64,000 bases of DNA from Halorientalis salina. GTDB taxonomy: Archaea > Halobacteriota > Halobacteria > Halobacteriales > Haloarculaceae. The stretch covers positions 186,001 through 250,000 of the forward strand of contig NZ_SOSC01000004.1 of NCBI RefSeq assembly GCF_005049285.1, read 5' to 3'. Shown here piece by piece: positions 1 to 64,000 of the stretch (its first letter is position 1; every line of letters begins with the position of its first letter). The position numbers and the translations under genes were made by a program. The notes beneath the pieces are model-generated. The model saw nothing but the letters and a program-made list of their open reading frames with translations. It had not been told where the DNA came from and made no database searches.

Positions 1-780
1 ATCGGCCTCCGCGAGATCGGGAAACTCCTCTTCGTCGGGCCGCCGGGGACCGGGAAGACCTCGGTCGCCCGCGCGCTGGCCCACGACCTCCAGCTCCCGT
101 TCGTCGAAGTGAAGCTGTCGATGATCACCAGCCAGTACCTCGGCGAGACGGCCAAAAACGTCGAGAAGTCCTTCGAGGTCGCCCGCCGGCTCGCCCCGTG
201 TATCTTCTTCATGGACGAGTTCGACTTCGTCGCGAAGACGCGCTCGTCGGACGAACACGCCGCGATCAAGCGCGCGGTCAACACCCTCCTGAAGAGCATC
301 GACGACATCAGCCTCATCGACGACGAGGTACTCCTGATCGGGGCGACGAACCACCCCGACCAGCTCGACGCGGCGGCCTGGCGGCGCTTCGACGAGATCG
401 TCAACTTCCCCAAGCCCGACCGGGGAATGCGCTCGGACATCCTGCGAGTCGTCACGCGGGAGATGGACATCATCGACTTCGAACCGGACGAACTCGCCAA
501 GATCACCGAGGGCCTCACCGGGAGCGACCTCCGTCTGGTGCTCCGGGAGGCCGTCCTCTCGGCGCTGACCGAAGAGCGGACCACCCTCACCCAGCAGGAC
601 TTAGAAGACGCCGTCGCCGACTTCGAGGAACGGGACAACCTCAAGAACCTCGACATGATCGACGGCGACGCCGACGCCCTCGTCGCCGGCGGCGACATCT
701 CCGGCGGGAGCGACGACGCGGACCACGCCCACGACGGCCACGACCACGATCACAGTCACGACGGCGAGGCGGACGACTAA
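1..780 (+). CDS. AAA+ family ATPase, 5' end missing
   Basis: The reading frame is open from the first base, so the gene starts upstream of the window. The visible 259 residues hold a full AAA+ core: Walker A GPPGTGKT at residues 13-20, Walker B CIFFMDEFD, sensor-1 LLIGATNHP and the second-region-of-homology RRFDEIVNFPKP with paired arginines, followed by a small helical lid. The core resembles the Cdc48/proteasome-regulatory AAA group, but only one ATPase module is visible, so substrate and partners cannot be read. The C-terminus is a natural extension rich in His and Asp (HAHDGHDHDHSHDGEADD), which could bind metal ions; that is inference. A cytoplasmic protein-remodelling ATPase is the safest description. 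Confidence 0.85.
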   Translation: MGLREIGKLLFVGPPGTGKTSVARALAHDLQLPFVEVKLSMITSQYLGETAKNVEKSFEVARRLAPCIFFMDEFDFVAKTRSSDEHAAIKRAVNTLLKSIDDISLIDDEVLLIGATNHPDQLDAAAWRRFDEIVNFPKPDRGMRSDILRVVTREMDIIDFEPDELAKITEGLTGSDLRLVLREAVLSALTEERTTLTQQDLEDAVADFEERDNLKNLDMIDGDADALVAGGDISGGSDDADHAHDGHDHDHSHDGEADD

Positions 781-830
781 CGCGGCCGAAGGGTCGGGCT
801 TTTTCTCCGCTCGGTCGTATCCGATACCTG

Positions 831-1655
831 ATGGAGGTCACGCTGCTGGGGACCGGCGACACGACCGGGACGCCGACGCCGGGCTGTACCTGTGACACCT
901 GCGAGTACGCCCGCGAGCACGACGTCGAACGGACCCGCTACTCCGTGCACGTCCGCAACGAGCGCACCGGCGAGTCCCTGCTCGTCGACGCCAGCCCCGA
1001 CTTCCGCTATCAGTTCCTCGAACGCGACGTCGACCTCCCCGACGCTGCGATCATCACCCACATCCACTTCGACCACCTCGACGGCCTGGGCAACACCTAC
1101 CGCCTGCTCGGCTCGCTGCCGGTGTTTGCCGCCGACGAGACCGACCCCGAGACGGGCGAGAGCGTCGCCGAGACGGTCGAGCGCCGCTTCGACTACCTCG
1201 ACGCCGTCACGGTTCACGCACAGACCCCACTCGAACCGTTCGAGACCTGCGGGTTCGAGGTGACGCTGCTGCCCGTCGAGCACCCGCCCCTGGTCTGTTA
1301 CGGGGTGGTCATCGAGGACCCCGAGACAGGCGCGAAGCTCTCGCTGACCGGCGATACGAACTACGGTATCTCCGACGCCGCCAGGGACCGACTCCGGGAC
1401 GCCGACCTGTTGCTGGCCGACGGCATCGTCCCCGCCCACCTCTCCGAACACCACCCGCTCGGCGGAAAACACGAGGATGACGCGGGCGTTCCCCGGACTT
1501 TCGGGACGAAACACATGACTATCGAGGGTGCCCAGTCGCTCGGTATGGAACTGGATGCCGCCGAAACGCGGGTGGTCCACGTCTCACATTACGTGCCCGT
1601 CGACGAGGCCTTCGAGGAACCGCTGGCCGTCGACGGGGAGCGCTACGAGCTCTGA
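831..1655 (+). CDS. MBL-fold metallo-hydrolase, PhnP-like
   Basis: A 274-residue metallo-beta-lactamase-fold protein. It has the metal-binding THIHFDHLDG motif (HxHxDH type) near residue 75, a later LTGDTNYG segment supplying the bridging Asp, and histidines near the C-terminus (HHPLGG, VVHVSHY). The N-terminal GCTCDTCEYAREH cysteine cluster is the extra zinc site typical of PhnP-type cyclic phosphodiesterases, whose known substrate is 5-phosphoribosyl 1,2-cyclic phosphate. No phn genes are nearby, so the true substrate is unknown. The ATG at 831 lies about 28 nt after a T-rich box (gctttttc near 802), as expected for a leaderless haloarchaeal mRNA. Confidence 0.85.
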   Translation: MEVTLLGTGDTTGTPTPGCTCDTCEYAREHDVERTRYSVHVRNERTGESLLVDASPDFRYQFLERDVDLPDAAIITHIHFDHLDGLGNTYRLLGSLPVFAADETDPETGESVAETVERRFDYLDAVTVHAQTPLEPFETCGFEVTLLPVEHPPLVCYGVVIEDPETGAKLSLTGDTNYGISDAARDRLRDADLLLADGIVPAHLSEHHPLGGKHEDDAGVPRTFGTKHMTIEGAQSLGMELDAAETRVVHVSHYVPVDEAFEEPLAVDGERYEL

Positions 1656-1719
1656 GTCGCCAGCCGATGCTTCCCGAACGACCACAGCGGATTTGTCGCT
1701 CGCGTCCCCAGTAGTGGCG

Positions 1720-1932
1720 ATGACCGACGCCGACGACCTGCCGGCGGAACACCCAGTGCTCGCGACGGCACTCCTCGCCGTGGTGGGTGTCGTCGGGTAC
1801 GCCGTGCCGACGGCGCTGTTCGGGCGACCGGTCGAACCGGTCCCGACCGCCGCGTTCGCCGGTGTGTTCACCGTCCTTTACTGGGGACTGATCGCGCTCG
1901 ACCGGTACGTGCCCGAACTGGACCCGCGATAG
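1720..1932 (+). CDS. small two-helix membrane protein
   Basis: A 70-residue protein with two predicted transmembrane helices (about residues 13-31 and 43-61) separated by a short loop, and an acidic start. Small inner-membrane proteins of this type are common in haloarchaea and usually uncharacterised. I recognise no family and assign no function. It follows the MBL hydrolase in the same direction with a 64-nt gap. Confidence 0.6.
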   Translation: MTDADDLPAEHPVLATALLAVVGVVGYAVPTALFGRPVEPVPTAAFAGVFTVLYWGLIALDRYVPELDPR

Positions 1933-1986
1933 CGACGCGAACGCTTATGACATTTCCTGACGTACGCTGACAAACACGGACAGACA

Positions 1987-2346
1987 ATGCCGATCAGACT
2001 CGACTCCCCCGACGGCGATGAGACGCCGCCGGTCACGCCCGGGACGAACGCCCACGAACTGCTGTCGGTCCTGCTCGATCATCCGGACATGGGGTTCACG
2101 CCGAAAGAGCTGGCGGACCTCACTGACGTGCGCCATTCGAGCGTCCACAAGACGCTCGCACGACTCGAGGAGAAAGGGTTGGTTCGGAACCTCGATTCCT
2201 ACTGGGCGATCGCCGACGACGTCGCGGCGTCGCGGCTCGGGAACGCGGTGAGCCTGCGACACGTCGAAGCCGAATACGGGGACGACGCGTACGGCGAAGA
2301 CGACGGGTGGGTCGAAGACGCCCCTGATCTCGGCGAAAACGCGTAA
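1987..2346 (+). CDS. winged-helix DNA-binding protein, putative antitoxin
   Basis: A 119-residue MarR/TrmB-style winged helix: LLDHPDMGFTPKELADLTDV is the first helix and turn, HSSVHKTLARLEEKGLV the recognition helix and start of the wing. The C-terminal third is short and very acidic, unlike sensor-bearing MarR proteins. It ends two bases before a PemK/MazF-like gene, so the two are surely co-transcribed and probably co-translated. By analogy with DNA-binding antitoxins that neutralise MazF toxins, it is inferred to be the antitoxin and autorepressor. A TATA-like GCTTATGAC near 1946 would give a short leader. Confidence 0.75.
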   Translation: MPIRLDSPDGDETPPVTPGTNAHELLSVLLDHPDMGFTPKELADLTDVRHSSVHKTLARLEEKGLVRNLDSYWAIADDVAASRLGNAVSLRHVEAEYGDDAYGEDDGWVEDAPDLGENA

Positions 2347-2348
2347 CG

Positions 2349-2678
2349 GTGGCGTATGCTCAGGGAAGTGTCGTCCTTGCACCGACGACGTTCAAAAGCG
2401 GGATTCGGCCGTATCTGGTGGTTTCCAACGCGAATCGACCGTTCTTCGGCGATCGATACACGGTTGCGGTCATCACGTCCACGGAACGCGACGAGGCGGT
2501 GTCGCTCACGCGCGAGTCACTGGCCGAGGGCGAACTCAAGACGTATCCGAGCTACGTGAGTCCCTGGTCGTTACACGTCTTCCCGGATCAGGAGATCACC
2601 AAACGTGTTGCGCAGGTCGGCGAGGCGACGATGGAAACCGTCGCCGACCGTATCCGTGCCATCACTGCGGTACTGTGA
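2349..2678 (+). CDS. PemK/MazF-family toxin-like protein
   Basis: A 109-residue protein with the MazF/PemK beta-barrel signature: QGSVVLAPTTFKSGIRPYLV (G-x-V then RPxLV) followed by VAVITSTERDEA (the iTS strand) and a C-terminal helix. Classical MazF proteins are sequence-specific endoribonucleases that cut mRNA; that activity here is inferred from the fold. It uses GTG as start, two bases after the stop of the winged-helix gene, which fits translational coupling that keeps the toxin below the antitoxin. The length matches the family (about 110 residues) and no truncation is visible. Confidence 0.75.
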   Translation: MAYAQGSVVLAPTTFKSGIRPYLVVSNANRPFFGDRYTVAVITSTERDEAVSLTRESLAEGELKTYPSYVSPWSLHVFPDQEITKRVAQVGEATMETVADRIRAITAVL

Positions 2679-2721
2679 CCCATCGTGGCGTTCCGGTACC
2701 AGTCTCATATCGATCGTCCCG

Positions 2722-3720
2722 CTAGTCGAGAAACCGATCCAGTCCCGACTGTCGGCGCTGTCGCCCCTCGGGGTCGGCTTCCCACGGTTGTCGCCGCGCT
2801 CGCTCGGCCGGCAGGTCGACCTCGGGCGGGTCCGCCGGGTCGAAGCCCGCACACGCTTCCCCGCACTCGCTCGCGGGGTCGACCAGCCGACCCTTCCAGG
2901 CGCAGAACGGGAGCCCGTCCGTCCCAAACCGCTCGCCGGCCTCGGCTTCGGCGCACGCGGGCATCTCGTAAGTGCGCCAGCCCTTCCCGTAGGCGCGCTC
3001 GGCCACCCGCCGTCTGTAGCGTGCCTTCTCGGCGGCGGTGATGACTTCGACGTCCGTCCGCGCGGTTCCGCGCTCGACGATGTCGACGCCGGGGTCGTCG
3101 GGGGTCAGCGGCTCCGGCTCGCGGATCACCTCCCGCTCGCCGCTCTCGGGGTCGAACCGCCAGACGCCGATCTCCTCGGGGATGCGGTTCAGGTGCGCGC
3201 CAGTGACGTACGACGCCGTCGCGAGGACGACCGCGTCGAGCAGGCCGAGGCTCACGTCCTTTCTGAGCTGGGTCTGCAGGTCCCCCGGGCGAGACAGGTC
3301 CGGCTTGTTCTCGATGCCGACGAGTCGCCCGAACCAGTCGTCGGGGTATCGCGCCGTCTGGCGGACGTAGGTCCGGCCGCCGCGGCGCTCGCGCTCGAAA
3401 AAACCGAGTTCGACCGCCCGCTCGACGACGGACTCGGCGCGGTCGGGGTGGATGTCGAAGGCGTCCTTCCAGTAGCACGCGCGGCCGGTGCCCACGTCGC
3501 TCTCGATGGCGGGCGCGGGAATCCGCTCGGGCGTGACGGCGGCGCGGTCGGCGAAGGTCGGGCCGGGTTCGACGACGAGGAGGTCCATGATGCGCCGGCC
3601 GCGGACCGACGTGCCGAGCTGGCGGCTCAGGACGGCCTCACGGGACCGTTCGAGGCGGGCCGCCAGCGCGAGTTCGAAAGCGAACTCCTGCACGCGTAGG
3701 GGCAGGGGCGGCCGGCGCAA
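2722..3720 (-). CDS. DUF5787-type protein, possible PD-(D/E)XK nuclease
   Basis: A 332-residue haloarchaeal protein I recall as DUF5787 (from memory). The arrangement fits a PD-(D/E)XK nuclease core: RRIMDLLVVEPG (catalytic Asp), then VGIENKPDL (ExK) followed by a helix LQTQLRKDVSLGLLDAVVLA. A cysteine near residue 82 and several C-terminal ones (MPACAEAE, LPFCAWKG, ECGEACAGF) echo the one-plus-three pattern of iron-sulfur nucleases such as Cas4 and AddB. This assignment is my inference and no substrate is known. The gene converges with the PemK/MazF-like gene and stands alone. Confidence 0.6.
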   Translation of the reverse strand: MRRPPLPLRVQEFAFELALAARLERSREAVLSRQLGTSVRGRRIMDLLVVEPGPTFADRAAVTPERIPAPAIESDVGTGRACYWKDAFDIHPDRAESVVERAVELGFFERERRGGRTYVRQTARYPDDWFGRLVGIENKPDLSRPGDLQTQLRKDVSLGLLDAVVLATASYVTGAHLNRIPEEIGVWRFDPESGEREVIREPEPLTPDDPGVDIVERGTARTDVEVITAAEKARYRRRVAERAYGKGWRTYEMPACAEAEAGERFGTDGLPFCAWKGRLVDPASECGEACAGFDPADPPEVDLPAERARRQPWEADPEGRQRRQSGLDRFLD

Positions 3721-3750
3721 AAGCCTCGCGCTCGGGTCTGGTGTCCGGCG

Positions 3751-5751
3751 TTACTCGTCGCGGGCGTCGGTGAGGTCCTGCATCCCCTCTTCGATGGTCT
3801 TGGCCTGGTCGAACTGCGACTGGGCGGCGTCGGTGATGGCCTCGATTTCGTCGGCGACGTTGCGTGCCTGGGTGGCCGTCTGGTCGATCATGGCGGCGAC
3901 CTCCTCGGTGCTGGACGCCTGGTCGTCCGTGGCGTCGGCGACCTCCTCGATGCCCTCGGCCGTCTTCTGGGCAGCGGCGACGACGTCGTCGAGTTTCTCC
4001 AGGATGGCTTCGACGCGGTCGACGCCCTCGCCGATGCGCTGGCCGGTGTCCGCCAGACTCTCGGCCGTGTCCGCGGTGTCGGCCTGGACGCTTTCGACGA
4101 GGGCTTCGATTTCGGCGGCCTGGGTCTGGGACTCCTCGGCGAGTTGCTTGACCTCCTCGGCGACGACGGCGAACCCCTCGCCGGCCTCGCCCGCGCGGGC
4201 GGCCTCGATGGAGGCGTTCAGCGCGAGGATGTTCGTCTGCTCGGCGATGTCGTCGATGATGTCCACGATGTCGCCGATCTCCGCGACGGCATCCTGGAGG
4301 TCCTCGACCTTGGTGAGCATCCCCTGGCGGTCGTCGTCGAGTTGCTCCATCAGGTCGCGGGCCTCCCCGGCGGCCGCACGGCCGTCGTCGGCCAGCGAGG
4401 CGGCATCACGGCTGGTCGTGCGAACCTCGTCGGCACTGGCAGCGACCTCCTCGATGGAGGCGCTCATGTTCGACACCTCGTCGGCCACCTGCTGGACGTC
4501 GTCGCGTTGCGTCTCGGCGAGGTCGGAGATCTCCTCGCTCCCCTCGGCGACGGCCTGGGTCGCCTGGCGAAGTTCTGCGATGGCCGTTTCGATCTGTGCT
4601 GCGGTCTCCCGCCTGCGTTCGAGTTCCGCTTCCTGTCGGCGGATGTCTGTGATGTCCTGGATGATCGTCGTCCCGCCTACGAGCGCACCGTGGTCGTCGT
4701 ACAGCGGGACGCTCGAGAGGACGACGTCGCGCCGTTCGTCGTCGTGGGTCAGGAGTTCGAGTTCCCGTTCGCGGATCGGCTCCTCGCTTTCCAGGACGAG
4801 TTCCAGCATCGTCGTCTTCGTGTCGTGGGTCTCGTCAGTCCGGTACACCTCCCACAGCGACAGCTCGCGGGCTTCCGCCTCGGTGAGTCCCGTCAACTCC
4901 TCCATCGCCTCGTTGTACAGGAGGATCTCCCCCTCACGGTCGAGGACGATGACTGGCTGGAGCAGCTCCTCCAGGGCGTCGACCCAGATCTGCTCGCCCG
5001 ACTGGAGGTACGCGTCCATCGCGACCTGCAGATCGAGGTTCGTGATCCGGAGGAACGACTGGAGTTGCCCACGGGTTTCCTCGACGGCCGCGGTGGCGTC
5101 GTCGGCCTCGGCCACCTCGTCCGCGAGCCGGTCGAACAGTTCGTCGACGATCAGCCCGTGATAGTGGTTGTACATGCCGATGTACTGCTTGGGCGGCATG
5201 TCCAGGCGCTCGTGTAACTTCCCGATGACTGCGCGCTGGCGGAAGTACTCGTGTCCGTAGCCGGGATCACCGTTGGGCGCGTACGGGTGGTCGCCCAGGC
5301 TCAGCATGTATCGACGCTGCGTCCATTCGAGTTCCTCGACCGACCGATCCGACCGGTCGAGCACTGACTGGGTCTGGTCGTACTGACCGAGGTGGTCGTA
5401 GAAGTACGTGGCGACGTCGTCCGCAATGTCCTCGAGCAACGGCGTCATGTCCGCCAGCCGGTCGACGTCCGCGTCGTCGAAGCCGACGAACTCCTTTCGC
5501 CAGTCGATCTCGGCCGGGTCGAGACCCAGCGACGACAGCAGTTGCTCCTCGTCGATTTCCGCCCGGAGGCCGACCTCGTCCAGTGACTCGTCCCCGCCTG
5601 CTGGTGGTGTCACGCGACCGCCGTCCGGGGTCGGCGGTCCACGAACGACTGTGTCGTGATCGCTACGCTCCTCGGACTCCGTCGGCCGTATCCGGTCCCT
5701 GCCTCGCCACCGACGGTCGAGTGCCGACCGGATTTCCTCAAGGTATGTCAT
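3751..5751 (-). CDS. globin-coupled PAS chemotaxis transducer (HemAT-like)
   Basis: A soluble 666-residue methyl-accepting transducer without membrane segments or HAMP. Domains in order: a disordered N-terminus, a protoglobin sensor (about 65-245) with the proximal-His region [20 protein letters not shown], a PAS domain (about 255-375), a coiled coil, then the MCP signalling domain with the CheA/CheW-binding hairpin [20 protein letters not shown]. Haem-bound oxygen is the known HemAT ligand; the added PAS may sense redox or a second ligand. The second HemAT in this window, at 25151, lacks PAS. TATA-like sequences lie at about 5757-5767 and 5806-5818; the first would be too close for the ATG at 5751, so the second is preferred. 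Confidence 0.9.
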
Positions 5752-5985
5752 CGTTGAAATATAGTAACCAGCCTGACAATCTGGGTATGAACTCGGCGAG
5801 TATCCTACGTATATCTACCGGAATTTGCCCCCGTCGACGACGGCACCGGCGAGCGACACGCTGTGGTTGGCGTGCGTCGACGTGTTCGGCTGGCGGCAGT
5901 GGCGGTCGGGGGCGCGGCGTCACCAGGTGCAAACAGCAACTTTATCACCCGCAGGCGGCGAAAGGACGATAAGATTACTTCCGAA

Positions 5986-7218
5986 ATGACTGACGAACAC
6001 CGACAACCGGAGGTGAACATCGGACTCGTGGGCCACGTCGACCACGGCAAGACGACGCTGGTGCAGGCCCTCTCAGGGGAGTGGACCGACCAGCACTCCG
6101 AGGAGATGAAACGCGGGATCTCGATCCGCCTCGGCTACGCCGACGCGACGTTCCGAGAGTGCCCCGATATGGAGGAGCCAGCCCGGTACACCGTCGAGGA
6201 GGAGTGTCCGGACGGCTCCCCGAGCGAACCGCTCCGGACTGTGTCGTTCGTCGACGCACCCGGCCACGAGACGCTGATGGCGACGATGCTTTCGGGTGCC
6301 TCGCTGATGGACGGCGCGGTACTGGTCGTCAGTGCCAGCGAACCCGTCCCGCAGGCACAGACCGAAGAGCACCTGATGGCGCTCGACATCATCGGCATCG
6401 ACAACATCGTCATCGCCCAGAACAAGATCGACCTGGTCGACCGCGACCAGGCCGCCGACAACTACGAGCAGATCCAGGAGTTCGTGTCCGGTACTGTGGC
6501 CGAAGGCGCACCCATCGTCCCCGTGTCCGCCCAGCAGGGCGTCAACATGGACGTGCTCATCAACGCCATCGAAGAGGAGATCCCGACGCCCGACCGGGAC
6601 CCCGAGCAGGACGCTCGGATGCACGTCGCCCGGAGCTTCGACATCAACCGCCCCGGCACCACGTGGGACTCGCTGATGGGCGGCGTCCTCGGTGGCAGTC
6701 TCACCCGGGGACGGCTCCACGAGGACGACGACATCGAACTCCGCCCCGGCCGCGAGGTCGAGGAGGGCGGCCAGACCGAGTGGCGCTCCGTCGAGACGAC
6801 CGTCCGGTCGATCCAGGCCGGCGGCGAGAACGTCGAGGAGGCCTCGCCCGGTGGATTGCTCGGCGTCGGGACGGGACTGGATCCGTCGCTGACGAAGGGC
6901 GACGCGCTCGCGGGGCAGGTCGCCGGCCCGCCCGGGTCCCTGCCGGCGGTTCACGAGGAGTTCACGATGGACGTGGAACTGCTCGAACGCATCGTCGGTG
7001 ACGTCGAGGAGGAGGTCGAGGAGATCTCCACCGGCGAACCGCTGATGCTGACGGTCGGCACGGCCACGACGGTCGGGTCGGTCACGAGCGCGCGCTCCGG
7101 CGAGTGCGAGGTCGCGCTGAAGCGGCCGGTCTGCGCCGAGGACGGGGCCAAGATCGCCATCAACCGCCGGGTCGGCGCGCGCTGGCGGCTCATCGGCGTC
7201 GGTACGCTCCGGGAATGA
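5986..7218 (+). CDS. eif2g: translation initiation factor aIF2 subunit gamma
   Basis: A 410-residue GTPase core of the archaeal aIF2 ternary complex, which carries Met-tRNAi to the small ribosomal subunit. G1 is GHVDHGKT, G3 DAPGHE, G4 NKID and G5 VSAQQG; the beta-barrel domains II and III follow. The segment between G1 and G3 contains CPDM and EECPDG cysteines, the remnant of the zinc knuckle seen in this family. The ATG at 5986 is chosen because the family starts just before [12 protein letters not shown]; a TATA box CTTTATCAC lies at about 5938-5947. The stop overlaps the next start in ATGA, the head of a conserved operon. Confidence 0.97.
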
Positions 7219-7595
7219 GGGTCTGTCTCGACACCAGCGCGCTGATGATGCCGGTCGAATGCGGCGTGCGGGTGTTCGAGGAACTCGATCGCCTGGTCGA
7301 TACGCAGGAACTGACAGTCCCCCGGGCCGTCGTCGACGAGCTGGCGAAACTCGCCGACGGCAACGGCAAGGAGGGGACCGCCGCCAGCGTCGGACACGAC
7401 CTGGCGACCGAGCGCTGTGCGATCGTCGACCACGAGGAATCGTACGCCGACGACGCCCTGGTCGAACTCGCCTGCGAGGGCGAGTGCGACTACGTCGTCA
7501 CCAGAGACCACCCTTTGCGGGACCGTCTCCTCGAACGAGACGTTCCAGTAATTGGTTTAAGGGGCCAGCACAAACTCGCCATCACTCAACCATAA
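7215..7595 (+). CDS. PIN-domain protein, Fcf1/Utp24-like
   Basis: A 126-residue single PIN domain. The N-terminal CLDTSALMM supplies the first acidic residue, VVDELAKLA the second, [10 protein letters not shown] and [13 protein letters not shown] the rest of the metal-binding quartet. Proteins of this archaeal group sit between aIF2-gamma and Rpo7 and resemble the eukaryotic rRNA-processing nuclease Fcf1/Utp24, which suggests pre-rRNA cleavage rather than a VapC toxin. There is no antitoxin partner. Its start overlaps the aIF2-gamma stop by 4 nt and its end is 1 nt before rpo7, indicating one operon. Confidence 0.85.
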
Positions 7596-7596
7596 C

Positions 7597-8166
7597 ATGT
7601 ACAAACGGGTTCGACTTCGCGACACGGTCGAGGTGCCGCCCAAGCACCTCGCGGACGTAACGCCGGGCCTCGTCAAGCGCCTGCTCCAGGACAAACTGGA
7701 GGGACGCATGGACGAGGACGTGGGGAGCGTCGTCTCGGTCATCGAGGTCCACGACATCGGAGAGGGTGCGGTACTGCCGAACCAGCCGGGCGTCTACTAC
7801 GAGGCGGAATTCGACGCCCTGACCTTCGATCCGCAGATGCAGGAGGTCGTCGACGGGGAGATCGTCGAGGTCGTCAACTTCGGTGCCTTCGTGGGTATCG
7901 GGCCGGTCGACGGCCTGCTGCACGTCAGCCAGATCTCCGACGAGTACCTCGCGTACGACGAGGAGAACCAGCAACTCGCTTCCCGGGACTCGAACCGGAC
8001 GCTCGGCGTCGGCGACGCGGTGCGGGCGCGGATCGTCACCAAGAGCATCGACGAGCGCAACCCTCGGGACAGCAAGATCGGCCTGACGGCCAAACAGGTC
8101 GGGCTGGGCAAGCACGGCTGGCTCGACGAGGAGCGCAAAGAGCGGGAGGCGACCGCGGGTGAGTAA
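7597..8166 (+). CDS. rpo7: RNA polymerase subunit Rpo7 (RpoE')
   Basis: A 189-residue stalk subunit of archaeal RNA polymerase, homologue of eukaryotic Rpb7. The N-terminal tip domain begins YKRVRLRDTVEVPP and is followed by an S1/OB domain (from about residue 80: VVDGEIVEVVNFGAFVGIG, then VDGLLHVSQISD). With Rpo4 it forms the stalk that helps open the promoter and binds nascent RNA. Its position directly after the PIN gene and 2 nt before spt4 matches the common archaeal order. Confidence 0.97.
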   Translation: MYKRVRLRDTVEVPPKHLADVTPGLVKRLLQDKLEGRMDEDVGSVVSVIEVHDIGEGAVLPNQPGVYYEAEFDALTFDPQMQEVVDGEIVEVVNFGAFVGIGPVDGLLHVSQISDEYLAYDEENQQLASRDSNRTLGVGDAVRARIVTKSIDERNPRDSKIGLTAKQVGLGKHGWLDEERKEREATAGE

Positions 8167-8168
8167 CC

Positions 8169-8366
8169 ATGGCCGATAGACTCGTCTGCCGGGAGTGTCA
8201 CCGCGTCCAGCAGTCGGGCGAACAGGAGTCGTGTGTCTCGTGTGGCTCGACCTCGCTCACCGAGGACTGGGCCGGCTACGTCATCATCAGCCACCCGGAC
8301 CAGAGCGAGATCGCCGCGGAGATGCAGGTCGACGAACCGGGCAAGTACGCCCTGAAAGTCCGCTGA
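8169..8366 (+). CDS. spt4: transcription elongation factor Spt4 (RpoE'')
   Basis: A 65-residue zinc protein with two CxxC pairs (CREC and CVSC) and the Spt4 body TEDWAGYVIISHPDQSEIA. Spt4 pairs with Spt5 on the polymerase clamp to raise processivity. The start ATG lies 2 nt after the rpo7 stop, so expression with the stalk subunit is translationally linked. The length is normal for archaeal Spt4. Confidence 0.95.
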   Translation: MADRLVCRECHRVQQSGEQESCVSCGSTSLTEDWAGYVIISHPDQSEIAAEMQVDEPGKYALKVR

Positions 8367-8370
8367 GGCC

Positions 8371-8952
8371 GTGACCGACGACACCCTCGACGACGCGGCG
8401 GTCGTCGTCGAACTCCAGGCGGAACTCCGTTCGGAGCTCAAGGAGCCGGTCGGGCCGATTTATACCGATACCGACGCCATGCTGGCCGAGGCGGAACGGC
8501 CGCTGATCGCCGTCGGCGACATCGTCACCTATCACCTGATGACGGCCGAGCGGATGCCGGACGTGGCGCTGGTCGACGGGAAGACCAAGCGGTCGGCCGT
8601 CGAGGACCACATCCGGGCCGAGATCGACGGCGGCGCCTTCGACCGGGAGCGTCGCGTCTCGAACCCGCCCGGAACGCTGTCGGCCGACCTGCTGACCGCG
8701 CTTCGGGACGCGATAACCGACGCGGCCGAGGGTCGTTCGACGGTAATCGTCGTCGACGGCGAGGAGGACCTGGCGGCGCTACCGGCCGTCGTCGCCGCGC
8801 CGACGGGCGCGAGCGTCGTCTACGGCCAACCCGACGAGGGGATGGTGCTGGTCACCTGCGAGGGCGAGGCCGTCGACCGGATGCGGGACCTGCTCGGTCG
8901 GATGGACGGCGACACCGAGCGGCTGTGGGCGATCCTCGACGTCGCGGGTTAG
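8371..8952 (+). CDS. GTP-dependent dephospho-CoA kinase (DUF359)
   Basis: A 193-residue member of the DUF359 family, shown in Thermococcus to phosphorylate dephospho-CoA with GTP, the last step of archaeal coenzyme A synthesis. Characteristic segments are PIYTDTDAM, AVGDIVTYHL, VDGKTKR, VSNPPGTL and VIVDGEEDLAALP. It starts with GTG 4 nt after spt4 and closes the operon, a placement seen in many archaea. Its last bases overlap the 3' end of the convergent gene by 4 nt. Confidence 0.92.
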   Translation: MTDDTLDDAAVVVELQAELRSELKEPVGPIYTDTDAMLAEAERPLIAVGDIVTYHLMTAERMPDVALVDGKTKRSAVEDHIRAEIDGGAFDRERRVSNPPGTLSADLLTALRDAITDAAEGRSTVIVVDGEEDLAALPAVVAAPTGASVVYGQPDEGMVLVTCEGEAVDRMRDLLGRMDGDTERLWAILDVAG

Positions 8953-9563
8953 CCGTCGACGGTCCAGGCGACGAGGCGGACGTTTTCGGGGTCGAGTGCC
9001 CACCGGTCGCGTAGTTTCGTGAGCCACGACCACAGCGTCGCCCAGTCGTAGGCGGCCAGTTCGCGCAGTCGCTTGGGCACGGCCCGGTAGACGTGGCCGT
9101 CGTGCTCGACGGTCCCCTCGGTCGCGAGCGTAAACACCGTGTCGCGGGGGAGCACCGACCAGGTGTCGACGTCCCTGTCGAGGAGTCGGCCCTGCCGGTC
9201 GAACTTCTCGGTTCGTCGTACGGCCCTGTCCCAGTCCGCCTGTGACGCGATCGCCGTCAGATCGGCGGTCGCGTCCCAGTCGATCCGTTCGAGTTCGGCC
9301 AGCGAGATCCACGAGCCGTCGCCGGGCGCGTCCTCGTAGTCGAGTCGGGCGACGCGGCTCATCGGGGAGGGAACGCCGCGGTCGGGGGCGATCGGCTCGA
9401 ACGCCCCGGTCTCGTCGTCGCCGAACAGACAGCCGTCGAAAGGGGCGCGACCGCCCAGCAACTCCTGGAGATTGACGAGCGCGCGCCAGCCGTCGCCCTC
9501 GGACCCCTCGCCGGACGTGTCGACGTGGCGATATTCGACCCAGCCGTGCGTGCTCGTGCCCAT
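8949..9563 (-). CDS. conserved hypothetical protein
   Basis: A 204-residue soluble acidic protein rich in Trp (WVEYRHVD, GSWISLAEL, YDWATLWSWL). Its opening THGWVEYR and the CLFGDD segment remind me of small uncharacterised proteins of actinobacteria, but I cannot name a family. No membrane segment, signal peptide or catalytic motif is visible. The gene stands alone between two information-processing operons, converging with the dephospho-CoA kinase gene and divergent from rps24e. Confidence 0.7.
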   Translation of the reverse strand: MGTSTHGWVEYRHVDTSGEGSEGDGWRALVNLQELLGGRAPFDGCLFGDDETGAFEPIAPDRGVPSPMSRVARLDYEDAPGDGSWISLAELERIDWDATADLTAIASQADWDRAVRRTEKFDRQGRLLDRDVDTWSVLPRDTVFTLATEGTVEHDGHVYRAVPKRLRELAAYDWATLWSWLTKLRDRWALDPENVRLVAWTVDG

Positions 9564-9743
9564 CGATAGCCTACGTTCTCACGCATGCTATGTATCTGTT
9601 ATCCCATCGGAACTGCTGTCTGGTGGTGGCGTGGGTGCGAGACGGTGGCGTCGGTCGGAGTCGATTCCCTCGCGAGTGTCGTCGTCGAGCGGTCCCTTCG
9701 AAATCCTTTTACTCGCTTCGCGGAGACGTAGGACCAACGAACC

Positions 9744-10055
9744 ATGGATATCGATATCATCGAGGAAGACGAGAACCCGATGTTGCACCGGACCGACGTT
9801 CGATTCGAGATGGTCCACGAGGACGCGACGCCGTCCCGACTCTCCGTTCGTGACAGCCTCGCGGCGAAACTGAACAAGGACTCCGCCGAAGTCGTCGTCC
9901 ACGAACTCGACACGAAATACGGGATGCGCAAAACGGTCGGCTACGCGAAGGTCTACGACTCGCCCGAGTACGCTCAGGACGTCGAGCAGGACCACATGCT
10001 CGAACGCAACAAGATCGCGGCCGACGAGGCCGAGGAAGAAGCAGAGGAAGCATAG
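9744..10055 (+). CDS. rps24e: 30S ribosomal protein S24e
   Basis: A 103-residue small-subunit protein shared by archaea and eukaryotes. The S24e core is visible as NPMLHRTDVRFEMVHEDATP then SRLSVRDSLAAKLN and GMRKTVGYAKVYDS. It ends in an acidic tail (EAEEEAEEA) typical of halophile ribosomal proteins. A T-rich promoter element lies near 9703-9712 (cttttactc). The stop TAG is directly followed by the ATG of rps27ae. Confidence 0.96.
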   Translation: MDIDIIEEDENPMLHRTDVRFEMVHEDATPSRLSVRDSLAAKLNKDSAEVVVHELDTKYGMRKTVGYAKVYDSPEYAQDVEQDHMLERNKIAADEAEEEAEEA

Positions 10056-10190
10056 ATGCCCCGACACGAACTCTACGACGACGACGGCACCACCGAGAAA
10101 GAGCAGTGCCCGCGCTGTGGCGACTCGTTCCTCGCCGACCACGGTGACCGTCTCCACTGCGGTCGATGCAGCTACACCGAGTGGAAATAG
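10056..10190 (+). CDS. rps27ae: 30S ribosomal protein S27ae
   Basis: A 44-residue zinc-ribbon ribosomal protein, starting at the base after the rps24e stop. Two CxxC pairs bind zinc (CPRCG and CGRC), followed by the conserved end YTEWK. In eukaryotes the homologue is made as a ubiquitin fusion; here, as in other archaea, it is free-standing. The S24e-S27ae-Kae1 order is widely conserved in euryarchaea. Confidence 0.96.
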
Positions 10191-10283
10191 GGCGATGGGG
10201 CGAGCGGCGCGACGCCGTCTCCCGGCCGACCGACCGGTGAGCGGACCGGAACCCGCTCATCGTGTGCACCCCGCGAGCGATCC

Positions 10284-11978
10284 GTGAGTCGCGACACCCG
10301 CGTGCTCGGCATCGAGGGGACCGCCTGGGCGGCCAGCGCGGCCGTCTACGACGCCGCCACCGACGACGTGTTCATCGAGACGAACGCCTACCAGCCCGAG
10401 AGCGGCGGCATCCACCCGCGCGAGGCCGCCGAACACATGGGCGAACACGTCCCCGAGGTCGTCGAGACGGCGCTGGCCCACGCCCGGGACCTCGCGGCCG
10501 AGGACCCGACCCACGAAGCCGGCGACCCGCCGGTCGACGCGGTGGCGTTCTCCCGCGGCCCCGGCCTCGGACCGTGTCTGCGCATCGTCGGGACCGCCGC
10601 GCGCGCGGTGGCCCAGCGACTGGACGTGCCCCTCGTGGGCGTCAACCACATGGTGGCCCACCTCGAAATCGGCCGCCACCAGTCGGGCTTCGAGTCGCCG
10701 GTCTGTCTGAACGCAAGCGGTGCCAACGCCCACGTCCTGGGGTATCGCAACGGGCGCTATCGGGTCCTGGGCGAGACGATGGATACCGGCGTCGGCAACG
10801 CCATCGACAAGTTCACGCGCCATCTGGGCTGGTCCCACCCCGGCGGGCCGAAGGTCGAGCAGGCAGCACAGGACGGCGAGTACGTCGACCTACCCTACGT
10901 CGTCAAGGGGATGGACTTCTCGTTTTCCGGCATCATGAGTGCCGCGAAGCAGGCCGTGGACGGGGCTCCCGCGAGCGAAGCGAGTGGGGGCTCGTCGGAC
11001 GGGACGTTCGACGGTGGCGAAGCCGTCGAAGACGTCTGTTTCGGCCTCCAGGAGAACGTCTTCGCCATGCTGACGGAGGTCGCCGAGCGCGCCCTGTCGC
11101 TGACCGGCAGCGACGAACTCGTCCTGGGCGGCGGCGTCGGCCAGAACGAACGGTTACGCGAGATGCTCGGGGAGATGTGTGCCCAGCGCGGCGCGGACTT
11201 CTTCGCCCCGGAGAACCGCTTTTTGCGGGACAACGCGGGTATGATCGCCGTGCTGGGCGCGACGATGTACGAGGCCGGCGACACGCTGGCCATCGAGGAG
11301 TCGCGCATCGACTCGAACTTCCGGCCCGACGAGGTGCCAGTGAGCTGGCGCGGACGGGAGCCGGTCTCACGACCGACCACCGACGAGACCGAGGTCACGG
11401 GGGCCGAAGCGACGGTCACGATCGAAACGGATCGGGTCGTCAAGCGACGCGTGCCCCGTTCCTACAGGCATCCCCAACTCGACGAGCGGCTTCGTCTCGA
11501 ACGCACGCGCGAGGAGGCACGGCTGACGAGCGACGCGCGCCGCCACGGCGTGCCGACGCCAGTGATCTACGACGTCGACCCCGCCGAGGCGACGCTCGTC
11601 TTCGAACGGGTCGGCGAGGTCGACCTGCGAGCGGCCCTGACCGAGTCGCGGGTCCGGGACGTGGGTCGGCACCTCGCGACGATCCACGAGGCCGGCTTCG
11701 TCCACGGGGACCCGACGACGCGGAACGTCCGCGTCGCCGGCGTCGAGGAAGACACGGGCGACACCCGCACGTACCTCATCGACTTCGGACTGGGCTACTA
11801 CACCGATGACGTGGAGGACTACGCGATGGACGTGCACGTGCTCGCTCAGTCGCTGGCGGGCACGGCCGACGATCCCGAGCGGCTGTTGTCGGCGGCCGAG
11901 GACGCCTACGCGTCGGTCGGCGACGAGGCGGTCGTCGACCACCTGCGCGAGATCGAGGGTCGCGGCCGGTACCAGTGA
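10284..11978 (+). CDS. kae1: Kae1-Bud32 fusion, KEOPS tRNA t6A synthase
   Basis: A 564-residue fusion of Kae1 (about 1-325) and Bud32 (about 365-564), both part of the KEOPS complex that adds threonylcarbamoyl to A37 of ANN-decoding tRNAs. Kae1 has the metal-binding HMVAHLEIGRH and the nucleotide loops SRGPGLGPCL and GGGVGQNERLREM. Bud32 has the small-kinase catalytic region FVHGDPTTRNV and the metal-binding IDFGLGYY. The fusion is standard in haloarchaea and methanogens. A GTG start at 10284 is used. An in-frame repeat-like insertion encoding PASEASGG interrupts Kae1 near residues 229-236 (bases 10966-10993); it is described separately. Confidence 0.96.
   Translation: MSRDTRVLGIEGTAWAASAAVYDAATDDVFIETNAYQPESGGIHPREAAEHMGEHVPEVVETALAHARDLAAEDPTHEAGDPPVDAVAFSRGPGLGPCLRIVGTAARAVAQRLDVPLVGVNHMVAHLEIGRHQSGFESPVCLNASGANAHVLGYRNGRYRVLGETMDTGVGNAIDKFTRHLGWSHPGGPKVEQAAQDGEYVDLPYVVKGMDFSFSGIMSAAKQAVDGAPASEASGGSSDGTFDGGEAVEDVCFGLQENVFAMLTEVAERALSLTGSDELVLGGGVGQNERLREMLGEMCAQRGADFFAPENRFLRDNAGMIAVLGATMYEAGDTLAIEESRIDSNFRPDEVPVSWRGREPVSRPTTDETEVTGAEATVTIETDRVVKRRVPRSYRHPQLDERLRLERTREEARLTSDARRHGVPTPVIYDVDPAEATLVFERVGEVDLRAALTESRVRDVGRHLATIHEAGFVHGDPTTRNVRVAGVEEDTGDTRTYLIDFGLGYYTDDVEDYAMDVHVLAQSLAGTADDPERLLSAAEDAYASVGDEAVVDHLREIEGRGRYQ
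10962..10993. repeat. short in-frame repeat inside kae1-bud32
   Basis: GGGGCTC occurs at both ends (10962-10968 and 10987-10993) around CCCGCGAGCGAAGCGAGTGG. The unit encodes APASEASGG in a hydrophilic loop. A closely similar unit, CCCCGC-N11-GCGGGG, lies inside the histidine kinase at 14933-14955 and encodes PASDASGES. The shared core is GAGCGANGCGAG. Both reading frames stay intact. Confidence 0.6.
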
Positions 11979-12023
11979 GCGGATGGGCAAACGACTTTAG
12001 TGCGCGCCGACGTATCAGCGAGC

Positions 12024-12299
12024 ATGGCTGACAAACCGCAATCCGGAGAGATCTTCGGTGTGCCGTACAACTTCGAGCGACCGTCGATCAAGCGCCTGCT
12101 CTCCTCGTACTGGCGGCCGGGCGAGGGGATGCTCGTCGAGAAGCCCTTCGGCATCGGCTACACGCTGAACCTCGCCAACTGGCGGTCCTGGATCGTCCTG
12201 GGCGTCGCGGGCGCGCTCTTCTGGCAGCAGCGCGGCGGCGACGACGAGGGTGGCATCGAGACCGACGAGGACGACCCCGTCGAAGTCATCGTCGACTGA
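12024..12299 (+). CDS. DUF5808-type membrane protein
   Basis: A 91-residue protein with the DUF5808 core: FGVPYNFERPSIKRLLSSYW, then KPFGIGYTLNLANWRSW, followed by one transmembrane helix (about residues 59-71) and an acidic C-terminal tail. The function is unknown. The ATG at 12024 sits 27 nt after a weak TATA element (CTTTAGTG near 11997), so the mRNA is probably leaderless. Confidence 0.75.
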   Translation: MADKPQSGEIFGVPYNFERPSIKRLLSSYWRPGEGMLVEKPFGIGYTLNLANWRSWIVLGVAGALFWQQRGGDDEGGIETDEDDPVEVIVD

Positions 12300-12337
12300 A
12301 GCGACGCCTCTTTTGTCCCGCCACACCGACGGCGGGT

Positions 12338-12991
12338 ATGCTCAGGTTCGTCACCACGAACGAGGGGAAACTCCGTGAGGCCCGCGAGTACCTCGGCGCC
12401 GAGGCCGAGGTCCGACAGCTCGATTTCGACACCACCGAGATCCAGGCCGACGACATCGCGACCGTCGCCGCCCACAGCGCCCGCGAGGCCTACGAACACG
12501 TCGACGAACCGGTCATCGTCGAGGATTCTGGACTCTTCGTCGACGCGCTGGCGGGGTTCCCGGGGCCGTACTCGGCGTACGTCGAGGACACGCTCGGTAT
12601 CGAGCGCGTCTGGCACCTCGCGGAGATGGAGGACGACCGGTCGGCGTCGTTCCGGAGCGTCATCGCCTACTGCGACGGCGAGGGCTTCGCCGCGTCACCC
12701 GAACCGGTCGATACCGAACGGCGCGGGCCGGACCAGGGCGCCGACGAGCGCGCGACTGCGACCACGGACGATCAGGTCGCGGCGGGCGATATCCCCGTCA
12801 AACTCTTCGAGGGGTACGTCCCCGGCGAGATCGTCGCGCCGCGGGGCGAGGGCGGGTTCGGCTACGACCCGATTTTCGAACACGACGGGACGACCTTCGC
12901 CGAAATGGACGCCGAGGAGAAGAACGCGGTGTCCCATCGGGGACGGGCGTTGGCGAAGTTCGGGGAGTGGTACCAAGCGCGAACGCAGTGA
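12338..12991 (+). CDS. rdgB: non-canonical purine NTP pyrophosphatase (ITPase)
   Basis: A 217-residue HAM1/RdgB-type enzyme that hydrolyses ITP, dITP and XTP to monophosphates, keeping deaminated purines out of nucleic acids. Seen: LRFVTTNEGKLREAREYLG (triphosphate-binding start), VIVEDSGLFVDALAGFPGPY (catalytic Asp loop), GEGGFGYDPIF and VSHRGRAL. A hydrophilic insertion of about 40 residues (roughly 118-152, including DQGADERATATTDD) is longer than in bacterial relatives. The C-terminus WYQARTQ is encoded by the first of several repeats that continue past the stop. Confidence 0.93.
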   Translation: MLRFVTTNEGKLREAREYLGAEAEVRQLDFDTTEIQADDIATVAAHSAREAYEHVDEPVIVEDSGLFVDALAGFPGPYSAYVEDTLGIERVWHLAEMEDDRSASFRSVIAYCDGEGFAASPEPVDTERRGPDQGADERATATTDDQVAAGDIPVKLFEGYVPGEIVAPRGEGGFGYDPIFEHDGTTFAEMDAEEKNAVSHRGRALAKFGEWYQARTQ

Positions 12992-13077
12992 GCGGTTGGT
13001 ACCAGACCAGTCGCAGCCCGCGCAACGAAGTGAGCAGGACCGTCTGGGCGTGGTTCCAGGAGCGAACGGAGTAAGCG
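12977..13077. repeat. three degenerate copies of GAACGNAGTGAGC element
   Basis: Copies lie at about 12979-12994 (gaacgcagtgagcg), 13022-13035 (caacgaagtgagca) and 13063-13077 (gaacggagtaagcg). The first is the centre of a stem GTACCAA (12970-12976) / TTGGTAC (12995-13002 region). The third is preceded by TGGTTCCAGGAGC, which echoes TGGTACCAAGCGC before the first, so the end of the ITPase gene looks partly duplicated downstream. The same core recurs at 30615, 61372 and 62126. Confidence 0.6.
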
Positions 13078-13085
13078 ACCGGTAG

Positions 13086-13709
13086 TCACGGGCCGATGTC
13101 GAACGCGTCGGGGTTGTACCGAAGGATTTCGCGGGCTTCCGCCCAGATGTCCTGTTCTCGGAGGCGATACCGTGCCAGTCCCGGGTTGCGGACGAGTTCC
13201 GCTTCGATGATCCGGAGACGGTCGGAGGGGTACATCTCGTCCCAGTCGAGCGTTCGGGTCCGCTCTTGGGGTTTCGTGTCGGCGTCGAAACCGAGATCGC
13301 CGTCGGCTTTGCGCTCGACCGTTCCGGTCTGGTACCGCATCCAGGAGTCGTAGGACGCGAACGGAACGGTCTCGGTCGGTGGCCCTTCGCGTCGGTACTG
13401 CGCCCGGTAGCGCTGGTGGGTCGGTTTCTCGCCCCAGAGGTGGCCACTGGAGACGATCTTCGTCCGGCGCTCGGAGTCGACGGCGATGTCGTAGCGAACC
13501 TTGGCGCGGACGAACTCCGTCGAATCGAACTGTTCGGTGACGCCCTCGCCTTTGAGCATGATCGACTCACGACGACTGTAGGGCACCGACGTGTCCACGG
13601 CCCGCTCGTAGACTGTGTGTTGCATCTCGGGCGCTGGCCGTGTGGCGTCCGGCTCGGTTCCGGCCCACTTCTGTCGGTGACTGTCGCTCGGGTTGAGCCA
13701 AGGAGCCAT
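13086..13709 (-). CDS. conserved hypothetical protein
   Basis: A 207-residue soluble protein with many Arg and Tyr residues and conserved-looking segments YSRRESIMLKGEGVTEQFD, FVRAKVRYDIAVDSERRTK and YRLREQDIWAEAREIL. I recognise no family. An ATG 24 nt upstream (13733) overlaps a perfect palindromic TATA box, so I take the ATG at 13709, which lies 28 nt from the TATA centre. The gene is divergent from rfcC. Confidence 0.6.
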   Translation of the reverse strand: MAPWLNPSDSHRQKWAGTEPDATRPAPEMQHTVYERAVDTSVPYSRRESIMLKGEGVTEQFDSTEFVRAKVRYDIAVDSERRTKIVSSGHLWGEKPTHQRYRAQYRREGPPTETVPFASYDSWMRYQTGTVERKADGDLGFDADTKPQERTRTLDWDEMYPSDRLRIIEAELVRNPGLARYRLREQDIWAEAREILRYNPDAFDIGP

Positions 13710-13732
13710 ACGATACGTTCGCTGTTGGTACA

Positions 13733-13742
13733 CATAATTATG
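13733..13742 (-). promoter_or_regulatory. TATA box CATAATTATG
   Basis: A perfect 10-bp palindrome 28 nt before the ATG at 13709 on the minus strand. This spacing fits a leaderless archaeal transcript and argues against the upstream ATG at 13733, which would lie inside the TATA box. The palindrome could in principle also face the plus strand, but rfcC has its own element near 13822. Confidence 0.6.
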
Positions 13743-13848
13743 TGGAACGGTACCAACCAGCTCTGTCGGGAGGCGTCGCGGGACGGACGTTTCGTTCGGG
13801 GAGCTGCGACCGACCGATTCTTAGGCTCCCACGGCATAGCGGCGGGTG

Positions 13849-14877
13849 ATGGAGAGCCCCCTCTGGACGACCGAACACGCGCCGGACATCGACGACCTCC
13901 CGCAGTCGGAGGTTCGCGAGTCGCTGTGGGGGGCCGTCGAGGAGCCGATGAACCTGGTCGTCCACGGGCCGAAAGGCAGCGGGAAGACCGCCGCCGTCCG
14001 GGCGCTCGCCCGGGAGACCCACGCGGACCCGGACAACGACTTCGTCGAGATCAACGTCTCCGACTTCTTTGGGATGACGAAGAAGGAACTGAGCGAGGAC
14101 CCTCGCTTCGAGTCCTTCATCACGCCGAAACGCAAGCGTGAGTCCTCGAAAGCCGATCTCATCAACCACGTCCTGAAGGAGTCGGCCAGTTACGCGCCGG
14201 TGTCGGGGGAGTACAAGACGGTGCTGCTGGACAACGCGGAGGGCATTCGCGAGGACTTCCAGCAGGCGCTCCGTCGCGTGATGGAGCAGTATTACGAGAC
14301 GACGCAGTTCGTCATCGCGACGCGTCAACCCTCCGCGCTCATCCCGCCGATCCGCTCGCGGTGTTTCCCGGTCCCGATGCGCGCGCCGACACACGAGGAG
14401 ACCGTCGCGGTGCTCCGCGACGTCGTCGAGGCCGAGGACGCCGACCACGACGACGACGGACTGGAGTACGTCGCCGGCTACGCCGACGGCGACCTCCGGA
14501 AGGCGCTGCTCGGTGCCCAGACCACCTTCGAGCAGGAGGGTGCGGTCACGATGGAGGCGGCTTACGAGGCGCTTGGCGAGGTCGGCGTCGACGACCGCAT
14601 CGAGGAGATGTTAGACGACGCCGAGGCCGGCGAGTTCACGGACGCGCGGAAGACGCTCGACGACCTGCTCGTCGAGGAGGGGTTCAGCGGCGAGGAGGTG
14701 CTGGCGGACGTGCTCCGGATCGCCGGGTCGCGGTACGACGCCGACCGGATGGCTCGGCTCCACCGACTCGCCGGCGAGATCGACATGGACATCAAGGAGG
14801 GGACGAGCGACCGGATCCACGTGAGCCACCTGTTGTCGAACCTCGCTGGCGGCGAAATCCCCGCGAGTCAGGAGTAG
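13849..14877 (+). CDS. rfcC: replication factor C small-subunit paralogue (RfcC)
   Basis: A 342-residue clamp-loader AAA+ subunit. Walker A is GPKGSGKT (about 44-51), the arginine finger SRC is present in PPIRSRCFP, and a C-terminal collar domain follows. The Walker B motif reads VLLDNAEG rather than the usual LDEAD, so the catalytic Glu is replaced by Asn. Haloarchaea carry two small-subunit paralogues; this looks like the one that contributes an arginine finger but may hydrolyse ATP poorly (inference). ATG at 13849 is preferred over GTG at 13846; a TTCTTAGG element sits 27 nt upstream. Its last 10 nt overlap the convergent kinase gene. Confidence 0.88.
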   Translation: MESPLWTTEHAPDIDDLPQSEVRESLWGAVEEPMNLVVHGPKGSGKTAAVRALARETHADPDNDFVEINVSDFFGMTKKELSEDPRFESFITPKRKRESSKADLINHVLKESASYAPVSGEYKTVLLDNAEGIREDFQQALRRVMEQYYETTQFVIATRQPSALIPPIRSRCFPVPMRAPTHEETVAVLRDVVEAEDADHDDDGLEYVAGYADGDLRKALLGAQTTFEQEGAVTMEAAYEALGEVGVDDRIEEMLDDAEAGEFTDARKTLDDLLVEEGFSGEEVLADVLRIAGSRYDADRMARLHRLAGEIDMDIKEGTSDRIHVSHLLSNLAGGEIPASQE

Positions 14878-17204
14878 ACCTCGGTGAACTCGAAGCGCGC
14901 GCCGCCGGACTCGCGCCGCTCGTCCGCCGACTCCCCGCTCGCGTCGCTCGCGGGGACGCCGCCGGCCTCGGTGACGGTCACGGCCCAGCCGTGTGCGGTG
15001 GCGATTTCTTCGACCATCGCGAGCCCGAAGCCGGTGCCGTCGCTTTCGTTCGAGTAGCCCATCTCGAAGACGTGGTCGCGTTCGCTCTCCGGAATCCCGG
15101 GCCCGTCGTCTTCGACGTAGAAGCCGCCACCGCCGTCGAGGAGGCCGACGCGGACGGTGACCTCGGGGCCGCCGTGTTCGACGCTGTTGCGGTAGAGGTT
15201 CTCGAAGATCTGCAGAAGGCGGTCGTGATCTGCCTTGATGATCTCGTCTGCGTCGACCCGGAGGGTCGCCGTCTCGTGGTCGACGCTGTCCCAGGCTCGC
15301 CGCGCGACCGCATCGAGCGAGATCAGTTCGAGGTTTGGGGTGGTCTGACCCTGCTTTGCGAACGCGAGCACGTCCTCGATGAGGCGGTTCATACGGTGGA
15401 GACTTCCCTCGGCCGCCCCGAGGTGTTCGTCGAGATCGCCGGTCTCGCGGGCGGCTTCGATCCGGGAGAGGGCGACCTGGAGGGGATTGCGCAGGTCGTG
15501 GGAGACGAGGCTCGCGAACTGGTCGAGCCGTTCGTTCTTCGCTTCGAGTTCCTGCTCGCGGCGCTTGAGGTCCGTGATGTCGTCGATGAGACCGACGACT
15601 TTCTGGACCGTGCCGTCGGGTTCACGGACCGGGTAGGCGTCGGCCTCGACCCAGCGAACCTCGCCGTCGGGTCGCCGGATGCGGTACTCGATGTGGTAGC
15701 TGTCGTCGCAGTCCTCGTGGTCGAAGACAGTCGATAGCCAGGCACGCAGTTCGGTGCGGTCATCGGGGTGGGCGGTGTCGACGTACGCCCACAGCTCGTC
15801 GCCGAACTCCGCTTTGGTCCGACCGGTCACCTCCTCGAACCCCGGACTGAGATACAGGAGTTCCTCGCCCGTCGCGTCCGCCATCCAGATGATCTCGTGG
15901 ACGCTGTCGGCGATCTGCCGGAACCGCTGTTCGCTCTCTGAAAGCTCGCGTTCGCGCTCGATGCGGTCGAGTGCCGTCCGGGCGCTGTCGGCCAGCAGTG
16001 TGACGAGCGTCCCGGTCCGGTCGTCGAAGGGACCGACTGCAGTCGAGCCGACGACGATCACGCCGTGGTCACCGACCGGGACGGAGACGCCCGCTCGCAG
16101 TTCGGTCTCCTCGAATCCCGGCGACGTCCGGATGTCGTCGAAGTGGACGGCGCCGCCGCTCTCGAACGCCTGACCGATGCTGTTGCTGTCGTCGGCGGGA
16201 ACCGTCGGCAACGGCGTTCCCACGGCAGTCTCGTCGAGGGACTGTGCGACCGGTTCGAGGGGGCCGTCGGGCTCGGACTGGAGGTAGACGGCGACGCCGG
16301 AGAGGCCCAAGCGGTCCGTGGCCGTCTCGACGATCCGCTGGCTCACCTCGGTTTCGCCCGTGGCGTCGAAAAGCGCCCGGGACGCCGCGTGGAGCGACTG
16401 GAGGGTGTTCTCGAACCAGCGCCGGTCGGTGACGTCGCGCATGATGACGACGGCGTCGTCGCTGGCCGGCGCTTCGAGGGTGCTGATCTTGATCTCGGCG
16501 TAGCGACGGCTCCCGTCCGGCGTCTCGTAGGATATCTCCGTCGTCTCGACTGCCTGGCCGTCCAGCTGTCGGTCGACCTGATCGCCGATCGTCTCGGCCG
16601 TCGACGAGGAAAACGACGTGAGCGATTCCAGTCTCGTCTCGAGGACCGGGTCCCGATCGGTCTCGAACCGCTCGCAGAACGCGTCGTTGACGTACTGGAT
16701 CTCGTGGGCCGCCGAGAGGACGAGCACGGGGTCGGGCGTCGCGTCGAACAGCGTCCGGAACCGCTCCTGTGACTGTTCGAGCCGACCGGCGAGTCGCTGG
16801 GAGAGACGTCGCCGTTCGAGCAGGTTCTCCAGTCGCCGGTAGAGGACGGATTTCTCGACCGGGACCGACACGATCTCGTCGATGACGTACAGGCCGTCGA
16901 TGTCCGTCCAGTCCGCCGGATCGAGTCGCTCGCTCGGCGGCTCGCGGCTGACGAGGACGACCGGGACGAACACCGGATGGGTCCGCTCTTTGTGGTCGAC
17001 CAGCCACTCGCGGTGGCGGACGAACGACGCCGGGTCGACGATACACATGTCGAACGGGTCGTCACCGGTGCCGACCCCGACCTCGTAGCTCTCGGACAGC
17101 CAGTCGGCCAACAGCTCCCGGTTGCGGTCGTCGTCGACGAGCAGTCGTACCCGTGTGGCGGGTGAGGTGTCTCCCGGCAGCGCTCCGTCGTCTGGGCCGT
17201 TCAT
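14868..17204 (-). CDS. sensor histidine kinase, receiver-PAS-GAF-PAS-HisKA-HATPase
   Basis: A cytoplasmic 778-residue kinase. Domains: a degenerate receiver-like domain (about 19-135, VRLLVDDDRNRELLADWL), PAS (140-260), GAF (270-420), PAS (425-545), HisKA with H-box FASLVSHDLRNPLQ, and HATPase with N-box NLYRNSVEHGG, VEDDGPGIP and GTGFGLAMV. No membrane segment is seen. Near the C-terminus PASDASGES is encoded by a palindromic insert at 14933-14955. The start ATG overlaps the stop of a short KaiC-like ORF in ATGA, so translation is coupled to it. The partner response regulator is not adjacent. Confidence 0.92.
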   Translation of the reverse strand: MNGPDDGALPGDTSPATRVRLLVDDDRNRELLADWLSESYEVGVGTGDDPFDMCIVDPASFVRHREWLVDHKERTHPVFVPVVLVSREPPSERLDPADWTDIDGLYVIDEIVSVPVEKSVLYRRLENLLERRRLSQRLAGRLEQSQERFRTLFDATPDPVLVLSAAHEIQYVNDAFCERFETDRDPVLETRLESLTSFSSSTAETIGDQVDRQLDGQAVETTEISYETPDGSRRYAEIKISTLEAPASDDAVVIMRDVTDRRWFENTLQSLHAASRALFDATGETEVSQRIVETATDRLGLSGVAVYLQSEPDGPLEPVAQSLDETAVGTPLPTVPADDSNSIGQAFESGGAVHFDDIRTSPGFEETELRAGVSVPVGDHGVIVVGSTAVGPFDDRTGTLVTLLADSARTALDRIERERELSESEQRFRQIADSVHEIIWMADATGEELLYLSPGFEEVTGRTKAEFGDELWAYVDTAHPDDRTELRAWLSTVFDHEDCDDSYHIEYRIRRPDGEVRWVEADAYPVREPDGTVQKVVGLIDDITDLKRREQELEAKNERLDQFASLVSHDLRNPLQVALSRIEAARETGDLDEHLGAAEGSLHRMNRLIEDVLAFAKQGQTTPNLELISLDAVARRAWDSVDHETATLRVDADEIIKADHDRLLQIFENLYRNSVEHGGPEVTVRVGLLDGGGGFYVEDDGPGIPESERDHVFEMGYSNESDGTGFGLAMVEEIATAHGWAVTVTEAGGVPASDASGESADERRESGGARFEFTEVYS
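14933..14955. repeat. palindromic insert in kinase 3' end
   Basis: CCCCGC (14933-14938) and GCGGGG (14950-14955) form a perfect 6-bp inverted repeat around an 11-nt centre. On the minus strand the unit reads in frame as PASDASGES, just before the last strand of the HATPase domain. The core is nearly the same as the repeat inside kae1-bud32 at 10962-10993. Confidence 0.6.
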
Positions 17205-17371
17205 CGGCGTTCGTCGCTGCCGTCCGTCAGAAAGTGAAACCCCAGAACCGTTTTACCAGTCCCCGGCGGGCCGTGAACCGGATCGTTCCGGCCCTCGATG
17301 AACCCACCGCGAATGATCTCGTCGAGACCGTCAACACCCGACGACACGCGGTCCAGAGAACGATCAGCCAT
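17201..17371 (-). pseudogene. KaiC/RadA-type ATPase N-terminal fragment (56 codons)
   Basis: A 56-codon ORF encodes the first part of a KaiC-like ATPase: DRVSSGVDGLDEIIRGGF, then EGRNDPVHGPPGTGKTVLGF with an intact Walker A, then HFLTDGSDERR and a stop. Full KaiC-like proteins run for more than 220 residues; Walker B and the rest of the fold are absent. The ATG at 17371 lies 30 nt from a TATA-like element (17397-17406) and the TGA overlaps the ATG of the kinase gene. The simplest reading is an internal deletion that joined the 5' part to the natural 3' junction. It could still act as a leader ORF for the kinase. Confidence 0.75.
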
Positions 17372-17396
17372 CTTACTTAAACGGAGAGGGTCGGAG

Positions 17397-17406
17397 AGTA
17401 TGTATC
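17397..17406 (-). promoter_or_regulatory. TATA-like element before KaiC fragment and kinase
   Basis: GATACATACT on the minus strand, centred 30 nt before the ATG at 17371. There is no better element between the fragment and the kinase gene, so both are probably transcribed from here. Confidence 0.45.
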
Positions 17407-17508
17407 TTCCCCCGCGATTTCAGGCCGTGATATTCGGTGGCGGGAAGCGGGACGAACGTCTACTTGCGTCGGGAAACTGCGCGCATTCGGGACGGAAACG
17501 GCCGCGGA

Positions 17509-18537
17509 TCACCCGGTTCGTTCCAGAACGAGGACGTATCTGGTCAGCGAGCGGTGGACGCGGCGCTCGAACCGGTCGGTCACCGTCCACCCGGCGTCGC
17601 TGGCCGCGTCGGCCCAGGATCGGTCGGCGACGACGACTGCCCGCGGTGCCACGCGGCGGGCCTCGGCGAGCGCGCCGGCGACGAGCGAGTCCAGGTCGCG
17701 GTTGGCGATCTTCGACTGCCGACCGTACGGGGCGTCGAAGACGACCGCATCGGCCCCGTCGGCCGGCAGGGGGAGTGCCGTCGCGTCCCCCTGTGCGGTG
17801 TGGTACCGGCCCGGCTCGGGGAGCCCGTCGGGCGTCGAGCCGTCGAGGAGATGCGAGAGGTTCCGGGCGGCACCGCGGGCCATCTTGGTCTGGGCGTCGA
17901 GGCCCAGTACGTCGGCCCCGACCAGGCCGGCCTCGGCGAGGACGCCGCCGGTGCCACACATCGGGTCGACGATCAGTCGGCCGGGCCGTGCGCCGGCCAC
18001 GTTCGCGAGCGCGCGCGCCAGCAGCGGGTCCATGCTTCCGGGCTGGAAGAAGGGCCGGTCGGTGGGCTGGCGGGTGCCGAAGTCCCGGACGCTCTCGACG
18101 GCGAGCCAGCCGAGCGCGCACAGATCGCTGGCAAAGGCCGCCTGCAACACGTGGTCGGGGGCCTCCAGGTCGACGGTGAACCCGCGGTCGACGAGCACCT
18201 GGCCGAGTTCGCGCTCGGCGGTCTGGGTGTCGATATCGGTCGATCCGCGAACGTCGCGTGCGCGCACGGCCACCGACCCCGACCGCTCGATGGTCGCCGC
18301 GTCGAGCAACGCCCGGGCGCTGGCCACGTCCGGGTCCGTGCGGCCCAGGAGCTCGCTGGCCCGGTGGGTGTAGGCCAGTCCGCGGACGCGCTCGGTCACG
18401 CCGCGTGCGGTCGCCAGGCCGGGGGCGACGACGGACACGTCGGTCGCGGCGCTCGCCGCCTCCCGCGCCGCGAAGGCGTCGTCCTCGCCGCCGAGTTCCA
18501 GCAGGTACACGCCCGCAGTTGGCCGCTTGACCGACAT
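17509..18537 (-). CDS. tRNA (guanine10-N2)-methyltransferase, THUMP type
   Basis: A 342-residue Trm-G10/Trm11-like enzyme that methylates N2 of G10 in tRNA using SAM. The N-terminal part (about 1-140) corresponds to the THUMP-containing RNA-binding region. The Rossmann methyltransferase has motif I VDPMCGTGGVLAEAG and catalytic motif IV as FDAPYGR, where the usual DPPYG is DAPYG. The gap to the KaiC fragment (17372-17508) shows only the TATA-like element above. A TTTATG box near 18571 could drive this gene. Confidence 0.85.
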   Translation of the reverse strand: MSVKRPTAGVYLLELGGEDDAFAAREAASAATDVSVVAPGLATARGVTERVRGLAYTHRASELLGRTDPDVASARALLDAATIERSGSVAVRARDVRGSTDIDTQTAERELGQVLVDRGFTVDLEAPDHVLQAAFASDLCALGWLAVESVRDFGTRQPTDRPFFQPGSMDPLLARALANVAGARPGRLIVDPMCGTGGVLAEAGLVGADVLGLDAQTKMARGAARNLSHLLDGSTPDGLPEPGRYHTAQGDATALPLPADGADAVVFDAPYGRQSKIANRDLDSLVAGALAEARRVAPRAVVVADRSWADAASDAGWTVTDRFERRVHRSLTRYVLVLERTG

Positions 18538-18638
18538 AACCCTCCCGGTCGACCGCCCGAACGACCCCCATCATAAAGCGGAGCGACGCCGCCGAAACCA
18601 ACATACGTAATCAAACATATCATCGAGAGGTATCAACC

Positions 18639-18646
18639 TTTATAAG
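18639..18646 (+). promoter_or_regulatory. TATA box of the TBP gene
   Basis: TTTATAAG, centred about 31 nt before the ATG at 18674, implying a leader of only a few bases. A second AT-rich run (TTAAATAC, 18649-18656) follows. TBP binding to its own strong TATA box would allow autoregulation, which is inference. Confidence 0.65.
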
Positions 18647-18673
18647 CCTTAAATACGTGTTTTAAGTCGAGAC

Positions 18674-19237
18674 ATGGTTGACCCCAAGGAAACAATCAAT
18701 ATTGAGAACGTCGTCGCCTCGACGGGTATCGGTCAGGAACTCGATCTCCAGAGCGTGGCCATGGACCTCGAGGGGGCGGACTACGATCCCGAGCAGTTCC
18801 CGGGGCTGGTCTATCGGACCCAGGAACCCAAGTCTGCGGCACTCATCTTCCGGTCGGGTAAGATCGTCTGTACCGGCGCCAAGAGTACGGACGACGTCCA
18901 CGAGAGTCTGCGGATCGTCTTCGACAAGCTTCGCGACCTGAACATCCAGGTCGACGAGGACCCCGAGATCGTCGTCCAGAACATCGTCACGTCGGCGGAC
19001 CTCGGTCGGAACCTCAACCTCAACGCCATCGCCATCGGCCTCGGACTGGAGAACATCGAATACGAGCCCGAGCAGTTCCCCGGACTGGTCTACCGGCTGG
19101 ACGAGCCGGACGTCGTCGCGCTGCTCTTCGGCTCCGGCAAGCTCGTCATCACGGGCGGCAAACAGCCCGAGGACGCGAAGGAGGCCGTCGACAAGATCGT
19201 CTCGCGCCTCGAAGAGCTGGGTCTGCTCGACGGGTAA
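18674..19237 (+). CDS. tbp: TATA-box-binding protein
   Basis: A 187-residue general transcription factor built of two direct repeats of about 90 residues. The repeats are recognisable from the pairs INIENVVASTGIG / VVQNIVTSADLGRNLN, DPEQFPGLVYR / EPEQFPGLVYR and FRSGKIVCTGAKS / FGSGKLVITGGKQ. TBP binds TATA boxes and recruits TFB and polymerase. Haloarchaea often have several TBPs; this complete canonical one, next to core genes, is likely the housekeeping copy (inference). Confidence 0.98.
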   Translation: MVDPKETINIENVVASTGIGQELDLQSVAMDLEGADYDPEQFPGLVYRTQEPKSAALIFRSGKIVCTGAKSTDDVHESLRIVFDKLRDLNIQVDEDPEIVVQNIVTSADLGRNLNLNAIAIGLGLENIEYEPEQFPGLVYRLDEPDVVALLFGSGKLVITGGKQPEDAKEAVDKIVSRLEELGLLDG

Positions 19238-19348
19238 CGGCGAACGCGTTTTTCCGGACCAGAGGGCCCGCGAGCGTGCTGTCTGGCGCCGCGCGGAGTC
19301 TCGTACTCATAGCACAGGCTACATACCGTCCCGGGTCGAACCGCCGGT

Positions 19349-19741
19349 ATGCTCCCGTTCCCGTTGCAGGCCGACGTGACTGGCGGCGGGTTGGTGGCCG
19401 TCGTCGTGACCTTCTTCGTCGTCGCCGCCTTTTACGCGTTCACGCTTCACCTCGCGGCGATGTTCTTCATCGGCGAGGTCCCCAGTCAGCGCGCGGCGTA
19501 CGTCTCGCCGGCACCGACCGTCGTCTCGCTGTTGCTCCAGCGCTATGGGGTCGAGAGCGGCGTCGTCTCGCCCGGCATCGGCGTCGCCATCACGATCCTT
19601 GCGACCTTCGTCGCCGACGCCATCGCGATCAGCTACGTCTACCGGCTCCGCTGGTCGTCGGCTCTTCCGCTGACGATCCTCCACTTCACGTTCGCCGTCG
19701 TGATGGGAATTGCCCTCAACGGCATCTTCGGGTTCGTGTAA
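19349..19741 (+). CDS. conserved haloarchaeal membrane protein
   Basis: A 130-residue protein with about four predicted transmembrane helices (roughly 12-40, 50-65, 72-95 and 100-128) and few charged residues. I recognise it only as a haloarchaeal membrane family of unknown function. The ATG at 19349 lies 27 nt after a TATA-like CTACATACC. It converges with trpS, with 18 nt between the stops. Confidence 0.65.
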   Translation: MLPFPLQADVTGGGLVAVVVTFFVVAAFYAFTLHLAAMFFIGEVPSQRAAYVSPAPTVVSLLLQRYGVESGVVSPGIGVAITILATFVADAIAISYVYRLRWSSALPLTILHFTFAVVMGIALNGIFGFV

Positions 19742-19759
19742 CCCTCGCCCGCACCGAAC

Positions 19760-21445
19760 TCAGTCGCCGCCGGCCCGCCCGTCGGCGACGTCGAACTCGA
19801 AGTCCAGGTCCTCCATTTTCTCGGCCCACTCCTCGCGTTTCTCCTGGTGGTCTTCCAGGAACGACTCCATGAGTTCGGCAGCCTGTTCCTTGCAGCCGCC
19901 ACAGAGCCGCTCGCCGCCGACGCACTCGTCGTACACTTCCTTGGCGAACTCGTCGTCGTCGCCCGACAGGAGGTAGGCGTACAGCTCGTAGACGGGACAC
20001 TCGTCGGCCTTGCCGCCCTTCTCGCGCTGTTCCTCGGCCGTTTCGCGCCCGCCCGTCGTCGCGGACCTGACCTTGTCGTACCCTTCCTCGGGGTCGTCGA
20101 GCAGGCTGATGTGACTCGCCGGGATCGACGAGGACATCTTCCCGCCGGTCAGCCCGGTCATGAAGCGGTGGTAGATCGACGACGGCGGGATAAAGCCGTA
20201 GCCGCCGTGGTCGGCCTCGATCTCGCGGGCGAGTTCTTCGGCCTCCACTCGGTCCATCTCGAAAGCGTCGACGTGGCTCTCGTAGCGGCGTTTCTCGCCG
20301 TCGACGGCCTCGACGAGCGCGTCGAACGCCTCGTCGGTCGCCTGCCGGGCGAAGAAGCGCGTCCGGGGACGGAGTGGCTCCTTGCCAGCTTCGCGCAATT
20401 GATTCTTAGCTTCCTGCTCTGGAGTGGTTCCGGATGTCGACTCTTCTACTTTTTTCTCGGGCATCTCGTCGATTTCCCAAGAGACAGCATCAATGCCGCC
20501 TTCGAGATATTGGGCTGCCCAGCCACACCGAATCGTCTCGATGTCCCTGTTATCGGCTTCCTCACGAAGGGTCTCGTATGCACTACCCACAACATCGTAG
20601 ACGTCAGGGTCTGATTCGAAACTCGCGAACGCTTCGGTGACCTTGAAGAAACGCATCCGCTCGGCAAGGTCCCGGGCGAAGCGCATGTGGGGGTCCTGGT
20701 CGGGGCCGACCGGGATGACGGTGGGTTTCGGTTCGTCCAGTTGGGGGTAGAGGATGTCCGCCATCTGGGTCGTGACGCTCTGCATGTGCGAGATGTCGGT
20801 CTCGCCGTCGAAGCCGTAGATGGCCTGGAACTCCGAGAAGTTCGCCTCGATGCCCAGCTCGAAGGCCAGGTCCTGGACCTCCCGATTCGTCGACTGGCGG
20901 TAGAGGTCGCCCTCCTCGGGGTCGAATCCCAGGGCCAGCAGGGAAAGGACGTAGTCGCGGGCGTGTTCGTCGATCTCGTCCCACGTGAGGCCGCGGGCGC
21001 TGTGGGCTTCGAGGTCGGCGATGAGGCCGTAGGCGTCCCCGCCCTGTTGCTGGTGCCAGATGATCTCGTCGAAGACCATCTTGTGGCCGATGTGGGGGTC
21101 GCCGGTGGGCATGAACCCCGAGAGGACCGCCCACGGCTCGTCGTTGCGCATCGCGTCGGCGATTGGTCGGTAGTCCCGGTGGCCGAAGATGACCCCGCGG
21201 CGCATCAGGTAGTGGGGATTCGGGACCTCGTCTATGACCTGATCGAACTGCTCGATGCCGAACTGCTCGAACAGCTTGCGGTAATCCGAAACCGTCGAGG
21301 ACCCCCACGGGTCCAGGGCGACGTCGTCGGCACCTGCCGCCCCGCCGTCGGGCAGCGGTGTTTCGGTTGCCGCGTCGTCCGCGGGCGGTGCCTGCTCGTC
21401 GGCAGTCGATTCGGGCTCCGAATCGGTGTCGTGTTCGCGTGTCAT
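19760..21445 (-). CDS. trpS: tryptophanyl-tRNA synthetase
   Basis: A 561-residue class I synthetase that charges tRNA-Trp. The HIGH signature appears as PTGDPHIGHKM, the KMSKS loop as TGGKMSSSIP, with the amino-acid pocket GPDQDPHMRFARDLAERM between. The N-terminus carries an acidic low-complexity extension (about 40 residues, EHDTDSEPESTADEQAPP). The ATG at 21445 is chosen over more upstream in-frame codons because the upstream peptide is basic and unlike the family. Residues about 268-348 are encoded by DNA of clearly lower GC with rare codons, reported separately. Confidence 0.96.
   Translation of the reverse strand: MTREHDTDSEPESTADEQAPPADDAATETPLPDGGAAGADDVALDPWGSSTVSDYRKLFEQFGIEQFDQVIDEVPNPHYLMRRGVIFGHRDYRPIADAMRNDEPWAVLSGFMPTGDPHIGHKMVFDEIIWHQQQGGDAYGLIADLEAHSARGLTWDEIDEHARDYVLSLLALGFDPEEGDLYRQSTNREVQDLAFELGIEANFSEFQAIYGFDGETDISHMQSVTTQMADILYPQLDEPKPTVIPVGPDQDPHMRFARDLAERMRFFKVTEAFASFESDPDVYDVVGSAYETLREEADNRDIETIRCGWAAQYLEGGIDAVSWEIDEMPEKKVEESTSGTTPEQEAKNQLREAGKEPLRPRTRFFARQATDEAFDALVEAVDGEKRRYESHVDAFEMDRVEAEELAREIEADHGGYGFIPPSSIYHRFMTGLTGGKMSSSIPASHISLLDDPEEGYDKVRSATTGGRETAEEQREKGGKADECPVYELYAYLLSGDDDEFAKEVYDECVGGERLCGGCKEQAAELMESFLEDHQEKREEWAEKMEDLDFEFDVADGRAGGD
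20395..20640. other. low-GC segment inside trpS
   Basis: A hand count gives 127 G+C of 240 (53%) for 20401-20640, against 68% and 67% in the 60-base lines at 20341 and 20701. Codons unusual for this genome cluster here, for example GCT AAG AAT CAA TTG for AKNQL and AAA AAA GTA GAA for KKVE. The frame is intact. The encoded stretch lies between the HIGH and KMSKS halves and ends in a Glu/Lys-rich linker. Confidence 0.7.
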
Positions 21446-21655
21446 CTGTAGTATGGTGAGTCGCTGTGTCCGTCGTGCGAGGCGTCGGTCGAAAAAGCGG
21501 AGAGCAACGCGCACCGCGCCCGCGGTCACCGCGCGGCCCGGGTCGCGAGACTGTCCGCTTCCGGCGTCCAGTGCCAGCGCCACGGCCACGTCGCGGAAGC
21601 GGACATCTTGGGTGAGAGTAACCGCCAGCAGGTCTTTAATCGTTTCCACTCGAAG

Positions 21656-22678
21656 CTACGGGGTCAGCCGTCCCGCGTCGAGCCAGTGGATGCCCTCGTC
21701 GCCGACCAGCGCGAACACCATCCGTTTCCGGACGCCACCCGCCAGGCGCACGTCCAGCGCCAGGTCCCGCGGCGCGAACGCGTGATCCGCGGGCAGGACC
21801 CGCACCAGCAACTCCGAGTGGCTCAGGTTCGCGACCGACTCCACGTCGGCGTAGGTGCGGAAGTCCGCCCCGAACTTGTAGCCGGTCTTGGGCACGACGC
21901 CGCGCTCCCGGAGCGCCGCGTACACCCGGAGCCGGCGGTCGAACCGGTCGCCCTCGACTTCCCGACCGCAGGAACGGACCGCGTCCTCGCCGCCCTCGAC
22001 GTCGAGTACCCCTCGACGGACGAGATAGGCGGCCTCGACCAGCGAGAGCTGGAGCGTCTCGATCGAGCCCTCTTCGCCGTCGCCCGACAGCGGCTGGCCG
22101 TAGAACCCGTGCTGGAACAGGGCCGCGGGCGGGTCCCAGACCAGCACGCGGTCGTCCAGCAGGTCCCCCGGTACGCCCTGGGGCGGCTGGTAGTCCGTCG
22201 ACCCCGTGACTTCGGGCCGATCGGTTTCGAGGTACGTGATCTCGCTCTCCTCGTCGACGACCGCAAGCACCACGTCGCCGAGGTCCGCGGCTGGCACCGT
22301 CGCGCGCTCACTGACGACTCGAACCCGGTAGGCCACCTCGTCGTCCCACGGGCCCTTGCCCCGAGGGTACACCACGAGGTCCGCCCCGTCCGGGTCGTCG
22401 ACCCAGTCTGCCCGGGCCGGCGAGAGGTAGAACCCGCGGTCACGGAGGTCCTTGTACACCAGGAAGTGCAGGTCCGGACAGGTCGCCGAGGCCAGGAACT
22501 CGCGGAACCCCATGCCGTCGACTGCCGTCAGGTCGCCCCGGAAGAGGAGGTGGGCGGCCTCGATCGGAGCGAGACGGATCTCCTCGCCGTCCGGTCGGCC
22601 GTAGCCGCGAGCGTCGTAGAACTGCTCGCGAGCCTGTCGACCCGCGCGGACGATGCCGTCCGAGAGCGTCGCGTTCAT
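21656..22678 (-). CDS. endA: tRNA-splicing endonuclease EndA
   Basis: A 340-residue protein made of two fused endonuclease units (about 1-165 and 175-340), the homodimer form of euryarchaea; it removes introns at bulge-helix-bulge motifs in pre-tRNA. The C-terminal unit carries the catalytic set: Tyr in KTGYKFGADFRTY, His in LSHSELLVRVL and Lys in AGGVRKRM. The N-terminal unit keeps the fold (VYKDLRDRGFYLSP) but lacks a matching triad, as expected. The ATG at 22678 is used, giving MNATLSDGIV. The gene lies 210 nt before trpS; no intervening gene is seen. Confidence 0.93.
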   Translation of the reverse strand: MNATLSDGIVRAGRQAREQFYDARGYGRPDGEEIRLAPIEAAHLLFRGDLTAVDGMGFREFLASATCPDLHFLVYKDLRDRGFYLSPARADWVDDPDGADLVVYPRGKGPWDDEVAYRVRVVSERATVPAADLGDVVLAVVDEESEITYLETDRPEVTGSTDYQPPQGVPGDLLDDRVLVWDPPAALFQHGFYGQPLSGDGEEGSIETLQLSLVEAAYLVRRGVLDVEGGEDAVRSCGREVEGDRFDRRLRVYAALRERGVVPKTGYKFGADFRTYADVESVANLSHSELLVRVLPADHAFAPRDLALDVRLAGGVRKRMVFALVGDEGIHWLDAGRLTP

Positions 22679-22800
22679 GCCGCCGACTCGGGGAGCCTGC
22701 CGCAAAGCCTCTCTGGTCGACCCCGACGACGCGACCGACGGTTTCTCAGGTCTCTGGAACAGGCGAAGAAAGTATACGAGCGAGGTGAACAGTTCGATTC

Positions 22801-24909
22801 GTGGAAAAGTCCGGCGTCGGCGACGACGAGGAGGGGGCGGGGACGTCTCAGAGCGGGGACGGGACGACGGTCCCCTATCGGAAACTCGTCGAGAACGCCC
22901 ACGAGGGGATCGCGATCATCCAGGACGAGGAGTTCGTCTACTGTAACGAGCGGTTCGCCGAACTGTTCGAGACGACGGCGGCCGAACTCCGCGGGCAGCC
23001 GTACCTCTCCCTCGTCGACGAGGCCGAGCGAGCCACCGTCGCCGACCGGTACGAGCGTCGACTCGCCGGTGAGGACCCGCCGAAGCAGTACCGGTTCACC
23101 ACCGACGAGGGACGCGTGGTCGAGACCTCCGGCACTCGAATCGAGTACGAGGGGCGGCCCGCGGACCTGGCGGTCGTCAGGGACGTTACCGAGCGCGAGC
23201 GCTACGAGAACGCACTGGACGGTCTCCACGAGATCACGCAGGCGTTCCCGCGTGCCGAGACCAGCGACAAGATCGCCAGCCTCGCCGTCGAGATCGGTCG
23301 GAACATCCTCGACGTGTCCGAACTCTGCGTCTACCTGCTGGACGAGGACGAGGGTGTGCTGGAGCCGGTTGCCGTGGACTGTAGCGACGAAGCAGAGCGC
23401 GAGCGGGCGACCGTCGAACCTGGCGACGATCCGGTGTGGACGACCTTCGTCGACGGTACCCCGGAGCGAATCGACGCCGCCAGTGAGCGAGAGGGGCTGG
23501 CCGACGCCGATGGCAGGGGAGACACGCTCGTCGTTCCGCTGGGCGAACACGGCGTGCTGGTCGCCCAGGTCCCGACTGACGAGCGAGCGCACGATCGGTG
23601 CGAACTGGTCGAGACGCTGGCCGCGACCACGGCGGCGGCGCTCGACCGGGCAGAGCGCGAAAGCGAGTTGCGAAGCCGCGAGGCGGAGCTCTCCGCGATG
23701 GCCGACCGGTACGAGCAGGTCAAACGCTGGGCGGACCTGTTCCGTCGCGTCGTGAACGCCACGTACACCGAGCCGAGCGCACCGGCGCTCGAACGGGCAG
23801 TCTGTGAGACGTTCGTGGAACACGGCCCCTTCGAGTTCGCGTGGATCGGGGGATGGGACCACCAGCGAGGTGGCCCCGAACCGCGGGCCGTGGCCGGTGA
23901 CGCGCGTGGGTATCTGAGCGACGTCTCGCTATCGACGGACGACGACCCGACCGAACCGACGCTCCTGGCCGCCCAGACCCGGACCGTCCAGTCGGTCCCG
24001 GACGTGGTGCAGTCGGCGCGGTCAGAGCCCTGGCAGCGCAGCGCGACACAGCGAGGGTTCCGGTCCGTGGTCGGCGTTCCGCTGGAATATCGCGGCGTCG
24101 GGTACGGCGTCCTCGGGCTGTACAGTTCCGACCAGTCAGTGGCGGGCGAGTTCGAGCGGGACCGGTTGACAGAGAGCGGCGGGATCGTCGCTGCCTGCCT
24201 CAACGCTCACCGGCGACAGGAGGCGCTGCTGGCGGGTCACGACACGGAACTCGACTTCGAGCTGTCGGACCTGGACTGTTTCCTCTATCGGTTCGCCAGG
24301 GACGCCGACTGCACGCTGCGGTTCGACGGCGTCGTCCCGGACCCAGCCGGCGAGAACCGCGTGCGGGTCACGGTCGAAGATGCGCCAGGCGCTGCCGAGC
24401 GGTTCCGTGAGCGGGTGGCCAACTCGTCGGCCGTCACCGACCTGGAGCAACTCTCCGAGGGCGCACGGGGAGCGACGTTCTCACTCCAGCTGACCGAACC
24501 GTTCATCGGGTCCGTCCTCGCAGCCCACGGGCTCTCGCTCAGAGGGATGCAGGCCACCGAGCGAGCAGCCAGCGTGACGGTCGGCGTTCCCGCGGTCATC
24601 GAGAGCCAGCGAGCGGTCGCGATCGTGACCGACCGATACCCGGGGGCGACCATGATCGCGAAGCGGTCGACACCGGGCCGCGACGCGGTCGACGACCAGC
24701 GGGTGGGGCAGCTGTTCGACCGCCTGACCGACCGCCAGCGTGAGACGCTCGAACGGGCCTATCGGGGCGGGTACTTCGACTCACCGAAGGGCCAAACGGG
24801 CGAGGAGCTCGCCGAGAGTCTCGGCATCGCCTCGTCGACGTTCCACGACCACCTCAATCGCGCCCAGCGAGAGGTGTTCGAGGCACTGTTCGAGGACGCG
24901 ACGGACTGA
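22801..24909 (+). CDS. PAS-GAF-GAF Bat-type HTH regulator
   Basis: A 702-residue one-component regulator of the bacterio-opsin activator class. Order: PAS (about 26-130), GAF (135-285), GAF (315-475), the Bat output region (480-630) and a C-terminal HTH that starts LTDRQRETLERAYRGGYFD and continues GEELAESLGIASSTFHDHL. It probably binds DNA in response to redox, light or a small ligand; Bat itself controls bop genes, but no bop gene is visible here. The GTG at 22801 is supported by a TATA box AAGTATACG centred 27 nt upstream. Confidence 0.9.
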   Translation: MEKSGVGDDEEGAGTSQSGDGTTVPYRKLVENAHEGIAIIQDEEFVYCNERFAELFETTAAELRGQPYLSLVDEAERATVADRYERRLAGEDPPKQYRFTTDEGRVVETSGTRIEYEGRPADLAVVRDVTERERYENALDGLHEITQAFPRAETSDKIASLAVEIGRNILDVSELCVYLLDEDEGVLEPVAVDCSDEAERERATVEPGDDPVWTTFVDGTPERIDAASEREGLADADGRGDTLVVPLGEHGVLVAQVPTDERAHDRCELVETLAATTAAALDRAERESELRSREAELSAMADRYEQVKRWADLFRRVVNATYTEPSAPALERAVCETFVEHGPFEFAWIGGWDHQRGGPEPRAVAGDARGYLSDVSLSTDDDPTEPTLLAAQTRTVQSVPDVVQSARSEPWQRSATQRGFRSVVGVPLEYRGVGYGVLGLYSSDQSVAGEFERDRLTESGGIVAACLNAHRRQEALLAGHDTELDFELSDLDCFLYRFARDADCTLRFDGVVPDPAGENRVRVTVEDAPGAAERFRERVANSSAVTDLEQLSEGARGATFSLQLTEPFIGSVLAAHGLSLRGMQATERAASVTVGVPAVIESQRAVAIVTDRYPGATMIAKRSTPGRDAVDDQRVGQLFDRLTDRQRETLERAYRGGYFDSPKGQTGEELAESLGIASSTFHDHLNRAQREVFEALFEDATD

Positions 24910-25150
24910 GTTCCGCGGTGGTGCGCTCGTTGGCAGGCCCACGAGTCCCGCAGGTCGGAAATATCCGCATCCCCGGAGAACGCCTCGTACATCTACGCCA
25001 CTATACTTTACCGACCGTTGATTCACAGACCGAACAAGTTCGCGGACTGATACCACACCGCGTTCAGTGTGACGCTGGCACCGGCTGGGTTCACTCGTGA
25101 CGGGCGGAAGCCAGCGCGTATCCGCGGGAAACCACAGATAGTGTGAAACT

Positions 25151-26674
25151 ATGGCAAGTGCAGACGAGAATCTCAAGATCACGGACGAGGACAGGCGGCA
25201 GGTCAATGGCTCGACGCTGTGTGACGAGATCGGCATCGACGCCGACGAAATCGCGTGGCGGAAGTCCTTCACCAGATTCAGTGAGGACGACAGGCAGCGG
25301 CTGAGCGAACTCGACGCGACGTTCGAGTCCGTCGCCGACGACCTGGTCGAGGAGTTCTACAGTCACATCCAGTCCCATCCCGAAGCGACCAGTTTCCTCG
25401 ACGCGTCCACGAAGCCCGTCGAGATGCTAAAAAAGAGCCAGCGGGACTACCTCACCGATCTGCCGACGGGCGAGTACGACGCGCAGTACTTCGAGCGACG
25501 CGCCCGGATCGGGAAGATCCACGACATGCTGGACCTGGGTCCGAAAATCTATCTCGGGGCCTACAGCGTCTACTACGAGGGGCTCGTCGAGGCCATCGCC
25601 GAGGACGTCAAGAGCGAACTGCTGGCTCCCGACGGCGGGACGACGGCAGCCAGCGGGAGCGCCGGACAGTCCGGGCTGACGCCGGAGGAGGCGGTCGACG
25701 CCGTCGCCGAGCGGACGCTCTCGACGCTCAAGTTGCTCACGCTCGACCAGCAGGTGGCGATGGACACCTACATCCACTCCTACAGCCAGCGGATGGAAGA
25801 CGAAATCGAGCGGCGCGACGACGTGAGCGAGGAGGTCGAGGCCGCCGTCCAGGAGTGTCAGGACAGCGCGAGCACGGTCGCCGACCGGAGCGAGGAGATG
25901 AGTGAGGTCGCGACCGCCCAGACCGACAACATGGAGCAGATCGCCAACGAGGTCTCGAACCTCTCCGCGACCATCGAGGAGGTCGCCTCGACGGCCGACC
26001 GGGTCAACGCGACGAGCGACGAGGCCGCGGACCTGGCCGCGGACGGCCAGGACGCCGCCGAGGGGGCCATCGACGCCATGGAAACGGTCAGCGACTCCGC
26101 CGGCGCGGTCGCCGAGGACGTCGACCGCCTCCAGGAGCGCGTCGACGAGATCGACGGGATCGTCGAGGTGATCAACGACATCGCCGAGCAGACGAACATC
26201 CTCGCGCTGAACGCCTCGATCGAGGCCGCCCGGGCGGGCGAGGCGGGCGAGGGCTTCGCCGTCGTCGCCGACGAGGTGAAAGCCCTGGCCGAGGAGTCCC
26301 AGGAACACGCGAACCAGATCGACGACATGATCGCGAACATCCAGTCGGACACCGACGAGACGGTCGAGAGTCTAGAGGAGACGACGGCCCAGGTCGACGA
26401 CGGGATCGAGCAGGTCGAGACCGCCATGGAGCGACTCGTCGACATCGTCGAGGCCGTCAAGGACGTCTCACGCGGCGTCGACGAGGTCGCCGACGCGACC
26501 GACGACCAGGCGGCCAGCACCGAAGAGGTCGCCAGCATGGTCGACGAGACGGTCGAACGGGTTCACGAGGTGGCCGACGGCATCTCGGAGGTCGCCGCGG
26601 CGAACGAACAACAGCGGGCGAAAGTCGCGGAGATCAGCGCGTCCGTCGATCGGCTGACCGACACTGACGGGTAG
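25151..26674 (+). CDS. hemAT: HemAT-type aerotaxis transducer
   Basis: A soluble 507-residue globin-coupled sensor. The protoglobin domain (about 20-225) includes the proximal-His region RIGKIHDMLDLGPKIYLGAY; the MCP domain follows directly, with [20 protein letters not shown] near residue 345 and repeats of methylatable Glu/Gln sites on both arms. HemAT binds oxygen at haem and signals to CheA. No membrane span is found. The 240-nt upstream gap contains CACTATACTTTACC near 25000-25013; if used, the leader would be over 100 nt. Confidence 0.95.
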   Translation: MASADENLKITDEDRRQVNGSTLCDEIGIDADEIAWRKSFTRFSEDDRQRLSELDATFESVADDLVEEFYSHIQSHPEATSFLDASTKPVEMLKKSQRDYLTDLPTGEYDAQYFERRARIGKIHDMLDLGPKIYLGAYSVYYEGLVEAIAEDVKSELLAPDGGTTAASGSAGQSGLTPEEAVDAVAERTLSTLKLLTLDQQVAMDTYIHSYSQRMEDEIERRDDVSEEVEAAVQECQDSASTVADRSEEMSEVATAQTDNMEQIANEVSNLSATIEEVASTADRVNATSDEAADLAADGQDAAEGAIDAMETVSDSAGAVAEDVDRLQERVDEIDGIVEVINDIAEQTNILALNASIEAARAGEAGEGFAVVADEVKALAEESQEHANQIDDMIANIQSDTDETVESLEETTAQVDDGIEQVETAMERLVDIVEAVKDVSRGVDEVADATDDQAASTEEVASMVDETVERVHEVADGISEVAAANEQQRAKVAEISASVDRLTDTDG

Positions 26675-26680
26675 CCCCGT

Positions 26681-27397
26681 TCACGCCGTTTGACACCCCG
26701 AATCCAGACAGCGCTCGCCGGTCCCGGTCTCGAACCGCGGCAACCCGCAGTCACACTCGCCGACGACGGTCCCAGCAGGTATCCCCCAGCCGGTGTCACA
26801 GTCCGGATAGTGCTCACAGCCGGCGAGTAGCCCCCCACGCCGCAGGATTCTGAGGTCGCCGTCACAGTGCGGACAGCTCCACTCGCGGTCGTAGGCCGCT
26901 TTTACTGCCTCGTCCAGCGACTCGCAGTCGCGGTCGATGCAGACCTCGAACGCCCGCCCCCGAGCCACGCGCATCCGCGGGTGCCCACACTCGCATGACT
27001 CGTCCAGCACGGTCGCGTCGCGGGGAATCCCGTGACGGGTGTCACAGCCCAGACATCGCACGGCACCGTCGGCTCGGACCAGTCGACCATCACAGCCTGG
27101 GCAGTCGCCGACCGGAACTCCTGCGGGCGAGGTCGGGTAGCTGGCGCTCCCGTACTCCTCGTGGGTCTCGACGCGGAGCCGCTGGTCGCCGTCGGTCGCG
27201 GTCAGGGTCCCGTCGCGGAGCGATACCGAGTCGGCTCGGGTGAGCCAGGCGACGGGCTGGTAGCCGTCGGAATCGTGAACCAGGACGGTGTTGTCGGGTT
27301 TGCAGACGATCAGGACCTCGCCGTGGTGTTCCTGGTCCCGTGAGCCCTCGAACGTGGTCGTACACTCGCCGGCCAGGACGCGGGTGCCATCGTGCAT
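26681..27397 (-). CDS. NucS-N-like domain fused to topoisomerase-type zinc ribbons
   Basis: A 238-residue protein. Residues 1-85 resemble the N-terminal DNA-binding half of NucS/EndoMS: TRVLAGECTTTFEGSRDQEH, then GEVLIVCKPDNTVLVHDSDG and YQPVAWLTRAD. The RecB-like nuclease half is absent. Instead four C4 zinc-ribbon units follow: CPGC-CLGC, CECG-CIDRDC, CPHC-CEHYPDC and CDCG-CLDSGC; the third has the topoisomerase I-type ending. A single- or branched-DNA-binding accessory protein is likely (inference). The ATG at 27397 is 28 nt from GGTTTATGTACC (27419-27430), so leaderless. Confidence 0.8.
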   Translation of the reverse strand: MHDGTRVLAGECTTTFEGSRDQEHHGEVLIVCKPDNTVLVHDSDGYQPVAWLTRADSVSLRDGTLTATDGDQRLRVETHEEYGSASYPTSPAGVPVGDCPGCDGRLVRADGAVRCLGCDTRHGIPRDATVLDESCECGHPRMRVARGRAFEVCIDRDCESLDEAVKAAYDREWSCPHCDGDLRILRRGGLLAGCEHYPDCDTGWGIPAGTVVGECDCGLPRFETGTGERCLDSGCQTA

Positions 27398-27418
27398 AGC
27401 CCTGGCTGGTCGGGTTCT

Positions 27419-27430
27419 GGTACATAAACC
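27419..27430 (-). promoter_or_regulatory. TATA box of the zinc-ribbon protein gene
   Basis: GGTTTATGTACC on the minus strand, centred about 27 nt before the ATG at 27397. It fixes that start and makes the in-frame extension up to 27583 untranslated. Confidence 0.6.
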
Positions 27431-27482
27431 TCGGGTCGACGCTGGGCGGACGTGTTGGGGCAGTAGAATGGGGCGCGGTGTT

Positions 27483-27543
27483 GGGGTCGAGCGGGTGGGA
27501 CGGTGTGGGATCGGGTGGGGAGTGTGGGATGGTTTGGGGAGGG
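27483..27543 (+). other. G-run cluster, quadruplex-capable
   Basis: Nine runs of three or four G on the plus strand within 61 nt: 27483, 27493, 27497, 27507, 27513, 27517, 27526, 27536 and 27541. Loops are 1-7 nt, which satisfies the usual quadruplex rule more than twice over. The cluster lies between two minus-strand genes, upstream of the TATA box at 27419. Confidence 0.6.
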
Positions 27544-27597
27544 ACGCGTGAACCCGGGGACCACAGGGCTGGGAGAGGACCACCAGTCCAGTGGGGG

Positions 27598-27846
27598 TCA
27601 GTCGCTGTTGTAGTCGCGGCCGACCACGAGGGCGAGGAGATTGGCCGCGACCAGCGCGGTGAACGGGACGAGGTGTTCGCTGGCGACGCCCGAGAGCAGC
27701 ATCGGGAACAGCGCCAGGGGGAGCACCACGGCGCTCCAGAACCCGACGAACTGGACGGGCACAGCAAGCGATCCGAGCGTCCGTTCGGAGACGATACCCC
27801 CGTCGCGAGCGGCGGGCCGGTCCTGGTGAGTGGATTGGGTGGACAT
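27598..27846 (-). CDS. small haloarchaeal membrane protein
   Basis: An 82-residue protein with a hydrophilic N-terminus and two predicted transmembrane helices (about 27-48 and 55-75), ending VVGRDYNSD. No family with a known function is recognised. The ATG at 27846 is favoured over one at 27888, which overlaps the TATA-like CATATAAG (27886-27893). Confidence 0.65.
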   Translation of the reverse strand: MSTQSTHQDRPAARDGGIVSERTLGSLAVPVQFVGFWSAVVLPLALFPMLLSGVASEHLVPFTALVAANLLALVVGRDYNSD

Positions 27847-28167
27847 GGTGGGCCTCTCTGCACTCGTCGCTTGGACAGACAACCCCATATAAGGGGTCGA
27901 AGCTTCGGACGAGTTCGCTTCGTTTCGTCGAATTTGCTGCCAGCTTCGAACGTTTTAGCAGTATTCTACTCTAGTTTTACGTGCCAACTGACTTTTCATA
28001 ACTCCCTCAAAACCGTCTAGACGTTTTATCGTCTCTTCTAATCTGTTTTTAGCGCGGTTGATTCTTCGAGGCGGACCCCCTCGTTCGAAATCGGAGTGCC
28101 GGTGTCCCAAGCGCCGTCCGAGGCGGGCCAGCGGCGTCGAGGCCACGGCGCGCGGTACCGCGTTCAG
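27847..28167. other. intergenic region with AT-rich core
   Basis: 321 nt between two minus-strand genes. It holds the TATA element CATATAAG at 27886-27893 and an AT-rich stretch (about 27950-28060) unlike the surroundings, with a 10-bp palindrome CGTCTAGACG at 28014-28023. A 63-codon minus-strand ORF (27955-28146) spans it, but its composition and lack of a recognisable family do not support a gene. It may be decayed foreign DNA or the helicase 3' untranslated region. Confidence 0.45.
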
Positions 28168-30561
28168 TCACTCCACGCGGACGGTCCGGGAGTCCGACAC
28201 GGGCAACAGCGGCAGTTCCGGGAAGTGCACTTCGGCGGTGTAGGTCAGTTCCTCGGCATCGCCGCCGAAGACGCCCACGGGAAGCGTCGCGGTGCCGAGG
28301 TAGGTGTCGGTCTCGGTCATCTCGTGGCCGTTGACCGTCACGTGGACGCCCGCGCGAGCGCCGTCGCCGGCGTTCGAGACCGTCACCTCACACATTTCGT
28401 TCGCGCCGCTGGCGATACTGTCGGGGAACTCGCCCCAGTCGAACTCGAGGGCGGGCAGCGAGCGGGCGCTCCCGGCGACCTGTTTCGCGACGCCCTCGGC
28501 CAGTCCCGCCGCGACGAGGCCGTCGACGCCGGCCACGCGAACGTCCGCGACGGAACTCAGTCCTTCCTTGGCCAGCCGACTGGCGCGGCCGGAACCGACC
28601 CCGTCCAGCGCGGTCAACTCGACGGCGTCCTCGCTGACGCCGTGTTCGATGCGGGCCTCGACGCGGCTGGCCAGGTTCGCCGCGGTCGCGCCGGCCAGGT
28701 GGTCGAGGAAGGATCGAAGGGCCGCCAGCAGTCGCAGCGCGTTCTGGCGGATGATCCAGGCGTCGCTCCGGAGTTCCGCCGGCGTCGTCGCGTTCATGCT
28801 CGACTGGAGAATCGCGAGGACCTTGCGGGGCCCCGGGTCCAGCTCACTCCCGAACTGGCCCAGCACCGCCCGGACCGCGTCGCGCTCGTCACGGCGGGCG
28901 CTGGCGCTGTCGAACTCGCCGGCCGTCGCGACGGCTTTCAGAATGTCGTCGCTATCGAGCGTCGTCGTCGTACCGTCCTCACTGGTCGCTCGCTCTGCAA
29001 GCGTCGCGAACTCCCGGGCGGTGTCCAGGCGGAGATAGAACTTCGAGGCGAGTCGCCCGAGCCGCGTCGGCGAGAGCCGGAGGTCCTCGTCCATGTCGAC
29101 GAACCCACGACTGACGAGACTCTCCAATGTGTCGCTGACTCGTTCGCGGAGTTGGCCCTCGGACTCGTACTCGTCGGGAGCCGAGCGGGCACGCACCGCA
29201 TAGAAGGTCGTCTCGATCCAGTCCAGGACGTCGTCTAGATCCCGGACGGTCCCGAGGACGATCTCGGCGTTGAGGTGGGCGTCTAAGTCCTCGGCCAGTC
29301 GGGACTCGATCTCCTTGCCGTCCCGGAGCAGTTCCCGGTACATATCGGCGTCGGCGCGGTCGCAGACGACCCAGGCGTACCCCTGGTCGTCGTAGCCCGG
29401 CCGGCCGGCCCGCCCGAGCATCTGGAGGACGTCCAGTGGACTCATGTCCACTTCCCCCTCCAGCGGGTCGTGAAGCTTGGTGTCCCGAATGACGACACAG
29501 CGGGCGGGGAGGTTCACGCCCCACGCCAGCGTCGAGGTCGAAAAGAGGAGGCCGAGGGTCCCTTCGCGGAACCACTGTTCGACCAGTTCCTTGTCGCCTT
29601 TCGAGAGGCCGGCGTGGTGGAAGCCGACGCCGTCCAGGACCGACTGGCGGAGCGTCTCGTTGTCGATCTCCTGGGCGTCCTGGTGGAAGTCGTAGTCGCC
29701 GCGGGCTCCCATCGGTACGTCCCGCTCGGCGATCTCGTCGCGGGCCTTCTTGGCCGCCTGGACGGTGTCCTGGCGGGAGGAGACGAAGACGAGGGCCTGC
29801 CCCTCCTCGCGGAGGTGTGGCTCGACTAAGTCCATCGCGCGGTAGAGCCGGCGGTACTTGTCGGCGAAGGCGTTCTCGCCGTGCGTGTAGGTTTTGACGC
29901 CGGCTTCCAGCGGGACTGGTCGGTACTCCTCGCCGAAGGCGAAGGTCGTCTCCGGCGGGGCGTCGAGCCAGTCGGCCACGTCGTCGATGTTGGGCATCGT
30001 CGCCGAGAGAGCGACGACGCGCGGGTCACAGAGCCGCCGGAGTCGCGAGATCGTCACTTCGAGGACCGAGCCACGGGTGTCCGAGTCAAGCAGGTGCACC
30101 TCGTCGATGATGCAGGTGTCGACGTCGGTGATAAAACCGTAGCGGGGCGAATCGTGTTTTCTGGTCGCGGAGTCGGCTTTCTCGGGCGTCATCACGAGGA
30201 TGTCGGCGCGCTCGGCGCGTCGGGGGTTGAGGTCGCGCTCGCCCGTGACGACGTACACCGAGTAGCCCAGGTCCTCGAAGCGCTCCCACTCGCTTTCCTT
30301 CTCGTTGGTGAGCGCGCGCAGCGGTGCGAGGAAGAGCGCGGTCCCGTCGGCGTCGAGGGCGCGACAGATGGCGGCTTCCGCGAGCGCGGTCTTCCCGCTG
30401 GCGGTCGGTGCGCTGACGACGACGTTGTCCTCGCGTTCGAGGATTGCCGGCAGGGCCTCCGACTGCATGCGGTTGAACGACTCGAAGGGGAAGGCGTCCG
30501 CGTAGTCGGGGAGGAGGTCGCTCACCGCGACTTCGGGTTCGTACTCCGTACGACCTGGCAC
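28168..30561 (-). CDS. Brr2/Hel308-like SF2 helicase with Sec63-type C-terminus
   Basis: A 797-residue Ski2-like DNA or RNA helicase. Motif I is VSAPTASGKTALAEAA, motif Ia APLRALTNEK, motif II DEVH, motif III LSATMPN, motif VI QMLGRAGRPG. After a winged helix and ratchet helices comes a Sec63/HhH region (TALDGVGSGRASRLAKEG) and a beta-sandwich end (EVTVSNAGDGARAGVHVTVN) that canonical Hel308 lacks. A role in replication-fork or recombination repair is likely but not proven. The GTG at 30561 lies about 25 nt from CTATACTATC; a GTG 36 nt further in (30525) is the alternative start. Confidence 0.88.
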   Translation of the reverse strand: MPGRTEYEPEVAVSDLLPDYADAFPFESFNRMQSEALPAILEREDNVVVSAPTASGKTALAEAAICRALDADGTALFLAPLRALTNEKESEWERFEDLGYSVYVVTGERDLNPRRAERADILVMTPEKADSATRKHDSPRYGFITDVDTCIIDEVHLLDSDTRGSVLEVTISRLRRLCDPRVVALSATMPNIDDVADWLDAPPETTFAFGEEYRPVPLEAGVKTYTHGENAFADKYRRLYRAMDLVEPHLREEGQALVFVSSRQDTVQAAKKARDEIAERDVPMGARGDYDFHQDAQEIDNETLRQSVLDGVGFHHAGLSKGDKELVEQWFREGTLGLLFSTSTLAWGVNLPARCVVIRDTKLHDPLEGEVDMSPLDVLQMLGRAGRPGYDDQGYAWVVCDRADADMYRELLRDGKEIESRLAEDLDAHLNAEIVLGTVRDLDDVLDWIETTFYAVRARSAPDEYESEGQLRERVSDTLESLVSRGFVDMDEDLRLSPTRLGRLASKFYLRLDTAREFATLAERATSEDGTTTTLDSDDILKAVATAGEFDSASARRDERDAVRAVLGQFGSELDPGPRKVLAILQSSMNATTPAELRSDAWIIRQNALRLLAALRSFLDHLAGATAANLASRVEARIEHGVSEDAVELTALDGVGSGRASRLAKEGLSSVADVRVAGVDGLVAAGLAEGVAKQVAGSARSLPALEFDWGEFPDSIASGANEMCEVTVSNAGDGARAGVHVTVNGHEMTETDTYLGTATLPVGVFGGDAEELTYTAEVHFPELPLLPVSDSRTVRVE

Positions 30562-30580
30562 GTGGAAAGGGGAGAGGGCT

Positions 30581-30590
30581 GATAGTATAG
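30581..30590 (-). promoter_or_regulatory. TATA box of the helicase gene
   Basis: CTATACTATC on the minus strand, about 25 nt from the GTG at 30561. A transcript from here would begin at or next to that codon. Confidence 0.5.
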
Positions 30591-30606
30591 GCGTTTCTGT
30601 AGCGAG

Positions 30607-30667
30607 CGAGACTCGAACGGAGTGAGAGTCTCGAAGCGAGCGAGGTGCGACCACCGGGAGCACCTCG
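30607..30667. repeat. paired palindromes between helicase and lipA
   Basis: Two perfect 8-bp inverted repeats lie in tandem: CGAGACTC (30607-30614) with GAGTCTCG (30626-30633), and CGAGGTGC (30641-30648) with GCACCTCG (30660-30667). The first loop contains GAACGGAGTGA, the core found at several other intergenic sites. They sit in the divergent promoter region between the helicase and lipA. Confidence 0.65.
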
Positions 30668-30708
30668 AAGCCCCACGTTTATTCACCAGCGGCCCCCACT
30701 ACTCGGCA

Positions 30709-31614
30709 ATGAGTCGCGCCCGCAAACCCGACTGGCTGAAGATGGCCCCGCCGTCGGGCGAGCGCTTTACCGACATCAAAGAAACCCTTCGGGATCACGA
30801 CCTCCACACCGTCTGTGAGGAGGCGAACTGTCCGAATCTCGGGGAATGCTGGAGCGGTCGGGACGGTCCCGGCACCGCGACCTTCATGCTCATGGGCGAC
30901 CGCTGCTCTCGGGGCTGTAACTTCTGTGACGTCCAGACCGGCGGGATGGAGCCGCTGGACCCCGAGGAACCCGAGAACGTCGCCGACGCCGTCGCCGAGA
31001 TCGGCCTCGATTACGTCGTGCTCACGTCGGTCGACCGCGACGACCTGGCCGATCAGGGTGCCGGCCACTTCGCCGAGACCATCCGGGCGATCAAGGAACG
31101 CCAGCCGGACGCGCTCGTCGAGGTTCTGATCCCGGATTTCCGGGGCGAGGAACGCCTGGTCCGGAAGATCATCGACGCCGACCCGGACGTGATCGCCCAC
31201 AACGTCGAGACCGTCGACCGCCTCCAGTGGCCGGTCCGAGATCGACGAGCAGGCTACGAGCAGTCCCTCTCGGTTCTCCGGCAGGTCGACCGCGAATCCG
31301 ACATCCACACCAAGACCAGCCTGATGCTGGGCGTCGGCGAGTACGACCACGAGATCTACCAGACCCTGCGAGACCTTCGAACTGTGGGCGTCGACGTCGT
31401 GACGCTGGGCCAGTACCTCCAGCCCTCCCGGTCGCACCTGGAAGTCAGCGAGTACGTCCACCCCGACCGGTTCGACACCTGGGAGCGGGTCGCCGAGGAG
31501 GAACTGGACTTCCTCTACTGTGCCGCCGGGCCGATGGTCCGCTCGTCGTACCGCGCCGGGGAGCTGTTCGTCGAGGCGGTGCTTCGAGACGGCGAGTCGG
31601 TCGACGAGGCCTGA
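30709..31614 (+). CDS. lipA: lipoyl synthase
   Basis: A 301-residue radical-SAM enzyme that inserts two sulfurs into octanoyl groups on E2 and GcvH proteins. The radical-SAM cluster CSRGCNFCDV and the second, sulfur-donating cluster C-x4-C-x5-C (CEEANCPNLGEC) are both intact; the serine ligand RSSYRAGE closes the protein. The ATG at 30709 follows a TATA box CGTTTATTC (30676-30684) by about 29 nt. The nearby pdhABC and lpdA genes encode the complexes that need lipoate. Confidence 0.97.
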   Translation: MSRARKPDWLKMAPPSGERFTDIKETLRDHDLHTVCEEANCPNLGECWSGRDGPGTATFMLMGDRCSRGCNFCDVQTGGMEPLDPEEPENVADAVAEIGLDYVVLTSVDRDDLADQGAGHFAETIRAIKERQPDALVEVLIPDFRGEERLVRKIIDADPDVIAHNVETVDRLQWPVRDRRAGYEQSLSVLRQVDRESDIHTKTSLMLGVGEYDHEIYQTLRDLRTVGVDVVTLGQYLQPSRSHLEVSEYVHPDRFDTWERVAEEELDFLYCAAGPMVRSSYRAGELFVEAVLRDGESVDEA

Positions 31615-31644
31615 GAAATGGCAAAGCAGGCCTGAAACGAGTGG

Positions 31645-32781
31645 TTACGGCCCGTTGTCCGTCGAGACGATGACTACGGCCGGTCCGTCGGTCGACGCCG
31701 GACACGCGTCGGCGCGACGGACGGGAACGCTCCCGAGACTGCGAACCTCGTCGGTCGAGACCCCGTCCACCGATTCCAACAGGAGCACGATCGGGTACGC
31801 CCGGGTCTCGCCGCCCGCGAGGCGCGGGTCGTCGACCGGGCTGGCTGTCGACCTGCCGGCGACCACGACGGCCGACGCTCGCCCGGCGGGACCCGATCCC
31901 GACGACCCGGCGTACAGACAGGCGTCGTAGTTCGGCAGTCGCGCCGTGCGGGCGAAGTCGAACTCGTTCCGGGCCGTGACCGTCCCCAAGCGGACCAGCT
32001 CCTCTTTTTCAGCGTGGTCGCTCACTGCGTACCACCGCTCGTCGGGCGTCGAGAGGTTCACCGTCGACTCGGTGTCGAGTGAGACGGTCGGTCGTGGGCC
32101 AGCGAGGTCGTGGGCTATCGCACCGCCACCGACCAGCAGCAGGACCACCACGACCGGGACTGAAAACCGACGGTCGATGGGGTCGGCAGTTCGCAATCGC
32201 CACCGCACCGCGAGGAGGGCCGGCATCCCGACGCCAGCAGCGACGAACACGGCGAGCCCACCGAGCGGCCGGATGAGGGCTGCCGGGAGCACGAACGCGA
32301 AGACGGTCGCACCAGCGGCGGAGAGAGCCGTATCGAGTCCGCGGTACGGGAGCGCGTTACCCGCGAGCACGAACGCCACAGCCACGGTCGCCAGTGCGAC
32401 GAGTGGGAGTGTCGTGGACAGCCAGTCGGGGACGCCGAGGACGAGCGCAGCGCCGACTGCCCCACCCGCTCCAGCACCGAACGTGGCAGACAGCGTGATG
32501 TGGTCCCAGATGGACTCGCCGGGCGAACCTCCAGGGACGGTGTCGTCGATCCCTCTCCCGGCACTGAATACGCCCACGATTGCCAGTACCGCGAAGTACA
32601 GCACCGTCTGGAAACCGAGCAGAATCTTGCTCACCCCGGCAAAGAACACCAGCGGTTCCAGTCGTCCCAGGGGCGGCCCGAACGCGACCAGGCCCAGGAT
32701 GCACGTGAGGGCGGTCAGGAACTGCATGACGAGGAGTACCGAATCGGCGAGTGGTGGACGACGCTGCCGTTCGGTTGCCAT
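31645..32781 (-). CDS. multi-pass membrane protein with C-terminal soluble domain
   Basis: A 378-residue protein with about six or seven transmembrane helices in residues 12-225, then a soluble C-terminal part of about 145 residues (from DLAGPRPTVSLDTESTVN) with two cysteines (NYDACLYAG, RADACPAS) that may form a disulfide outside the cell. No family is recognised. The ATG is 30 nt from a TATA-like ACTTATTCC near 32811. It interrupts the lipA-pdh series and points the other way. Confidence 0.65.
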   Translation of the reverse strand: MATERQRRPPLADSVLLVMQFLTALTCILGLVAFGPPLGRLEPLVFFAGVSKILLGFQTVLYFAVLAIVGVFSAGRGIDDTVPGGSPGESIWDHITLSATFGAGAGGAVGAALVLGVPDWLSTTLPLVALATVAVAFVLAGNALPYRGLDTALSAAGATVFAFVLPAALIRPLGGLAVFVAAGVGMPALLAVRWRLRTADPIDRRFSVPVVVVLLLVGGGAIAHDLAGPRPTVSLDTESTVNLSTPDERWYAVSDHAEKEELVRLGTVTARNEFDFARTARLPNYDACLYAGSSGSGPAGRASAVVVAGRSTASPVDDPRLAGGETRAYPIVLLLESVDGVSTDEVRSLGSVPVRRADACPASTDGPAVVIVSTDNGP

Positions 32782-33012
32782 ATGGAATCAGGCAATCCGA
32801 CTGACGGAATAAGTCTTGTGTGGTTGTCAGGAACGGCCGGCGCGCCCGAGCGACTGCCCGTCGAATCGCGATTGTTGTGAACATACCACATCGAAAACGT
32901 TCGTCCAGATATTTGCTGCTCTCTGCGACGTTTCTGTGTGTTCTTCGAGGATTTGTCCCGGACTCGCACGACCGGCCGGGCAAGATTGGCAGCTAGCGAA
33001 AGGTATTTGGGA

Positions 33013-33024
33013 AAATAATATTAC
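33013..33024 (+). promoter_or_regulatory. promoter of the pdh operon
   Basis: AAATAATATTAC is the most AT-rich stretch before pdhA. It predicts a start of transcription near 33045 and a leader of about 20 nt that contains a GGAGG Shine-Dalgarno (33053-33057), 8 nt before the GTG at 33066. Most genes in this window look leaderless, so the ribosome site is notable. Confidence 0.55.
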
Positions 33025-33065
33025 CGAGCCAAGAGACGTTCTAGTATGCCTCGGAGGTTTTTCGT

Positions 33066-34172
33066 GTGAGTACGTTACAACGGGACCCGGGCGAACGGGT
33101 CGAGATCTTGGACGAGGAGGGACAGGTCCGGGACGGTGCGGACGTGCCGGACCTCTCCGAGACCGAACTCGTCGAGATGTACCGGGAGATCCGACTGGCA
33201 CGACACTTCGACCGACGGGCGGTCTCGCTGCAGCGTCAGGGTCGGATGGGAACGTACCCGCCGCTGTCGGGTCAGGAGGCCTCACAGATCGCCAGTGCCC
33301 ACGCGCTGGACGAGGCCGACTGGCTGTTCCCGAGTTACCGGGAGGCCGGTGCGGCGCACGTCCGCGGCATGAGTCTCAAACGCATCCTCCTGTACTGGAT
33401 GGGCCACGAGATCGGGAACCTGGTTCCCGAGGACGTCAACATGTTCACGATGGCGGTGCCCATCGCCACCCAGATCCCCCACGCCACGGGGGCGGCCTGG
33501 GCCTCGAAACTCAAGGGGGAGGAGAAGGCCTTCCTCTGTTACTTCGGGGACGGCGCGACCAGCGAGGGCGACTTCCACGAGGGCCTGAACTTCGCTGGCG
33601 TATTCGACACCCCGACCGTGTTCTTCTGTAACAACAACCAGTGGGCCATCTCGGTCCCCCGCGAGCGCCAGACGGCGAGCGAGACGCTGGCGGGGAAGGC
33701 CCACGCCTACGGGTTCGAGGGCGTCCAGGTCGACGGGATGGACCCGCTGGCCGTCTACAAGGTCACTCGCGAGGCCGTCGAGAAGGCCAAGGACCCCTCA
33801 GAGGGCGAGCGTCGACCGACGCTCGTCGAGGCCGTCCAGTACCGCTTCGGCGCGCACACGACCGCCGACGACCCCTCGGTCTACCGGGACGACGAGGAAG
33901 TCGAGGAGTGGAAGCGCAAGGACCCGATCCCACGACTGGAGACGTTCCTGCAGGATCGGGGCATCCTCGACGACGAGCGGATCAGCGCCATCGAACAGGA
34001 GAACTCGGACCGAGTGGCCGAGGCCATCGACGAGGCCGAATCCGTCGCCCGGCCCGATCCCGAGGAGATGTTCGCACACGTCTACGCTGACATGCCCAAA
34101 CGCTTACAGCAACAGCTGGAGTACTTCGAGCGCATCAGGGACACGCATGGCGACGACGCATTACTGGAGTGA
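33066..34172 (+). CDS. pdhA: 2-oxoacid dehydrogenase E1 alpha (pyruvate dehydrogenase type)
   Basis: A 368-residue thiamine-diphosphate subunit. The TPP motif begins [17 protein letters not shown] and ends CNNNQWAIS; RYxAHTT-like [15 protein letters not shown] is the phosphorylation-loop region. With E1 beta it decarboxylates a 2-oxoacid and passes the acyl group to E2 lipoate. Haloarchaea use ferredoxin oxidoreductases for bulk pyruvate, so the real substrate (pyruvate or a branched-chain oxoacid) is uncertain. GTG start with GGAGG 8 nt upstream. First gene of pdhA-pdhB-pdhC. Confidence 0.93.
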
Positions 34173-34187
34173 CACGGGGATGATATT

Positions 34188-35189
34188 ATGAGTCAGACAA
34201 CAGACACCGATACGCAGGATTTGACGCTCGTCCAGGCGGTTCGGGACGGGCTGTACGGCGAGATGGAACGGGACGAGGACGTGCTCGTGATGGGCGAGGA
34301 CGTGGGCCGGAACGGCGGCGTCTTCCGTGCGACACAGGGCCTCTACGAGGAGTTCGGCGACGACCGGGTCATCGACACGCCGCTGGCGGAGTCCGGCATC
34401 GTCGGCACCGCCGTCGGCATGGCCGCCTACGGCCTCCGGCCGGTGCCCGAAATCCAGTTCATGGGGTTCATCTACCCCGCGTTCGACCAGATCGTCAGCC
34501 ACGCCGCCCGCCTGCGCACCCGAAGCCGGGGGCGCTTTACCTGCCCGATGGTCGTCCGCGCCCCCTACGGCGGCGGCATCCGCGCGCCGGAACACCACTC
34601 CGAGTCGAAAGAGGCCTTCTTCGTCCACGAAGCAGGATTGAAGGTCGTCATCCCGTCGACGCCCTACGACACGAAGGGCCTCCTGGCGTCGGCCATCCGA
34701 GACCCCGATCCGGTGATCTTCCTCGAACCGAAGCTCATCTACCGGGCCTTCCGCGAGGAGGTCCCCGACGAGTCCTACACCGTCCCGCTCGGTGAGGCCG
34801 CCGTCCGCCGCGAGGGGTCGGACGTGTCGGTGTTCACCTGGGGCGCGATGACTCGGCCGACGATGGAGGCCGCCGACCAACTGGCCGAGGAGGGCATCGA
34901 CGCCGAGGTCGTCGACCTCCGGACCCTCTCGCCGCTCGACGAGGACGCCATCGTCGAGTCGTTCAAAAAGACCGGTCGTGCCGTCGTCGTCCACGAGGCC
35001 CCCAAGACGGGTGGCCTCGCTGGCGAGATCATCGCCACCATCCAGGAGGAGGCCCTGCTCTACCAGGAGGCTCCCATCACCCGGGTCACGGGCTTCGACA
35101 CGCCGTACCCGCTGTACGCTCTGGAGGACTACTACCTGCCCGAAGCCGCGCGCATCACGGACGGCATCCGCGAGGCCGTGGAGTTCTAG
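34188..35189 (+). CDS. pdhB: 2-oxoacid dehydrogenase E1 beta
   Basis: A 333-residue transketolase-like subunit paired with E1 alpha. Seen: LVMGEDVGRNGGVFRATQGL, DTPLAESGIVGTAVGMAAYG, the pocket RAPYGGGIRAPEHHSES and the C-terminal VVHEAPKTGGLAGEI. It begins 15 nt after pdhA and ends one nucleotide before the pdhC start, so the three are one transcript. Confidence 0.95.
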   Translation: MSQTTDTDTQDLTLVQAVRDGLYGEMERDEDVLVMGEDVGRNGGVFRATQGLYEEFGDDRVIDTPLAESGIVGTAVGMAAYGLRPVPEIQFMGFIYPAFDQIVSHAARLRTRSRGRFTCPMVVRAPYGGGIRAPEHHSESKEAFFVHEAGLKVVIPSTPYDTKGLLASAIRDPDPVIFLEPKLIYRAFREEVPDESYTVPLGEAAVRREGSDVSVFTWGAMTRPTMEAADQLAEEGIDAEVVDLRTLSPLDEDAIVESFKKTGRAVVVHEAPKTGGLAGEIIATIQEEALLYQEAPITRVTGFDTPYPLYALEDYYLPEAARITDGIREAVEF

Positions 35190-35190
35190 T

Positions 35191-36738
35191 ATGCCGGTGG
35201 AGTTCAAACTCCCCGACGTGGGCGAGGGCGTCGCCGAGGGGGAGATCGTCCAGTGGCTCGTCGAACCCGGCGACACCGTCAGCGAGGACCAGCCGGTCGC
35301 CGAAGTCGAGACCGACAAGGCCGTCGTGGAAGTTCCCTCACCCGTCAACGGGACGGTCAAAGAACTGCGCGCCGAAGCCGGCGAGGTCGTTCCCGTTGGC
35401 GAGGTCATCATCGTCTTCGAGACGGACGGCGAGGAACCGTCGGACGTGGACGTGGGACCAGAAGCGACCGACGACGAGGCCGAACCCGAGGCTGACGACG
35501 AAGCGAGCGATGCGGGCGGCCGCGTCTTCGCCGCCCCGAGCGCCAGACGGCTGGCTCGTGAACTCGGCATCGACATCGGGACCGTCGAGGGGTCCGGACC
35601 GGGCGGTCGCGTCACCGAGCAGGACGTCCGAACTGCCGCCGAGTCGCCCGATGAGACGCCCGACGAGCCCGCGGAACCGGCCGCCGGAGGTGAAACCGGG
35701 GGCGCTAGTGACGCATCCGAAGCCGAGGGGGCGTCCAGTGCAGTGGAAACTACGGGTGCAGGCGATGCAGTGGAAACGGACCCCGGGGGTGGACGAAGGG
35801 GTGCCGGAGGGACCGAGCCGGCCGGCCGTGACCGGACGCTCGCGACGCCGGCGACGCGGAAGGCAGCGACGGAGGCCGGCGTCGACATCGACGACGTGCC
35901 GGCGACCGAACGGCGCGACGGCGAGGCGTTCGTTACTCCGGAAGCGGTCAGGGAGTACGCCGAGGCTCAGCAGGCCGCCCAGGCCGCCGACGCCGAACGG
36001 ATCGCGGCGGCCGGGCGGGAAGAGAGCGGTGTCGCGGCCGGCGAGGAAGAGCGGCTTCCCTACCGAGGGGTGCGACGGGCCATCGGCGACCAGATGGAAC
36101 GGTCGGCCTACACCGCCCCGCACGTCACCCATCACGACTCGGTCGACGTGACCGAACTCGTCGAAGCCCGCGCGGAGCTGAAAGAACGGGCCGAGGAGCG
36201 CGGCATCTCCCTTTCGTATCTCCCCTTCGTCGTCAAGGCGGTCGTCGCCGCGCTCGAGGAGTTCCCGATCCTCAACTCCCAGCTCGACGAGGAAAACGAA
36301 CAGATCGTCACGAAGGGGTACTACAACGTCGGCATCGCCACCGCGACCGACGCGGGACTGATGGTGCCCGTTATCGACGACGCCGACCGGAAATCGCTCC
36401 TGCAGGTCGCCTCGGAGGCGAACGAACTCGCACAGAAGGCGCGGGACCGCTCGATCGCCCGCGAGGAGATGCAGGGCGGCACCTTCACGATCACCAACTT
36501 CGGGGCCATCGGCGGCGAGTACGCCACGCCGATCATCAACTACCCCGAGACTGCGATCCTGGGCCTCGGAGCCATCAAAGAGCGTCCGTGGGTAGTCGAT
36601 GGGGAAGTCGAAGCCCGCCACGTCATGACGCTCTCGCTGTCCATCGACCACCGTGTCATCGACGGCGCGGAGGCCGCCCGCTTTACCAACACGCTTAAAG
36701 AATATCTGGCGAATCCGACGTTGCTATTGCTCGAATGA
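35191..36738 (+). CDS. pdhC: dihydrolipoamide acyltransferase E2
   Basis: A 515-residue core subunit. Lipoyl domain at 1-78 with the modified Lys in EVETDKAVVEV; a first peripheral-subunit-binding domain near 115-152 (APSARRLARELGIDIGTV, GPGGRVTEQDV); a long Gly/Glu/Thr linker; a second, more divergent binding-like domain near 210-260 (LATPATRKAATEAGVDIDDV, FVTPEAVREYAEA); then the CAT catalytic domain (from about 285) ending in LSIDHRVIDGAEA with catalytic His and Asp. The lipoyl Lys is the target of the nearby lipA product. Confidence 0.95.
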   Translation: MPVEFKLPDVGEGVAEGEIVQWLVEPGDTVSEDQPVAEVETDKAVVEVPSPVNGTVKELRAEAGEVVPVGEVIIVFETDGEEPSDVDVGPEATDDEAEPEADDEASDAGGRVFAAPSARRLARELGIDIGTVEGSGPGGRVTEQDVRTAAESPDETPDEPAEPAAGGETGGASDASEAEGASSAVETTGAGDAVETDPGGGRRGAGGTEPAGRDRTLATPATRKAATEAGVDIDDVPATERRDGEAFVTPEAVREYAEAQQAAQAADAERIAAAGREESGVAAGEEERLPYRGVRRAIGDQMERSAYTAPHVTHHDSVDVTELVEARAELKERAEERGISLSYLPFVVKAVVAALEEFPILNSQLDEENEQIVTKGYYNVGIATATDAGLMVPVIDDADRKSLLQVASEANELAQKARDRSIAREEMQGGTFTITNFGAIGGEYATPIINYPETAILGLGAIKERPWVVDGEVEARHVMTLSLSIDHRVIDGAEAARFTNTLKEYLANPTLLLLE

Positions 36739-36864
36739 CTCCTGTCGTAACGGGAATAAAACAGGCCACAGAGCGGCTATAACGGTTGTTACTCACATAA
36801 TAAAAATTCGAAAGGACGTGAATATACTAACGGTTTATCAGATGTGGTAACCTCGGTGTAGCTA

Positions 36865-37149
36865 ATGACTACCGAACAGCCGAGGACTGTACAATACGAC
36901 TGGGAGGCGACGGAACCGAGCACCGCCATCGTAGAGACCGTCGCTGCTGTCAAGGGAGACGAAGCGAGTGAGATGAGGCCGCTGTTCACGACGATCGATC
37001 CGGACGCGGTCGATTCACTGATCGCGACCGACAACGACGCTCAGCGCTCCGAGGTCAGCGTCTCGCTGACTCTGGCCGGGTGTGAGGTGACGGTGTGGGG
37101 GCACGGCAAAATCTGTATTTTGGAGTCCGTGTCCGAATCTACGCGGTGA
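36865..37149 (+). CDS. HalOD1 output-domain protein
   Basis: A 94-residue stand-alone HalOD1 domain, a haloarchaeal output module normally found after receiver or PAS domains. Typical segments are STAIVETVAAVKGDEASEMRP (helix), PLFTTIDPDAVDSL and the closing sheet VSLTLAGCEVTVWGHGKI. The biochemical role of HalOD1 is not established. The ATG sits 29 nt after a TATA-like GGTTTATC near 36836. It lies between the pdh operon and a TrmB gene. Confidence 0.8.
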   Translation: MTTEQPRTVQYDWEATEPSTAIVETVAAVKGDEASEMRPLFTTIDPDAVDSLIATDNDAQRSEVSVSLTLAGCEVTVWGHGKICILESVSESTR

Positions 37150-37338
37150 GCGAGGTCGGTTCTCGGCCGAATCCTGTTCGCACGTCACTCTCAGAGCGAG
37201 GTCCGGAAACCGAACGGTGAAGCGGGAGTCGGTAGCGACGAGCGAACTGAGTTGTAAACGGTGAGGAGACAGATTTGTCACGACACATGTTGGTAAATCC
37301 TCAAGAACGACCCAGTAAATCCACCGTGAGGGTGGACC

Positions 37339-37382
37339 GGCGCGCAACAGTGGGTGGTTGGGACACTCAACGATTGCGCGCC
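37339..37382. repeat. 9-bp inverted repeat GGCGCGCAA...TTGCGCGCC
   Basis: A perfect 9-bp stem with a 26-nt interior that itself contains GTTG...CAAC and one copy of the 12-mer TGGTTGGGACAC. GTAAA at 37316-37320 and TTTAC at 37390-37394 could extend an outer helix. Orientation of any transcript is unknown. Confidence 0.55.
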
Positions 37383-37496
37383 ATGAGCGCGTTTACCCTC
37401 CCACAGTATAGTGCTTGTGTGATTAACTGAGTTACAGCGAAGTGGGGGTCGTGGAAACGTCACTGTCTTTTGGATAGGGTTCGTATTTCTCAGGAA

Positions 37497-37517
37497 CTGT
37501 CGGGTTCTGCCCGACAG
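37497..37517. promoter_or_regulatory. 8-bp hairpin/operator before TrmB start
   Basis: CTGTCGGG (37497-37504), loop TTCTG, CCCGACAG (37510-37517): a perfect inverted repeat ending 13 nt before the ATG at 37531. It is followed at once by the second copy of TGGTTGGGACAC. It fits either a repressor site for autoregulation or an RNA hairpin that controls translation. Confidence 0.55.
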
Positions 37518-37530
37518 ATGGTTGGGACAC

Positions 37531-38349
37531 ATGCACACGGACGAGACACAGGAAGAAGCCGTCGAGATGCTTCAGCAACTCGGGCTGAAGGAGTACGAAG
37601 CGAAGTGCTTCGTCGCACTGTCGCGCGTACCGAAAGCGACGGCGAAAGAAATCAGCACTGTTGCCGACGTACCCCGGACGCGGGTGTACGACGCGAACCG
37701 TATCCTCGAAGCCAAGGGCCTGGTGGAGGTGCAACACACCAACCCACAGCAGTTCCGGGCCGTCCCTATCGAGGAGGCCATGGCGACGCTCCGAGACGGG
37801 TTCGAATCCCGGATGGAGACGCTCCAGCAGACCCTCGAAGACATCGAACCGGCCGAGATGGAGGGCGAGTCGCTGGGCAACGAAGTGTGGTCGCTCACGG
37901 GCCAGCAGGCCATCCAGAACCGGACCCAGCAACTCATCGACGACGGGACCGGCGAGGTGGTGCTGGTCGTCGGGTCCGAAGAGGTACTCTCCGACCCACT
38001 GTTCGACTCCCTCCGCGAGGCCGTCGACCGAAACCTCTCCGTCTTCGTCGGGACGCTGACGTCGGAGCTTCAGGCACACGTCGAACGCGAAGTGCCCGAC
38101 GCGACCGTGTTCGTCTCCGGGTTGGAGTGGTTACGCGGCGGCGGACCCAGCAGCCACGGCGCAGACGACACCGCCATCGGTCGACTCCTGCTGGTCGACC
38201 GCCAGGCCATCCTCGTCAGCTCGATCGACCCCGAGAACGCCGAGGAACACGTCGTCTTCGGCCGCGGCTTCGGGAACGGACTCGTGGTCATCATCCGCCG
38301 ACTCATGTCGACGGGCCTGTTCGAGGGGCTCCAGAAAGCCGACGACTGA
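37531..38349 (+). CDS. TrmB-family transcriptional regulator
   Basis: A 272-residue regulator: N-terminal TrmB winged helix (about 7-75: LQQLGLKEYEAKCFVALSRV, ATAKEISTVADVPRTRVYDA), coiled coil, then a C-terminal effector domain (about 105-270). TrmB proteins control sugar and central-carbon genes in haloarchaea; a location between pdhABC and lpdA makes these plausible targets, but no binding site shared with their promoters was found. The ATG at 37531 is preferred to a TTG three codons upstream. Confidence 0.87.
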   Translation: MHTDETQEEAVEMLQQLGLKEYEAKCFVALSRVPKATAKEISTVADVPRTRVYDANRILEAKGLVEVQHTNPQQFRAVPIEEAMATLRDGFESRMETLQQTLEDIEPAEMEGESLGNEVWSLTGQQAIQNRTQQLIDDGTGEVVLVVGSEEVLSDPLFDSLREAVDRNLSVFVGTLTSELQAHVEREVPDATVFVSGLEWLRGGGPSSHGADDTAIGRLLLVDRQAILVSSIDPENAEEHVVFGRGFGNGLVVIIRRLMSTGLFEGLQKADD

Positions 38350-38364
38350 CCCGGCGCGACCGAC

Positions 38365-38598
38365 TCAGCTGACCGGGCAGGTGTCGATGCCCAGCAGCGA
38401 GTTGAGCGGGCATTTCTGCGTCAGCGCCGTTCCGAGGAACACGACGCCGATCAGCAGTGCGATCACGGCCAGTGCCGTACCGACGGTCCCTTCGGCGAGC
38501 GTCAACATGCCGGCCAGCGCTGCGATACCCAGGACCAGCAAGATCGGTCCGGCGACGAGTCGTGCGATTCGGTCGTATCCCCCAACGTTCTTGTCCAT
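38365..38598 (-). CDS. DUF2892 (YgaP-type) membrane protein
   Basis: A 77-residue protein with two transmembrane helices (about 13-33 and 38-58) and the cysteine-bearing end QKCPLNSLLGIDTC, the hallmark of DUF2892, found alone or fused to rhodanese domains. The function is unknown, though a link to sulfur handling is often suggested. The ATG at 38598 fits the family start MDKNVGGYDR; the upstream in-frame extension is basic and unlike it. Confidence 0.85.
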   Translation of the reverse strand: MDKNVGGYDRIARLVAGPILLVLGIAALAGMLTLAEGTVGTALAVIALLIGVVFLGTALTQKCPLNSLLGIDTCPVS

Positions 38599-38788
38599 GA
38601 TTGTGCCTCGTGTACACGATAGTGTGCATGAAACGTAAAGCTGTCTGCCATTCGCAGCTTCTGAGAGCGCGAGATTGCGACTCGTTGCCAACACTCGGGC
38701 CAGACAGCGTTCCAGGTCGTCGTCACTGCCCGTTTCGCAGACGGAACGGATCGGTACTGTTTAGCGTATTGTCACGAATGAATTTGGC

Positions 38789-39256
38789 ATGCCCTCTCCA
38801 CTGGACGCGCGCCGACTCGTCGAGGAGAGCGTCCCTGCTGGGGTCGCCCTGGTGTTCTGGAGTCTGCTGGCTGCAGTCCCTCGGGACTGGATCGCCCTCG
38901 GACTCAGACTCGCCGGCGTCGTCATGGCGCTTTCGTACGTCGTCGTCCGCGCCGTCGCGATCGCCGACTCACTCTCCGACGACGGGCAACCGGTCGACCC
39001 CGGCCCCGTCCTGCGAGAGAACGTCCCGGTCGCGCTGGCTGCCGGCGGCTGGTTCCTGGCGGCGATCATCAGCGGCGTCTTCTCGGGACTCCTCGCATCG
39101 TTGTTACAGGTCCCGTGGTTTCGGGAGATCTTCGATGCACTCTCGTTCGCACTCGCTGCTACCGGCGTCCTGACTGTCGTCTTCTACGCCGTTGCGGTCG
39201 GTACCATCCGGCTTCGCGGGCAGTCCGAGTCGACGAGTCAGCCGGTGGCGGAGTGA
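38789..39256 (+). CDS. conserved membrane protein
   Basis: A 155-residue protein with about four predicted transmembrane helices (20-34, 38-58, 82-105 and 118-142) and a short polar C-terminus. I recognise no family. A TATA-like TGTTTAGCG lies near 38760. The 43-nt gap to lpdA has no clear promoter, so lpdA may depend on this gene's transcript. Confidence 0.6.
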   Translation: MPSPLDARRLVEESVPAGVALVFWSLLAAVPRDWIALGLRLAGVVMALSYVVVRAVAIADSLSDDGQPVDPGPVLRENVPVALAAGGWFLAAIISGVFSGLLASLLQVPWFREIFDALSFALAATGVLTVVFYAVAVGTIRLRGQSESTSQPVAE

Positions 39257-39299
39257 CCAACCCGCACACTCAAAGCCCCGGCACTCGATTGGCTCGTGT

Positions 39300-40724
39300 A
39301 TGGTCGTCGGCGACATCGCAACCGGGACGGACGTACTCGTCGTCGGCGCGGGGCCGGGCGGGTACACCGCCGCCATCCGCGCCGCACAGCTCGATCTGGA
39401 CGTGACGCTCGTCGAAAAGGACGCCTACGGCGGGGCCTGCCTCAATCACGGCTGCATTCCCTCGAAGGCACTCATCTCGGCGACGGACCGCGCCCAGCAG
39501 GCCCGCGAGGGCGAGCACATGGGGGTCCACGCCGACCCCGCCATCGACATGGCGGGGATGGTCGCCTGGAAGGACGAGGTGGTCGACCAACTCACCAGCG
39601 GCGTCGAAAAACTCTGCAAGGGCAACGGCGTCAACCTCATCGAGGGCACCGCCGAGTTCGCCGACGAGCACACGGCCCGCATCGCCCACAGCGGGGAGGG
39701 CCAGGGCGCGGAATCCGTCGAGTTCGAACACGCTATCATCGCCACCGGGAGCCGTCCGATCGAACTCCCTGGCTTCGAGTTCGACGGCGAGCGGATCCTC
39801 TCCTCGCGGGAGGCGCTGGCGATGGACCGGGTCCCCGACCGGTTCCTCGTCGTCGGCGCGGGGTACATCGGGATGGAACTGGCGACGGTGTACGCCAAGG
39901 CCGGCAGCGACGTGACCGTCGTGGAGGCGCTCGACGGGGCGCTGCCGGGCTACGAGGCCGACGTGACACGCGTCGTCCGCAAGCGCGCCGAGGAGTTAGG
40001 CATCGACTTCCAGTTCGGTCAGAAAGCCGCCGAGTGGACCGAAACCGACGACGGCCTCACCGTCGTCACCGAGAGCGAGGACGGGACCGACGCCGAGTTC
40101 GACGCCGACGCCGCGCTCGTGGCGGTCGGTCGCCGACCAGTGACGGACACGCTCGCGATCGAGGACGCAGGCATCGAGACCGACGAGCGGGGGTTCATAC
40201 GGACGGACGACCGCGCCCGCACCGACCAGGCGCACGTCTTCGCCATCGGCGACGTGGCCGGCGAGCCGATGCTCGCGCACAAAGCGATGGCCGAGGGCCA
40301 CGTCGCCGCCGAGGTCATCGCCGGCGAACCCGCGGCGCTGGACCACCAGGCGATCCCGGCGGCGGTCTTTACCGACCCGGAAATCGGGACCGTCGGACTG
40401 ACCGAGAGCGAGGCCGAAGCGGAGGGGTTCGAGCCGGTGGTCGGCGAGTTCCCGCTGCGGGCCAGCGGACGCGCGCTCACGATGGACGAGACCGAGGGGT
40501 TCGTCCGAATCGTCGCCGACGCCGACAGCGAGTTCATCCTCGGGGCCCAGATCGTCGCCCCCGAGGCCTCCGAGTTGATCGCCGAAGTCGGCCTGGCCAT
40601 CGAGATGGGCGCGACCCTGGAGGACGTTATCGGGACGGTCCACACCCATCCCACCCTCGCGGAGGCCGTCATGGAGGCCGCCGCGAACGCCCGCGGGCAG
40701 GCCATCCACACGCTGAACCGGTGA
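39300..40724 (+). CDS. lpdA: dihydrolipoamide dehydrogenase E3
   Basis: A 474-residue flavoprotein that reoxidises the E2 lipoyl group and makes NADH. Seen: FAD-binding VLVVGAGPGGYTAAIRAAQL, the redox disulfide GGACLNHGCIPSKAL, NAD-binding VVGAGYIGMELATVYAKAG, the second FAD motif VFAIGDVAGEPMLAHKA, and the catalytic His-Glu pair HTHPTLAEAVMEAA. The ATG at 39300 precedes the FAD motif by 13 codons. It is separated from pdhABC by regulatory and membrane genes, although the enzymes act together. Confidence 0.97.
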   Translation: MVVGDIATGTDVLVVGAGPGGYTAAIRAAQLDLDVTLVEKDAYGGACLNHGCIPSKALISATDRAQQAREGEHMGVHADPAIDMAGMVAWKDEVVDQLTSGVEKLCKGNGVNLIEGTAEFADEHTARIAHSGEGQGAESVEFEHAIIATGSRPIELPGFEFDGERILSSREALAMDRVPDRFLVVGAGYIGMELATVYAKAGSDVTVVEALDGALPGYEADVTRVVRKRAEELGIDFQFGQKAAEWTETDDGLTVVTESEDGTDAEFDADAALVAVGRRPVTDTLAIEDAGIETDERGFIRTDDRARTDQAHVFAIGDVAGEPMLAHKAMAEGHVAAEVIAGEPAALDHQAIPAAVFTDPEIGTVGLTESEAEAEGFEPVVGEFPLRASGRALTMDETEGFVRIVADADSEFILGAQIVAPEASELIAEVGLAIEMGATLEDVIGTVHTHPTLAEAVMEAAANARGQAIHTLNR

Positions 40725-41066
40725 GTACGTCACACGAGAGTGGACACGGTCTTCCAGCCAGTGGGGGCGAACCTCGCTTCCAAGGGTAACTGAGCGTTCT
40801 TGGCCGTCGATATCGTACCGCACGGACTGTCCCGACGCGGACGCCGACGGGACCGACGCGGACCCGACGCCCATTCGGAGGGCTAATCCGTTCGCGACTC
40901 CGTGCCGGTCGTGGCCAGATCGTTGCGGTATTCATCCGGGTATTTACCTCTCGAATCCACCTCCGTGCGGGTAAGCGAACGTTTCGCTGTCGGGTGGTTT
41001 GGTGTGGCGCGACGACCAGAAGAAATATACACCTAATTTGGAAAGAGCGGGGTAACTTGGTCGAGC
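40725..41066. other. intergenic region after lpdA
   Basis: 342 nt without a convincing ORF. The only element I can support is a TATA box AAATATACA at about 41023-41031 for the gene at 41067, implying a leader of about 15 nt. Nothing else is recognised. Confidence 0.5.
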
Positions 41067-41693
41067 ATGACAATGGAAGAGGAGCACACTGACGACCGAA
41101 TCGCCGATGCCGTCCTTTCGGGGTCGGCCTACGAGCGGCTTCGACTGCAGCGGCCGACGTACTTCACGCAGTCGGTGCCGAAAAAGCTGACCTGGCAGAG
41201 CGTCCTGCTGGGAGGGTTGGCCCTGCTGTTGCCGCTGTATCTGCTCTTCCCGGCGACCGTCGCGGAGTACCTCCCGACGACCGATCCCGTCCTGGCCTCG
41301 CCGAAGGTCATCGTGCTCGGACTGGTCGGGGCCGGCATCGAACTGTTCGCGGCGACGCTGCTCGTGGGAGTGACGCTGTTTCGCCTCCGTCACCATCCGC
41401 TGTCGGAGCCCCAGGCGCGAACGGTCCTCAACGTCGAGGACTTCGCGTCCTACGTGGGCTTTGGAACGGGCGGGATGGCCATCGCCATCACGCTCCTGTA
41501 TTTCGCCCTCGGGCTGGCAGGCGGGGACGCCATCGCGAGTTACGTGACGACGATGGACGGCATCAACCCGTTCGTCGACTCCGGACTCGGACTCTCGGTC
41601 GCCGAACTCGCGGTGGTGTCCTTTCTGGGCTGTCTCGGTCTCCTCGGCGCGGGTCGGTACCTCCGACGGCGGCTGGTCGCACTGACGGCGTAG
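41067..41693 (+). CDS. conserved membrane protein
   Basis: A 208-residue protein with a hydrophilic N-terminal 40 residues and about four transmembrane helices (roughly 47-66, 78-104, 132-152 and 175-197). No family or function is recognised. It sits alone before pheA, with its own TATA box 36-44 nt upstream. Confidence 0.65.
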   Translation: MTMEEEHTDDRIADAVLSGSAYERLRLQRPTYFTQSVPKKLTWQSVLLGGLALLLPLYLLFPATVAEYLPTTDPVLASPKVIVLGLVGAGIELFAATLLVGVTLFRLRHHPLSEPQARTVLNVEDFASYVGFGTGGMAIAITLLYFALGLAGGDAIASYVTTMDGINPFVDSGLGLSVAELAVVSFLGCLGLLGAGRYLRRRLVALTA

Positions 41694-41740
41694 CAGCGAC
41701 ACCGCGGCGCTTTTCACGGCCTGGGGAGTTACCCGAAGGC

Positions 41741-42547
41741 ATGGAGACACTCACGCTCGGTCCGGCTGGGACCTACTCCCATCGGGCGGCCACGGCCGTC
41801 TCCGACGACGTGGCCTTCACCGAATCGGTGACCTCGATCGTCGAGTCGGTCGCCGACGGGGAGTACGACCGCGGGGTCGTCCCCGTCGAGAACAGCATCG
41901 AGGGCAGCGTCACGGAGTCGCTCGATGCCTTCACGGAGCACGACATCGCCGTCGTCCGGGAACTCATCACGCCCATCCGCCACGCCTTGCTCGCCCAGGA
42001 CGAGGAGTTCGACCTGGTCGTCAGTCACGCGCAGGCGCTGGCCCAGTGCCGGGGCTATCTCGACGAGAACTACCCCGAGGTGGCCATCGAGGCGGTCGCC
42101 TCGACCGCACGAGGTGTCGAGCGCGCACGCGAAGACCCGTCGGTCGCGGGCATCGGCCACCCGGACACGGCCGGTGACACCCTGAACGTCGTCGCCGAGG
42201 ACATCCAGGATCAGGCCTCGAACGCGACGCGGTTCGTCGTCGTCGCGCCCGCCGCCGAACGCTCCGAGGCCGGCGGGAAGACCTCCCTCATCGTCTACCC
42301 GAACGTCGACTACCCCGGCCTGCTGCTGGAACTGCTCGAACCCTTCGCCGACCGGGACATCAACATGACCCGCGTCGAGTCCCGACCCAGCGGCGAGCGC
42401 CTGGGCGACTACGTCTTCCACATCGACATCGCCGCCGGCCTCTACGAGGAACGGACCCAGGCGGCACTGGCCGACATCGAAGCCATCGCCGAGAAGGGAT
42501 GGGTCCGCCGACTCGGCTCCTACGACACCGAACACGTCGTCAACTGA
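41741..42547 (+). CDS. pheA: prephenate dehydratase
   Basis: A 268-residue enzyme converting prephenate to phenylpyruvate for phenylalanine synthesis. The catalytic domain (1-175) begins LTLGPAGTYSHRAA and has VPVENSIEGSV and VASTARGVERA; the C-terminal ACT domain (about 185-265) has the PNVDYPGLLLELLEPFADRD start and the Phe-binding ESRPS motif, so feedback inhibition is expected. It is the free dehydratase form, with no chorismate mutase part. Confidence 0.96.
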   Translation: METLTLGPAGTYSHRAATAVSDDVAFTESVTSIVESVADGEYDRGVVPVENSIEGSVTESLDAFTEHDIAVVRELITPIRHALLAQDEEFDLVVSHAQALAQCRGYLDENYPEVAIEAVASTARGVERAREDPSVAGIGHPDTAGDTLNVVAEDIQDQASNATRFVVVAPAAERSEAGGKTSLIVYPNVDYPGLLLELLEPFADRDINMTRVESRPSGERLGDYVFHIDIAAGLYEERTQAALADIEAIAEKGWVRRLGSYDTEHVVN

Positions 42548-42590
42548 TCTGACCGGGCGGTGACCTGTCGGGAACGCCACCTACGTACAG

Positions 42591-42619
42591 CATTTTACCG
42601 TCCCCGTGGTAGCCACGGG
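42591..42619 (+). promoter_or_regulatory. hsp20 promoter with operator-like palindrome
   Basis: TATA-like CATTTTACC (42591-42599) is followed immediately by a perfect 7-bp inverted repeat CCCGTGG-TAG-CCACGGG (42603-42619). The predicted transcription start is near 42622, so the palindrome lies between the TATA box and the start, where a bound repressor would block polymerase. Confidence 0.55.
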
Positions 42620-42643
42620 TGGGACAGTCTCCCGTGAACCGTC

Positions 42644-43072
42644 ATGAACCGACAGAACCCTTTCAGTGAGATCGAACGGATGTTCGACCAGCTCAGCCGC
42701 CAGATCGGCGAGTTCGAACCCCAGGGCGAGACTGGGGGCACCATCGCCATCGACGTGGCGGACACCGGCGACGCCTTCGAGGTAACCGCCGACATGCCGA
42801 GCTTCGAGAGCGACGATATCCAGGTCACACTCCCCGACGCGCGGACGGTCCGGATCGACGCCAGCCGCACGTCCGAAACCGAGACCGAAGAGGGGGACGA
42901 CGAGATGCGATACATCCGCCAGGAGCGCCGCGAGCAGTCGATCAGTCGGTCGATTCCGCTCCCCGAGGACGTCGACGAGGCCGAGGCGTCGGCCGACTTC
43001 GACAACGGCGTCCTGACGATCCACCTGCCCAAGATGACCGGTGGCGACAGCACGAACATCCCCCTGAGCTGA
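42644..43072 (+). CDS. hsp20: Hsp20/alpha-crystallin small heat-shock protein
   Basis: A 142-residue chaperone holdase. The alpha-crystallin domain runs from about residue 34 (IAIDVADTGDAFEVTADMPS) through ISRSIPLPEDVDEAEASADF and NGVLTIHLPK, ending in the IPL motif (NIPLS), the I-x-I/V-like anchor for oligomer assembly. It prevents aggregation under heat or salt stress. The promoter region carries a palindrome suited to heat-shock repression. Confidence 0.93.
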   Translation: MNRQNPFSEIERMFDQLSRQIGEFEPQGETGGTIAIDVADTGDAFEVTADMPSFESDDIQVTLPDARTVRIDASRTSETETEEGDDEMRYIRQERREQSISRSIPLPEDVDEAEASADFDNGVLTIHLPKMTGGDSTNIPLS

Positions 43073-43117
43073 CGGCGAACCCGAACCGTGTTCCGGGCCG
43101 CCCGCGAACACCCGGCC

Positions 43118-43612
43118 ATGCTCGCGGCAGGCGACCCCGCACCCGACGTAACGGCACGGAACCAGCACGGCGACCCCGCACCCGACGTAACGGCACGGAA
43201 CCAGCACGGCGACCCCGTCGCTCCCGCCTTCGCGGAGCCGACGGTCCTGTACTTCTACCCCGAGGACGGGACGCCCGGCTGTACGACGGAGGCCCAGCAG
43301 TTCGAGCGCGAACGGGACGCCTACGCCGACGCCGGCGTGACGGTCTACGGCGTCTCGACGGACTCAGTCGAGTCCCACCGGGCCTTCGCCGAGGCCGAGG
43401 ACATCGGGTTCGACCTGCTGGCCGACCCCGACGGCGAGGTCGCCGACGCGTTCGGCGTCGACCGAACCGCCCCCGCTGATTCGGCGCCCCGGACCACGTT
43501 CGTCCTCGAATCGGGCACCGTCCACCGCGTCTACACCGGCGTGAGCCCGGACGGACACGCCCGCGACGTGTTGCTGGACCTCCTCGACGACCAAATCGTA
43601 TCGCTCGACTAA
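43118..43612 (+). CDS. bcp: thioredoxin-dependent peroxiredoxin (BCP/PrxQ)
   Basis: A 164-residue peroxiredoxin reducing H2O2 and organic peroxides. The peroxidatic site is FYPEDGTPGCTTEAQQFE; GVSTDSVESHRAFAEA and RTTFVLESGTVHRVY complete the fold. No Cys five residues after the first is present (TTEAQ), so it looks like a 1-Cys form. The N-terminus contains a 39-bp tandem duplication (43130-43207), giving GDPAPDVTARNQH twice before the normal strand. It starts 45 nt after hsp20 and may share its transcript, joining two stress genes. Confidence 0.93.
   Translation: MLAAGDPAPDVTARNQHGDPAPDVTARNQHGDPVAPAFAEPTVLYFYPEDGTPGCTTEAQQFERERDAYADAGVTVYGVSTDSVESHRAFAEAEDIGFDLLADPDGEVADAFGVDRTAPADSAPRTTFVLESGTVHRVYTGVSPDGHARDVLLDLLDDQIVSLD
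43130..43207 (+). repeat. 39-bp perfect tandem duplication in bcp
   Basis: Copies 43130-43168 and 43169-43207 are identical; the first 10 bases start a third copy at 43208-43217. Each unit is 13 codons (GDPAPDVTARNQH), so the frame is kept. Perfect identity implies a very recent event or an assembly artefact. Confidence 0.9.
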
Positions 43613-43778
43613 CGATCGGTTTCGACGCGGCGGCCGAGAACTCCGGGCCGTCCTCGACGCGGAGACTGTCGATCCGGACAGCCACGCCGAGACGGTGCTG
43701 TCGACGCTTCGGGACTGCTTCGGGACGGACCGCCACCCGGGACTGATGGACGAGACGAATATACTATCAACTGACAAC

Positions 43779-43787
43779 TATTTATTG
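43779..43787 (+). promoter_or_regulatory. TATA box of the five-PAS Bat regulator
   Basis: TATTTATTG centred about 29 nt before ATG 43812; it favours that start over ATG 43746 and implies a leaderless mRNA. Confidence 0.55.
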
Positions 43788-43811
43788 TTGGAGAGTGAAC
43801 AGGCGAACGAA

Positions 43812-46800
43812 ATGACGCTGGAGCCGGATGGTGGGCCGTCGGGTGGGGCCGACGGAACTGGCGAACTGGACGGGAACGGAGGTGAGGAGTCGACAGCACA
43901 CGGCCAGCCCCGGTATCAACTCGACGGCGACGGGCGGTTCGTCGACGTCAGTCCCGGGTTCGCGTCCCTCGTGGGGTGGGATCGCGAGTCGCTGCGTGGG
44001 GAACACGTCTCGACGGTGCTCGCCGACGGGGAGGCCGAGCGCTACGAGGTCGCCGTGGGGAGACTTCGAGAGGCCGGGCCGCTGTCCGAGATCGAACTGG
44101 CGGTGACGCTTCGGGGGTCGACGGGCGACCGACTGCCGTGTACGCTACAGTTCACGGGACTGGCCGGCGACGGGAGCGGCTGGGCGACTCTCACAACGGT
44201 GACGCCGCAGCCGTCGGGGAGCGATGGGGCGGCCAGCGAGTACGTGCGCGCACTCGGCGACGTGCTGGGGGGTGACGCGGACGTGGGCGTGTTCCTGGTC
44301 GACGAGTCCGCGACGGTTCAGTGGGCCAACGACACGGTTGCGGACTTTTTCGGCCTCGATCGCGAGCACCTGCTGGGCGCGGACAAGCGACGGCTCGTCC
44401 GCGACCGGCTCGGCGAGTCGGTCGCCGACCGTGAGGCGTTCGTCGAGACGGCACTGGACACGTACGACCACGACGAGAGGGCCGTCAGCTCCGAGTGTCG
44501 GATCGAAGTGGGACCCGACCGATCGGAGCGGTGGGTCGAACTCCACAGTCAGCCCGTCACGGACGGTCCGTTCGCCGGGGGCCGCATCGAACTCTACTGC
44601 GACATCACCGAGCGGAAACGCCGCGAGAAGACGCTCCTAGAGTACGAGTCGATCGTCGAGAACGTCCGGGATTTCGCGTTCACCATCGACGCCGACGGCC
44701 GGGTCTCCTACGTCAGTTCTCACATCGAGGACATGATGGATATCACCCCGGAGGGGTTCCGCGGGGAGCCGGTCGAGGTGGCGACTCGCAGGGTGTTCGC
44801 GGACGAGCGGGACCTGGAGACGTATCTGGCACTCGTCGACGACCTGCTCGCCGGGGAGCGCTCGGAGGGACGGGTCGAAGCCGCGCTGGCGACACCGACC
44901 GACGAGGACCGGATCGTCGACATTCGCCTGTATTCGGTCAGCCGGGGCGGCGAGGTCGAACTGCTCGTCGGGATGGTCCGGGATATCACGACGAAGGCCA
45001 GACAGCAGACCGAACTCGAGTACGAGCGGGACCTGTTCGAACAGTTGGTTCAGACTGCCCCGGTCGGCATCACGGTCCACTCTGCCGACGGGGAGATCGT
45101 CCGGGCGAACGAACGCGCCGAGACGGTGCTCGGACTGGACACCGAGGACCTGCTGGGTGTGGGGAGTGCGGACCTCGACTGCACGTTCGTCGAGGCGGAC
45201 GGGACGGAGATCCTGCCGAGAGACCTGTCGTGCAGACGCGTCCTCGACACCGGTGAGCCGGTGTACGACGACGAGTGTGCCGTGGTCCGGCCCGACGGGG
45301 AAAAGCGGTGGCTCTCGGTCAACGCAGCACCGGTGCGGGGCGCTGACGGATCGATCGAACGGGTCGTCGGTGTCTTCGTCGACATCACTGAACACCGCGA
45401 ACGCGAGCGCGAACTCGAAACGGAGCGGGCCTTCACCGAAGCCATCCTCGATTCGGTGCCGGACATGGTGTACGCCTTCGACACCAGTGGCCGGTTCATC
45501 CGCTGGAACGACCACGGTCTCGAGGTCAGCGGCTACGACGAGGACGAACTCGCGGGCAAGCACGTCCTCGATTTCGTCCCCGACGCGGACCAGGAGCTGA
45601 TCTGGGACGCGATCGAGGAAGTCTACGACGACTCGGTCGAACGACGTGAGACGCGACTGGTGACCAAGGGCGGCCGGGAGATTCCCTACGAGTTCAGCGC
45701 CGCGCCGATCGTCGACGAGGGGGGCGAACTGTTCGGGTTCGCCGGCGTCGGGCGGGACATCTCCGACCGGAAGGCACGCGAGCGCCGACTCAGGGAGCAA
45801 AACGAGCGGCTGGAGCGACTCAACCGAATCAACGCGGTCATCCGCGACATCGACCAGGCGCTGGTGAGCGCGTCGACGAGAGACGAGATCGAACGGACAG
45901 TCTGTGAACGACTGGCTGCGGCCGACACCTACCGGTTCGCCTGGATCGGACGCGAACAGCAGACCGACGGGACCATCGCGCCGAAGGCGACGGCCGGCCA
46001 GGCCGACGGCTATCTGGACGCGGTCACCGACCGGACCGACGGCTCGGTCCCCCGACAGGGGCCAGTCGGGCGCGCCCATCGGACGCGCGAGATACAGGTC
46101 TGTCAGAACGTGACCGACGCCCCGGCCTTCGAACGCGACCTGATCGATGCCTACGACTTCCGGTCGGTCGCGTCGATCCCCATCGTCTACGAGGACACGC
46201 TGTACGGCGTCCTCTCGGTGTACGCCGCCGAGCCGTTCAGCTTCGGCGAGATCGAACAGGCCGTCCTCGCGGAACTCGGCGAGACCATCGGGCACGCGAT
46301 CAGCGGGCTGCAGGCGAAGCGGGCGCTGGTGACCGAACGCGTCACGGAACTCACCGTCGAGATCCGCGATCCGGATCGGTTCGTCTTCGCGCTCTCCGCG
46401 CGAGCAGACTGTACCCTCTCGTTCGAGGGCGGGGTGTTCCAGTCAGACGGCGGCCTGCTGTACTACATCACCGTCGACGGTGTCGACGCCGACCGGATCC
46501 GCGAGGTGGCCGCCGACTTCGAGTACGTCGATCACCTGCGGGTCGTCAGCGAGTACGACGACGTCTGCGTCATCGAGATGCAGCCGCCGATCCCGTCGAC
46601 GCTCGAAACGGTGACCGACCACGGCGGGGCCATCACGGACGCGACGGCCAGCGACGGGACGGTCACGGTAACCATCGAACTCCCGGGTGCGAGCGACGTA
46701 CACGAACTACTGGACTCTCTCGAAGGCCGGTTCGACGAGGTGGAACTGCGGTCCCAGCGCGAGACCGAACAGTCGGTACAGACGCGCCACCAGTTCCGGG

Positions 46801-47015
46801 AGACGCTGACCGAACGATTCACCGACCGGCAACAGGCGGCGTTAGAGATCGCCTACTACGCCGATTACTTCGACTGGCCGCGGGGCAGCACCGGCGAGGA
46901 ACTGGCGAACGCGCTGGACGTCTCCGCGCCGACGTTCCACAAACACCTCCGACTCGCCGAGCGGAAACTCGTCGGCGCTATCCTCGACGACGGTCGTCCG
47001 GAGCGTCGGGATTAA
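43812..47015 (+). CDS. multi-PAS/GAF Bat-type HTH regulator
   Basis: A very large (1067-residue) soluble sensor-regulator. About five PAS domains in tandem (roughly 30-130, 150-285, 285-405, 410-525 and 530-645), linked by short helices, are followed by GAF (660-810; LNRINAVIRDIDQALVSAST marks its start), the Bat output region (about 815-975) and HTH (FTDRQQAALEIAYYADYFDW, then GEELANALDVSAPTFHKHL). It has no kinase or receiver part, so sensing and DNA binding are in one chain. It is closely related in layout to the regulator at 22801. Ligands are unknown. Confidence 0.9.
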   Translation: MTLEPDGGPSGGADGTGELDGNGGEESTAHGQPRYQLDGDGRFVDVSPGFASLVGWDRESLRGEHVSTVLADGEAERYEVAVGRLREAGPLSEIELAVTLRGSTGDRLPCTLQFTGLAGDGSGWATLTTVTPQPSGSDGAASEYVRALGDVLGGDADVGVFLVDESATVQWANDTVADFFGLDREHLLGADKRRLVRDRLGESVADREAFVETALDTYDHDERAVSSECRIEVGPDRSERWVELHSQPVTDGPFAGGRIELYCDITERKRREKTLLEYESIVENVRDFAFTIDADGRVSYVSSHIEDMMDITPEGFRGEPVEVATRRVFADERDLETYLALVDDLLAGERSEGRVEAALATPTDEDRIVDIRLYSVSRGGEVELLVGMVRDITTKARQQTELEYERDLFEQLVQTAPVGITVHSADGEIVRANERAETVLGLDTEDLLGVGSADLDCTFVEADGTEILPRDLSCRRVLDTGEPVYDDECAVVRPDGEKRWLSVNAAPVRGADGSIERVVGVFVDITEHRERERELETERAFTEAILDSVPDMVYAFDTSGRFIRWNDHGLEVSGYDEDELAGKHVLDFVPDADQELIWDAIEEVYDDSVERRETRLVTKGGREIPYEFSAAPIVDEGGELFGFAGVGRDISDRKARERRLREQNERLERLNRINAVIRDIDQALVSASTRDEIERTVCERLAAADTYRFAWIGREQQTDGTIAPKATAGQADGYLDAVTDRTDGSVPRQGPVGRAHRTREIQVCQNVTDAPAFERDLIDAYDFRSVASIPIVYEDTLYGVLSVYAAEPFSFGEIEQAVLAELGETIGHAISGLQAKRALVTERVTELTVEIRDPDRFVFALSARADCTLSFEGGVFQSDGGLLYYITVDGVDADRIREVAADFEYVDHLRVVSEYDDVCVIEMQPPIPSTLETVTDHGGAITDATASDGTVTVTIELPGASDVHELLDSLEGRFDEVELRSQRETEQSVQTRHQFRETLTERFTDRQQAALEIAYYADYFDWPRGSTGEELANALDVSAPTFHKHLRLAERKLVGAILDDGRPERRD

Positions 47016-47064
47016 TTCTTTAGCCATCTAGCTCATGGGAGTAGGCGCTCAATATATAGCTGCA

Positions 47065-47469
47065 ATGACTGAAAATGGGGGGCTACGGAGTTGCGGCGAA
47101 TCGACCGGCGGAACAGCGCAGCTACGGCTGGAGGGGCCGTCACGCGACGATCTGTTCGAATCACTCGCGGACGCTCGACGACGGCGGAGCCTGGCGTACC
47201 TGCGGGCCGAGGAGGGCGTCGTGTCGGTCGAGGAACTCGCGAAACACGTCGCAGCGGCCGAGCGCACCGGGGGGGAGCGCGTGTCGCCGTCCGATCGCAA
47301 ACAGGTCGCGACCTCGCTGTACCACGTCCACCTGCCGAAGCTGATCGACAGCGGGCTGGTCAGCTGGCAGGACCCGAACGAACGGGAGATGGTCAGAGCG
47401 ACCGATCTCGGCCAGTCGCTCTCGACTGAACTGTCCTGGATGCCGACGAACGCGACGGGCGACGACTGA
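47065..47469 (+). CDS. DUF7344-type winged-helix protein
   Basis: A 134-residue protein with the DUF7344 core: DDLFESLADARRRRSLAYLR, VSVEELAKHVAAAE, then SLYHVHLPKLIDSGLVSWQD, a winged-helix layout. Such proteins are abundant in haloarchaea and presumed DNA-binding. The start is uncertain: ATG 47035 is in frame too, and the AT-rich AATATATAGC between them (47051-47060) could be a promoter or part of the ORF. It follows the Bat regulator by 50 nt and may be co-transcribed. Confidence 0.75.
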   Translation: MTENGGLRSCGESTGGTAQLRLEGPSRDDLFESLADARRRRSLAYLRAEEGVVSVEELAKHVAAAERTGGERVSPSDRKQVATSLYHVHLPKLIDSGLVSWQDPNEREMVRATDLGQSLSTELSWMPTNATGDD

Positions 47470-47523
47470 GCGCGCCTTCGGGGGTGAGACCACGACGCTA
47501 CGGAATGTATCCGGGGTCGACGG

Positions 47524-47546
47524 GCCAGCCGTTGGGGGCGGCTGGC
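47524..47546. repeat. 8-bp hairpin upstream of leuS
   Basis: GCCAGCCG (47524-47531), loop TTGGGGG, CGGCTGGC (47539-47546): a perfect inverted repeat between the DUF7344 gene and the leuS TATA box. It has no T-run, so a terminator role is weak. Confidence 0.5.
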
Positions 47547-47591
47547 TGACGAGCGGTGCACGGGTCAGTCCTCGCGCAGGCGGGATGGTAG

Positions 47592-47600
47592 TTATTTTAG
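47592..47600 (+). promoter_or_regulatory. TATA box of leuS
   Basis: TTATTTTAG, centred 28 nt before the ATG at 47624. It supports that start over the more upstream in-frame codon at 47585, and a leaderless mRNA. Confidence 0.65.
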
Positions 47601-47623
47601 GCAGCCGTCCAGAACCGACTACT

Positions 47624-50572
47624 ATGGATTACGAGCCAGGGGATCTGGAGGAATCGTGGCGACAGCGGTGGGCCGAGGAGGGGCGCTACGAGGCCGACCC
47701 GTCCGACGACGACGCGACCTTCATCACAGTGCCGTACCCGTATCCCAGCGGTGGGATGCACATCGGCCACTGCCGGACCTACACCGTCCCGGACGTGTAC
47801 GCCAGGTACCGGCGACTGCAGGGCGACAACGTGCTCTTTCCCATCGCCTGGCACGTCACCGGGACGCCCATCATCGGGGCCGTCGAGCGCCTGAAGAAAG
47901 GCGAAGAAGACCAGTTGTCGGTCCTGCAGGACACCTACAACGTCCCCGAGGGCACCCTCCAGGACCTGGAGACGCCGATGGGGTACGCCCGCTACTTCAT
48001 CGAGAACCACTACAAGAGCGGCATGTCCCAGCTCGGCCTCTCCATCGACTGGCGGCGTGAGTTCACCACCAACGACGAGCGCTACTCGAAGTTCATCACC
48101 TGGCAGTACGAGACGCTCAGAGACCGGGGGCTCATGGAGCGGGGCCTCCACCCGGTCAAGTACTGCACCGACGAGGAAAACCCGGTCACCACCCACGACA
48201 TCCTGGAGGGCGAGGAGGCCGAGTTCCAGGAGTACACCCTGGTGAAGTTCGAAACCGAACTCGACGGCGACGCCGTCACCGCCCCGATGGCGACGCTCCG
48301 CCCCGAAACCGTTCGGGGCGTCACGAACGCCTACGTCAACCCCGACGGTGAGTACGTGCGCGCAACCGTCGACGGCGACGAGTGGGTCGTCTCCACCGAA
48401 GCCGTCGAGAAACTCCGGCTGCAGGACCGCGAGGTCGAGGTCACGGCGGAGTTCACCGGCGAGAAACTCGTCGGGGAGACGGTCACCAATCCCATCACGG
48501 GCGACGAGGTCATCGTTCTGCCCGCAACCTTCGTCGACACCGACAACGCCACGGGCGTCGTCATGTCCGTGCCCGCCCACTCGCCGGACGACTACCTCGC
48601 CCTGCAGGAAGCGAAAGCCGACGACGGGCGCATGGAGCAGTACGGCATCGACCCGGCCGACGTGGCGGCCATCGAGCCGATCCCGATCCTCGACATCGAG
48701 GGCTACGGGGAGATCCCCGCGAAATCGGCCGTCGAGGAGGCCGGCATCGAGTCCTCCGAGGACCCGGATCTTGAAGACGTGACGGCCGACCTCTACCAGG
48801 CGGAGTTCCACGACGGCGTCATGCACGACGACTACGGCGAGTTCGCCGGCATGACCGTCGAGTCGGTTCGCGAGGAGTTCCGCGCCCACTACCAGGGCTC
48901 GGGCGAGTTCGACGAGATGCACGAGTTCACCGAGGAGGTCGTCTGCCGCTGTGGCGGCGACGTGGAGGTGGCCAAACAGGACACCTGGTTCCTGCGGTAC
49001 AACGACGAGGACTGGAAGGCAAAGGCCCACGACGCCGTCGCGAACCTGGAGGCCATTCCCGAGAACACCCGCGAGCAGTACGACCACACCATCGACTGGC
49101 TCAACGAGTGGCCGGCCATCCGCAACTACGGGCTGGGCACGCGACTGCCGTGGGACGAGGACTTCGTCATCGAGCCGCTGTCGGACTCGACCATCTACAT
49201 GGCGTACTACACCATCGCCCACCGGCTCGACGAGATCCCGGTCGAGGAGCTTACGCCCGACTTTTTCGACGCGCTGTTCTATGGCGAAGACGCGGTCGAC
49301 GAGCCCGACGAGCGCGCGCTGGAACTGCGCGAGGAGTTCGAGCACTGGTACCCGGTCGACTTCCGCTGTTCGGCCAACGACCTCATCCAGAACCACCTCA
49401 CCTTCTTCCTGTTCCACCACGCCGAACTGTTCGACCCGGACAACTGGCCAGAGGGCATCACCATCATGGGCATGGGCCTGCTCGAGGGCCAGAAGATGTC
49501 CTCCTCGAAGGGTCACGTGGTCCTGCCCTCGAAGGCAATCGAGGAGTTCGGGGCCGACACGGTTCGCTTTTTCCTGTTGAACTCCGCGGAGCCGTGGCAG
49601 GACTACGACTGGCGGGCCGACGCCGTCTCCAGTACTCGGGACCAACTGGAGCGGTTCTGGTCGCGCGCCCAGGAGGTCATCGACTACGACATCGAAGAGA
49701 TGGTCGAGATCACGCTGGAGGTCGAGGGCGAGGAGAGCGAGGCACGGAGTGCCTCGGAAACCAAGACCGACGTGGCGGTCGACGAGGACGCCCGTCCGGA
49801 CCTCGAACACATCGACCGCTGGCTGCTCTCGAAGCTTCAGGGCACAGTTCGGGAAGCGACCGAGGCCATGGAGGGCTTCGAGACCCGTACCGCGAGCCAG
49901 ACGGTCTTCTATGGGTTCGAGGAACACCTCAAGTGGTACCGTCGCCGGGCGGACCTCTCTCGGGAGGGTGCGAAGTGGACGCTGCGAGAGGTCCTGCGGA
50001 CCCGGCTGCGCCTGCTCTCGCCGTTCGTGCCGTTCATGACTAACGAACTCCACGAGCAGTTGACCGGCGAACCGGCCGAGGACGCCGCCTGGCCCGAGGT
50101 AACTCCCGAGTTCGAGGACGAGGCGACAGAACGCGAGGAGCAACTGATCGAGCGGCTAACCGACGACGTCCACGACATCGTCGACGTGACGGGGACCGAC
50201 CCCGACACCATTCGGGTGTACGCCGCGGCCGACTGGAAACGCGACGTCTTCGACACCGTCCGGGAGACCGGCACGGACATCGGGGCGGTCATGGGCAACG
50301 TCATGGAGGACCCGGACCTCCGCGAGAAGGGCGACGCCGTCAACGACCTCGTCCAGGACCTCGTGGAGGTCGTCCGCGAGCGCGACGAGGCGGAACTGCA
50401 AGCCCTGTCCGACATCGACGAACTGGCCGTCTACGCCGAGGCCGAGGCGTTCCTCGAACGCGAGTTCGACGCCGACGTCGAGGTGTACGCCGAGGACGAC
50501 GCCGACATCACCGATCCCGACGACAAGGCCGACAGCGCCGTCCCCTTCCGTCCGGCCATCCACCTGGCGTAA
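47624..50572 (+). CDS. leuS: leucyl-tRNA synthetase
   Basis: A 982-residue class I synthetase of the archaeal/eukaryotic type. HIGH appears as PYPSGGMHIGHCRTY, the KMSKS loop as EGQKMSSSKGHV. The CP1 editing domain is large (about 190-430; the TxRPET-like ATLRPETVRGVTNAYV starts it, VVMSVPAHSPDDYLAL marks the editing pocket Asp). Zinc-type cysteines VCRCGGD are present. The C-terminal half has an acidic insertion (EVEGEESEARSASETKTD) typical of halophiles, then the anticodon-binding helical domain. The preceding region has no T-box-like leader. Confidence 0.97.
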   Translation: MDYEPGDLEESWRQRWAEEGRYEADPSDDDATFITVPYPYPSGGMHIGHCRTYTVPDVYARYRRLQGDNVLFPIAWHVTGTPIIGAVERLKKGEEDQLSVLQDTYNVPEGTLQDLETPMGYARYFIENHYKSGMSQLGLSIDWRREFTTNDERYSKFITWQYETLRDRGLMERGLHPVKYCTDEENPVTTHDILEGEEAEFQEYTLVKFETELDGDAVTAPMATLRPETVRGVTNAYVNPDGEYVRATVDGDEWVVSTEAVEKLRLQDREVEVTAEFTGEKLVGETVTNPITGDEVIVLPATFVDTDNATGVVMSVPAHSPDDYLALQEAKADDGRMEQYGIDPADVAAIEPIPILDIEGYGEIPAKSAVEEAGIESSEDPDLEDVTADLYQAEFHDGVMHDDYGEFAGMTVESVREEFRAHYQGSGEFDEMHEFTEEVVCRCGGDVEVAKQDTWFLRYNDEDWKAKAHDAVANLEAIPENTREQYDHTIDWLNEWPAIRNYGLGTRLPWDEDFVIEPLSDSTIYMAYYTIAHRLDEIPVEELTPDFFDALFYGEDAVDEPDERALELREEFEHWYPVDFRCSANDLIQNHLTFFLFHHAELFDPDNWPEGITIMGMGLLEGQKMSSSKGHVVLPSKAIEEFGADTVRFFLLNSAEPWQDYDWRADAVSSTRDQLERFWSRAQEVIDYDIEEMVEITLEVEGEESEARSASETKTDVAVDEDARPDLEHIDRWLLSKLQGTVREATEAMEGFETRTASQTVFYGFEEHLKWYRRRADLSREGAKWTLREVLRTRLRLLSPFVPFMTNELHEQLTGEPAEDAAWPEVTPEFEDEATEREEQLIERLTDDVHDIVDVTGTDPDTIRVYAAADWKRDVFDTVRETGTDIGAVMGNVMEDPDLREKGDAVNDLVQDLVEVVRERDEAELQALSDIDELAVYAEAEAFLEREFDADVEVYAEDDADITDPDDKADSAVPFRPAIHLA

Positions 50573-50670
50573 CTGTCCCCCGTTTTCGACCGAGTTCGTC
50601 GCTCGCTGACCGGCAGGGCTGTCCGGTGAGACTATCTTACCTCGAAGAAACATAAATGAATAAAACAACA

Positions 50671-50680
50671 GTTTATATAA
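50671..50680 (+). promoter_or_regulatory. TATA box of the PAS transducer gene
   Basis: GTTTATATAA within an AT-rich stretch (50640-50690). It predicts a start near 50704 and a leader of about 100 nt. A GGAG motif at 50795-50798 lies 5 nt before the ATG at 50804, so this gene, unlike most here, should use a ribosome-binding site. Confidence 0.6.
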
Positions 50681-50803
50681 GATACGTCTCCGTTCTTCGA
50701 ACAGTCCAGACGCGAGGGACGTGTCGTCTCCGGCCCAACGGGGCCGTACGATAGATTCGGGCACGATGTGGCACGCGGACGGCAGACCCAGTGAGGAGAA
50801 CAC

Positions 50804-52273
50804 ATGACAGCACAAACCGACGGATCGACCGGAGAACCGAACGAGTTACAGACGGAGTTCCCGTTATCCTTTCGGCCACTGTTCGACCATCTCGACGTAT
50901 CGATATTCGTCCTCGATACGAACCACGACATCGTCGCCTGGAACCGGGCACTCGAACAGTTGACCGGCCACTCGGCGGCCGAGGCCAAAGCCATGGAGAT
51001 GTCGAGTCAGGCGTTCTATCACGACGGCCGGCGCGGGAAGACGCTCGCGGACAAGGTCGTCGACGCCCCCGAGAGCGCCGACGACGAGTACGGCGTCCCC
51101 CGGATCGACGACGTGGAGTACACGTTGTACGGGGACACGAGTACGATGCTCGGGGCCAACGGCGTCGAGCGCCATATCCGGTTCACCGCCGCACCGCTGT
51201 ACGAGGACGGGGACCTGGTCGGTGCCATCGAGATGGTCCAGGACCAGACCGAGGAAGTCGAAAAACGCGAGCAGCTTCAGGACCTCGTGGTCGAACTCAC
51301 CACGACGATGGAGGAGATGGCGGCGGGCAACCTGAGCGCGCGGGCGACCGTCGAGGACGACTCGTATCTCAGCGAGGAGATCCTGCTGGTCGTCGACGAG
51401 ATAAACGAGATGGGCGAGCAACTCGAGAGCGCGGTCGGGAACATCGAACGCAAGAGCGGGAACCTCGAATCGTCGGCCGAAAACGTCGCCGAGAGCGCAC
51501 AGCAGATCAGCACGCTCGCGGATTCACAGACGGAGGACATCGAGGCGGTTTCGGCGGAGATCGCGGACCTGAGCGCGACCATCGAGGAGATCGCGTCCAC
51601 CTCCGACGAGGTCGCCGAGACCAGTTCCCACGCGGCGGACCTCGCCGAGGAGGGACGGGAGACCGGCGAGCGAGCCATCGACATCATGGACGACGTGAAC
51701 CAGTCCGCGGACGCGGTCACCGCCGAAGTCGACGACCTCGAGAACCGCATCGAGGAGATCGACGCCATCGTCGAGGTGATCAACGACATCGCCGAGCAGA
51801 CGAACATCCTCGCACTGAACGCCTCCATCGAGGCCGCCCGCGCGGGCGAAGCCGGCGAGGGCTTCGCCGTCGTCGCCGACGAGGTGAAATCGCTCGCGAC
51901 CGAGTCACAGGACAACGCCAGCGAAATCGAGTCGATGGTCCAGGAGATTCAGACGGACACCGAGGAGACCGTCGAGAGCCTCCAGCGGATGACCGAGCAG
52001 GTGGCGACCGGTATCGAGCAGGTCGACGAGACAATGGGAAAGCTCGACGAGATCGTCACGACGGTCGAGGAGGCGGCCAAAGGCATCCAGCAAGTCGCCG
52101 ACGCGACCGACGAGCAGGCGACAAGCACCGAAGAGATCTCCAGCATGGCCGAACAGGCCGTCGAGAAAGCCGAGGACGTGTCCGCGGAGATCTCCGACGT
52201 CGCCGCGGCCAACGAGGAACAGACCGAAACCATCGCCGAAATCCACGACGCCCTCGGCGAGTTACGACGCTGA
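50804..52273 (+). CDS. soluble PAS-containing chemotaxis transducer
   Basis: A 489-residue cytoplasmic transducer: PAS (about 20-150; [20 protein letters not shown] start), a short HAMP-like helical linker ([18 protein letters not shown]) and the MCP signalling domain with hairpin [20 protein letters not shown]. The PAS could carry a flavin, haem or small ligand; none is evident. The signalling part is nearly identical in its tip to the two HemAT-type proteins, so all three likely feed the same CheA. Confidence 0.92.
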
Positions 52274-52374
52274 GGCCACCTGGCGAGACAGCGGTATCCA
52301 GTTCGTAACGAACCCGTAGAGAAACTCGAGCAATCGGACCAGTCGCTTATTCGTCCGTGCGTGGACAACCCAGC

Positions 52375-52590
52375 ATGAGCGAGAGCGAGGGCACCGGCGA
52401 CGAGCCACCTCACCAGGAGCTTCAGACGGTGACGCGGTCGTATCTCGGCCAACCAAACATGGCGATGGACGTCGTCGGCTGGGTCATCTTCCTGCTATTG
52501 CTCGTCGTCATCCTGCCGTTGTTGCCCTTCTTCGTCCTGTTCTGGCTGATCTCGAAGACGTTCGAGTTCCTCCGCCGCCAGACCGGCTAG
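52375..52590 (+). CDS. small single-span membrane protein
   Basis: A 71-residue protein: acidic N-terminus, the segment VTRSYLGQPNMAMDVVGW, then one long hydrophobic helix and a basic end (LRRQTG). It belongs, from memory, to a small haloarchaeal DUF family (DUF7535-like). The ATG lies 27 nt from CGCTTATTCG near 52348, so leaderless. Its 3' end overlaps the convergent gene by 4 nt. Confidence 0.65.
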   Translation: MSESEGTGDEPPHQELQTVTRSYLGQPNMAMDVVGWVIFLLLLVVILPLLPFFVLFWLISKTFEFLRRQTG

Positions 52591-53579
52591 GCGTCGGTCC
52601 CGACCAGTTCCATGGCCGTGCCCACGTCGTGGTCCTGGGCGTACTCGTAGACGACGTGTGCGCTGGCCACGTCCTGGATGGCCAGCCCCGTGCTGTCGAA
52701 GACGCTGATCCCGTCTGCGTCGGTCCGGCCCTCGGCGTCGCCGACCACGACGTCGCCCAGTTCCGCGTGGATGTCGGCGTCGGTCAACGTGCCCGCGGCG
52801 TAGGGGACGTTGATCTCCCCCGAATGGGTGCACTGGGCGTGGTCGTCGATGACGAGTTTCGCGTCCAGTAGAATCGCGTCGTCGAGTTCGTGTTTGCCCT
52901 CGGCGTCGGCCCCCATCGCGTTGATGTGAGTGTGTTCGCCGACGGCGTCGCGGGGCACGATCGGGTCCTCGACGGGCGTCGTCGTCGACACCACGTCACA
53001 GCCGACGGCCTCGGCGATGGATCCCTCGCGAACGTCGAACGCGTCGCCGTACTCGCCCTCGAAGTCGGCGATGGCGTCGGGGTCTTGGTCGGCGACGACG
53101 ACGGTCTCGATGTCCCTGACCGCGGCGATGGCCTCCAGCTGGGCGTGCGCCTGGACGCCCGCACCGACCAGCCCGAGCGAGGTGGCGTCTTCGATCGCGA
53201 GGTGTTTCGTCGCGACGGCGGCGGCCGCGCCCGTCCGTTTCCTGGTGAGAGTGGTCCCGTCGAGGATGGCCAGCGGCACCGCCGTCTCCGGGTCGGAGTA
53301 GATCATCGTCCCCATGACGGTCGGCAGTCCGTGGTCCTCGGGGTTGCCCGGGTGGGAGTTGACCCACTTGATGCCCGCGCCATCCCAGTCGTCGCTCTGG
53401 ATGTAGGCGGGCATCGACCGGAAGTCCCCGTCGTACTGGGGCAGGTCGATGTAGGATTTCGCGGGCATCTGGGCGTCGCCGCCCGCGTAGGCGGCGAAGG
53501 CGTCCTCGACGGCGGACACGACGGCCGGCAACTGCGTGGCTTCCTCGACGGCCGCGGGGTTCAACAACAGGGTCTCCAT
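52587..53579 (-). CDS. ornithine cyclodeaminase / alanine dehydrogenase family
   Basis: A 330-residue mu-crystallin-type NAD(P)-dependent enzyme. Seen: MPAKSYIDLPQYDGDFRSMP, the catalytic-Lys strand GIKWVNSHPGN, LTRKRTGAAAAVATKHLA, the Rossmann loop LGLVGAGVQAHAQLEAI and INAMGADAEGKHELD. Related archaeal proteins make pyruvate to alanine; others deaminate ornithine to proline. Sequence alone does not settle which. No proline or alanine genes flank it. Confidence 0.88.
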   Translation of the reverse strand: METLLLNPAAVEEATQLPAVVSAVEDAFAAYAGGDAQMPAKSYIDLPQYDGDFRSMPAYIQSDDWDGAGIKWVNSHPGNPEDHGLPTVMGTMIYSDPETAVPLAILDGTTLTRKRTGAAAAVATKHLAIEDATSLGLVGAGVQAHAQLEAIAAVRDIETVVVADQDPDAIADFEGEYGDAFDVREGSIAEAVGCDVVSTTTPVEDPIVPRDAVGEHTHINAMGADAEGKHELDDAILLDAKLVIDDHAQCTHSGEINVPYAAGTLTDADIHAELGDVVVGDAEGRTDADGISVFDSTGLAIQDVASAHVVYEYAQDHDVGTAMELVGTDA

Positions 53580-53755
53580 GGCGGCAGATGTCGCTCGGCG
53601 GACTTAGTTCCAACCCCACTCTGCAAAACCCGGACGAAAACTGCCGGACGCTCACTGCGTCGCCGGCGCGACGTGCGCGGCTGCTGGTCTACACAGTGTA
53701 TCAGTTTACTAACTCGGTCCATGGAGATTTAAACACACGCTGCCAATTATGTTCG

Positions 53756-55225
53756 ATGTCCGACCCGAATCGGGGTGATGACACGCTCTCTGGCCTCCAC
53801 CAGAAACTCGTCGAGCAGTCTGCGGATATCGCGACTATCATCGATCCCGACGGGACTATCACGTACGTGAGTCCGTCCGTTCGCCGCATCCTTGGCTACG
53901 AACCAGCGGATTTGGTCGGCGACCGCGGCTATGAGTACGTTCATCCGGACGACCGCGAGGTAAATGCCCGCGCAGTCGAGCGTGCCCAGAACCGACCCGA
54001 CGGATCGGCGGTCGTCGAGGTTCGGTTCCGGCGGGCTGATGGGTCCTGGTGCTGGATCGAGGCGACGCTACGCGACCGCCGGGACGACCCAGTGATCGGT
54101 GGTATTCTCGCCACGAGTCGGGATATCTCCGACCGGAAGAGCCAGGAGCAAGCGTACCGCCAACTCGCCGACGAGTACGAAACGTTCCTCAACAACGTAG
54201 AAGACGCGATCTTTCTCCTCAACGTTCGGTCCACGGAGACGGACACGACCTTCGAGTTCGAGCGGCTGAGCCCGTCATACGAGACGCAGACTGGATTCAC
54301 AAATCAGGAGGTGCGGGGAAAAACCCCATGCGAGGTGTTCGGGGCGGACCGCGGTGCCGAACTCGAGGCGAACTATCACCGGTGTGTACGCGCCCGAGAA
54401 CCGATCTCGTACGAAGAGGAGTTACCCGTGGCTGAGGATGCACGCTTCTGGGATACGAACCTCGCCCCGGTCATTACCGATGGTGAAATAACCCGGATCG
54501 TTGGCATCACACGGAACGTAACGGAGCGAGTCAGGAGAGAACGGCAACTCCAGAACCAGAACGACCAGTTGCAGGAGTTCGCCAGCGTCGTCTCCCACGA
54601 TTTGCGAAATCCACTCAACGTCGCGATGGCTCGGATCGAATTCCTGAGCGAAGACGTCGAAAGCGAACACATCGGCCCGACGGAACGAGCCCTCGATCGA
54701 ATGGGTGAAATCATCCAGGACACACTCACGCTCGCCAAACAGGGACAGGTCGTCTCGGAGATCGAGGAAATCGAGTTCGCTGAACTGATCGGCAGTTGCT
54801 GGCAGACGGTTGCCACGGACGACGCGACGCTCGACCTCGCCGATCACCTGACGATCCGCGGCGACCGGAGCCGGTTACGGCATCTCTTCGAGAACCTGTT
54901 CCGGAACGCTGTGGAACACGGTTCCACAAGCAATCGGACTTCGTCCGATGACGCAGTCGAGCACGGCGGAACCGCCGTGACTGTTCGCGTCGGCCAACTC
55001 AACGAGCACGGCATATACGTCGAGGACGACGGACCGGGAATCCCCGAGGAATCACGCGAGGAGGTCCTCGAGCCGGGCCAGTCGTCGACAGCTGACGGGA
55101 CGGGATTCGGCCTCGCCATCGTCAAGCGTATTGCAGACGCTCACGGATGGACACTGCAGATCCGGGACAGTGCTGACGGCGGGGCCCGGTTCGAGTTTCG
55201 AGAGGTCAACATCGCCCAGCAGTGA
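53756..55225 (+). CDS. PAS-PAS sensor histidine kinase
   Basis: A 489-residue soluble kinase: two PAS domains (about 20-130 and 140-265), HisKA with H-box EFASVVSHDLRNPLN and HATPase (N-box NLFRNAVEHG, VEDDGPGIP, GTGFGLAIV). Between N-box and the next strand, 16 residues (STSNRTSSDD plus a second AVEHGG) are inserted, encoded by two adjacent palindromes at 54910-54949. The kinase at 14868 lacks this insertion. The ATG at 53756 lies 27 nt after GATTTAAAC, so leaderless. No partner response regulator is adjacent. Confidence 0.92.
   Translation: MSDPNRGDDTLSGLHQKLVEQSADIATIIDPDGTITYVSPSVRRILGYEPADLVGDRGYEYVHPDDREVNARAVERAQNRPDGSAVVEVRFRRADGSWCWIEATLRDRRDDPVIGGILATSRDISDRKSQEQAYRQLADEYETFLNNVEDAIFLLNVRSTETDTTFEFERLSPSYETQTGFTNQEVRGKTPCEVFGADRGAELEANYHRCVRAREPISYEEELPVAEDARFWDTNLAPVITDGEITRIVGITRNVTERVRRERQLQNQNDQLQEFASVVSHDLRNPLNVAMARIEFLSEDVESEHIGPTERALDRMGEIIQDTLTLAKQGQVVSEIEEIEFAELIGSCWQTVATDDATLDLADHLTIRGDRSRLRHLFENLFRNAVEHGSTSNRTSSDDAVEHGGTAVTVRVGQLNEHGIYVEDDGPGIPEESREEVLEPGQSSTADGTGFGLAIVKRIADAHGWTLQIRDSADGGARFEFREVNIAQQ
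54910..54949. repeat. two palindromes within the kinase N-box
   Basis: TGTGGAAC-ACG-GTTCCACA (54910-54928) and ATCGGAC-TTC-GTCCGAT (54933-54949) are perfect inverted repeats with 3-nt loops, 4 nt apart, inside the HATPase coding sequence. They encode the linker that separates the two AVEHG copies. Confidence 0.8.
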
Positions 55226-55252
55226 ACGACGTGCCGTGGCTTTTGCTCCGAC

Positions 55253-55382
55253 TCGCTCGTTCCCTGTGGTCACTTACGGGCCACCGGCCCGTTCGTTCGT
55301 GGCGGCTTCGCCACGTTACTCACGAAGGCACCTGAAGCCGCTTCGCGGCTTCCGAGCCATTCGCTCGTTCCCTGTGGTCACT
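55253..55382. repeat. 22-nt direct repeats flanking hairpins
   Basis: TCGCTCGTTCCCTGTGGTCA plus CT occurs at 55253-55274 and 55361-55382. Between them lie three perfect hairpins: CGGGCC-ACC-GGCCCG (55277-55291), GTGGCG-GCTT-CGCCAC (55299-55314) and GAAGCCGC-TTC-GCGGCTTC (55334-55352). No ORF is present; the block looks like an accumulated repeat cluster. Confidence 0.8.
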
Positions 55383-55392
55383 CGCGAAGGCA

Positions 55393-55428
55393 CCGGACGC
55401 GAGCCATCGGCGAGCGTCCGGCTTTTTT
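55393..55428 (+). terminator. terminator-like hairpin with T-run
   Basis: CCGGACGC (55393-55400) and GCGTCCGG (55414-55421) form an 8-bp stem followed by C and six T (55423-55428). It lies about 170 nt after the histidine kinase stop. In archaea the T-run alone may suffice. Confidence 0.55.
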
Positions 55429-55443
55429 AGCGTAGATTTCTTG

Positions 55444-55494
55444 GACGGGGTTCCCGCAGCGCGCGAAGCGCGCGAGGAAACCCCCGTCGAAAAA
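55444..55494 (-). terminator. hisG downstream T-run and palindrome
   Basis: On the minus strand, hisG is followed after 8 nt by six T (complement of 55489-55494), then by a long hairpin: outer arms GACGGGG (55444-55450) / CCCCGTC (55482-55488) and inner GCGCGC-GAA-GCGCGC (55459-55473). The T-run is a good archaeal terminator; the palindrome resembles the other intergenic repeats here. Confidence 0.5.
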
Positions 55495-55502
55495 AGGTAC
55501 TA

Positions 55503-56351
55503 CTACTGGACCATCCGCTCGATCTCGGTGACGAGGATGCCGGTCGCGCCCTCGGCCTTGAGGTCGGTGATGGTCTCGAAGACGCGGCGTTCGTCGACGA
55601 CGGCGTGGACCGCGACCATCTCCTCGCCGGCGATGTCCATGACGGTCGGCCCGCCCAGGCCGGGGATGACGTCCTCGACTGCCTCCAGTTTCTCCTCGGG
55701 GACGTTCATCATCAGGTAGCGTTTGCCCTCGGCGGATTTCACCGAGCGAAGCGCCGTCGTCACCTGCTGGACCTTCTCGTCGTCGACCACGTCTTCGCGG
55801 GCGAACAGTCGGACCGAACTCTCGAGGACGTCGTCGATGACGGCCAGGCGGTTCATCCGGAGCGTCGTCCCGGTGCTCGTGATGTCGACGATTGCGTCGG
55901 CGATGTCGACGTGGGGGGTCAGTTCCGTCGCGCCCGAGACCTCGGCGATCTCCACGTCGATGCCCTGCTCGGCGAAGTAGTTCCGGGTGACGTTCGGGAA
56001 CTCGGTGGCGACGGTCCCGCCGGCGAGGTCGGCGACGGACTCGATCGCCCCGTCTTCGGGTGCGGCGAGGACGAGTTTACACGCCCCGAACTCCAGGTCG
56101 AGCTGGTCGACGAGGTCGCCGGTTTCGGCCTCTCTGACCTGGTCTAGGCCGGTAATGCCTACGTCGGCAGCCCCGTCGCTGACGTACTCGGGGATGTCGG
56201 CGGCGCGGGCGTAGAGGATCGTCACGTCGGGATCGACGGTGTCGGCGTACAGTTTCCGGTCGGCCCCGTCGACGACGTGGAGGCCAGCCCTATCGAGCAG
56301 GTCGACGGTCGGCTCGTGGAGGCGCCCCTTGTTGGGTACGGCGATGCGCAT
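55503..56351 (-). CDS. hisG: ATP phosphoribosyltransferase, long form
   Basis: A 282-residue HisG, first step of histidine synthesis (ATP plus PRPP). The catalytic domains (1-205) begin [20 protein letters not shown] and contain the PRPP loop [12 protein letters not shown]; the extra C-terminal ACT-like domain (about 210-282: [33 protein letters not shown]) marks the long form, which is feedback-inhibited by histidine and needs no HisZ. Other his genes are not nearby. Confidence 0.96.
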
Positions 56352-56417
56352 GTCGGTTCCTCGTCGCGCGTCCGGAACTGCTTTTCCATCGTTTTCGGCG
56401 GGCGCAGGCCGACGCCG

Positions 56418-57410
56418 TCAGGCCACCGGCAGCGCCAACCCGTTCCCGGCCCGCTCGAAGTCGTCGTCGGTCCCGAAGGGTCGGGAGCGCTCGCGCATCC
56501 GGTCGCGGCACCACCGCGCTGCGTCGTCGTCGGCCCAGTGAACCGCACAGTCGGCGATCTCGACAGGCCGGAGTCGGAGCCGAGTCACCGCTCCGTCCTC
56601 GACCGTGACCTCGAAGAGGAAACTCCGGTCGTTGCGCAGGTCCCCGTCGACCCGGTAATCGTCGACGAAGTCCCCGCAGTCGTAGCAGATGGGAACGCCG
56701 TCGGACACCTCGATGCCCTGGAAGACGTGGGCGCTGTGGCCGTGGATCAGATCGACACCCTCTTCGACGAGGAAGCGACCGAACGCCCGGAAGTTCTCGG
56801 CGGGCTCCGTGACCATGTTCGGTCCCCAGTGGAGCGAGGCGACGAGCAGGTCCGGATCCGCCCGGCGAGCGCGGTCGAGTATCGCCCGGACTGTCTTCCG
56901 TTCGGACTCGTCCAGTTCCATCGGGAGGTGGGCCACCCCCGGACTGGTCCGATCGGCCGCGAACTCCGGCGTGTTGTCGGTGAGCGAGACCACCGCCACG
57001 TCCAGGCCGTCGATCGAGAACAGCGCCGGCTCCCGTGCGGCCGCGACGGTCCGACCGGCCCCGGCGTGTGCGATGTCGGCCTCGGTCAGCGCGTCGACCG
57101 TGTCCAGCAGCGCCTCCTCCTCGAAATCCAGGAGGTGATTGTTTGCCAGACTGGCGTAGTCGACGCCGGCTTCGAGGAGTGCCGGAATCGCCCAGTCGGG
57201 GTCGGCCCGGAAGTGGAAGGGCCGACGGGTGCGCTGCCAGGGGCTGCCGCGCGTCGAGAGACAACACTCCAGATTGATGCACAGCCCGTCGAGCGACTGC
57301 AGGTGCGAGCGCAGGTCTCCCCACACGGCGTCGACCGGCCGCTGTCGCTGGGACTCGTCGACCTTTCGCCCGAGCATGACGTCGCCGGTCAGGCCGATGG
57401 TCGTGGTCAT
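56418..57410 (-). CDS. CapA/PgsA-family metallophosphatase
   Basis: A 330-residue CapA-type protein. Motifs: LTGDVMLGR (metal Asp), INLECCLSTRG (Glu), SLANNHLLDFEEEALLDT (NH-LD), LHWGPNMV and DLIHGHSAHVFQG (HGHS-H-Q). In bacteria such proteins help make poly-gamma-glutamate capsules, yet here there is no signal peptide, membrane anchor or pgs neighbour. A soluble phosphoesterase of unknown substrate is the cautious call. The ATG at 57410 starts MTTTIGLTGD. It lies upstream of hisG in the same direction. Confidence 0.85.
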   Translation of the reverse strand: MTTTIGLTGDVMLGRKVDESQRQRPVDAVWGDLRSHLQSLDGLCINLECCLSTRGSPWQRTRRPFHFRADPDWAIPALLEAGVDYASLANNHLLDFEEEALLDTVDALTEADIAHAGAGRTVAAAREPALFSIDGLDVAVVSLTDNTPEFAADRTSPGVAHLPMELDESERKTVRAILDRARRADPDLLVASLHWGPNMVTEPAENFRAFGRFLVEEGVDLIHGHSAHVFQGIEVSDGVPICYDCGDFVDDYRVDGDLRNDRSFLFEVTVEDGAVTRLRLRPVEIADCAVHWADDDAARWCRDRMRERSRPFGTDDDFERAGNGLALPVA

Positions 57411-57483
57411 GGCAAAATCTACCACGGTGAGGCTGAAAAACGATACCGTCGACCGGCCGACACGCAGAGAGAACGGTCGCGAA

Positions 57484-57873
57484 TCAGTTCGCGCCGAACC
57501 CGAAATCGTCGATGCGTTCGTGGACGTAGGCGGTCCACTCGTCGAGGGTCTCGTGCATCAACTCGCGGGCGTCTTCGAGGGGCGTGGCGGTGTACTGGTA
57601 GACGTGGCCGCCGCCGTCGAGGAGTCGTCGCTCGCGGGTGGCCAGCCCCTTCTCGCGGAGCGTCGACAGCGACCGGTTGACGTTGCTCCGGTCACGGTCG
57701 AGACTGTTGGCCAGTTCTTCGACGGTACTGCCCGGCTCGTCCAGGAGGACTTTGTAGGTCCGCGCTTCGTGACGCTGGACGCCGAACACGCAGGTCAGCA
57801 CCTCCTCGAATCCCGGCTCCCCGTCCACCATGAGGTCCCGGAACCGGTCGGGCTGTGGGTCGACCACGGTCAT
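57484..57873 (-). CDS. winged-helix transcriptional regulator (TrmB/MarR-like)
   Basis: A 129-residue HTH protein: VFGVQRHEARTYKVLLDEPG, then STVEELANSLDRDRSNVNRS (recognition helix) and LREKGLATRERRLLDGGGHV (wing). It has a C-terminal dimerisation helix (ARELMHETLDEWTAYVHERI) but no ligand domain. It follows rtcA after 38 nt, in the same direction. Target genes are unknown. Confidence 0.8.
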   Translation of the reverse strand: MTVVDPQPDRFRDLMVDGEPGFEEVLTCVFGVQRHEARTYKVLLDEPGSTVEELANSLDRDRSNVNRSLSTLREKGLATRERRLLDGGGHVYQYTATPLEDARELMHETLDEWTAYVHERIDDFGFGAN

Positions 57874-57911
57874 ACCAGCGGATTGTGCTGCCACCGGAAT
57901 AAAGGGAGTCG

Positions 57912-58940
57912 TTACCTCGGACTCACCGCGTGCGTGTCCGAACTCCGGAGGACGACTGCCGTTTCGCCCTCCTCGACAGTGATCTCGTATCCGAACGCGT
58001 CGAGCAGTGACAGGCTCGTCTCGACGTGGTCGGTCATCGCCGGCACCGCTACCGTCCCACCCGCGACTGCCAGTAGTTCGAGCAACTGATCGGCCATGTG
58101 TGCGTCCACGACTGCTCTTGTTCCCTCGAAGGAATCTAACTGCTCGGCGGCCGCTCGACCGACCTGCTCGGCCGGTTTCCCCTTTTCGCCGAGGGCATCG
58201 AAGCCTGCCAGTCCCGACTCGTAGTCGGCGCGGACACAACAGACCGTTCCCGGCGAGTCGCTGTCGACGTAGCTGACGGTCCGTTCGAGGACGTCCCGGT
58301 CGTCCAGTTCGTCGACGGCGGCGTCGGCCTGGCGCTCGGCCACGTCGGCGTCGGCGAGGTCGGTCGAGGCTTTCGAGTAGACGCGGACGCCCTCGGGGTC
58401 GCCCCGGTCGGCCAGCGCCAGCGGTGACGGGGTAGCGGGGCCGACGCGGAGCGTCGCCGCGCCGCCACCGACCGGATAGAAGCCAGTTCGGTCGACGTCG
58501 ACGGCGATCTGGACGCCCGACTCGCGCAGTAGCGGGAGTTTCACGCGCCGGTACCAGAGCATCGGCGGCGACCACGTCACGTCGGTCCCACCCGTCGCCC
58601 GCACGGTCAGCGGCTCCTCGATCCGGAGCGCCAGCGGGAGGAGCGTATCGAACACCAACGTGACGCTCCCCGCCGTCTCGATGTCGACGGTAACCGTCCC
58701 GCCCGACAGCGACCCCGGTTCGAAGCCGACGGTCTCGGACCCGACTCGTGCGCCGTCGACGCTGCCGTCGCAGGCCTCGGCCGCAGCCTCGACGGCTGCG
58801 AGGTGCTGTGGTTTCAGTCCCGGATCGGGACGGGAGCCGCGAACGCCGTCGACGGTCACCGGGGTCTCGGTCAGGATCGACAGCGCCAGCGCCCGGCGAA
58901 GGAACTGGCCGCCCGCGTCCGACCCGTCGAGTTCGAGCAT
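57912..58940 (-). CDS. rtcA: RNA 3'-terminal phosphate cyclase
   Basis: A 342-residue enzyme that makes 2',3'-cyclic phosphate ends on RNA using ATP. The family start GSDAGGQFLRRALALSILT, RPDPGLKPQHLAAVEAAA, GFYPVGGG and the nucleotidyl-accepting His in VVDAHMADQLLELLA are all visible. Length is normal. It may work with RNA repair or tRNA splicing, alongside the EndA encoded at 21656. Its 5' end is 48 nt from the SpoIIM gene. Confidence 0.95.
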   Translation of the reverse strand: MLELDGSDAGGQFLRRALALSILTETPVTVDGVRGSRPDPGLKPQHLAAVEAAAEACDGSVDGARVGSETVGFEPGSLSGGTVTVDIETAGSVTLVFDTLLPLALRIEEPLTVRATGGTDVTWSPPMLWYRRVKLPLLRESGVQIAVDVDRTGFYPVGGGAATLRVGPATPSPLALADRGDPEGVRVYSKASTDLADADVAERQADAAVDELDDRDVLERTVSYVDSDSPGTVCCVRADYESGLAGFDALGEKGKPAEQVGRAAAEQLDSFEGTRAVVDAHMADQLLELLAVAGGTVAVPAMTDHVETSLSLLDAFGYEITVEEGETAVVLRSSDTHAVSPR

Positions 58941-58988
58941 GGTCCCCCTACACCCGCACCGCTGAAAAGCACCCGTCTCGTCGGCGGC

Positions 58989-59597
58989 TCATCCGTTCAA
59001 TCGACCTTCGAGCAGCGTCGTCGTGATCTCGGCCTCGATGTACGCCGCGATGGGGATGAGTACCAGCGCCAGGGCGATCATCACGACGGCCTCTCGAAGT
59101 TCACGTCCCGTCATCACGTCCTCACGCCGGCCCAGCGCCGCCCCGATGACCTGGTGGGTGAAGCGGAACGCGACCGCGCTGGCGAAGAGGAAGGCCGGGA
59201 TCTCGATGATCCCGTGGGGGGCCAGCCCCAGTATCACGACGCCGAGGCCGGCCTCCCGGGCCACCGCCGTCGCGACGTAGCCGACGATGACCCCGTTGTA
59301 CACGAGGATTCCGACCGTCAGGAGGCCGAGCGTCAGGCTGCTGAGCACCAGAACGAGGATGACGATACCGTTGTTGACGACCAGGAGGCCGACCGTCGGC
59401 TCCGGGAACGCGCCGCCGAGGTCCCGACCGCCGAACAGCGCACGGAGGCCGATGACGTCGACCAAGAGGGCACCGGCCACGATACCGAGGGCGAACACTG
59501 CGCCCGACAGCACGACGTACCGCCAGTAGTCCGCCCAGAGTCGGCCCGGGAGCGGTCGCTGGCGACCCGTCTGATCCGGAGGCGGGGAGGGACTCAT
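58989..59597 (-). CDS. SpoIIM-family (DUF95) membrane protein
   Basis: A 202-residue protein with about five transmembrane helices and the SpoIIM/DUF95 signature: VYNGVIVGYVATAVAREAGL followed by LGLAPHGIIEIPAFLFASAV (PHG-x-E motif). In Bacillus SpoIIM takes part in engulfment; in archaea the role is unknown. A Pro-rich N-terminal tail precedes the first helix. It is divergent from the small histidine kinase gene. Confidence 0.85.
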   Translation of the reverse strand: MSPSPPPDQTGRQRPLPGRLWADYWRYVVLSGAVFALGIVAGALLVDVIGLRALFGGRDLGGAFPEPTVGLLVVNNGIVILVLVLSSLTLGLLTVGILVYNGVIVGYVATAVAREAGLGVVILGLAPHGIIEIPAFLFASAVAFRFTHQVIGAALGRREDVMTGRELREAVVMIALALVLIPIAAYIEAEITTTLLEGRLNG

Positions 59598-59740
59598 GTA
59601 CCTGCACTAACGGGAACCGCGGGTTTCAGCGCGGCGGTATCGGCGAACCGTGATCTGTCACCTGCCTGCCGGACGAAAATCCAGAGAAAAAGGCGGGATG
59701 CGCGATGGTTTCATATGGACGTGGGTGTAATTAACGTGCG

Positions 59741-60778
59741 ATGATGTCGCAAGGTGCGGGGGAGGGTGGGGAGTTACACCACCTGTTGGCGGAGCTGCCG
59801 GTGTTGTCCGTCCTGACACGGACGGAGGCGGGCGAGCCGGTCGTCGACGGGTGCAATCGACAGTTCGCCGACCGGTTGGGGTACGACCGATCGCAAGTCG
59901 TCGGCCGACCGCTGGCGGAGTTGTACACGCCGGCGTCGGCCGCAGTACTGCAGGACGGCGGCTACGAGCGGGCGCTCGCCGGTGCGTTCGGGACCGCGGA
60001 CCGCGAGCTCCTGTGTGCCGACGGGACCGTCGTCCTGACGCGGATGCGTGCCGTCCCACGGACCGACGGCGACGGGACCGTTATCGGGACCCGCGCGCTG
60101 TTCGTCGACGTGACCGCCCGCGAGCAGCGCCGCCAGCAGGTCGCCGTGCTCAACCGCCTGCTCAGGCACAACCTCCGGAACGACATGACTGTCGTGCTCA
60201 ACCACGCCTCGATGCTCGCCGACCGCCTCGACGACGCCCAGCGCGACCCCATCGAGCACATCCGCGAGACGGCCCAGCGCTGGGACCGTCTCGTCGGGAA
60301 GGTCCAATCCATCCGCCAGGTGGTCTCCGCCGAGACCGACTGGCAACGGGCCGACCTCGCCCGAACGCTCGACCGCGTCGAGGCGCAACTCAACGAGCAC
60401 TACCCCGACGCCCGCATCCGCGTCCTCCGCCCGTCCGAGGGTATCGCCTCCATCCGCCCCGAAATCGAACTCGCGCTCGTGGAACTCTGCGAGAACGCCA
60501 TCCACCACGCCGCCGAAACCGCACCCGAGGTCGTCGTCACCGTCGGCACCCCGCCCGACGAGCCCTGGATCAAACTCACCGTCGCCAACGACGGCCCCGC
60601 CATCCCCGAGAGCGAACTCCTCGCGCTCGGGAGCGACGAAACCACCCCGCTACTCCACGGCACCGGCCTCGGCCTCTGGCTGGTCCGCTTGGCCGTCGAC
60701 CGCGTCGGCGGCGACGTCTCCGTCGTCGAGAACACCGACGCGGGGACCGCCGTGACGATCCGCTATCCCGATACTTGA
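59741..60778 (+). CDS. PAS histidine kinase, haloarchaeal HNLRND type
   Basis: A 345-residue soluble kinase: PAS (about 12-130), a dimerisation helix with H-box LLRHNLRNDMTVVLNHASML, and HATPase (N-box LCENAIHHAA, VANDGPAIPESEL, GTGLGLWLVRLAVD). The HNLRND H-box differs from the SHDLRNP of the other two kinases here and is common in haloarchaea. The ATG (59741 or 59744) lies about 27 nt from TTTCATATGG, so leaderless. No adjacent response regulator. Confidence 0.9.
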   Translation: MMSQGAGEGGELHHLLAELPVLSVLTRTEAGEPVVDGCNRQFADRLGYDRSQVVGRPLAELYTPASAAVLQDGGYERALAGAFGTADRELLCADGTVVLTRMRAVPRTDGDGTVIGTRALFVDVTAREQRRQQVAVLNRLLRHNLRNDMTVVLNHASMLADRLDDAQRDPIEHIRETAQRWDRLVGKVQSIRQVVSAETDWQRADLARTLDRVEAQLNEHYPDARIRVLRPSEGIASIRPEIELALVELCENAIHHAAETAPEVVVTVGTPPDEPWIKLTVANDGPAIPESELLALGSDETTPLLHGTGLGLWLVRLAVDRVGGDVSVVENTDAGTAVTIRYPDT

Positions 60779-60888
60779 CACCCGCGCTGACTCCCCGAAC
60801 CGCCGTCGACCGGTTGCGCCGCCAACCCACGGTTCGGTGTGACGCGGATTTGGAAAGAACATTAACACCGGCCGTCGCTGATTGGAGT

Positions 60889-61266
60889 ATGAGTTCCGAC
60901 GATCAGCTCCGTGTCGCCGACATCATGACGACGCCGATCGAGACGATTTCGGAAGACGTGACCCTCGTCGAGGCCGCGGCCGCGATGCGCGAAAAGGAGA
61001 TGAGCGCCCTCCTCGTGACGACCGCGCCGCCCTCGATCGTGACCAGCACCGACATCCTCGACACCGTCGCCCAGGGGAAAGACACCTCGGCCCTCGACGT
61101 GACCGACGTGATGACCGAGTCCGTCGAGACCGTCCCGCCGAGCCTCCCCATCAACGAAGCCGCCCAGATGATGACGACCTTCGGCATCAGCCACTTGCCG
61201 GTCGTCGAGGACGACTACATCGGTATGGTCTCCTCGACCGACATCACGACGCATCTGTCCGACTAA
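60889..61266 (+). CDS. CBS-domain protein
   Basis: A 125-residue pair of CBS motifs (about 8-58 and 70-122): VADIMTTPIETISEDVTLVE / VTDVMTESVETVPPSLPINE. CBS pairs bind adenosine nucleotides such as AMP or ATP and act as energy sensors. Its partner is unknown. TATA-like ACATTAAC lies 28 nt before the ATG (leaderless). The stop codon TAA is part of the left arm of a 59-bp palindrome. Confidence 0.9.
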   Translation: MSSDDQLRVADIMTTPIETISEDVTLVEAAAAMREKEMSALLVTTAPPSIVTSTDILDTVAQGKDTSALDVTDVMTESVETVPPSLPINEAAQMMTTFGISHLPVVEDDYIGMVSSTDITTHLSD

Positions 61267-61320
61267 ATTTTTACTTCGGGGGGATTCGCCTTCGGCGAAC
61301 CCCCCTCGCAAAAATTTAGT
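61262..61320. repeat. 59-bp near-perfect palindrome after the CBS gene
   Basis: Outer arms ACTAAATTTTT (61262-61272) and AAAAATTTAGT (61310-61320) are perfect 11-bp inverted repeats. Inner arms GGGGGG-A-TTCGCC and GGCGAACCCCCC meet at a TTC loop with one unpaired A. Transcripts from either strand would end in a hairpin next to a T-run, so it can terminate in both directions; the terminal inverted repeats also resemble a miniature element. Confidence 0.75.
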
Positions 61321-61330
61321 ACAAAAACTG

Positions 61331-61388
61331 CTCGGCGCTCGACCGCCGGTCTCGCGCCGAGTGAACCGCGCTCACTGCGTTCGCGCGG
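61331..61388. repeat. two further hairpins before 61478 gene
   Basis: CTCGGCGC (61331-61338) pairs with GCGCCGAG (61354-61361), and CCGCGC (61366-61371) with GCGCGG (61383-61388). The second loop is TCACTGCGTTC, the reverse complement of the GAACGCAGTGA core seen at 12979. Confidence 0.75.
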
Positions 61389-61477
61389 ATGCTTGCCCAA
61401 TCTCAGCACCGCTTGCTGCTACTATCATTTCGTGATGAGCAGAAGACATTTCCCGACAGCCCGGAGAACTGGTTCGT

Positions 61478-61939
61478 ATGGACCTCGACAGGAGTCGTCT
61501 CTTCCTGGTGCTCGGAACCGTATTGCTGCTCGGGTCCGCGTGGGGCGGTTACCAGGTGTGGGACGTGGACTACACACACTCTCTGAGGGACGACGAGGAC
61601 GTCACGTTCAATGCATCCCGTATGGGGCACGTTTCCTACGAAAACCTCTCAGACCACGATCAACAGGTTATCGACCGAACCATCACGCGTGGGAAGTACA
61701 CCGTCGAAACCGAAGATGCGACAGTGTCGCGGTTCACGTACACGACGGACAGTTCCCACCTCGGTTCCGGTTGGTACGTCGTCCAGCGGCACGGACAGAA
61801 CTACACCATCCTCACGCACAAGAACACTCCCGGACTCAGTGGCGTTCTCTTCACGCCGGTTCTATTCGCGGTCGGAATAGTCGGGCTGCTGCTCTGTATC
61901 CTCGGTATTCTCTTCCGTGATCCGTCCGATCGAGAATAG
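61478..61939 (+). CDS. two-span membrane protein, unknown function
   Basis: A 153-residue protein: N-terminal transmembrane helix (about 8-26), an outside-facing soluble middle (about 30-120, with STY-rich segments DATVSRFTYTTDSSHLG), and a C-terminal helix (123-146). Its codon use is visibly less GC-rich than its neighbours, suggesting recent acquisition. I recognise no family. Confidence 0.7.
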   Translation: MDLDRSRLFLVLGTVLLLGSAWGGYQVWDVDYTHSLRDDEDVTFNASRMGHVSYENLSDHDQQVIDRTITRGKYTVETEDATVSRFTYTTDSSHLGSGWYVVQRHGQNYTILTHKNTPGLSGVLFTPVLFAVGIVGLLLCILGILFRDPSDRE

Positions 61940-61978
61940 TACGCTCCGCAAGATTGCGACTCGCTTTTGCTCGCCGTT

Positions 61979-62045
61979 CTATTCCTGCTCAGCCAACCAC
62001 GTCAACAGCCCGTTCTGGGCGTGCATTCGGTTCTCAGCCTGGTCC
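61979..62045 (-). pseudogene. detached second copy of the argF 3' end
   Basis: On the minus strand this encodes DQAENRMHAQNG followed by LLTWLAEQE and a TAG stop, the last 21 residues of ornithine carbamoyltransferase. It lies 169 nt downstream of the equivalent bases of the real argF end (62148-62214). Over the 64 shared coding bases, 59 are identical and all four altered codons are synonymous (GAA/GAG, TTG/CTA, CGA/CGG, GCT/GCC). It has no start and continues into unrelated sequence. It looks like the tail of another argF allele left behind by recombination. Confidence 0.85.
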
Positions 62046-62067
62046 GGCAGCCACCTTTTTCCGCTCG

Positions 62068-62144
62068 GGTCCATCGCTTCGCTCTGGACCACTCGCGAAA
62101 AAATCTGGACCAAAAAGACGACCACTCACTTCGTTCGTGGTCGT
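62068..62144. repeat. hairpins between argF tail copies
   Basis: GGTCCA (62068-62073) / TGGACC (62085-62090) and ACGACCAC (62118-62125) / GTGGTCGT (62137-62144), the latter enclosing TCACTTCGTTC, the reverse complement of GAACGAAGTGA. On the minus strand the second hairpin directly follows argF and is followed by five T (complement of 62112-62116), so it is also a candidate argF terminator. Confidence 0.7.
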
Positions 62145-62147
62145 GCT

Positions 62148-63038
62148 TCACTCCTGCTCAGCTAGCCACGTCAACAGCCCGTTCTGGGCGTGCATCCGGT
62201 TCTCGGCCTGGTCCCAGACGATGGCGTTGTCGCTCTCCAACACGTCGTCGGTGATCTCCTCGCCGCGGTGGGCGGGTAGACAGTGCATCACTGTCTTGTC
62301 GCCCACGAGGGAATCGTCGACCTGGAACCCCTCGAAGTCGGCGAGTTTCTGCTCGCGCTGGTCTTCCTGGCCCATGCTGACCCACACGTCGGTGTAGATA
62401 ACGTCCGCGTCGGCGACGGCGGCTTCGGGGTCGTGTGTCGTCTCGGGTTCAGTGCCGAGGGCGGCCGCGCGTTTGCGGACGTTGTCGGCGATGCCGTAGC
62501 CCTCCGGCGTGGCGACGGTCAGGTCGAGGTCGGCCATGGCCGCACCGACGACGAACGACTGGCAGACGTTGTTGCCGTCGCCGACCCACGCGACCGACAC
62601 GTCGTCGAACCCGCCGAACCGCTCGCGGATCGTCAGCAGGTCTGCCAGGGTCTGGCAGGGGTGGGCGTCGTCCGTGAGTCCGTTGATCACGGGAACCGTC
62701 GCGTACTCGGCCAGTTCCACCACGTCGGCGTGGTCGAACACACGGGCCATGATGAAATCGACGTACCGGGACACGGCCCGCGCGGTGTCCTTGATGGGTT
62801 CGCCGTGGCCCAGGTGGATGTCGTCGGGGCCGAGGAAGATGGCGTGGCCGCCCAGTTGGGTCATCCCCGTCTCGAAGGAGATGCGGGTCCGCGTCGAGGG
62901 TTTCTCGAAGATCATCCCCAGGGTCTGGTCTTCGAGGGGCTGGCCGTCGCCGTGGGCCTTCAACTCCGCCGCGCGGTCGAGGACGGTGTCGAGTTCCGTC
63001 GCCGTCAGATCGTCGACGTCGAGCAGTGACCGGACCAT
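62148..63038 (-). CDS. argF: ornithine carbamoyltransferase
   Basis: A 296-residue enzyme making citrulline from ornithine and carbamoyl phosphate. Carbamoyl-phosphate motifs EKPSTRTRISFETGM and LGGHAIFLG, the MARVFDHADVVELA and INGLTDDAHPCQTLADLLTI segments, and the ornithine-site HCLPAHRGEEITDDV are intact. It starts one base after the argE/lysK stop, so it ends an arginine operon whose earlier genes lie beyond the window. A fragment repeating its 3' end follows. Confidence 0.97.
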   Translation of the reverse strand: MVRSLLDVDDLTATELDTVLDRAAELKAHGDGQPLEDQTLGMIFEKPSTRTRISFETGMTQLGGHAIFLGPDDIHLGHGEPIKDTARAVSRYVDFIMARVFDHADVVELAEYATVPVINGLTDDAHPCQTLADLLTIRERFGGFDDVSVAWVGDGNNVCQSFVVGAAMADLDLTVATPEGYGIADNVRKRAAALGTEPETTHDPEAAVADADVIYTDVWVSMGQEDQREQKLADFEGFQVDDSLVGDKTVMHCLPAHRGEEITDDVLESDNAIVWDQAENRMHAQNGLLTWLAEQE

Positions 63039-63039
63039 C

Positions 63040-64000
63040 TCAGTCCTCCAGAAGCCGCTCGGCGACGGTTTCGAGCACCTCGACCGAGCGGTCGTACTCC
63101 GAGAGCACGAGGTGTTCGTTGGGCGCGTGGTCGAGGTCCGAGTCGCCGGGGCCGTAGGTCACCATGGGACAGTCCCACTCCTGGGCGTAGACGTTCATAT
63201 CACTTGTGCCGGTCTTCCGGAGCAGTCGGGGGTCACCGCCCGCCTGCCGGATGGCGACCCGGAACGCCCGGGCCACGTCAGTCCGGGGGCTCTCCATGAC
63301 GGGTTCGACCCTGTCTTTCCAGTGGACGCGGTCGGCCACGTCCAGATGCCCCTCCGTGATCTCGATGACCTCCTCGGTGTTCATGCTCGGGGGGACGCGC
63401 AACTGGATCTCCATCGTCGCCTCGACGGAGAGCCCGTCGCCCGTGAGTCCGCCCTCGATCTTCGTGGGCTTGGGCGTGACGCGCTCGAAGACGGCCTCCC
63501 ACTCGTCGTTGGTGAACTCCTCCTCGACGGCGGACCACCAGGCGATGGCGTCCTGGATGGCGTTGTTCTCCGGGCGCGAACTGTGGCCGGACTCGCTCGT
63601 CGCGACGTACGTCCCGGCGACCAGTCCGCGGTAGCCCAGTGTGATGCCCTCCCAGCCGGAGGGTTCGCCGTTGACGACGGCGTCGGGCGCGGTGTCGCGG
63701 TCCTCGACGAGGTAGCGGCCGCCCTTGGAGTCGACCTCCTCGCCGACGACGCCGACGAACGACGCGCCGGTCCTGACCGCCGCGACGGCCATCGCCGCCA
63801 GCGGCCCCTTCGCGTCGACGCTGCCGCGACCCCACAGCGCGTCTTCGTCGCTCTCCTCGGCCTCGCGGATCCGGACCGGGATGTCCCCGGGCACGGTGTC
63901 GATGTGGGAGGTCAGCAGACAGCCGTCGTCGGCGGGCGCGCGGACGTTGCCCACCTCGTCGATCCAGACCTCGCGGTCGTGGCTCTCGAAAAACGAGCGC
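63040..64000 (-). CDS. argE: [LysW]-ornithine/lysine hydrolase (ArgE/LysK), 5' end missing
   Basis: The frame is open to the window edge, so the N-terminus is lost. The 320 visible codons show an M20 metallopeptidase: LLTSHIDTVPGDIP (metal His-Asp), GRGSVDAKGPLAAM (bridging Asp), VGVVGEEVDSKGGRY (catalytic Glu pair), and a C-terminal TGTSDMNVYAQ with late His HAPNEH. In haloarchaea the LysW-carried route to arginine ends with this hydrolase releasing ornithine, the substrate of the next gene, argF. A lysine branch is less likely. Confidence 0.92.
   Translation of the reverse strand, partial: RSFFESHDREVWIDEVGNVRAPADDGCLLTSHIDTVPGDIPVRIREAEESDEDALWGRGSVDAKGPLAAMAVAAVRTGASFVGVVGEEVDSKGGRYLVEDRDTAPDAVVNGEPSGWEGITLGYRGLVAGTYVATSESGHSSRPENNAIQDAIAWWSAVEEEFTNDEWEAVFERVTPKPTKIEGGLTGDGLSVEATMEIQLRVPPSMNTEEVIEITEGHLDVADRVHWKDRVEPVMESPRTDVARAFRVAIRQAGGDPRLLRKTGTSDMNVYAQEWDCPMVTYGPGDSDLDHAPNEHLVLSEYDRSVEVLETVAERLLED

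Follow-up and report, generated by a model that had tools for sequence, protein, structure and literature searches.

A 56-codon KaiC gene remnant before a histidine kinase gene of Halorientalis salina and its probable role as a leader ORF

The short ORF that overlaps the start of a histidine kinase gene in Halorientalis salina is, judged by its sequence and by the arrangement in related genomes, the remnant of a two-domain KaiC gene that once formed a tightly coupled operon with the adjoining kinase. The locus was studied within a window of 64,000 nucleotides (the whole stretch of DNA that was analysed), and its features are listed in Table 1. Sequence and comparison establish the KaiC identity of the remnant (the stub), the syntenic intact relatives, the orthology of the kinase, an upstream motif in common and the loss of the KaiC body, and the case is well supported as a gene-loss event of a known kind. 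The combined reading, that the stub is a KaiC-gene remnant which arose by deletion and is most likely now a leader ORF for the kinase, is held with good confidence.

Table 1. Features of the stub and kinase locus, in positions of the window
Feature	Position	Strand	Evidence or remark
KaiC stub, 56 codons left of a two-domain KaiC gene (its first ~50 codons, Walker A included, and perhaps the end of its C-terminal tail)	17201..17371	-	PF06745 match; identity to G077 KaiC
Walker A stretch of the stub (HGPPGTGKT, codons 33-41)	17249..17275	-	sequence; alignment with 41 intact relatives
Putative deletion junction (codons 51-56)	17204..17221	-	judged from both termini of intact KaiC
ATGA stop/start overlap of stub and kinase	17201..17204	-	sequence; intact KaiC-kinase pairs similar
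Histidine kinase, 778 aa	14868..17204	-	Pfam; clade with other RFC-linked kinases
Candidate retained KaiC promoter region	17398..17432	-	upstream motif comparison
TATCAC	17427-17432	-	-61 before the stub start
AT-rich box GATACATAC	17398-17406	-	-35 to -27
Upstream flank, TIGR01177-family methyltransferase	17509..18537	-	NCBIfam; synteny anchor within the genus
Downstream convergent gene, replication factor C small subunit 2 (RfcB clamp loader)	13846..14877	+	NCBIfam NF009067, E 1e-145; synteny anchor

Translation of the minus strand from 17371 to 17201 yields the protein MADRSLDRVSSGVDGLDEIIRGGFIEGRNDPVHGPPGTGKTVLGFHFLTDGSDERR, followed by a stop codon. Residues 9-52 of the stub were matched to positions 1-44 of 231 of the Pfam model PF06745 (KaiC) at an E-value of 7.1e-12, and as this match lies above the curated cut-off it is not due to chance; NCBIfam KaiC models also matched the stub. 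Over 54 aa the stub is 57% identical to the N-terminus of the full-length KaiC found at the syntenic position in a genome of the same genus (G077). The N-terminal part of a KaiC-like ATPase domain, including Walker A (GPPGTGKT), is present, and the ORF ends just past the intact Walker A, so that a complete RecA-type domain is missing; Walker B, the catalytic Glu and the second domain are all absent. The earlier note on this DNA, made from the letters alone, had described 56 codons matching the opening of KaiC with a complete Walker A and nothing beyond it, and had read the stop codon as overlapping the kinase ATG; both descriptions were borne out, the TGA of the stub (17203-17201) overlapping the kinase ATG (17204-17202) to form ATGA. 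This is a stop/start overlap of the -4 nt type found in coupled gene pairs.

The kinase has, by Pfam, a receiver-like N-terminal domain followed by PAS, GAF, PAS, HisKA and HATPase domains. In the kinase tree it lies within a clade of kinases linked to replication factor C (RFC) genes, with support of 95/91, which includes kinases found behind intact KaiC genes; its receiver-like N-terminal domain closely resembles those of the KaiC-linked kinases in genomes G089, G091 and G092. The kinases of this genome (G000) and of G075, of the same genus, are sisters (100/99). The kinase of a Halorientalis MAG also falls inside the RFC-linked clade, and neither a KaiC nor an RFC gene was recognised in the ORF list of its locus. 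The kinase and RFC small subunit 2 genes converge with overlapping 3' ends (14868-14877), a convergent order that is kept in several genera.

The flanking genes allowed the same slot to be compared across eight genomes of the genus (G000 and G075-G081). One copy of the methyltransferase gene and the RFC small subunit 2 gene were found in 8/8 of these, neighbouring each other in all eight; the latter gene is also present in 138/146 genomes of the family. Between these two genes G077 carries a full-length KaiC and no kinase, G075 a kinase and no KaiC, and G000 the stub together with the kinase, while neither gene is present in the slots of G076, G078, G079, G080 and G081. Permissive tblastn revealed no KaiC relics in G075 or between the closely spaced flanking genes of the other genomes of the genus. 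In a tree of the two flanking proteins, in which the base of the genus had weak support, G000, G075 and G077 did not group together; this is compatible with an ancestor that had both genes and with several separate losses since. A small CxxC...CxxC zinc-ribbon-like ORF (MPLTEPTPDTDPYYECLDC...) fills the slot in three of the genomes that have neither KaiC nor kinase (loci L101, L102 and L104).

A full two-domain KaiC gene directly before the orthologous kinase, with the kinase facing the same RfcB gene, was found in seven Haloarculaceae genomes from three other genera (G019, G021 and G027; G089, G091 and G092; G003), and the RFC-linked KaiC genes of these genomes rank with the best matches that the G077 KaiC has within the family. 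An intact relative at the orthologous position therefore exists in the G077 slot as well as at seven KaiC-kinase-RFC loci, and the full-length gene that the earlier note had advised looking for was found at the same RFC-flanked locus. Its proposal that the kinase was once paired with a KaiC ATPase gains support from these loci, at which orthologous kinases sit directly behind full-length KaiC. The seven loci resemble the present one in the orthologous kinase, in the convergent RFC neighbour, in an overlapping or nearly overlapping junction and, G021 excepted, in the upstream motif; they differ in that KaiC is there a full protein of 480-500 aa, whereas here it is a stub of 56 codons. Junctions in intact KaiC-kinase pairs are ATGA (in G025 and G090, neither of them RFC-linked), TGATG (in G019, G091 and G092) or very short gaps, and because the intact pairs overlap or nearly do so, a tight KaiC-kinase junction is probably ancestral. 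Permissive tblastn gave no KaiC relic in front of the RFC-linked kinases that G065 and G063 carry, and when 392 genomes of the order were screened for further stubs (E <= 1e-14), every frame recovered was full-length. The family and order genomes searched yielded no orthologous locus that has this short ORF but lacks a long KaiC, an arrangement that would have spoken against a remnant.

Relative to the 486-codon KaiC of G077, ~430 codons (~1.3 kb) are missing from the stub. The missing KaiC body was absent when sought elsewhere in the genome, where the best other KaiC matches were <=37% identical. The last ~5 codons of the stub (SDERR and the stop) may represent the old KaiC C-terminus instead of N-terminal sequence, as read from their letters; KaiC proteins of intact relatives end in comparable short charged tails just before the kinase, the stub ending in GSDERR, that of G077 in GDDAERP and that of G090 in SPPDR, each directly before the stop. 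Since the letters of the tail allow both readings, the breakpoint was placed within about codons 51-56, and owing to the lack of conservation of KaiC C-terminal tails the exact junction and the frame of the deletion cannot be read. As the overlap of stop and start is still in frame, an in-frame deletion is the most economical explanation, and we infer a single event of this kind. One deletion of ~1.3 kb inside kaiC, probably in frame, would have fused codon ~51 to the last few codons and spared the KaiC promoter region, the start codon and the stop/start overlap with the kinase; the kinase survives without KaiC. Such a history, in which ~1.3 kb was lost inside kaiC and promoter, start and junction were kept, is considered very probable. 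The earlier note had likewise proposed an internal deletion leaving these three elements, and the syntenic intact KaiC and the common upstream motif support it.

A TATCAC or TATCAG motif was found at -57 to -68 in 8/9 upstream regions of RFC-linked KaiC genes or the stub, compared with 0/5 other KaiC controls. Shuffled sequences carried the motif in a mean of 0.14 of nine and reached eight in 0/4000 trials, a figure that overstates the significance because the motif was picked after viewing these sequences. An AT-rich box lies near -30 in several of the RFC-slot loci. The earlier note had placed the only TATA-like element in front of the fragment. The upstream region has a motif common to intact KaiC genes, but the nearest TATA-like sequence, TTTAAG at 5-10 bases before the stub ATG, is probably not the real element. 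It is too close for a transcript to start at that ATG, and the start would fall inside the stub. TATCAC together with GATACATAC is the better promoter candidate on the basis of motif and position, and the box would put the transcript start close to the stub ATG, the usual situation for leaderless mRNA in haloarchaea. The TATCAC/G motif recurs ~60 bases before the KaiC start across genera (at the window site and at L100, L106, L108, L113, L115, L151 and L152) and could be a regulator site.

The alignment with 41 intact relatives revealed three radical changes in the stub, Y30D, L31P and A50D, which are absent from all of them; as many outliers occur in only a few intact relatives, which are among the more divergent ones. 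Y30D and L31P are in the stretch just before Walker A, a placement which suggests that the stub has ceased to be maintained as an ATPase core. The GC3 of the stub is 0.65 compared with a mean of 0.87 for gene windows (bottom 3%), and several intact KaiC genes, too, have a GC3 below the average in this segment. Differences between stub and G077 number 10/5/21 of 43 at codon positions 1/2/3, a coding pattern. Taken together, the codon-position, outlier and GC3 data suggest that most of the divergence took place while the gene was whole, and that the deletion came fairly recently, possibly with some relaxation of constraint.

In the mechanism envisaged for the present locus, ribosomes would start at the stub ATG, end at its TGA and restart at the overlapping kinase ATG (termination-reinitiation). 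By analogy with coupled pairs, the stub probably acts in this way as a leader ORF for kinase translation, because stop and start overlap as ATGA, because no Shine-Dalgarno-like motif was found before the kinase ATG and because of what is known of coupling elsewhere: in Haloferax volcanii 9/9 overlapping pairs assayed were strictly coupled (PMC6728339), very short distances are needed for coupling and the final 15 nt of an upstream gene are enough in E. coli (PMC10666635). The locus shares with the archaeal termination-reinitiation pairs of these studies the ATGA overlap, the common strand and a haloarchaeal host. It differs in that the upstream gene is normally a whole protein, whereas the stub is a deletion remnant and the coupling here is predicted. 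Going further, the deletion may have turned the ATPase gene into a dedicated leader ORF of which selection keeps ~50 codons, promoter and junction to set the amount or timing of the kinase; this extension is tentative and rather unlikely. If it were true, the kinase would have become independent of its KaiC partner.

The main rival to the leader role accepts the same deletion history and regards the stub as an inert, decaying pseudogene remnant, open merely because the deletion is recent, with the kinase made from its own start by its own promoter or de novo initiation. This is possible, though not favoured. The low GC3 and the Y30D and L31P changes fit slow decay equally well and are a counterpoint to the leader role; A50D, likewise absent from the intact relatives, and the occurrence of the stub in a single genome among those searched agree with decay, and divergence mostly under coding constraint, as the codon-position differences indicate, is explained by a recent deletion. 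Yet the stub has kept its start, its frame and the exact ATGA overlap, the upstream motif has been retained, no Shine-Dalgarno-like motif was found before the kinase and overlaps of this type are as a rule coupled in Haloferax (PMC6728339). The intact Walker A and open frame could also point to a functional microprotein, such as a KaiC fragment acting on other KaiC proteins or on the kinase, but this is very unlikely given that Walker B, the catalytic Glu and the second domain are gone, that a charge and a proline have entered just before Walker A and that no such stub occurred in the other genomes searched.

Two other explanations were weighed. The genome is a draft of 23 contigs, and a true gene 1.3 kb longer might have been collapsed in assembly; this is highly improbable, as the stub lies inside a 291-kb contig, has radical substitutions of its own and is flanked in the same way as in relatives, and the missing part of KaiC is on no other contig. 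An independent N-terminal KaiC duplicate, or a chance fusion before the kinase, might be suspected from the best order-wide matches of the 56 residues, which include KaiC of other families (up to 65%) because so short a segment resolves kinship poorly. Such an origin is extremely unlikely: the stub lies between the same two genes and has the common promoter motif, resident KaiC genes occur in G077 and in the RFC-linked pairs, and no donor KaiC above 51% was found elsewhere in the genome.

Together with its relatives, this remnant of a resident KaiC gene, probably now a leader ORF, shows that haloarchaea have a conserved KaiC-histidine kinase-RfcB locus. A role as signalling hubs in archaea has been proposed for KaiC proteins (Makarova et al. 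2017, as cited in PMC5847659). In Haloferax volcanii the two-domain KaiC gene cirC lies next to a fixL gene (PMC3941300), and the gene layout is alike in that a double-Walker KaiC homologue adjoins a PAS-type (FixL-type) sensor; here, in contrast, the KaiC gene is cut to 56 codons and the kinase is intact. The products of overlapping gene pairs tend to be subunits of complexes (PMC10666635), which makes a direct KaiC-kinase interaction plausible in the intact loci. One genus offers natural genotypes (KaiC alone, kinase alone, stub with kinase, and neither) in which to ask which half needs the other, and the stub and its kinase illustrate that operon coupling can outlive the upstream gene.

Two further loci carried unusual KaiC frames. 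At L158 (G115) a 103-codon open frame (2462-2770) has a KaiC N-terminus with a broken Walker A (GEPGTEKT) and is apparently another KaiC relic; no kinase was detected in the 8 kb examined there. At L159 (G024), in another genus, a frameshift divides the KaiC gene directly before a histidine kinase into two frames that overlap (3859-5387 and 5326-6486), possibly a second decay of KaiC beside an intact kinase or a sequencing error.

Follow-up and report, generated by a model that had tools for sequence, protein, structure and literature searches.

The window, by which we mean the whole 64,000-nucleotide stretch of Halorientalis salina DNA analysed, carries a working argF gene for ornithine carbamoyltransferase on its minus strand (62148..63038, 296 amino acids), the strand on which all the features of this locus described here are read. 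The assignment rests on the open reading frame and on family profiles, with 387 bits to TIGR00658 against a cut-off of 281 and with NF001986 and PF02729 plus PF00185 also above their cut-offs. The gene closes with its own TGA stop codon (62148-62150, from the ORF), and its 3' end (62152..62214, the proximal tail) is duplicated downstream as a distal tail copy (61979..62045) that consists of the last 21 argF codons and a TAG stop, with neither a start codon nor a gene body. In the repeat search this direct repeat, D1, pairs 61983-62045 with 62152-62214 at a spacing of 169 nt, 59 of the 63 nt being identical (94%), and the repeated codons read in frame as DQAENRMHAQNGLLTWLAEQE. The distal tail was also recovered by itself in a protein search of the genome (E-value 9e-7), far beyond chance. 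The two tails differ in an Ala, an Arg, a Leu and a Glu codon, all four changes being silent, and in the source genome they share no sequence past the stop codon. A preliminary description of this DNA had reported both the recurrence of the last 21 codons 169 nt downstream and the silence of the four differences, and both observations are borne out here.

Only a hairpin and a palindromic element, with no integrase or cargo, lie between the two argF ends. The hairpin, hp1 (ACGACCACGAACGAAGTGAGTGGTCGT; 62117..62147, read from the sequence), stands in the 3' UTR directly before a T-run and is the presumed argF terminator. Next to it is the 66-nt core of an element that we call R (TTTTTGGTCCAGATTTTT-hairpin-AAAAAGGTGG; 62051..62116), a strict pattern match at G000:C18:248051-248116 in the source genome, and a 5-nt junction filler, CTGCC (62046..62050), separates R from the tail copy; the filler is common to eight genomes, reading CTGTC in one of them. 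A related palindrome with the ends CTAAATTTTT / AAAAATTTAG is present elsewhere in the window (61262-61320), where it directly abuts a CBS-domain gene (60889-61266) at its stop codon, and a second site with these ends occurs in the genome at C20:8972-9029.

R is a family of dispersed palindromic elements with the layout TTTTT-cGcCCAcg-TTTTT-hairpin-AAAAAGGTGG. A DNA search of the genome found ten places, the nine outside argF matching the spacer only, and the genome pattern TTTTTNGNCCANNTTTTTN{28,58}AAAAAGGTGG returned 21 strict copies in the source genome against 0 for a reversed-pattern control. R is present in all 12 of the relatives chosen, in 75 of the 145 genomes sampled across the class and in 24 of 28 within the window's own family. 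In the inner hairpin, the stem is preserved through a variety of pair types over 183 cores. The outer arms (CCA/TGG and T5/A5) also pair, but this proves nothing, because the search pattern itself fixes them.

We assessed how often such elements are accompanied by a copied gene end. In the source genome, the 3' end of the upstream gene recurs directly after AAAAAGGTGG at 8 of 21 strict copies, and another R copy, whose core is a variant, also has a tail copy, at what we take to be a thiolase-like gene (this and the other gene names besides argF, such as hisH-like, are presumed from the sequence rather than from a family search). Across genomes, 250 distinct R cores were collected with a loop length slightly wider than that of the genome pattern; they are not independent, as tandem arrays and orthologous copies are counted separately. 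A direct repeat with a score of at least 18 flanks 97 of the 250 cores compared with 17 of 1500 random intervals, and in 95 of them the repeat starts 0-9 nt after AAAAAGGTGG (7 of 1500 random intervals), L265 and L266 being left out of the 95 with repeats that score 18 or more and lie more than 9 nt from the core. The end of the upstream ORF is contained in 93 of these 95 repeats; the remaining two, L073 and L077, were excluded from the codon count given below. The suggestion that the palindromic spacer at argF marks a junction is supported, and the spacer is also the agent of the duplication. The argF tail is one of many haloarchaeal cases in which R lies at a terminator between a true gene end and a spare one, apparently inserted in a way that doubles the gene end and leaves the gene unbroken.

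A target duplication is not evident at every R, as 153 of the 250 cores have no detected flanking repeat. Next to 84 of these lies a convergent frame whose stop codon is usually 0-1 nt away, an arrangement seen at 60 of 989 random positions and at 1 of the 95 repeat cores. Coding sequence hence meets the right end of R flush in one of two ways, through a tail copy (95 cores) or through a convergent stop (84 of 153).

The wide range of host genes bears on one possible account of the spare argF end. Integrative elements at gene 3' ends restore those ends with silent differences, as at icd in E. coli, and the distal tail could on this model be the att scar of a lost integrative element whose attachment site was the argF 3' end. 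We give this very little credence, given that many unrelated genes carry the same short R core and that the R pattern has 0 matches in the IMG/VR viral contigs; a viral vehicle for R was rejected on the latter result. 

Several individual loci among the R copies deserve mention. The same genes recur with R and a tail across species (L006, L084, L089 and L130; L164, L155 and L169; L067, L111, L145 and L159), their tails being SREPDRGAWIGEGEGE.DYQ, ILRNFV.ICAE and EEFGG.VPD and their junctions partly shared and partly different. Upstream of many R copies (L049, L052, L053, L060 and others) is a second module, approximately GCATCCGCGCG...CGCGGTTCAC followed by a hairpin. At position 814 of L149 (G004) a gene tail directly follows TTTTTCGCCCAC without the remainder of R, and a related tail contains CGCCCACG, so recombination between R and a gene may have occurred there. 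R copies at L077 and L058 adjoin short repeats that resemble antisense tRNA 3' ends, a candidate identification made from the sequence.

The start points of the 95 repeats carry a signature of their own. Exactly at the end of the core lie 33 of them, and 31 lie 4 nt later. When one inserted base is allowed, all three bases preceding a +4 start match the gene in 14 of the 31 cases (3% in mismatched pairs), and two of the three match in 8 more (14% in mismatched pairs). Among the inserted bases of these 22 cases are 14 C, 6 T and 2 A, so that 20 of 22 are C or T. Such a signature, with three native nucleotides plus one extra, nearly always pyrimidine, base after R, suggests one defined mechanism and speaks for a single defined enzyme and against breakage at random.

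The other end of the duplications was examined in the same set. Of the 93 that contain a gene end, 30 stop between -4 and +2 nt of the stop codon. Those that run more than 12 nt past the stop without a second R following have TTTT at their end in 10 of 27 cases, compared with 37 of 2236 background windows, and at loci other than argF the duplication passes through a hairpin equivalent to hp1.

Three loci with R and a tail, L215, L204 and L205 of the related species G148 and G099, were compared with sister sites that lack R. At L215 (G099), both G148 and G031 are without R and have a single gene end with both flanks orthologous, and the duplication measures 139 nt against G148 and 160 nt against G031. 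At L204 (G148), 95 nt are duplicated relative to G031, which is without R; G099 also has R there, and the GCATCCGCGCG...CGCGGTTCAC module is found at the R-less sister site. At L205 (G148), the sequence of G031, which has no R there, is hairpin-TTTTT-GATCGCC, and G148 reads hairpin-TTTTT-CGCCCACG...AAAAAGGTGG-AGT-C followed by a second gene end and hairpin, giving a duplication of ∼80 nt that ends at hp1-TTTTT; this one was read directly from the sequences, the automated placement of the right flank having skipped the copy. All three R-less sites compared therefore reveal a long target duplication (∼80-160 nt), and the comparisons show that at these three loci R was inserted in place by a terminator hairpin. 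Given the R-less sites and the duplications that end at TTTT, R is most simply read as having entered at a terminator T-run, with the duplication reaching back into the gene.

These comparisons also bear on whether the gene ends could have arisen by in-place tandem duplication of a unit of tail, hairpin and R, through slippage or template switching at a pre-existing R palindrome, with subsequent loss of the last R. Palindromes provoke slippage, and true arrays do exist, with about ten 171-bp units at L189 in G021 and pairs at L118 and L131. The inspected arrays, though, end mostly with a tail rather than with R, the additional pyrimidine at the junction is not expected from slippage, and sister sites devoid of any R mean that two steps would be needed with a precise loss each time; we therefore regard this route as unlikely. 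The L189 array itself (G021:C1:2702800-2706300) is made up of near-identical R-plus-tail units with a period of 171 bp.

No R-less sister of the exact argF locus was found, and the hairpin and T-run evidence is absent for the argF event itself in the source genome, because the two copies there have nothing in common after the stop. We surveyed argF in other genomes, the closest named relatives being Haloarcula japonica, a Halovenus and a Halomicroarcula. Among 32 argF loci, the filler after R is CTGCC in G000, G009, G012, G020 and G148 and CTGTC in G099, different R junctions occur in G001-G005 and G021, and the others have R without a recognizable tail or no R. Haloarcula japonica and a Halovenus bring the argF junction GGTGG-CTGCC-GGACC to eight genomes. 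In Haloarcula japonica DSM 6131 the distal copy retains the hairpin and T-run, which ties the argF insertion to the terminator-targeted class.

Across these genomes the two argF ends resemble each other more than they resemble their counterparts elsewhere, with an average tail identity of 0.925 within a genome compared with 0.841 between the distal copies of different genomes. The nearest relative of the distal copy is its own gene end strictly in 6 of the 8 genomes and as a tie in the Halovenus, and the distal copy of G099 is closer to G148 than to its own gene end. Both ends in the source genome share a Thr codon where the other seven genomes have Val or Ala, which indicates that the two ends evolve together. 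Judged from these codons and identities, the pattern of the argF tails is one of concerted evolution. As the copies are mostly like the argF end of their own genome, the insertion appears old and homogenized by gene conversion; it looks either old or widely transferred. For Haloferax, gene conversion between the copies of the genome is described as efficient (PMC8223754), and we infer that conversion also acts between neighboring repeats such as the argF tails. At L205, G099 has the same junction (AGT-T-GGGG) with a decayed copy and the G148 copy is fresh and nearly identical to the gene, a contrast such as conversion would give. In G008, a 46-residue stretch resembling the argF tail (G008:C1:1474106-1474243, 61% identical) lies ∼1 kb downstream of argF; an R copy is nearby, and the frame that contains the stretch has 298 codons.

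The silence of the codon differences had led the preliminary description to propose that both ends diverged in working genes, and that a foreign or sister argF allele had more likely been recombined in than the gene end duplicated in place. In full, this explanation has an incoming allele, complete with stop, terminator and R, recombine into the gene, the right end of R joining the resident tail by an exchange homologous on one side and illegitimate on the other, and the old tail and flank staying downstream. Over the aligned codons of the 93 repeats, 181 differences are silent and 51 are not, where a neutral expectation would make 73% non-silent, and hence the copies, taken together, did not drift freely. 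Divergence within working genes is accordingly a suggestive reading of the whole set, and a weak one for the four argF codons, for which p is 0.005 with all the changes placed on a neutral copy and 0.16 with half of them placed on the working gene. Import would account for this excess as well as for the similarity that often ceases at the stop codon; the 30 of 93 duplications stopping there count against a target duplication, as they also fit recombination between diverged alleles. The hisH-like distal tail of G004 (L155) looks closer to the gene end of a sister species, and haloarchaea are reported to convert and recombine readily (PMC8223754).

Against import stand the three R-less sister sites, where the duplication took place in situ between orthologous flanks, and the presence of the same structure at many unrelated genes, always beside R, whose right end would need to be the breakpoint every time. 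Relatives largely do carry the same two argF ends, eight genomes sharing the filler while both of their tails carry genome-specific codons, among them the Thr codon common to the two ends of the source genome. A nearest-neighbor scan along argF of the source genome found no near-identical donor or donor-like segment, which is weak evidence. Silence does not call for a foreign allele, since constraint on the gene together with conversion suffices. Of the recombination originally envisaged, then, gene conversion did shape the copies, and there is no support for a foreign argF allele having been imported; such an allele is not needed to explain the tail copy, and we hold its import to be improbable.

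The conservation of the distal tails could also reflect selection for a function of their own, for example as an RNA or as a repair template for the gene end, in keeping with the conserved peptide that they still encode at argF in eight genomes and with the inner R hairpin maintained by many pair types in the 183 cores. Some distal copies are nevertheless decayed (G099 at L205, and G001 and G005 at argF), many R copies have no tail copy, gene conversion explains the conservation, and none of the four loci searched matched Rfam at E≤1, on which a known RNA family was rejected. We consider a selected function distinctly improbable.

On balance we favor, with moderate confidence, the reading that R entered the argF terminator at its T-run and duplicated a long stretch of the target, leaving a spare gene end downstream. 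The insertion would have taken place in an ancestor or relative within the Haloarculaceae, and the target would have been duplicated from a point inside the last argF codons through the stop codon and the terminator hairpin, so that the argF end upstream of R stayed intact and the spare one came to lie downstream. Gene conversion would later have kept the spare copy gene-like, and its non-coding part would have drifted away in the source genome; the argF event was probably of the same kind as those at the three loci compared with R-less sites. More speculatively, R may be the substrate of an undescribed, reverse-transcriptase-free haloarchaeal system that targets terminator T-runs, copies 40-200 nt and always lands without breaking the gene, the junction of three nucleotides plus one pyrimidine being its biochemical footprint and the tail copies a homology arm aiding spread and homogenization.

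The search for what moves R covered several candidates. SINE-like insertion by reverse transcription fits the layout, but the reverse transcriptase domain PF00078 (RVT_1) was found in 0 of 25 genomes (controls were positive in 3 of 14) and this candidate was rejected. Mobilization by a Y1/RAYT transposase gained no support, as the presence of Y1_Tnp does not track R: the domain is absent from the R-bearing G005, G012, G021, G031 and G124 and present in the R-free G082, G092 and G026. 

Comparison with known systems places R beside several of them. LINE and SINE target-primed insertion produces long target duplications of variable length, the target being a T-run and the element carrying an A-run, and R likewise has long duplications, a T-run target and an A-run; it differs in being palindromic, in the lack of any reverse transcriptase in the 25 genomes and in belonging to another domain of life. 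Group IIC introns, which also insert at terminator hairpins beside a T-run, need a reverse transcriptase and are not known to leave a long target duplication, whereas R has such duplications and RVT_1 was absent from the genomes searched. R resembles MITEs in being short, non-coding and dispersed with a putative terminal inverted repeat (CCAnnTTTTT / AAAAAnnTGG), but known MITEs have short target duplications set by the parent transposase, whereas no parent transposon came to light for R and its duplications measure tens to ∼160 nt (∼80-160 nt at the R-less sites). REP/BIME sequences with their RAYTs are, like R, palindromic repeats near gene 3' ends; they appear to differ in that the presence of Y1_Tnp does not track R, and to our knowledge REPs do not copy gene tails. 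No target duplication is expected of IS200/IS605-derived elements (PATE, REP), in contrast to the long duplications at R sites. 

The closest likeness is to the SMR-A/B elements of Haloquadratum walsbyi, reported as being ∼80-110 bp long and non-coding, with inverted ends, no known transposase, an enigmatic mobilization, a preference for IS605-type transposons and PATEs as targets and no target duplications (PMC3119063). R and the SMRs are alike in being small, non-coding haloarchaeal elements with a strong target preference, R also having putative inverted ends, and they differ in that R lies at gene terminators, often flanked by long gene-end copies, and the SMRs have no target duplication. 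As R shows target duplication it is not filed as an SMR, and it is best filed as a new variant among small palindromic mobile repeats. A literature search whose coverage left out subscription papers and preprints returned no description of the R repeat or of gene-tail copies beside such repeats. We know of no described prokaryotic element that inserts at terminators and leaves a complete spare gene end. If the favored reading is true, R follows a gentle insertion strategy at terminators, and its footprint is indicative of a definite enzyme. The loci with R and a tail would constitute dozens of natural gene-conversion experiments, located at the same site in several genera, each with a constrained and a free copy ∼100 bp apart, and for annotation they are a warning that short duplicates of haloarchaeal gene tails are not evidence of imported alleles.
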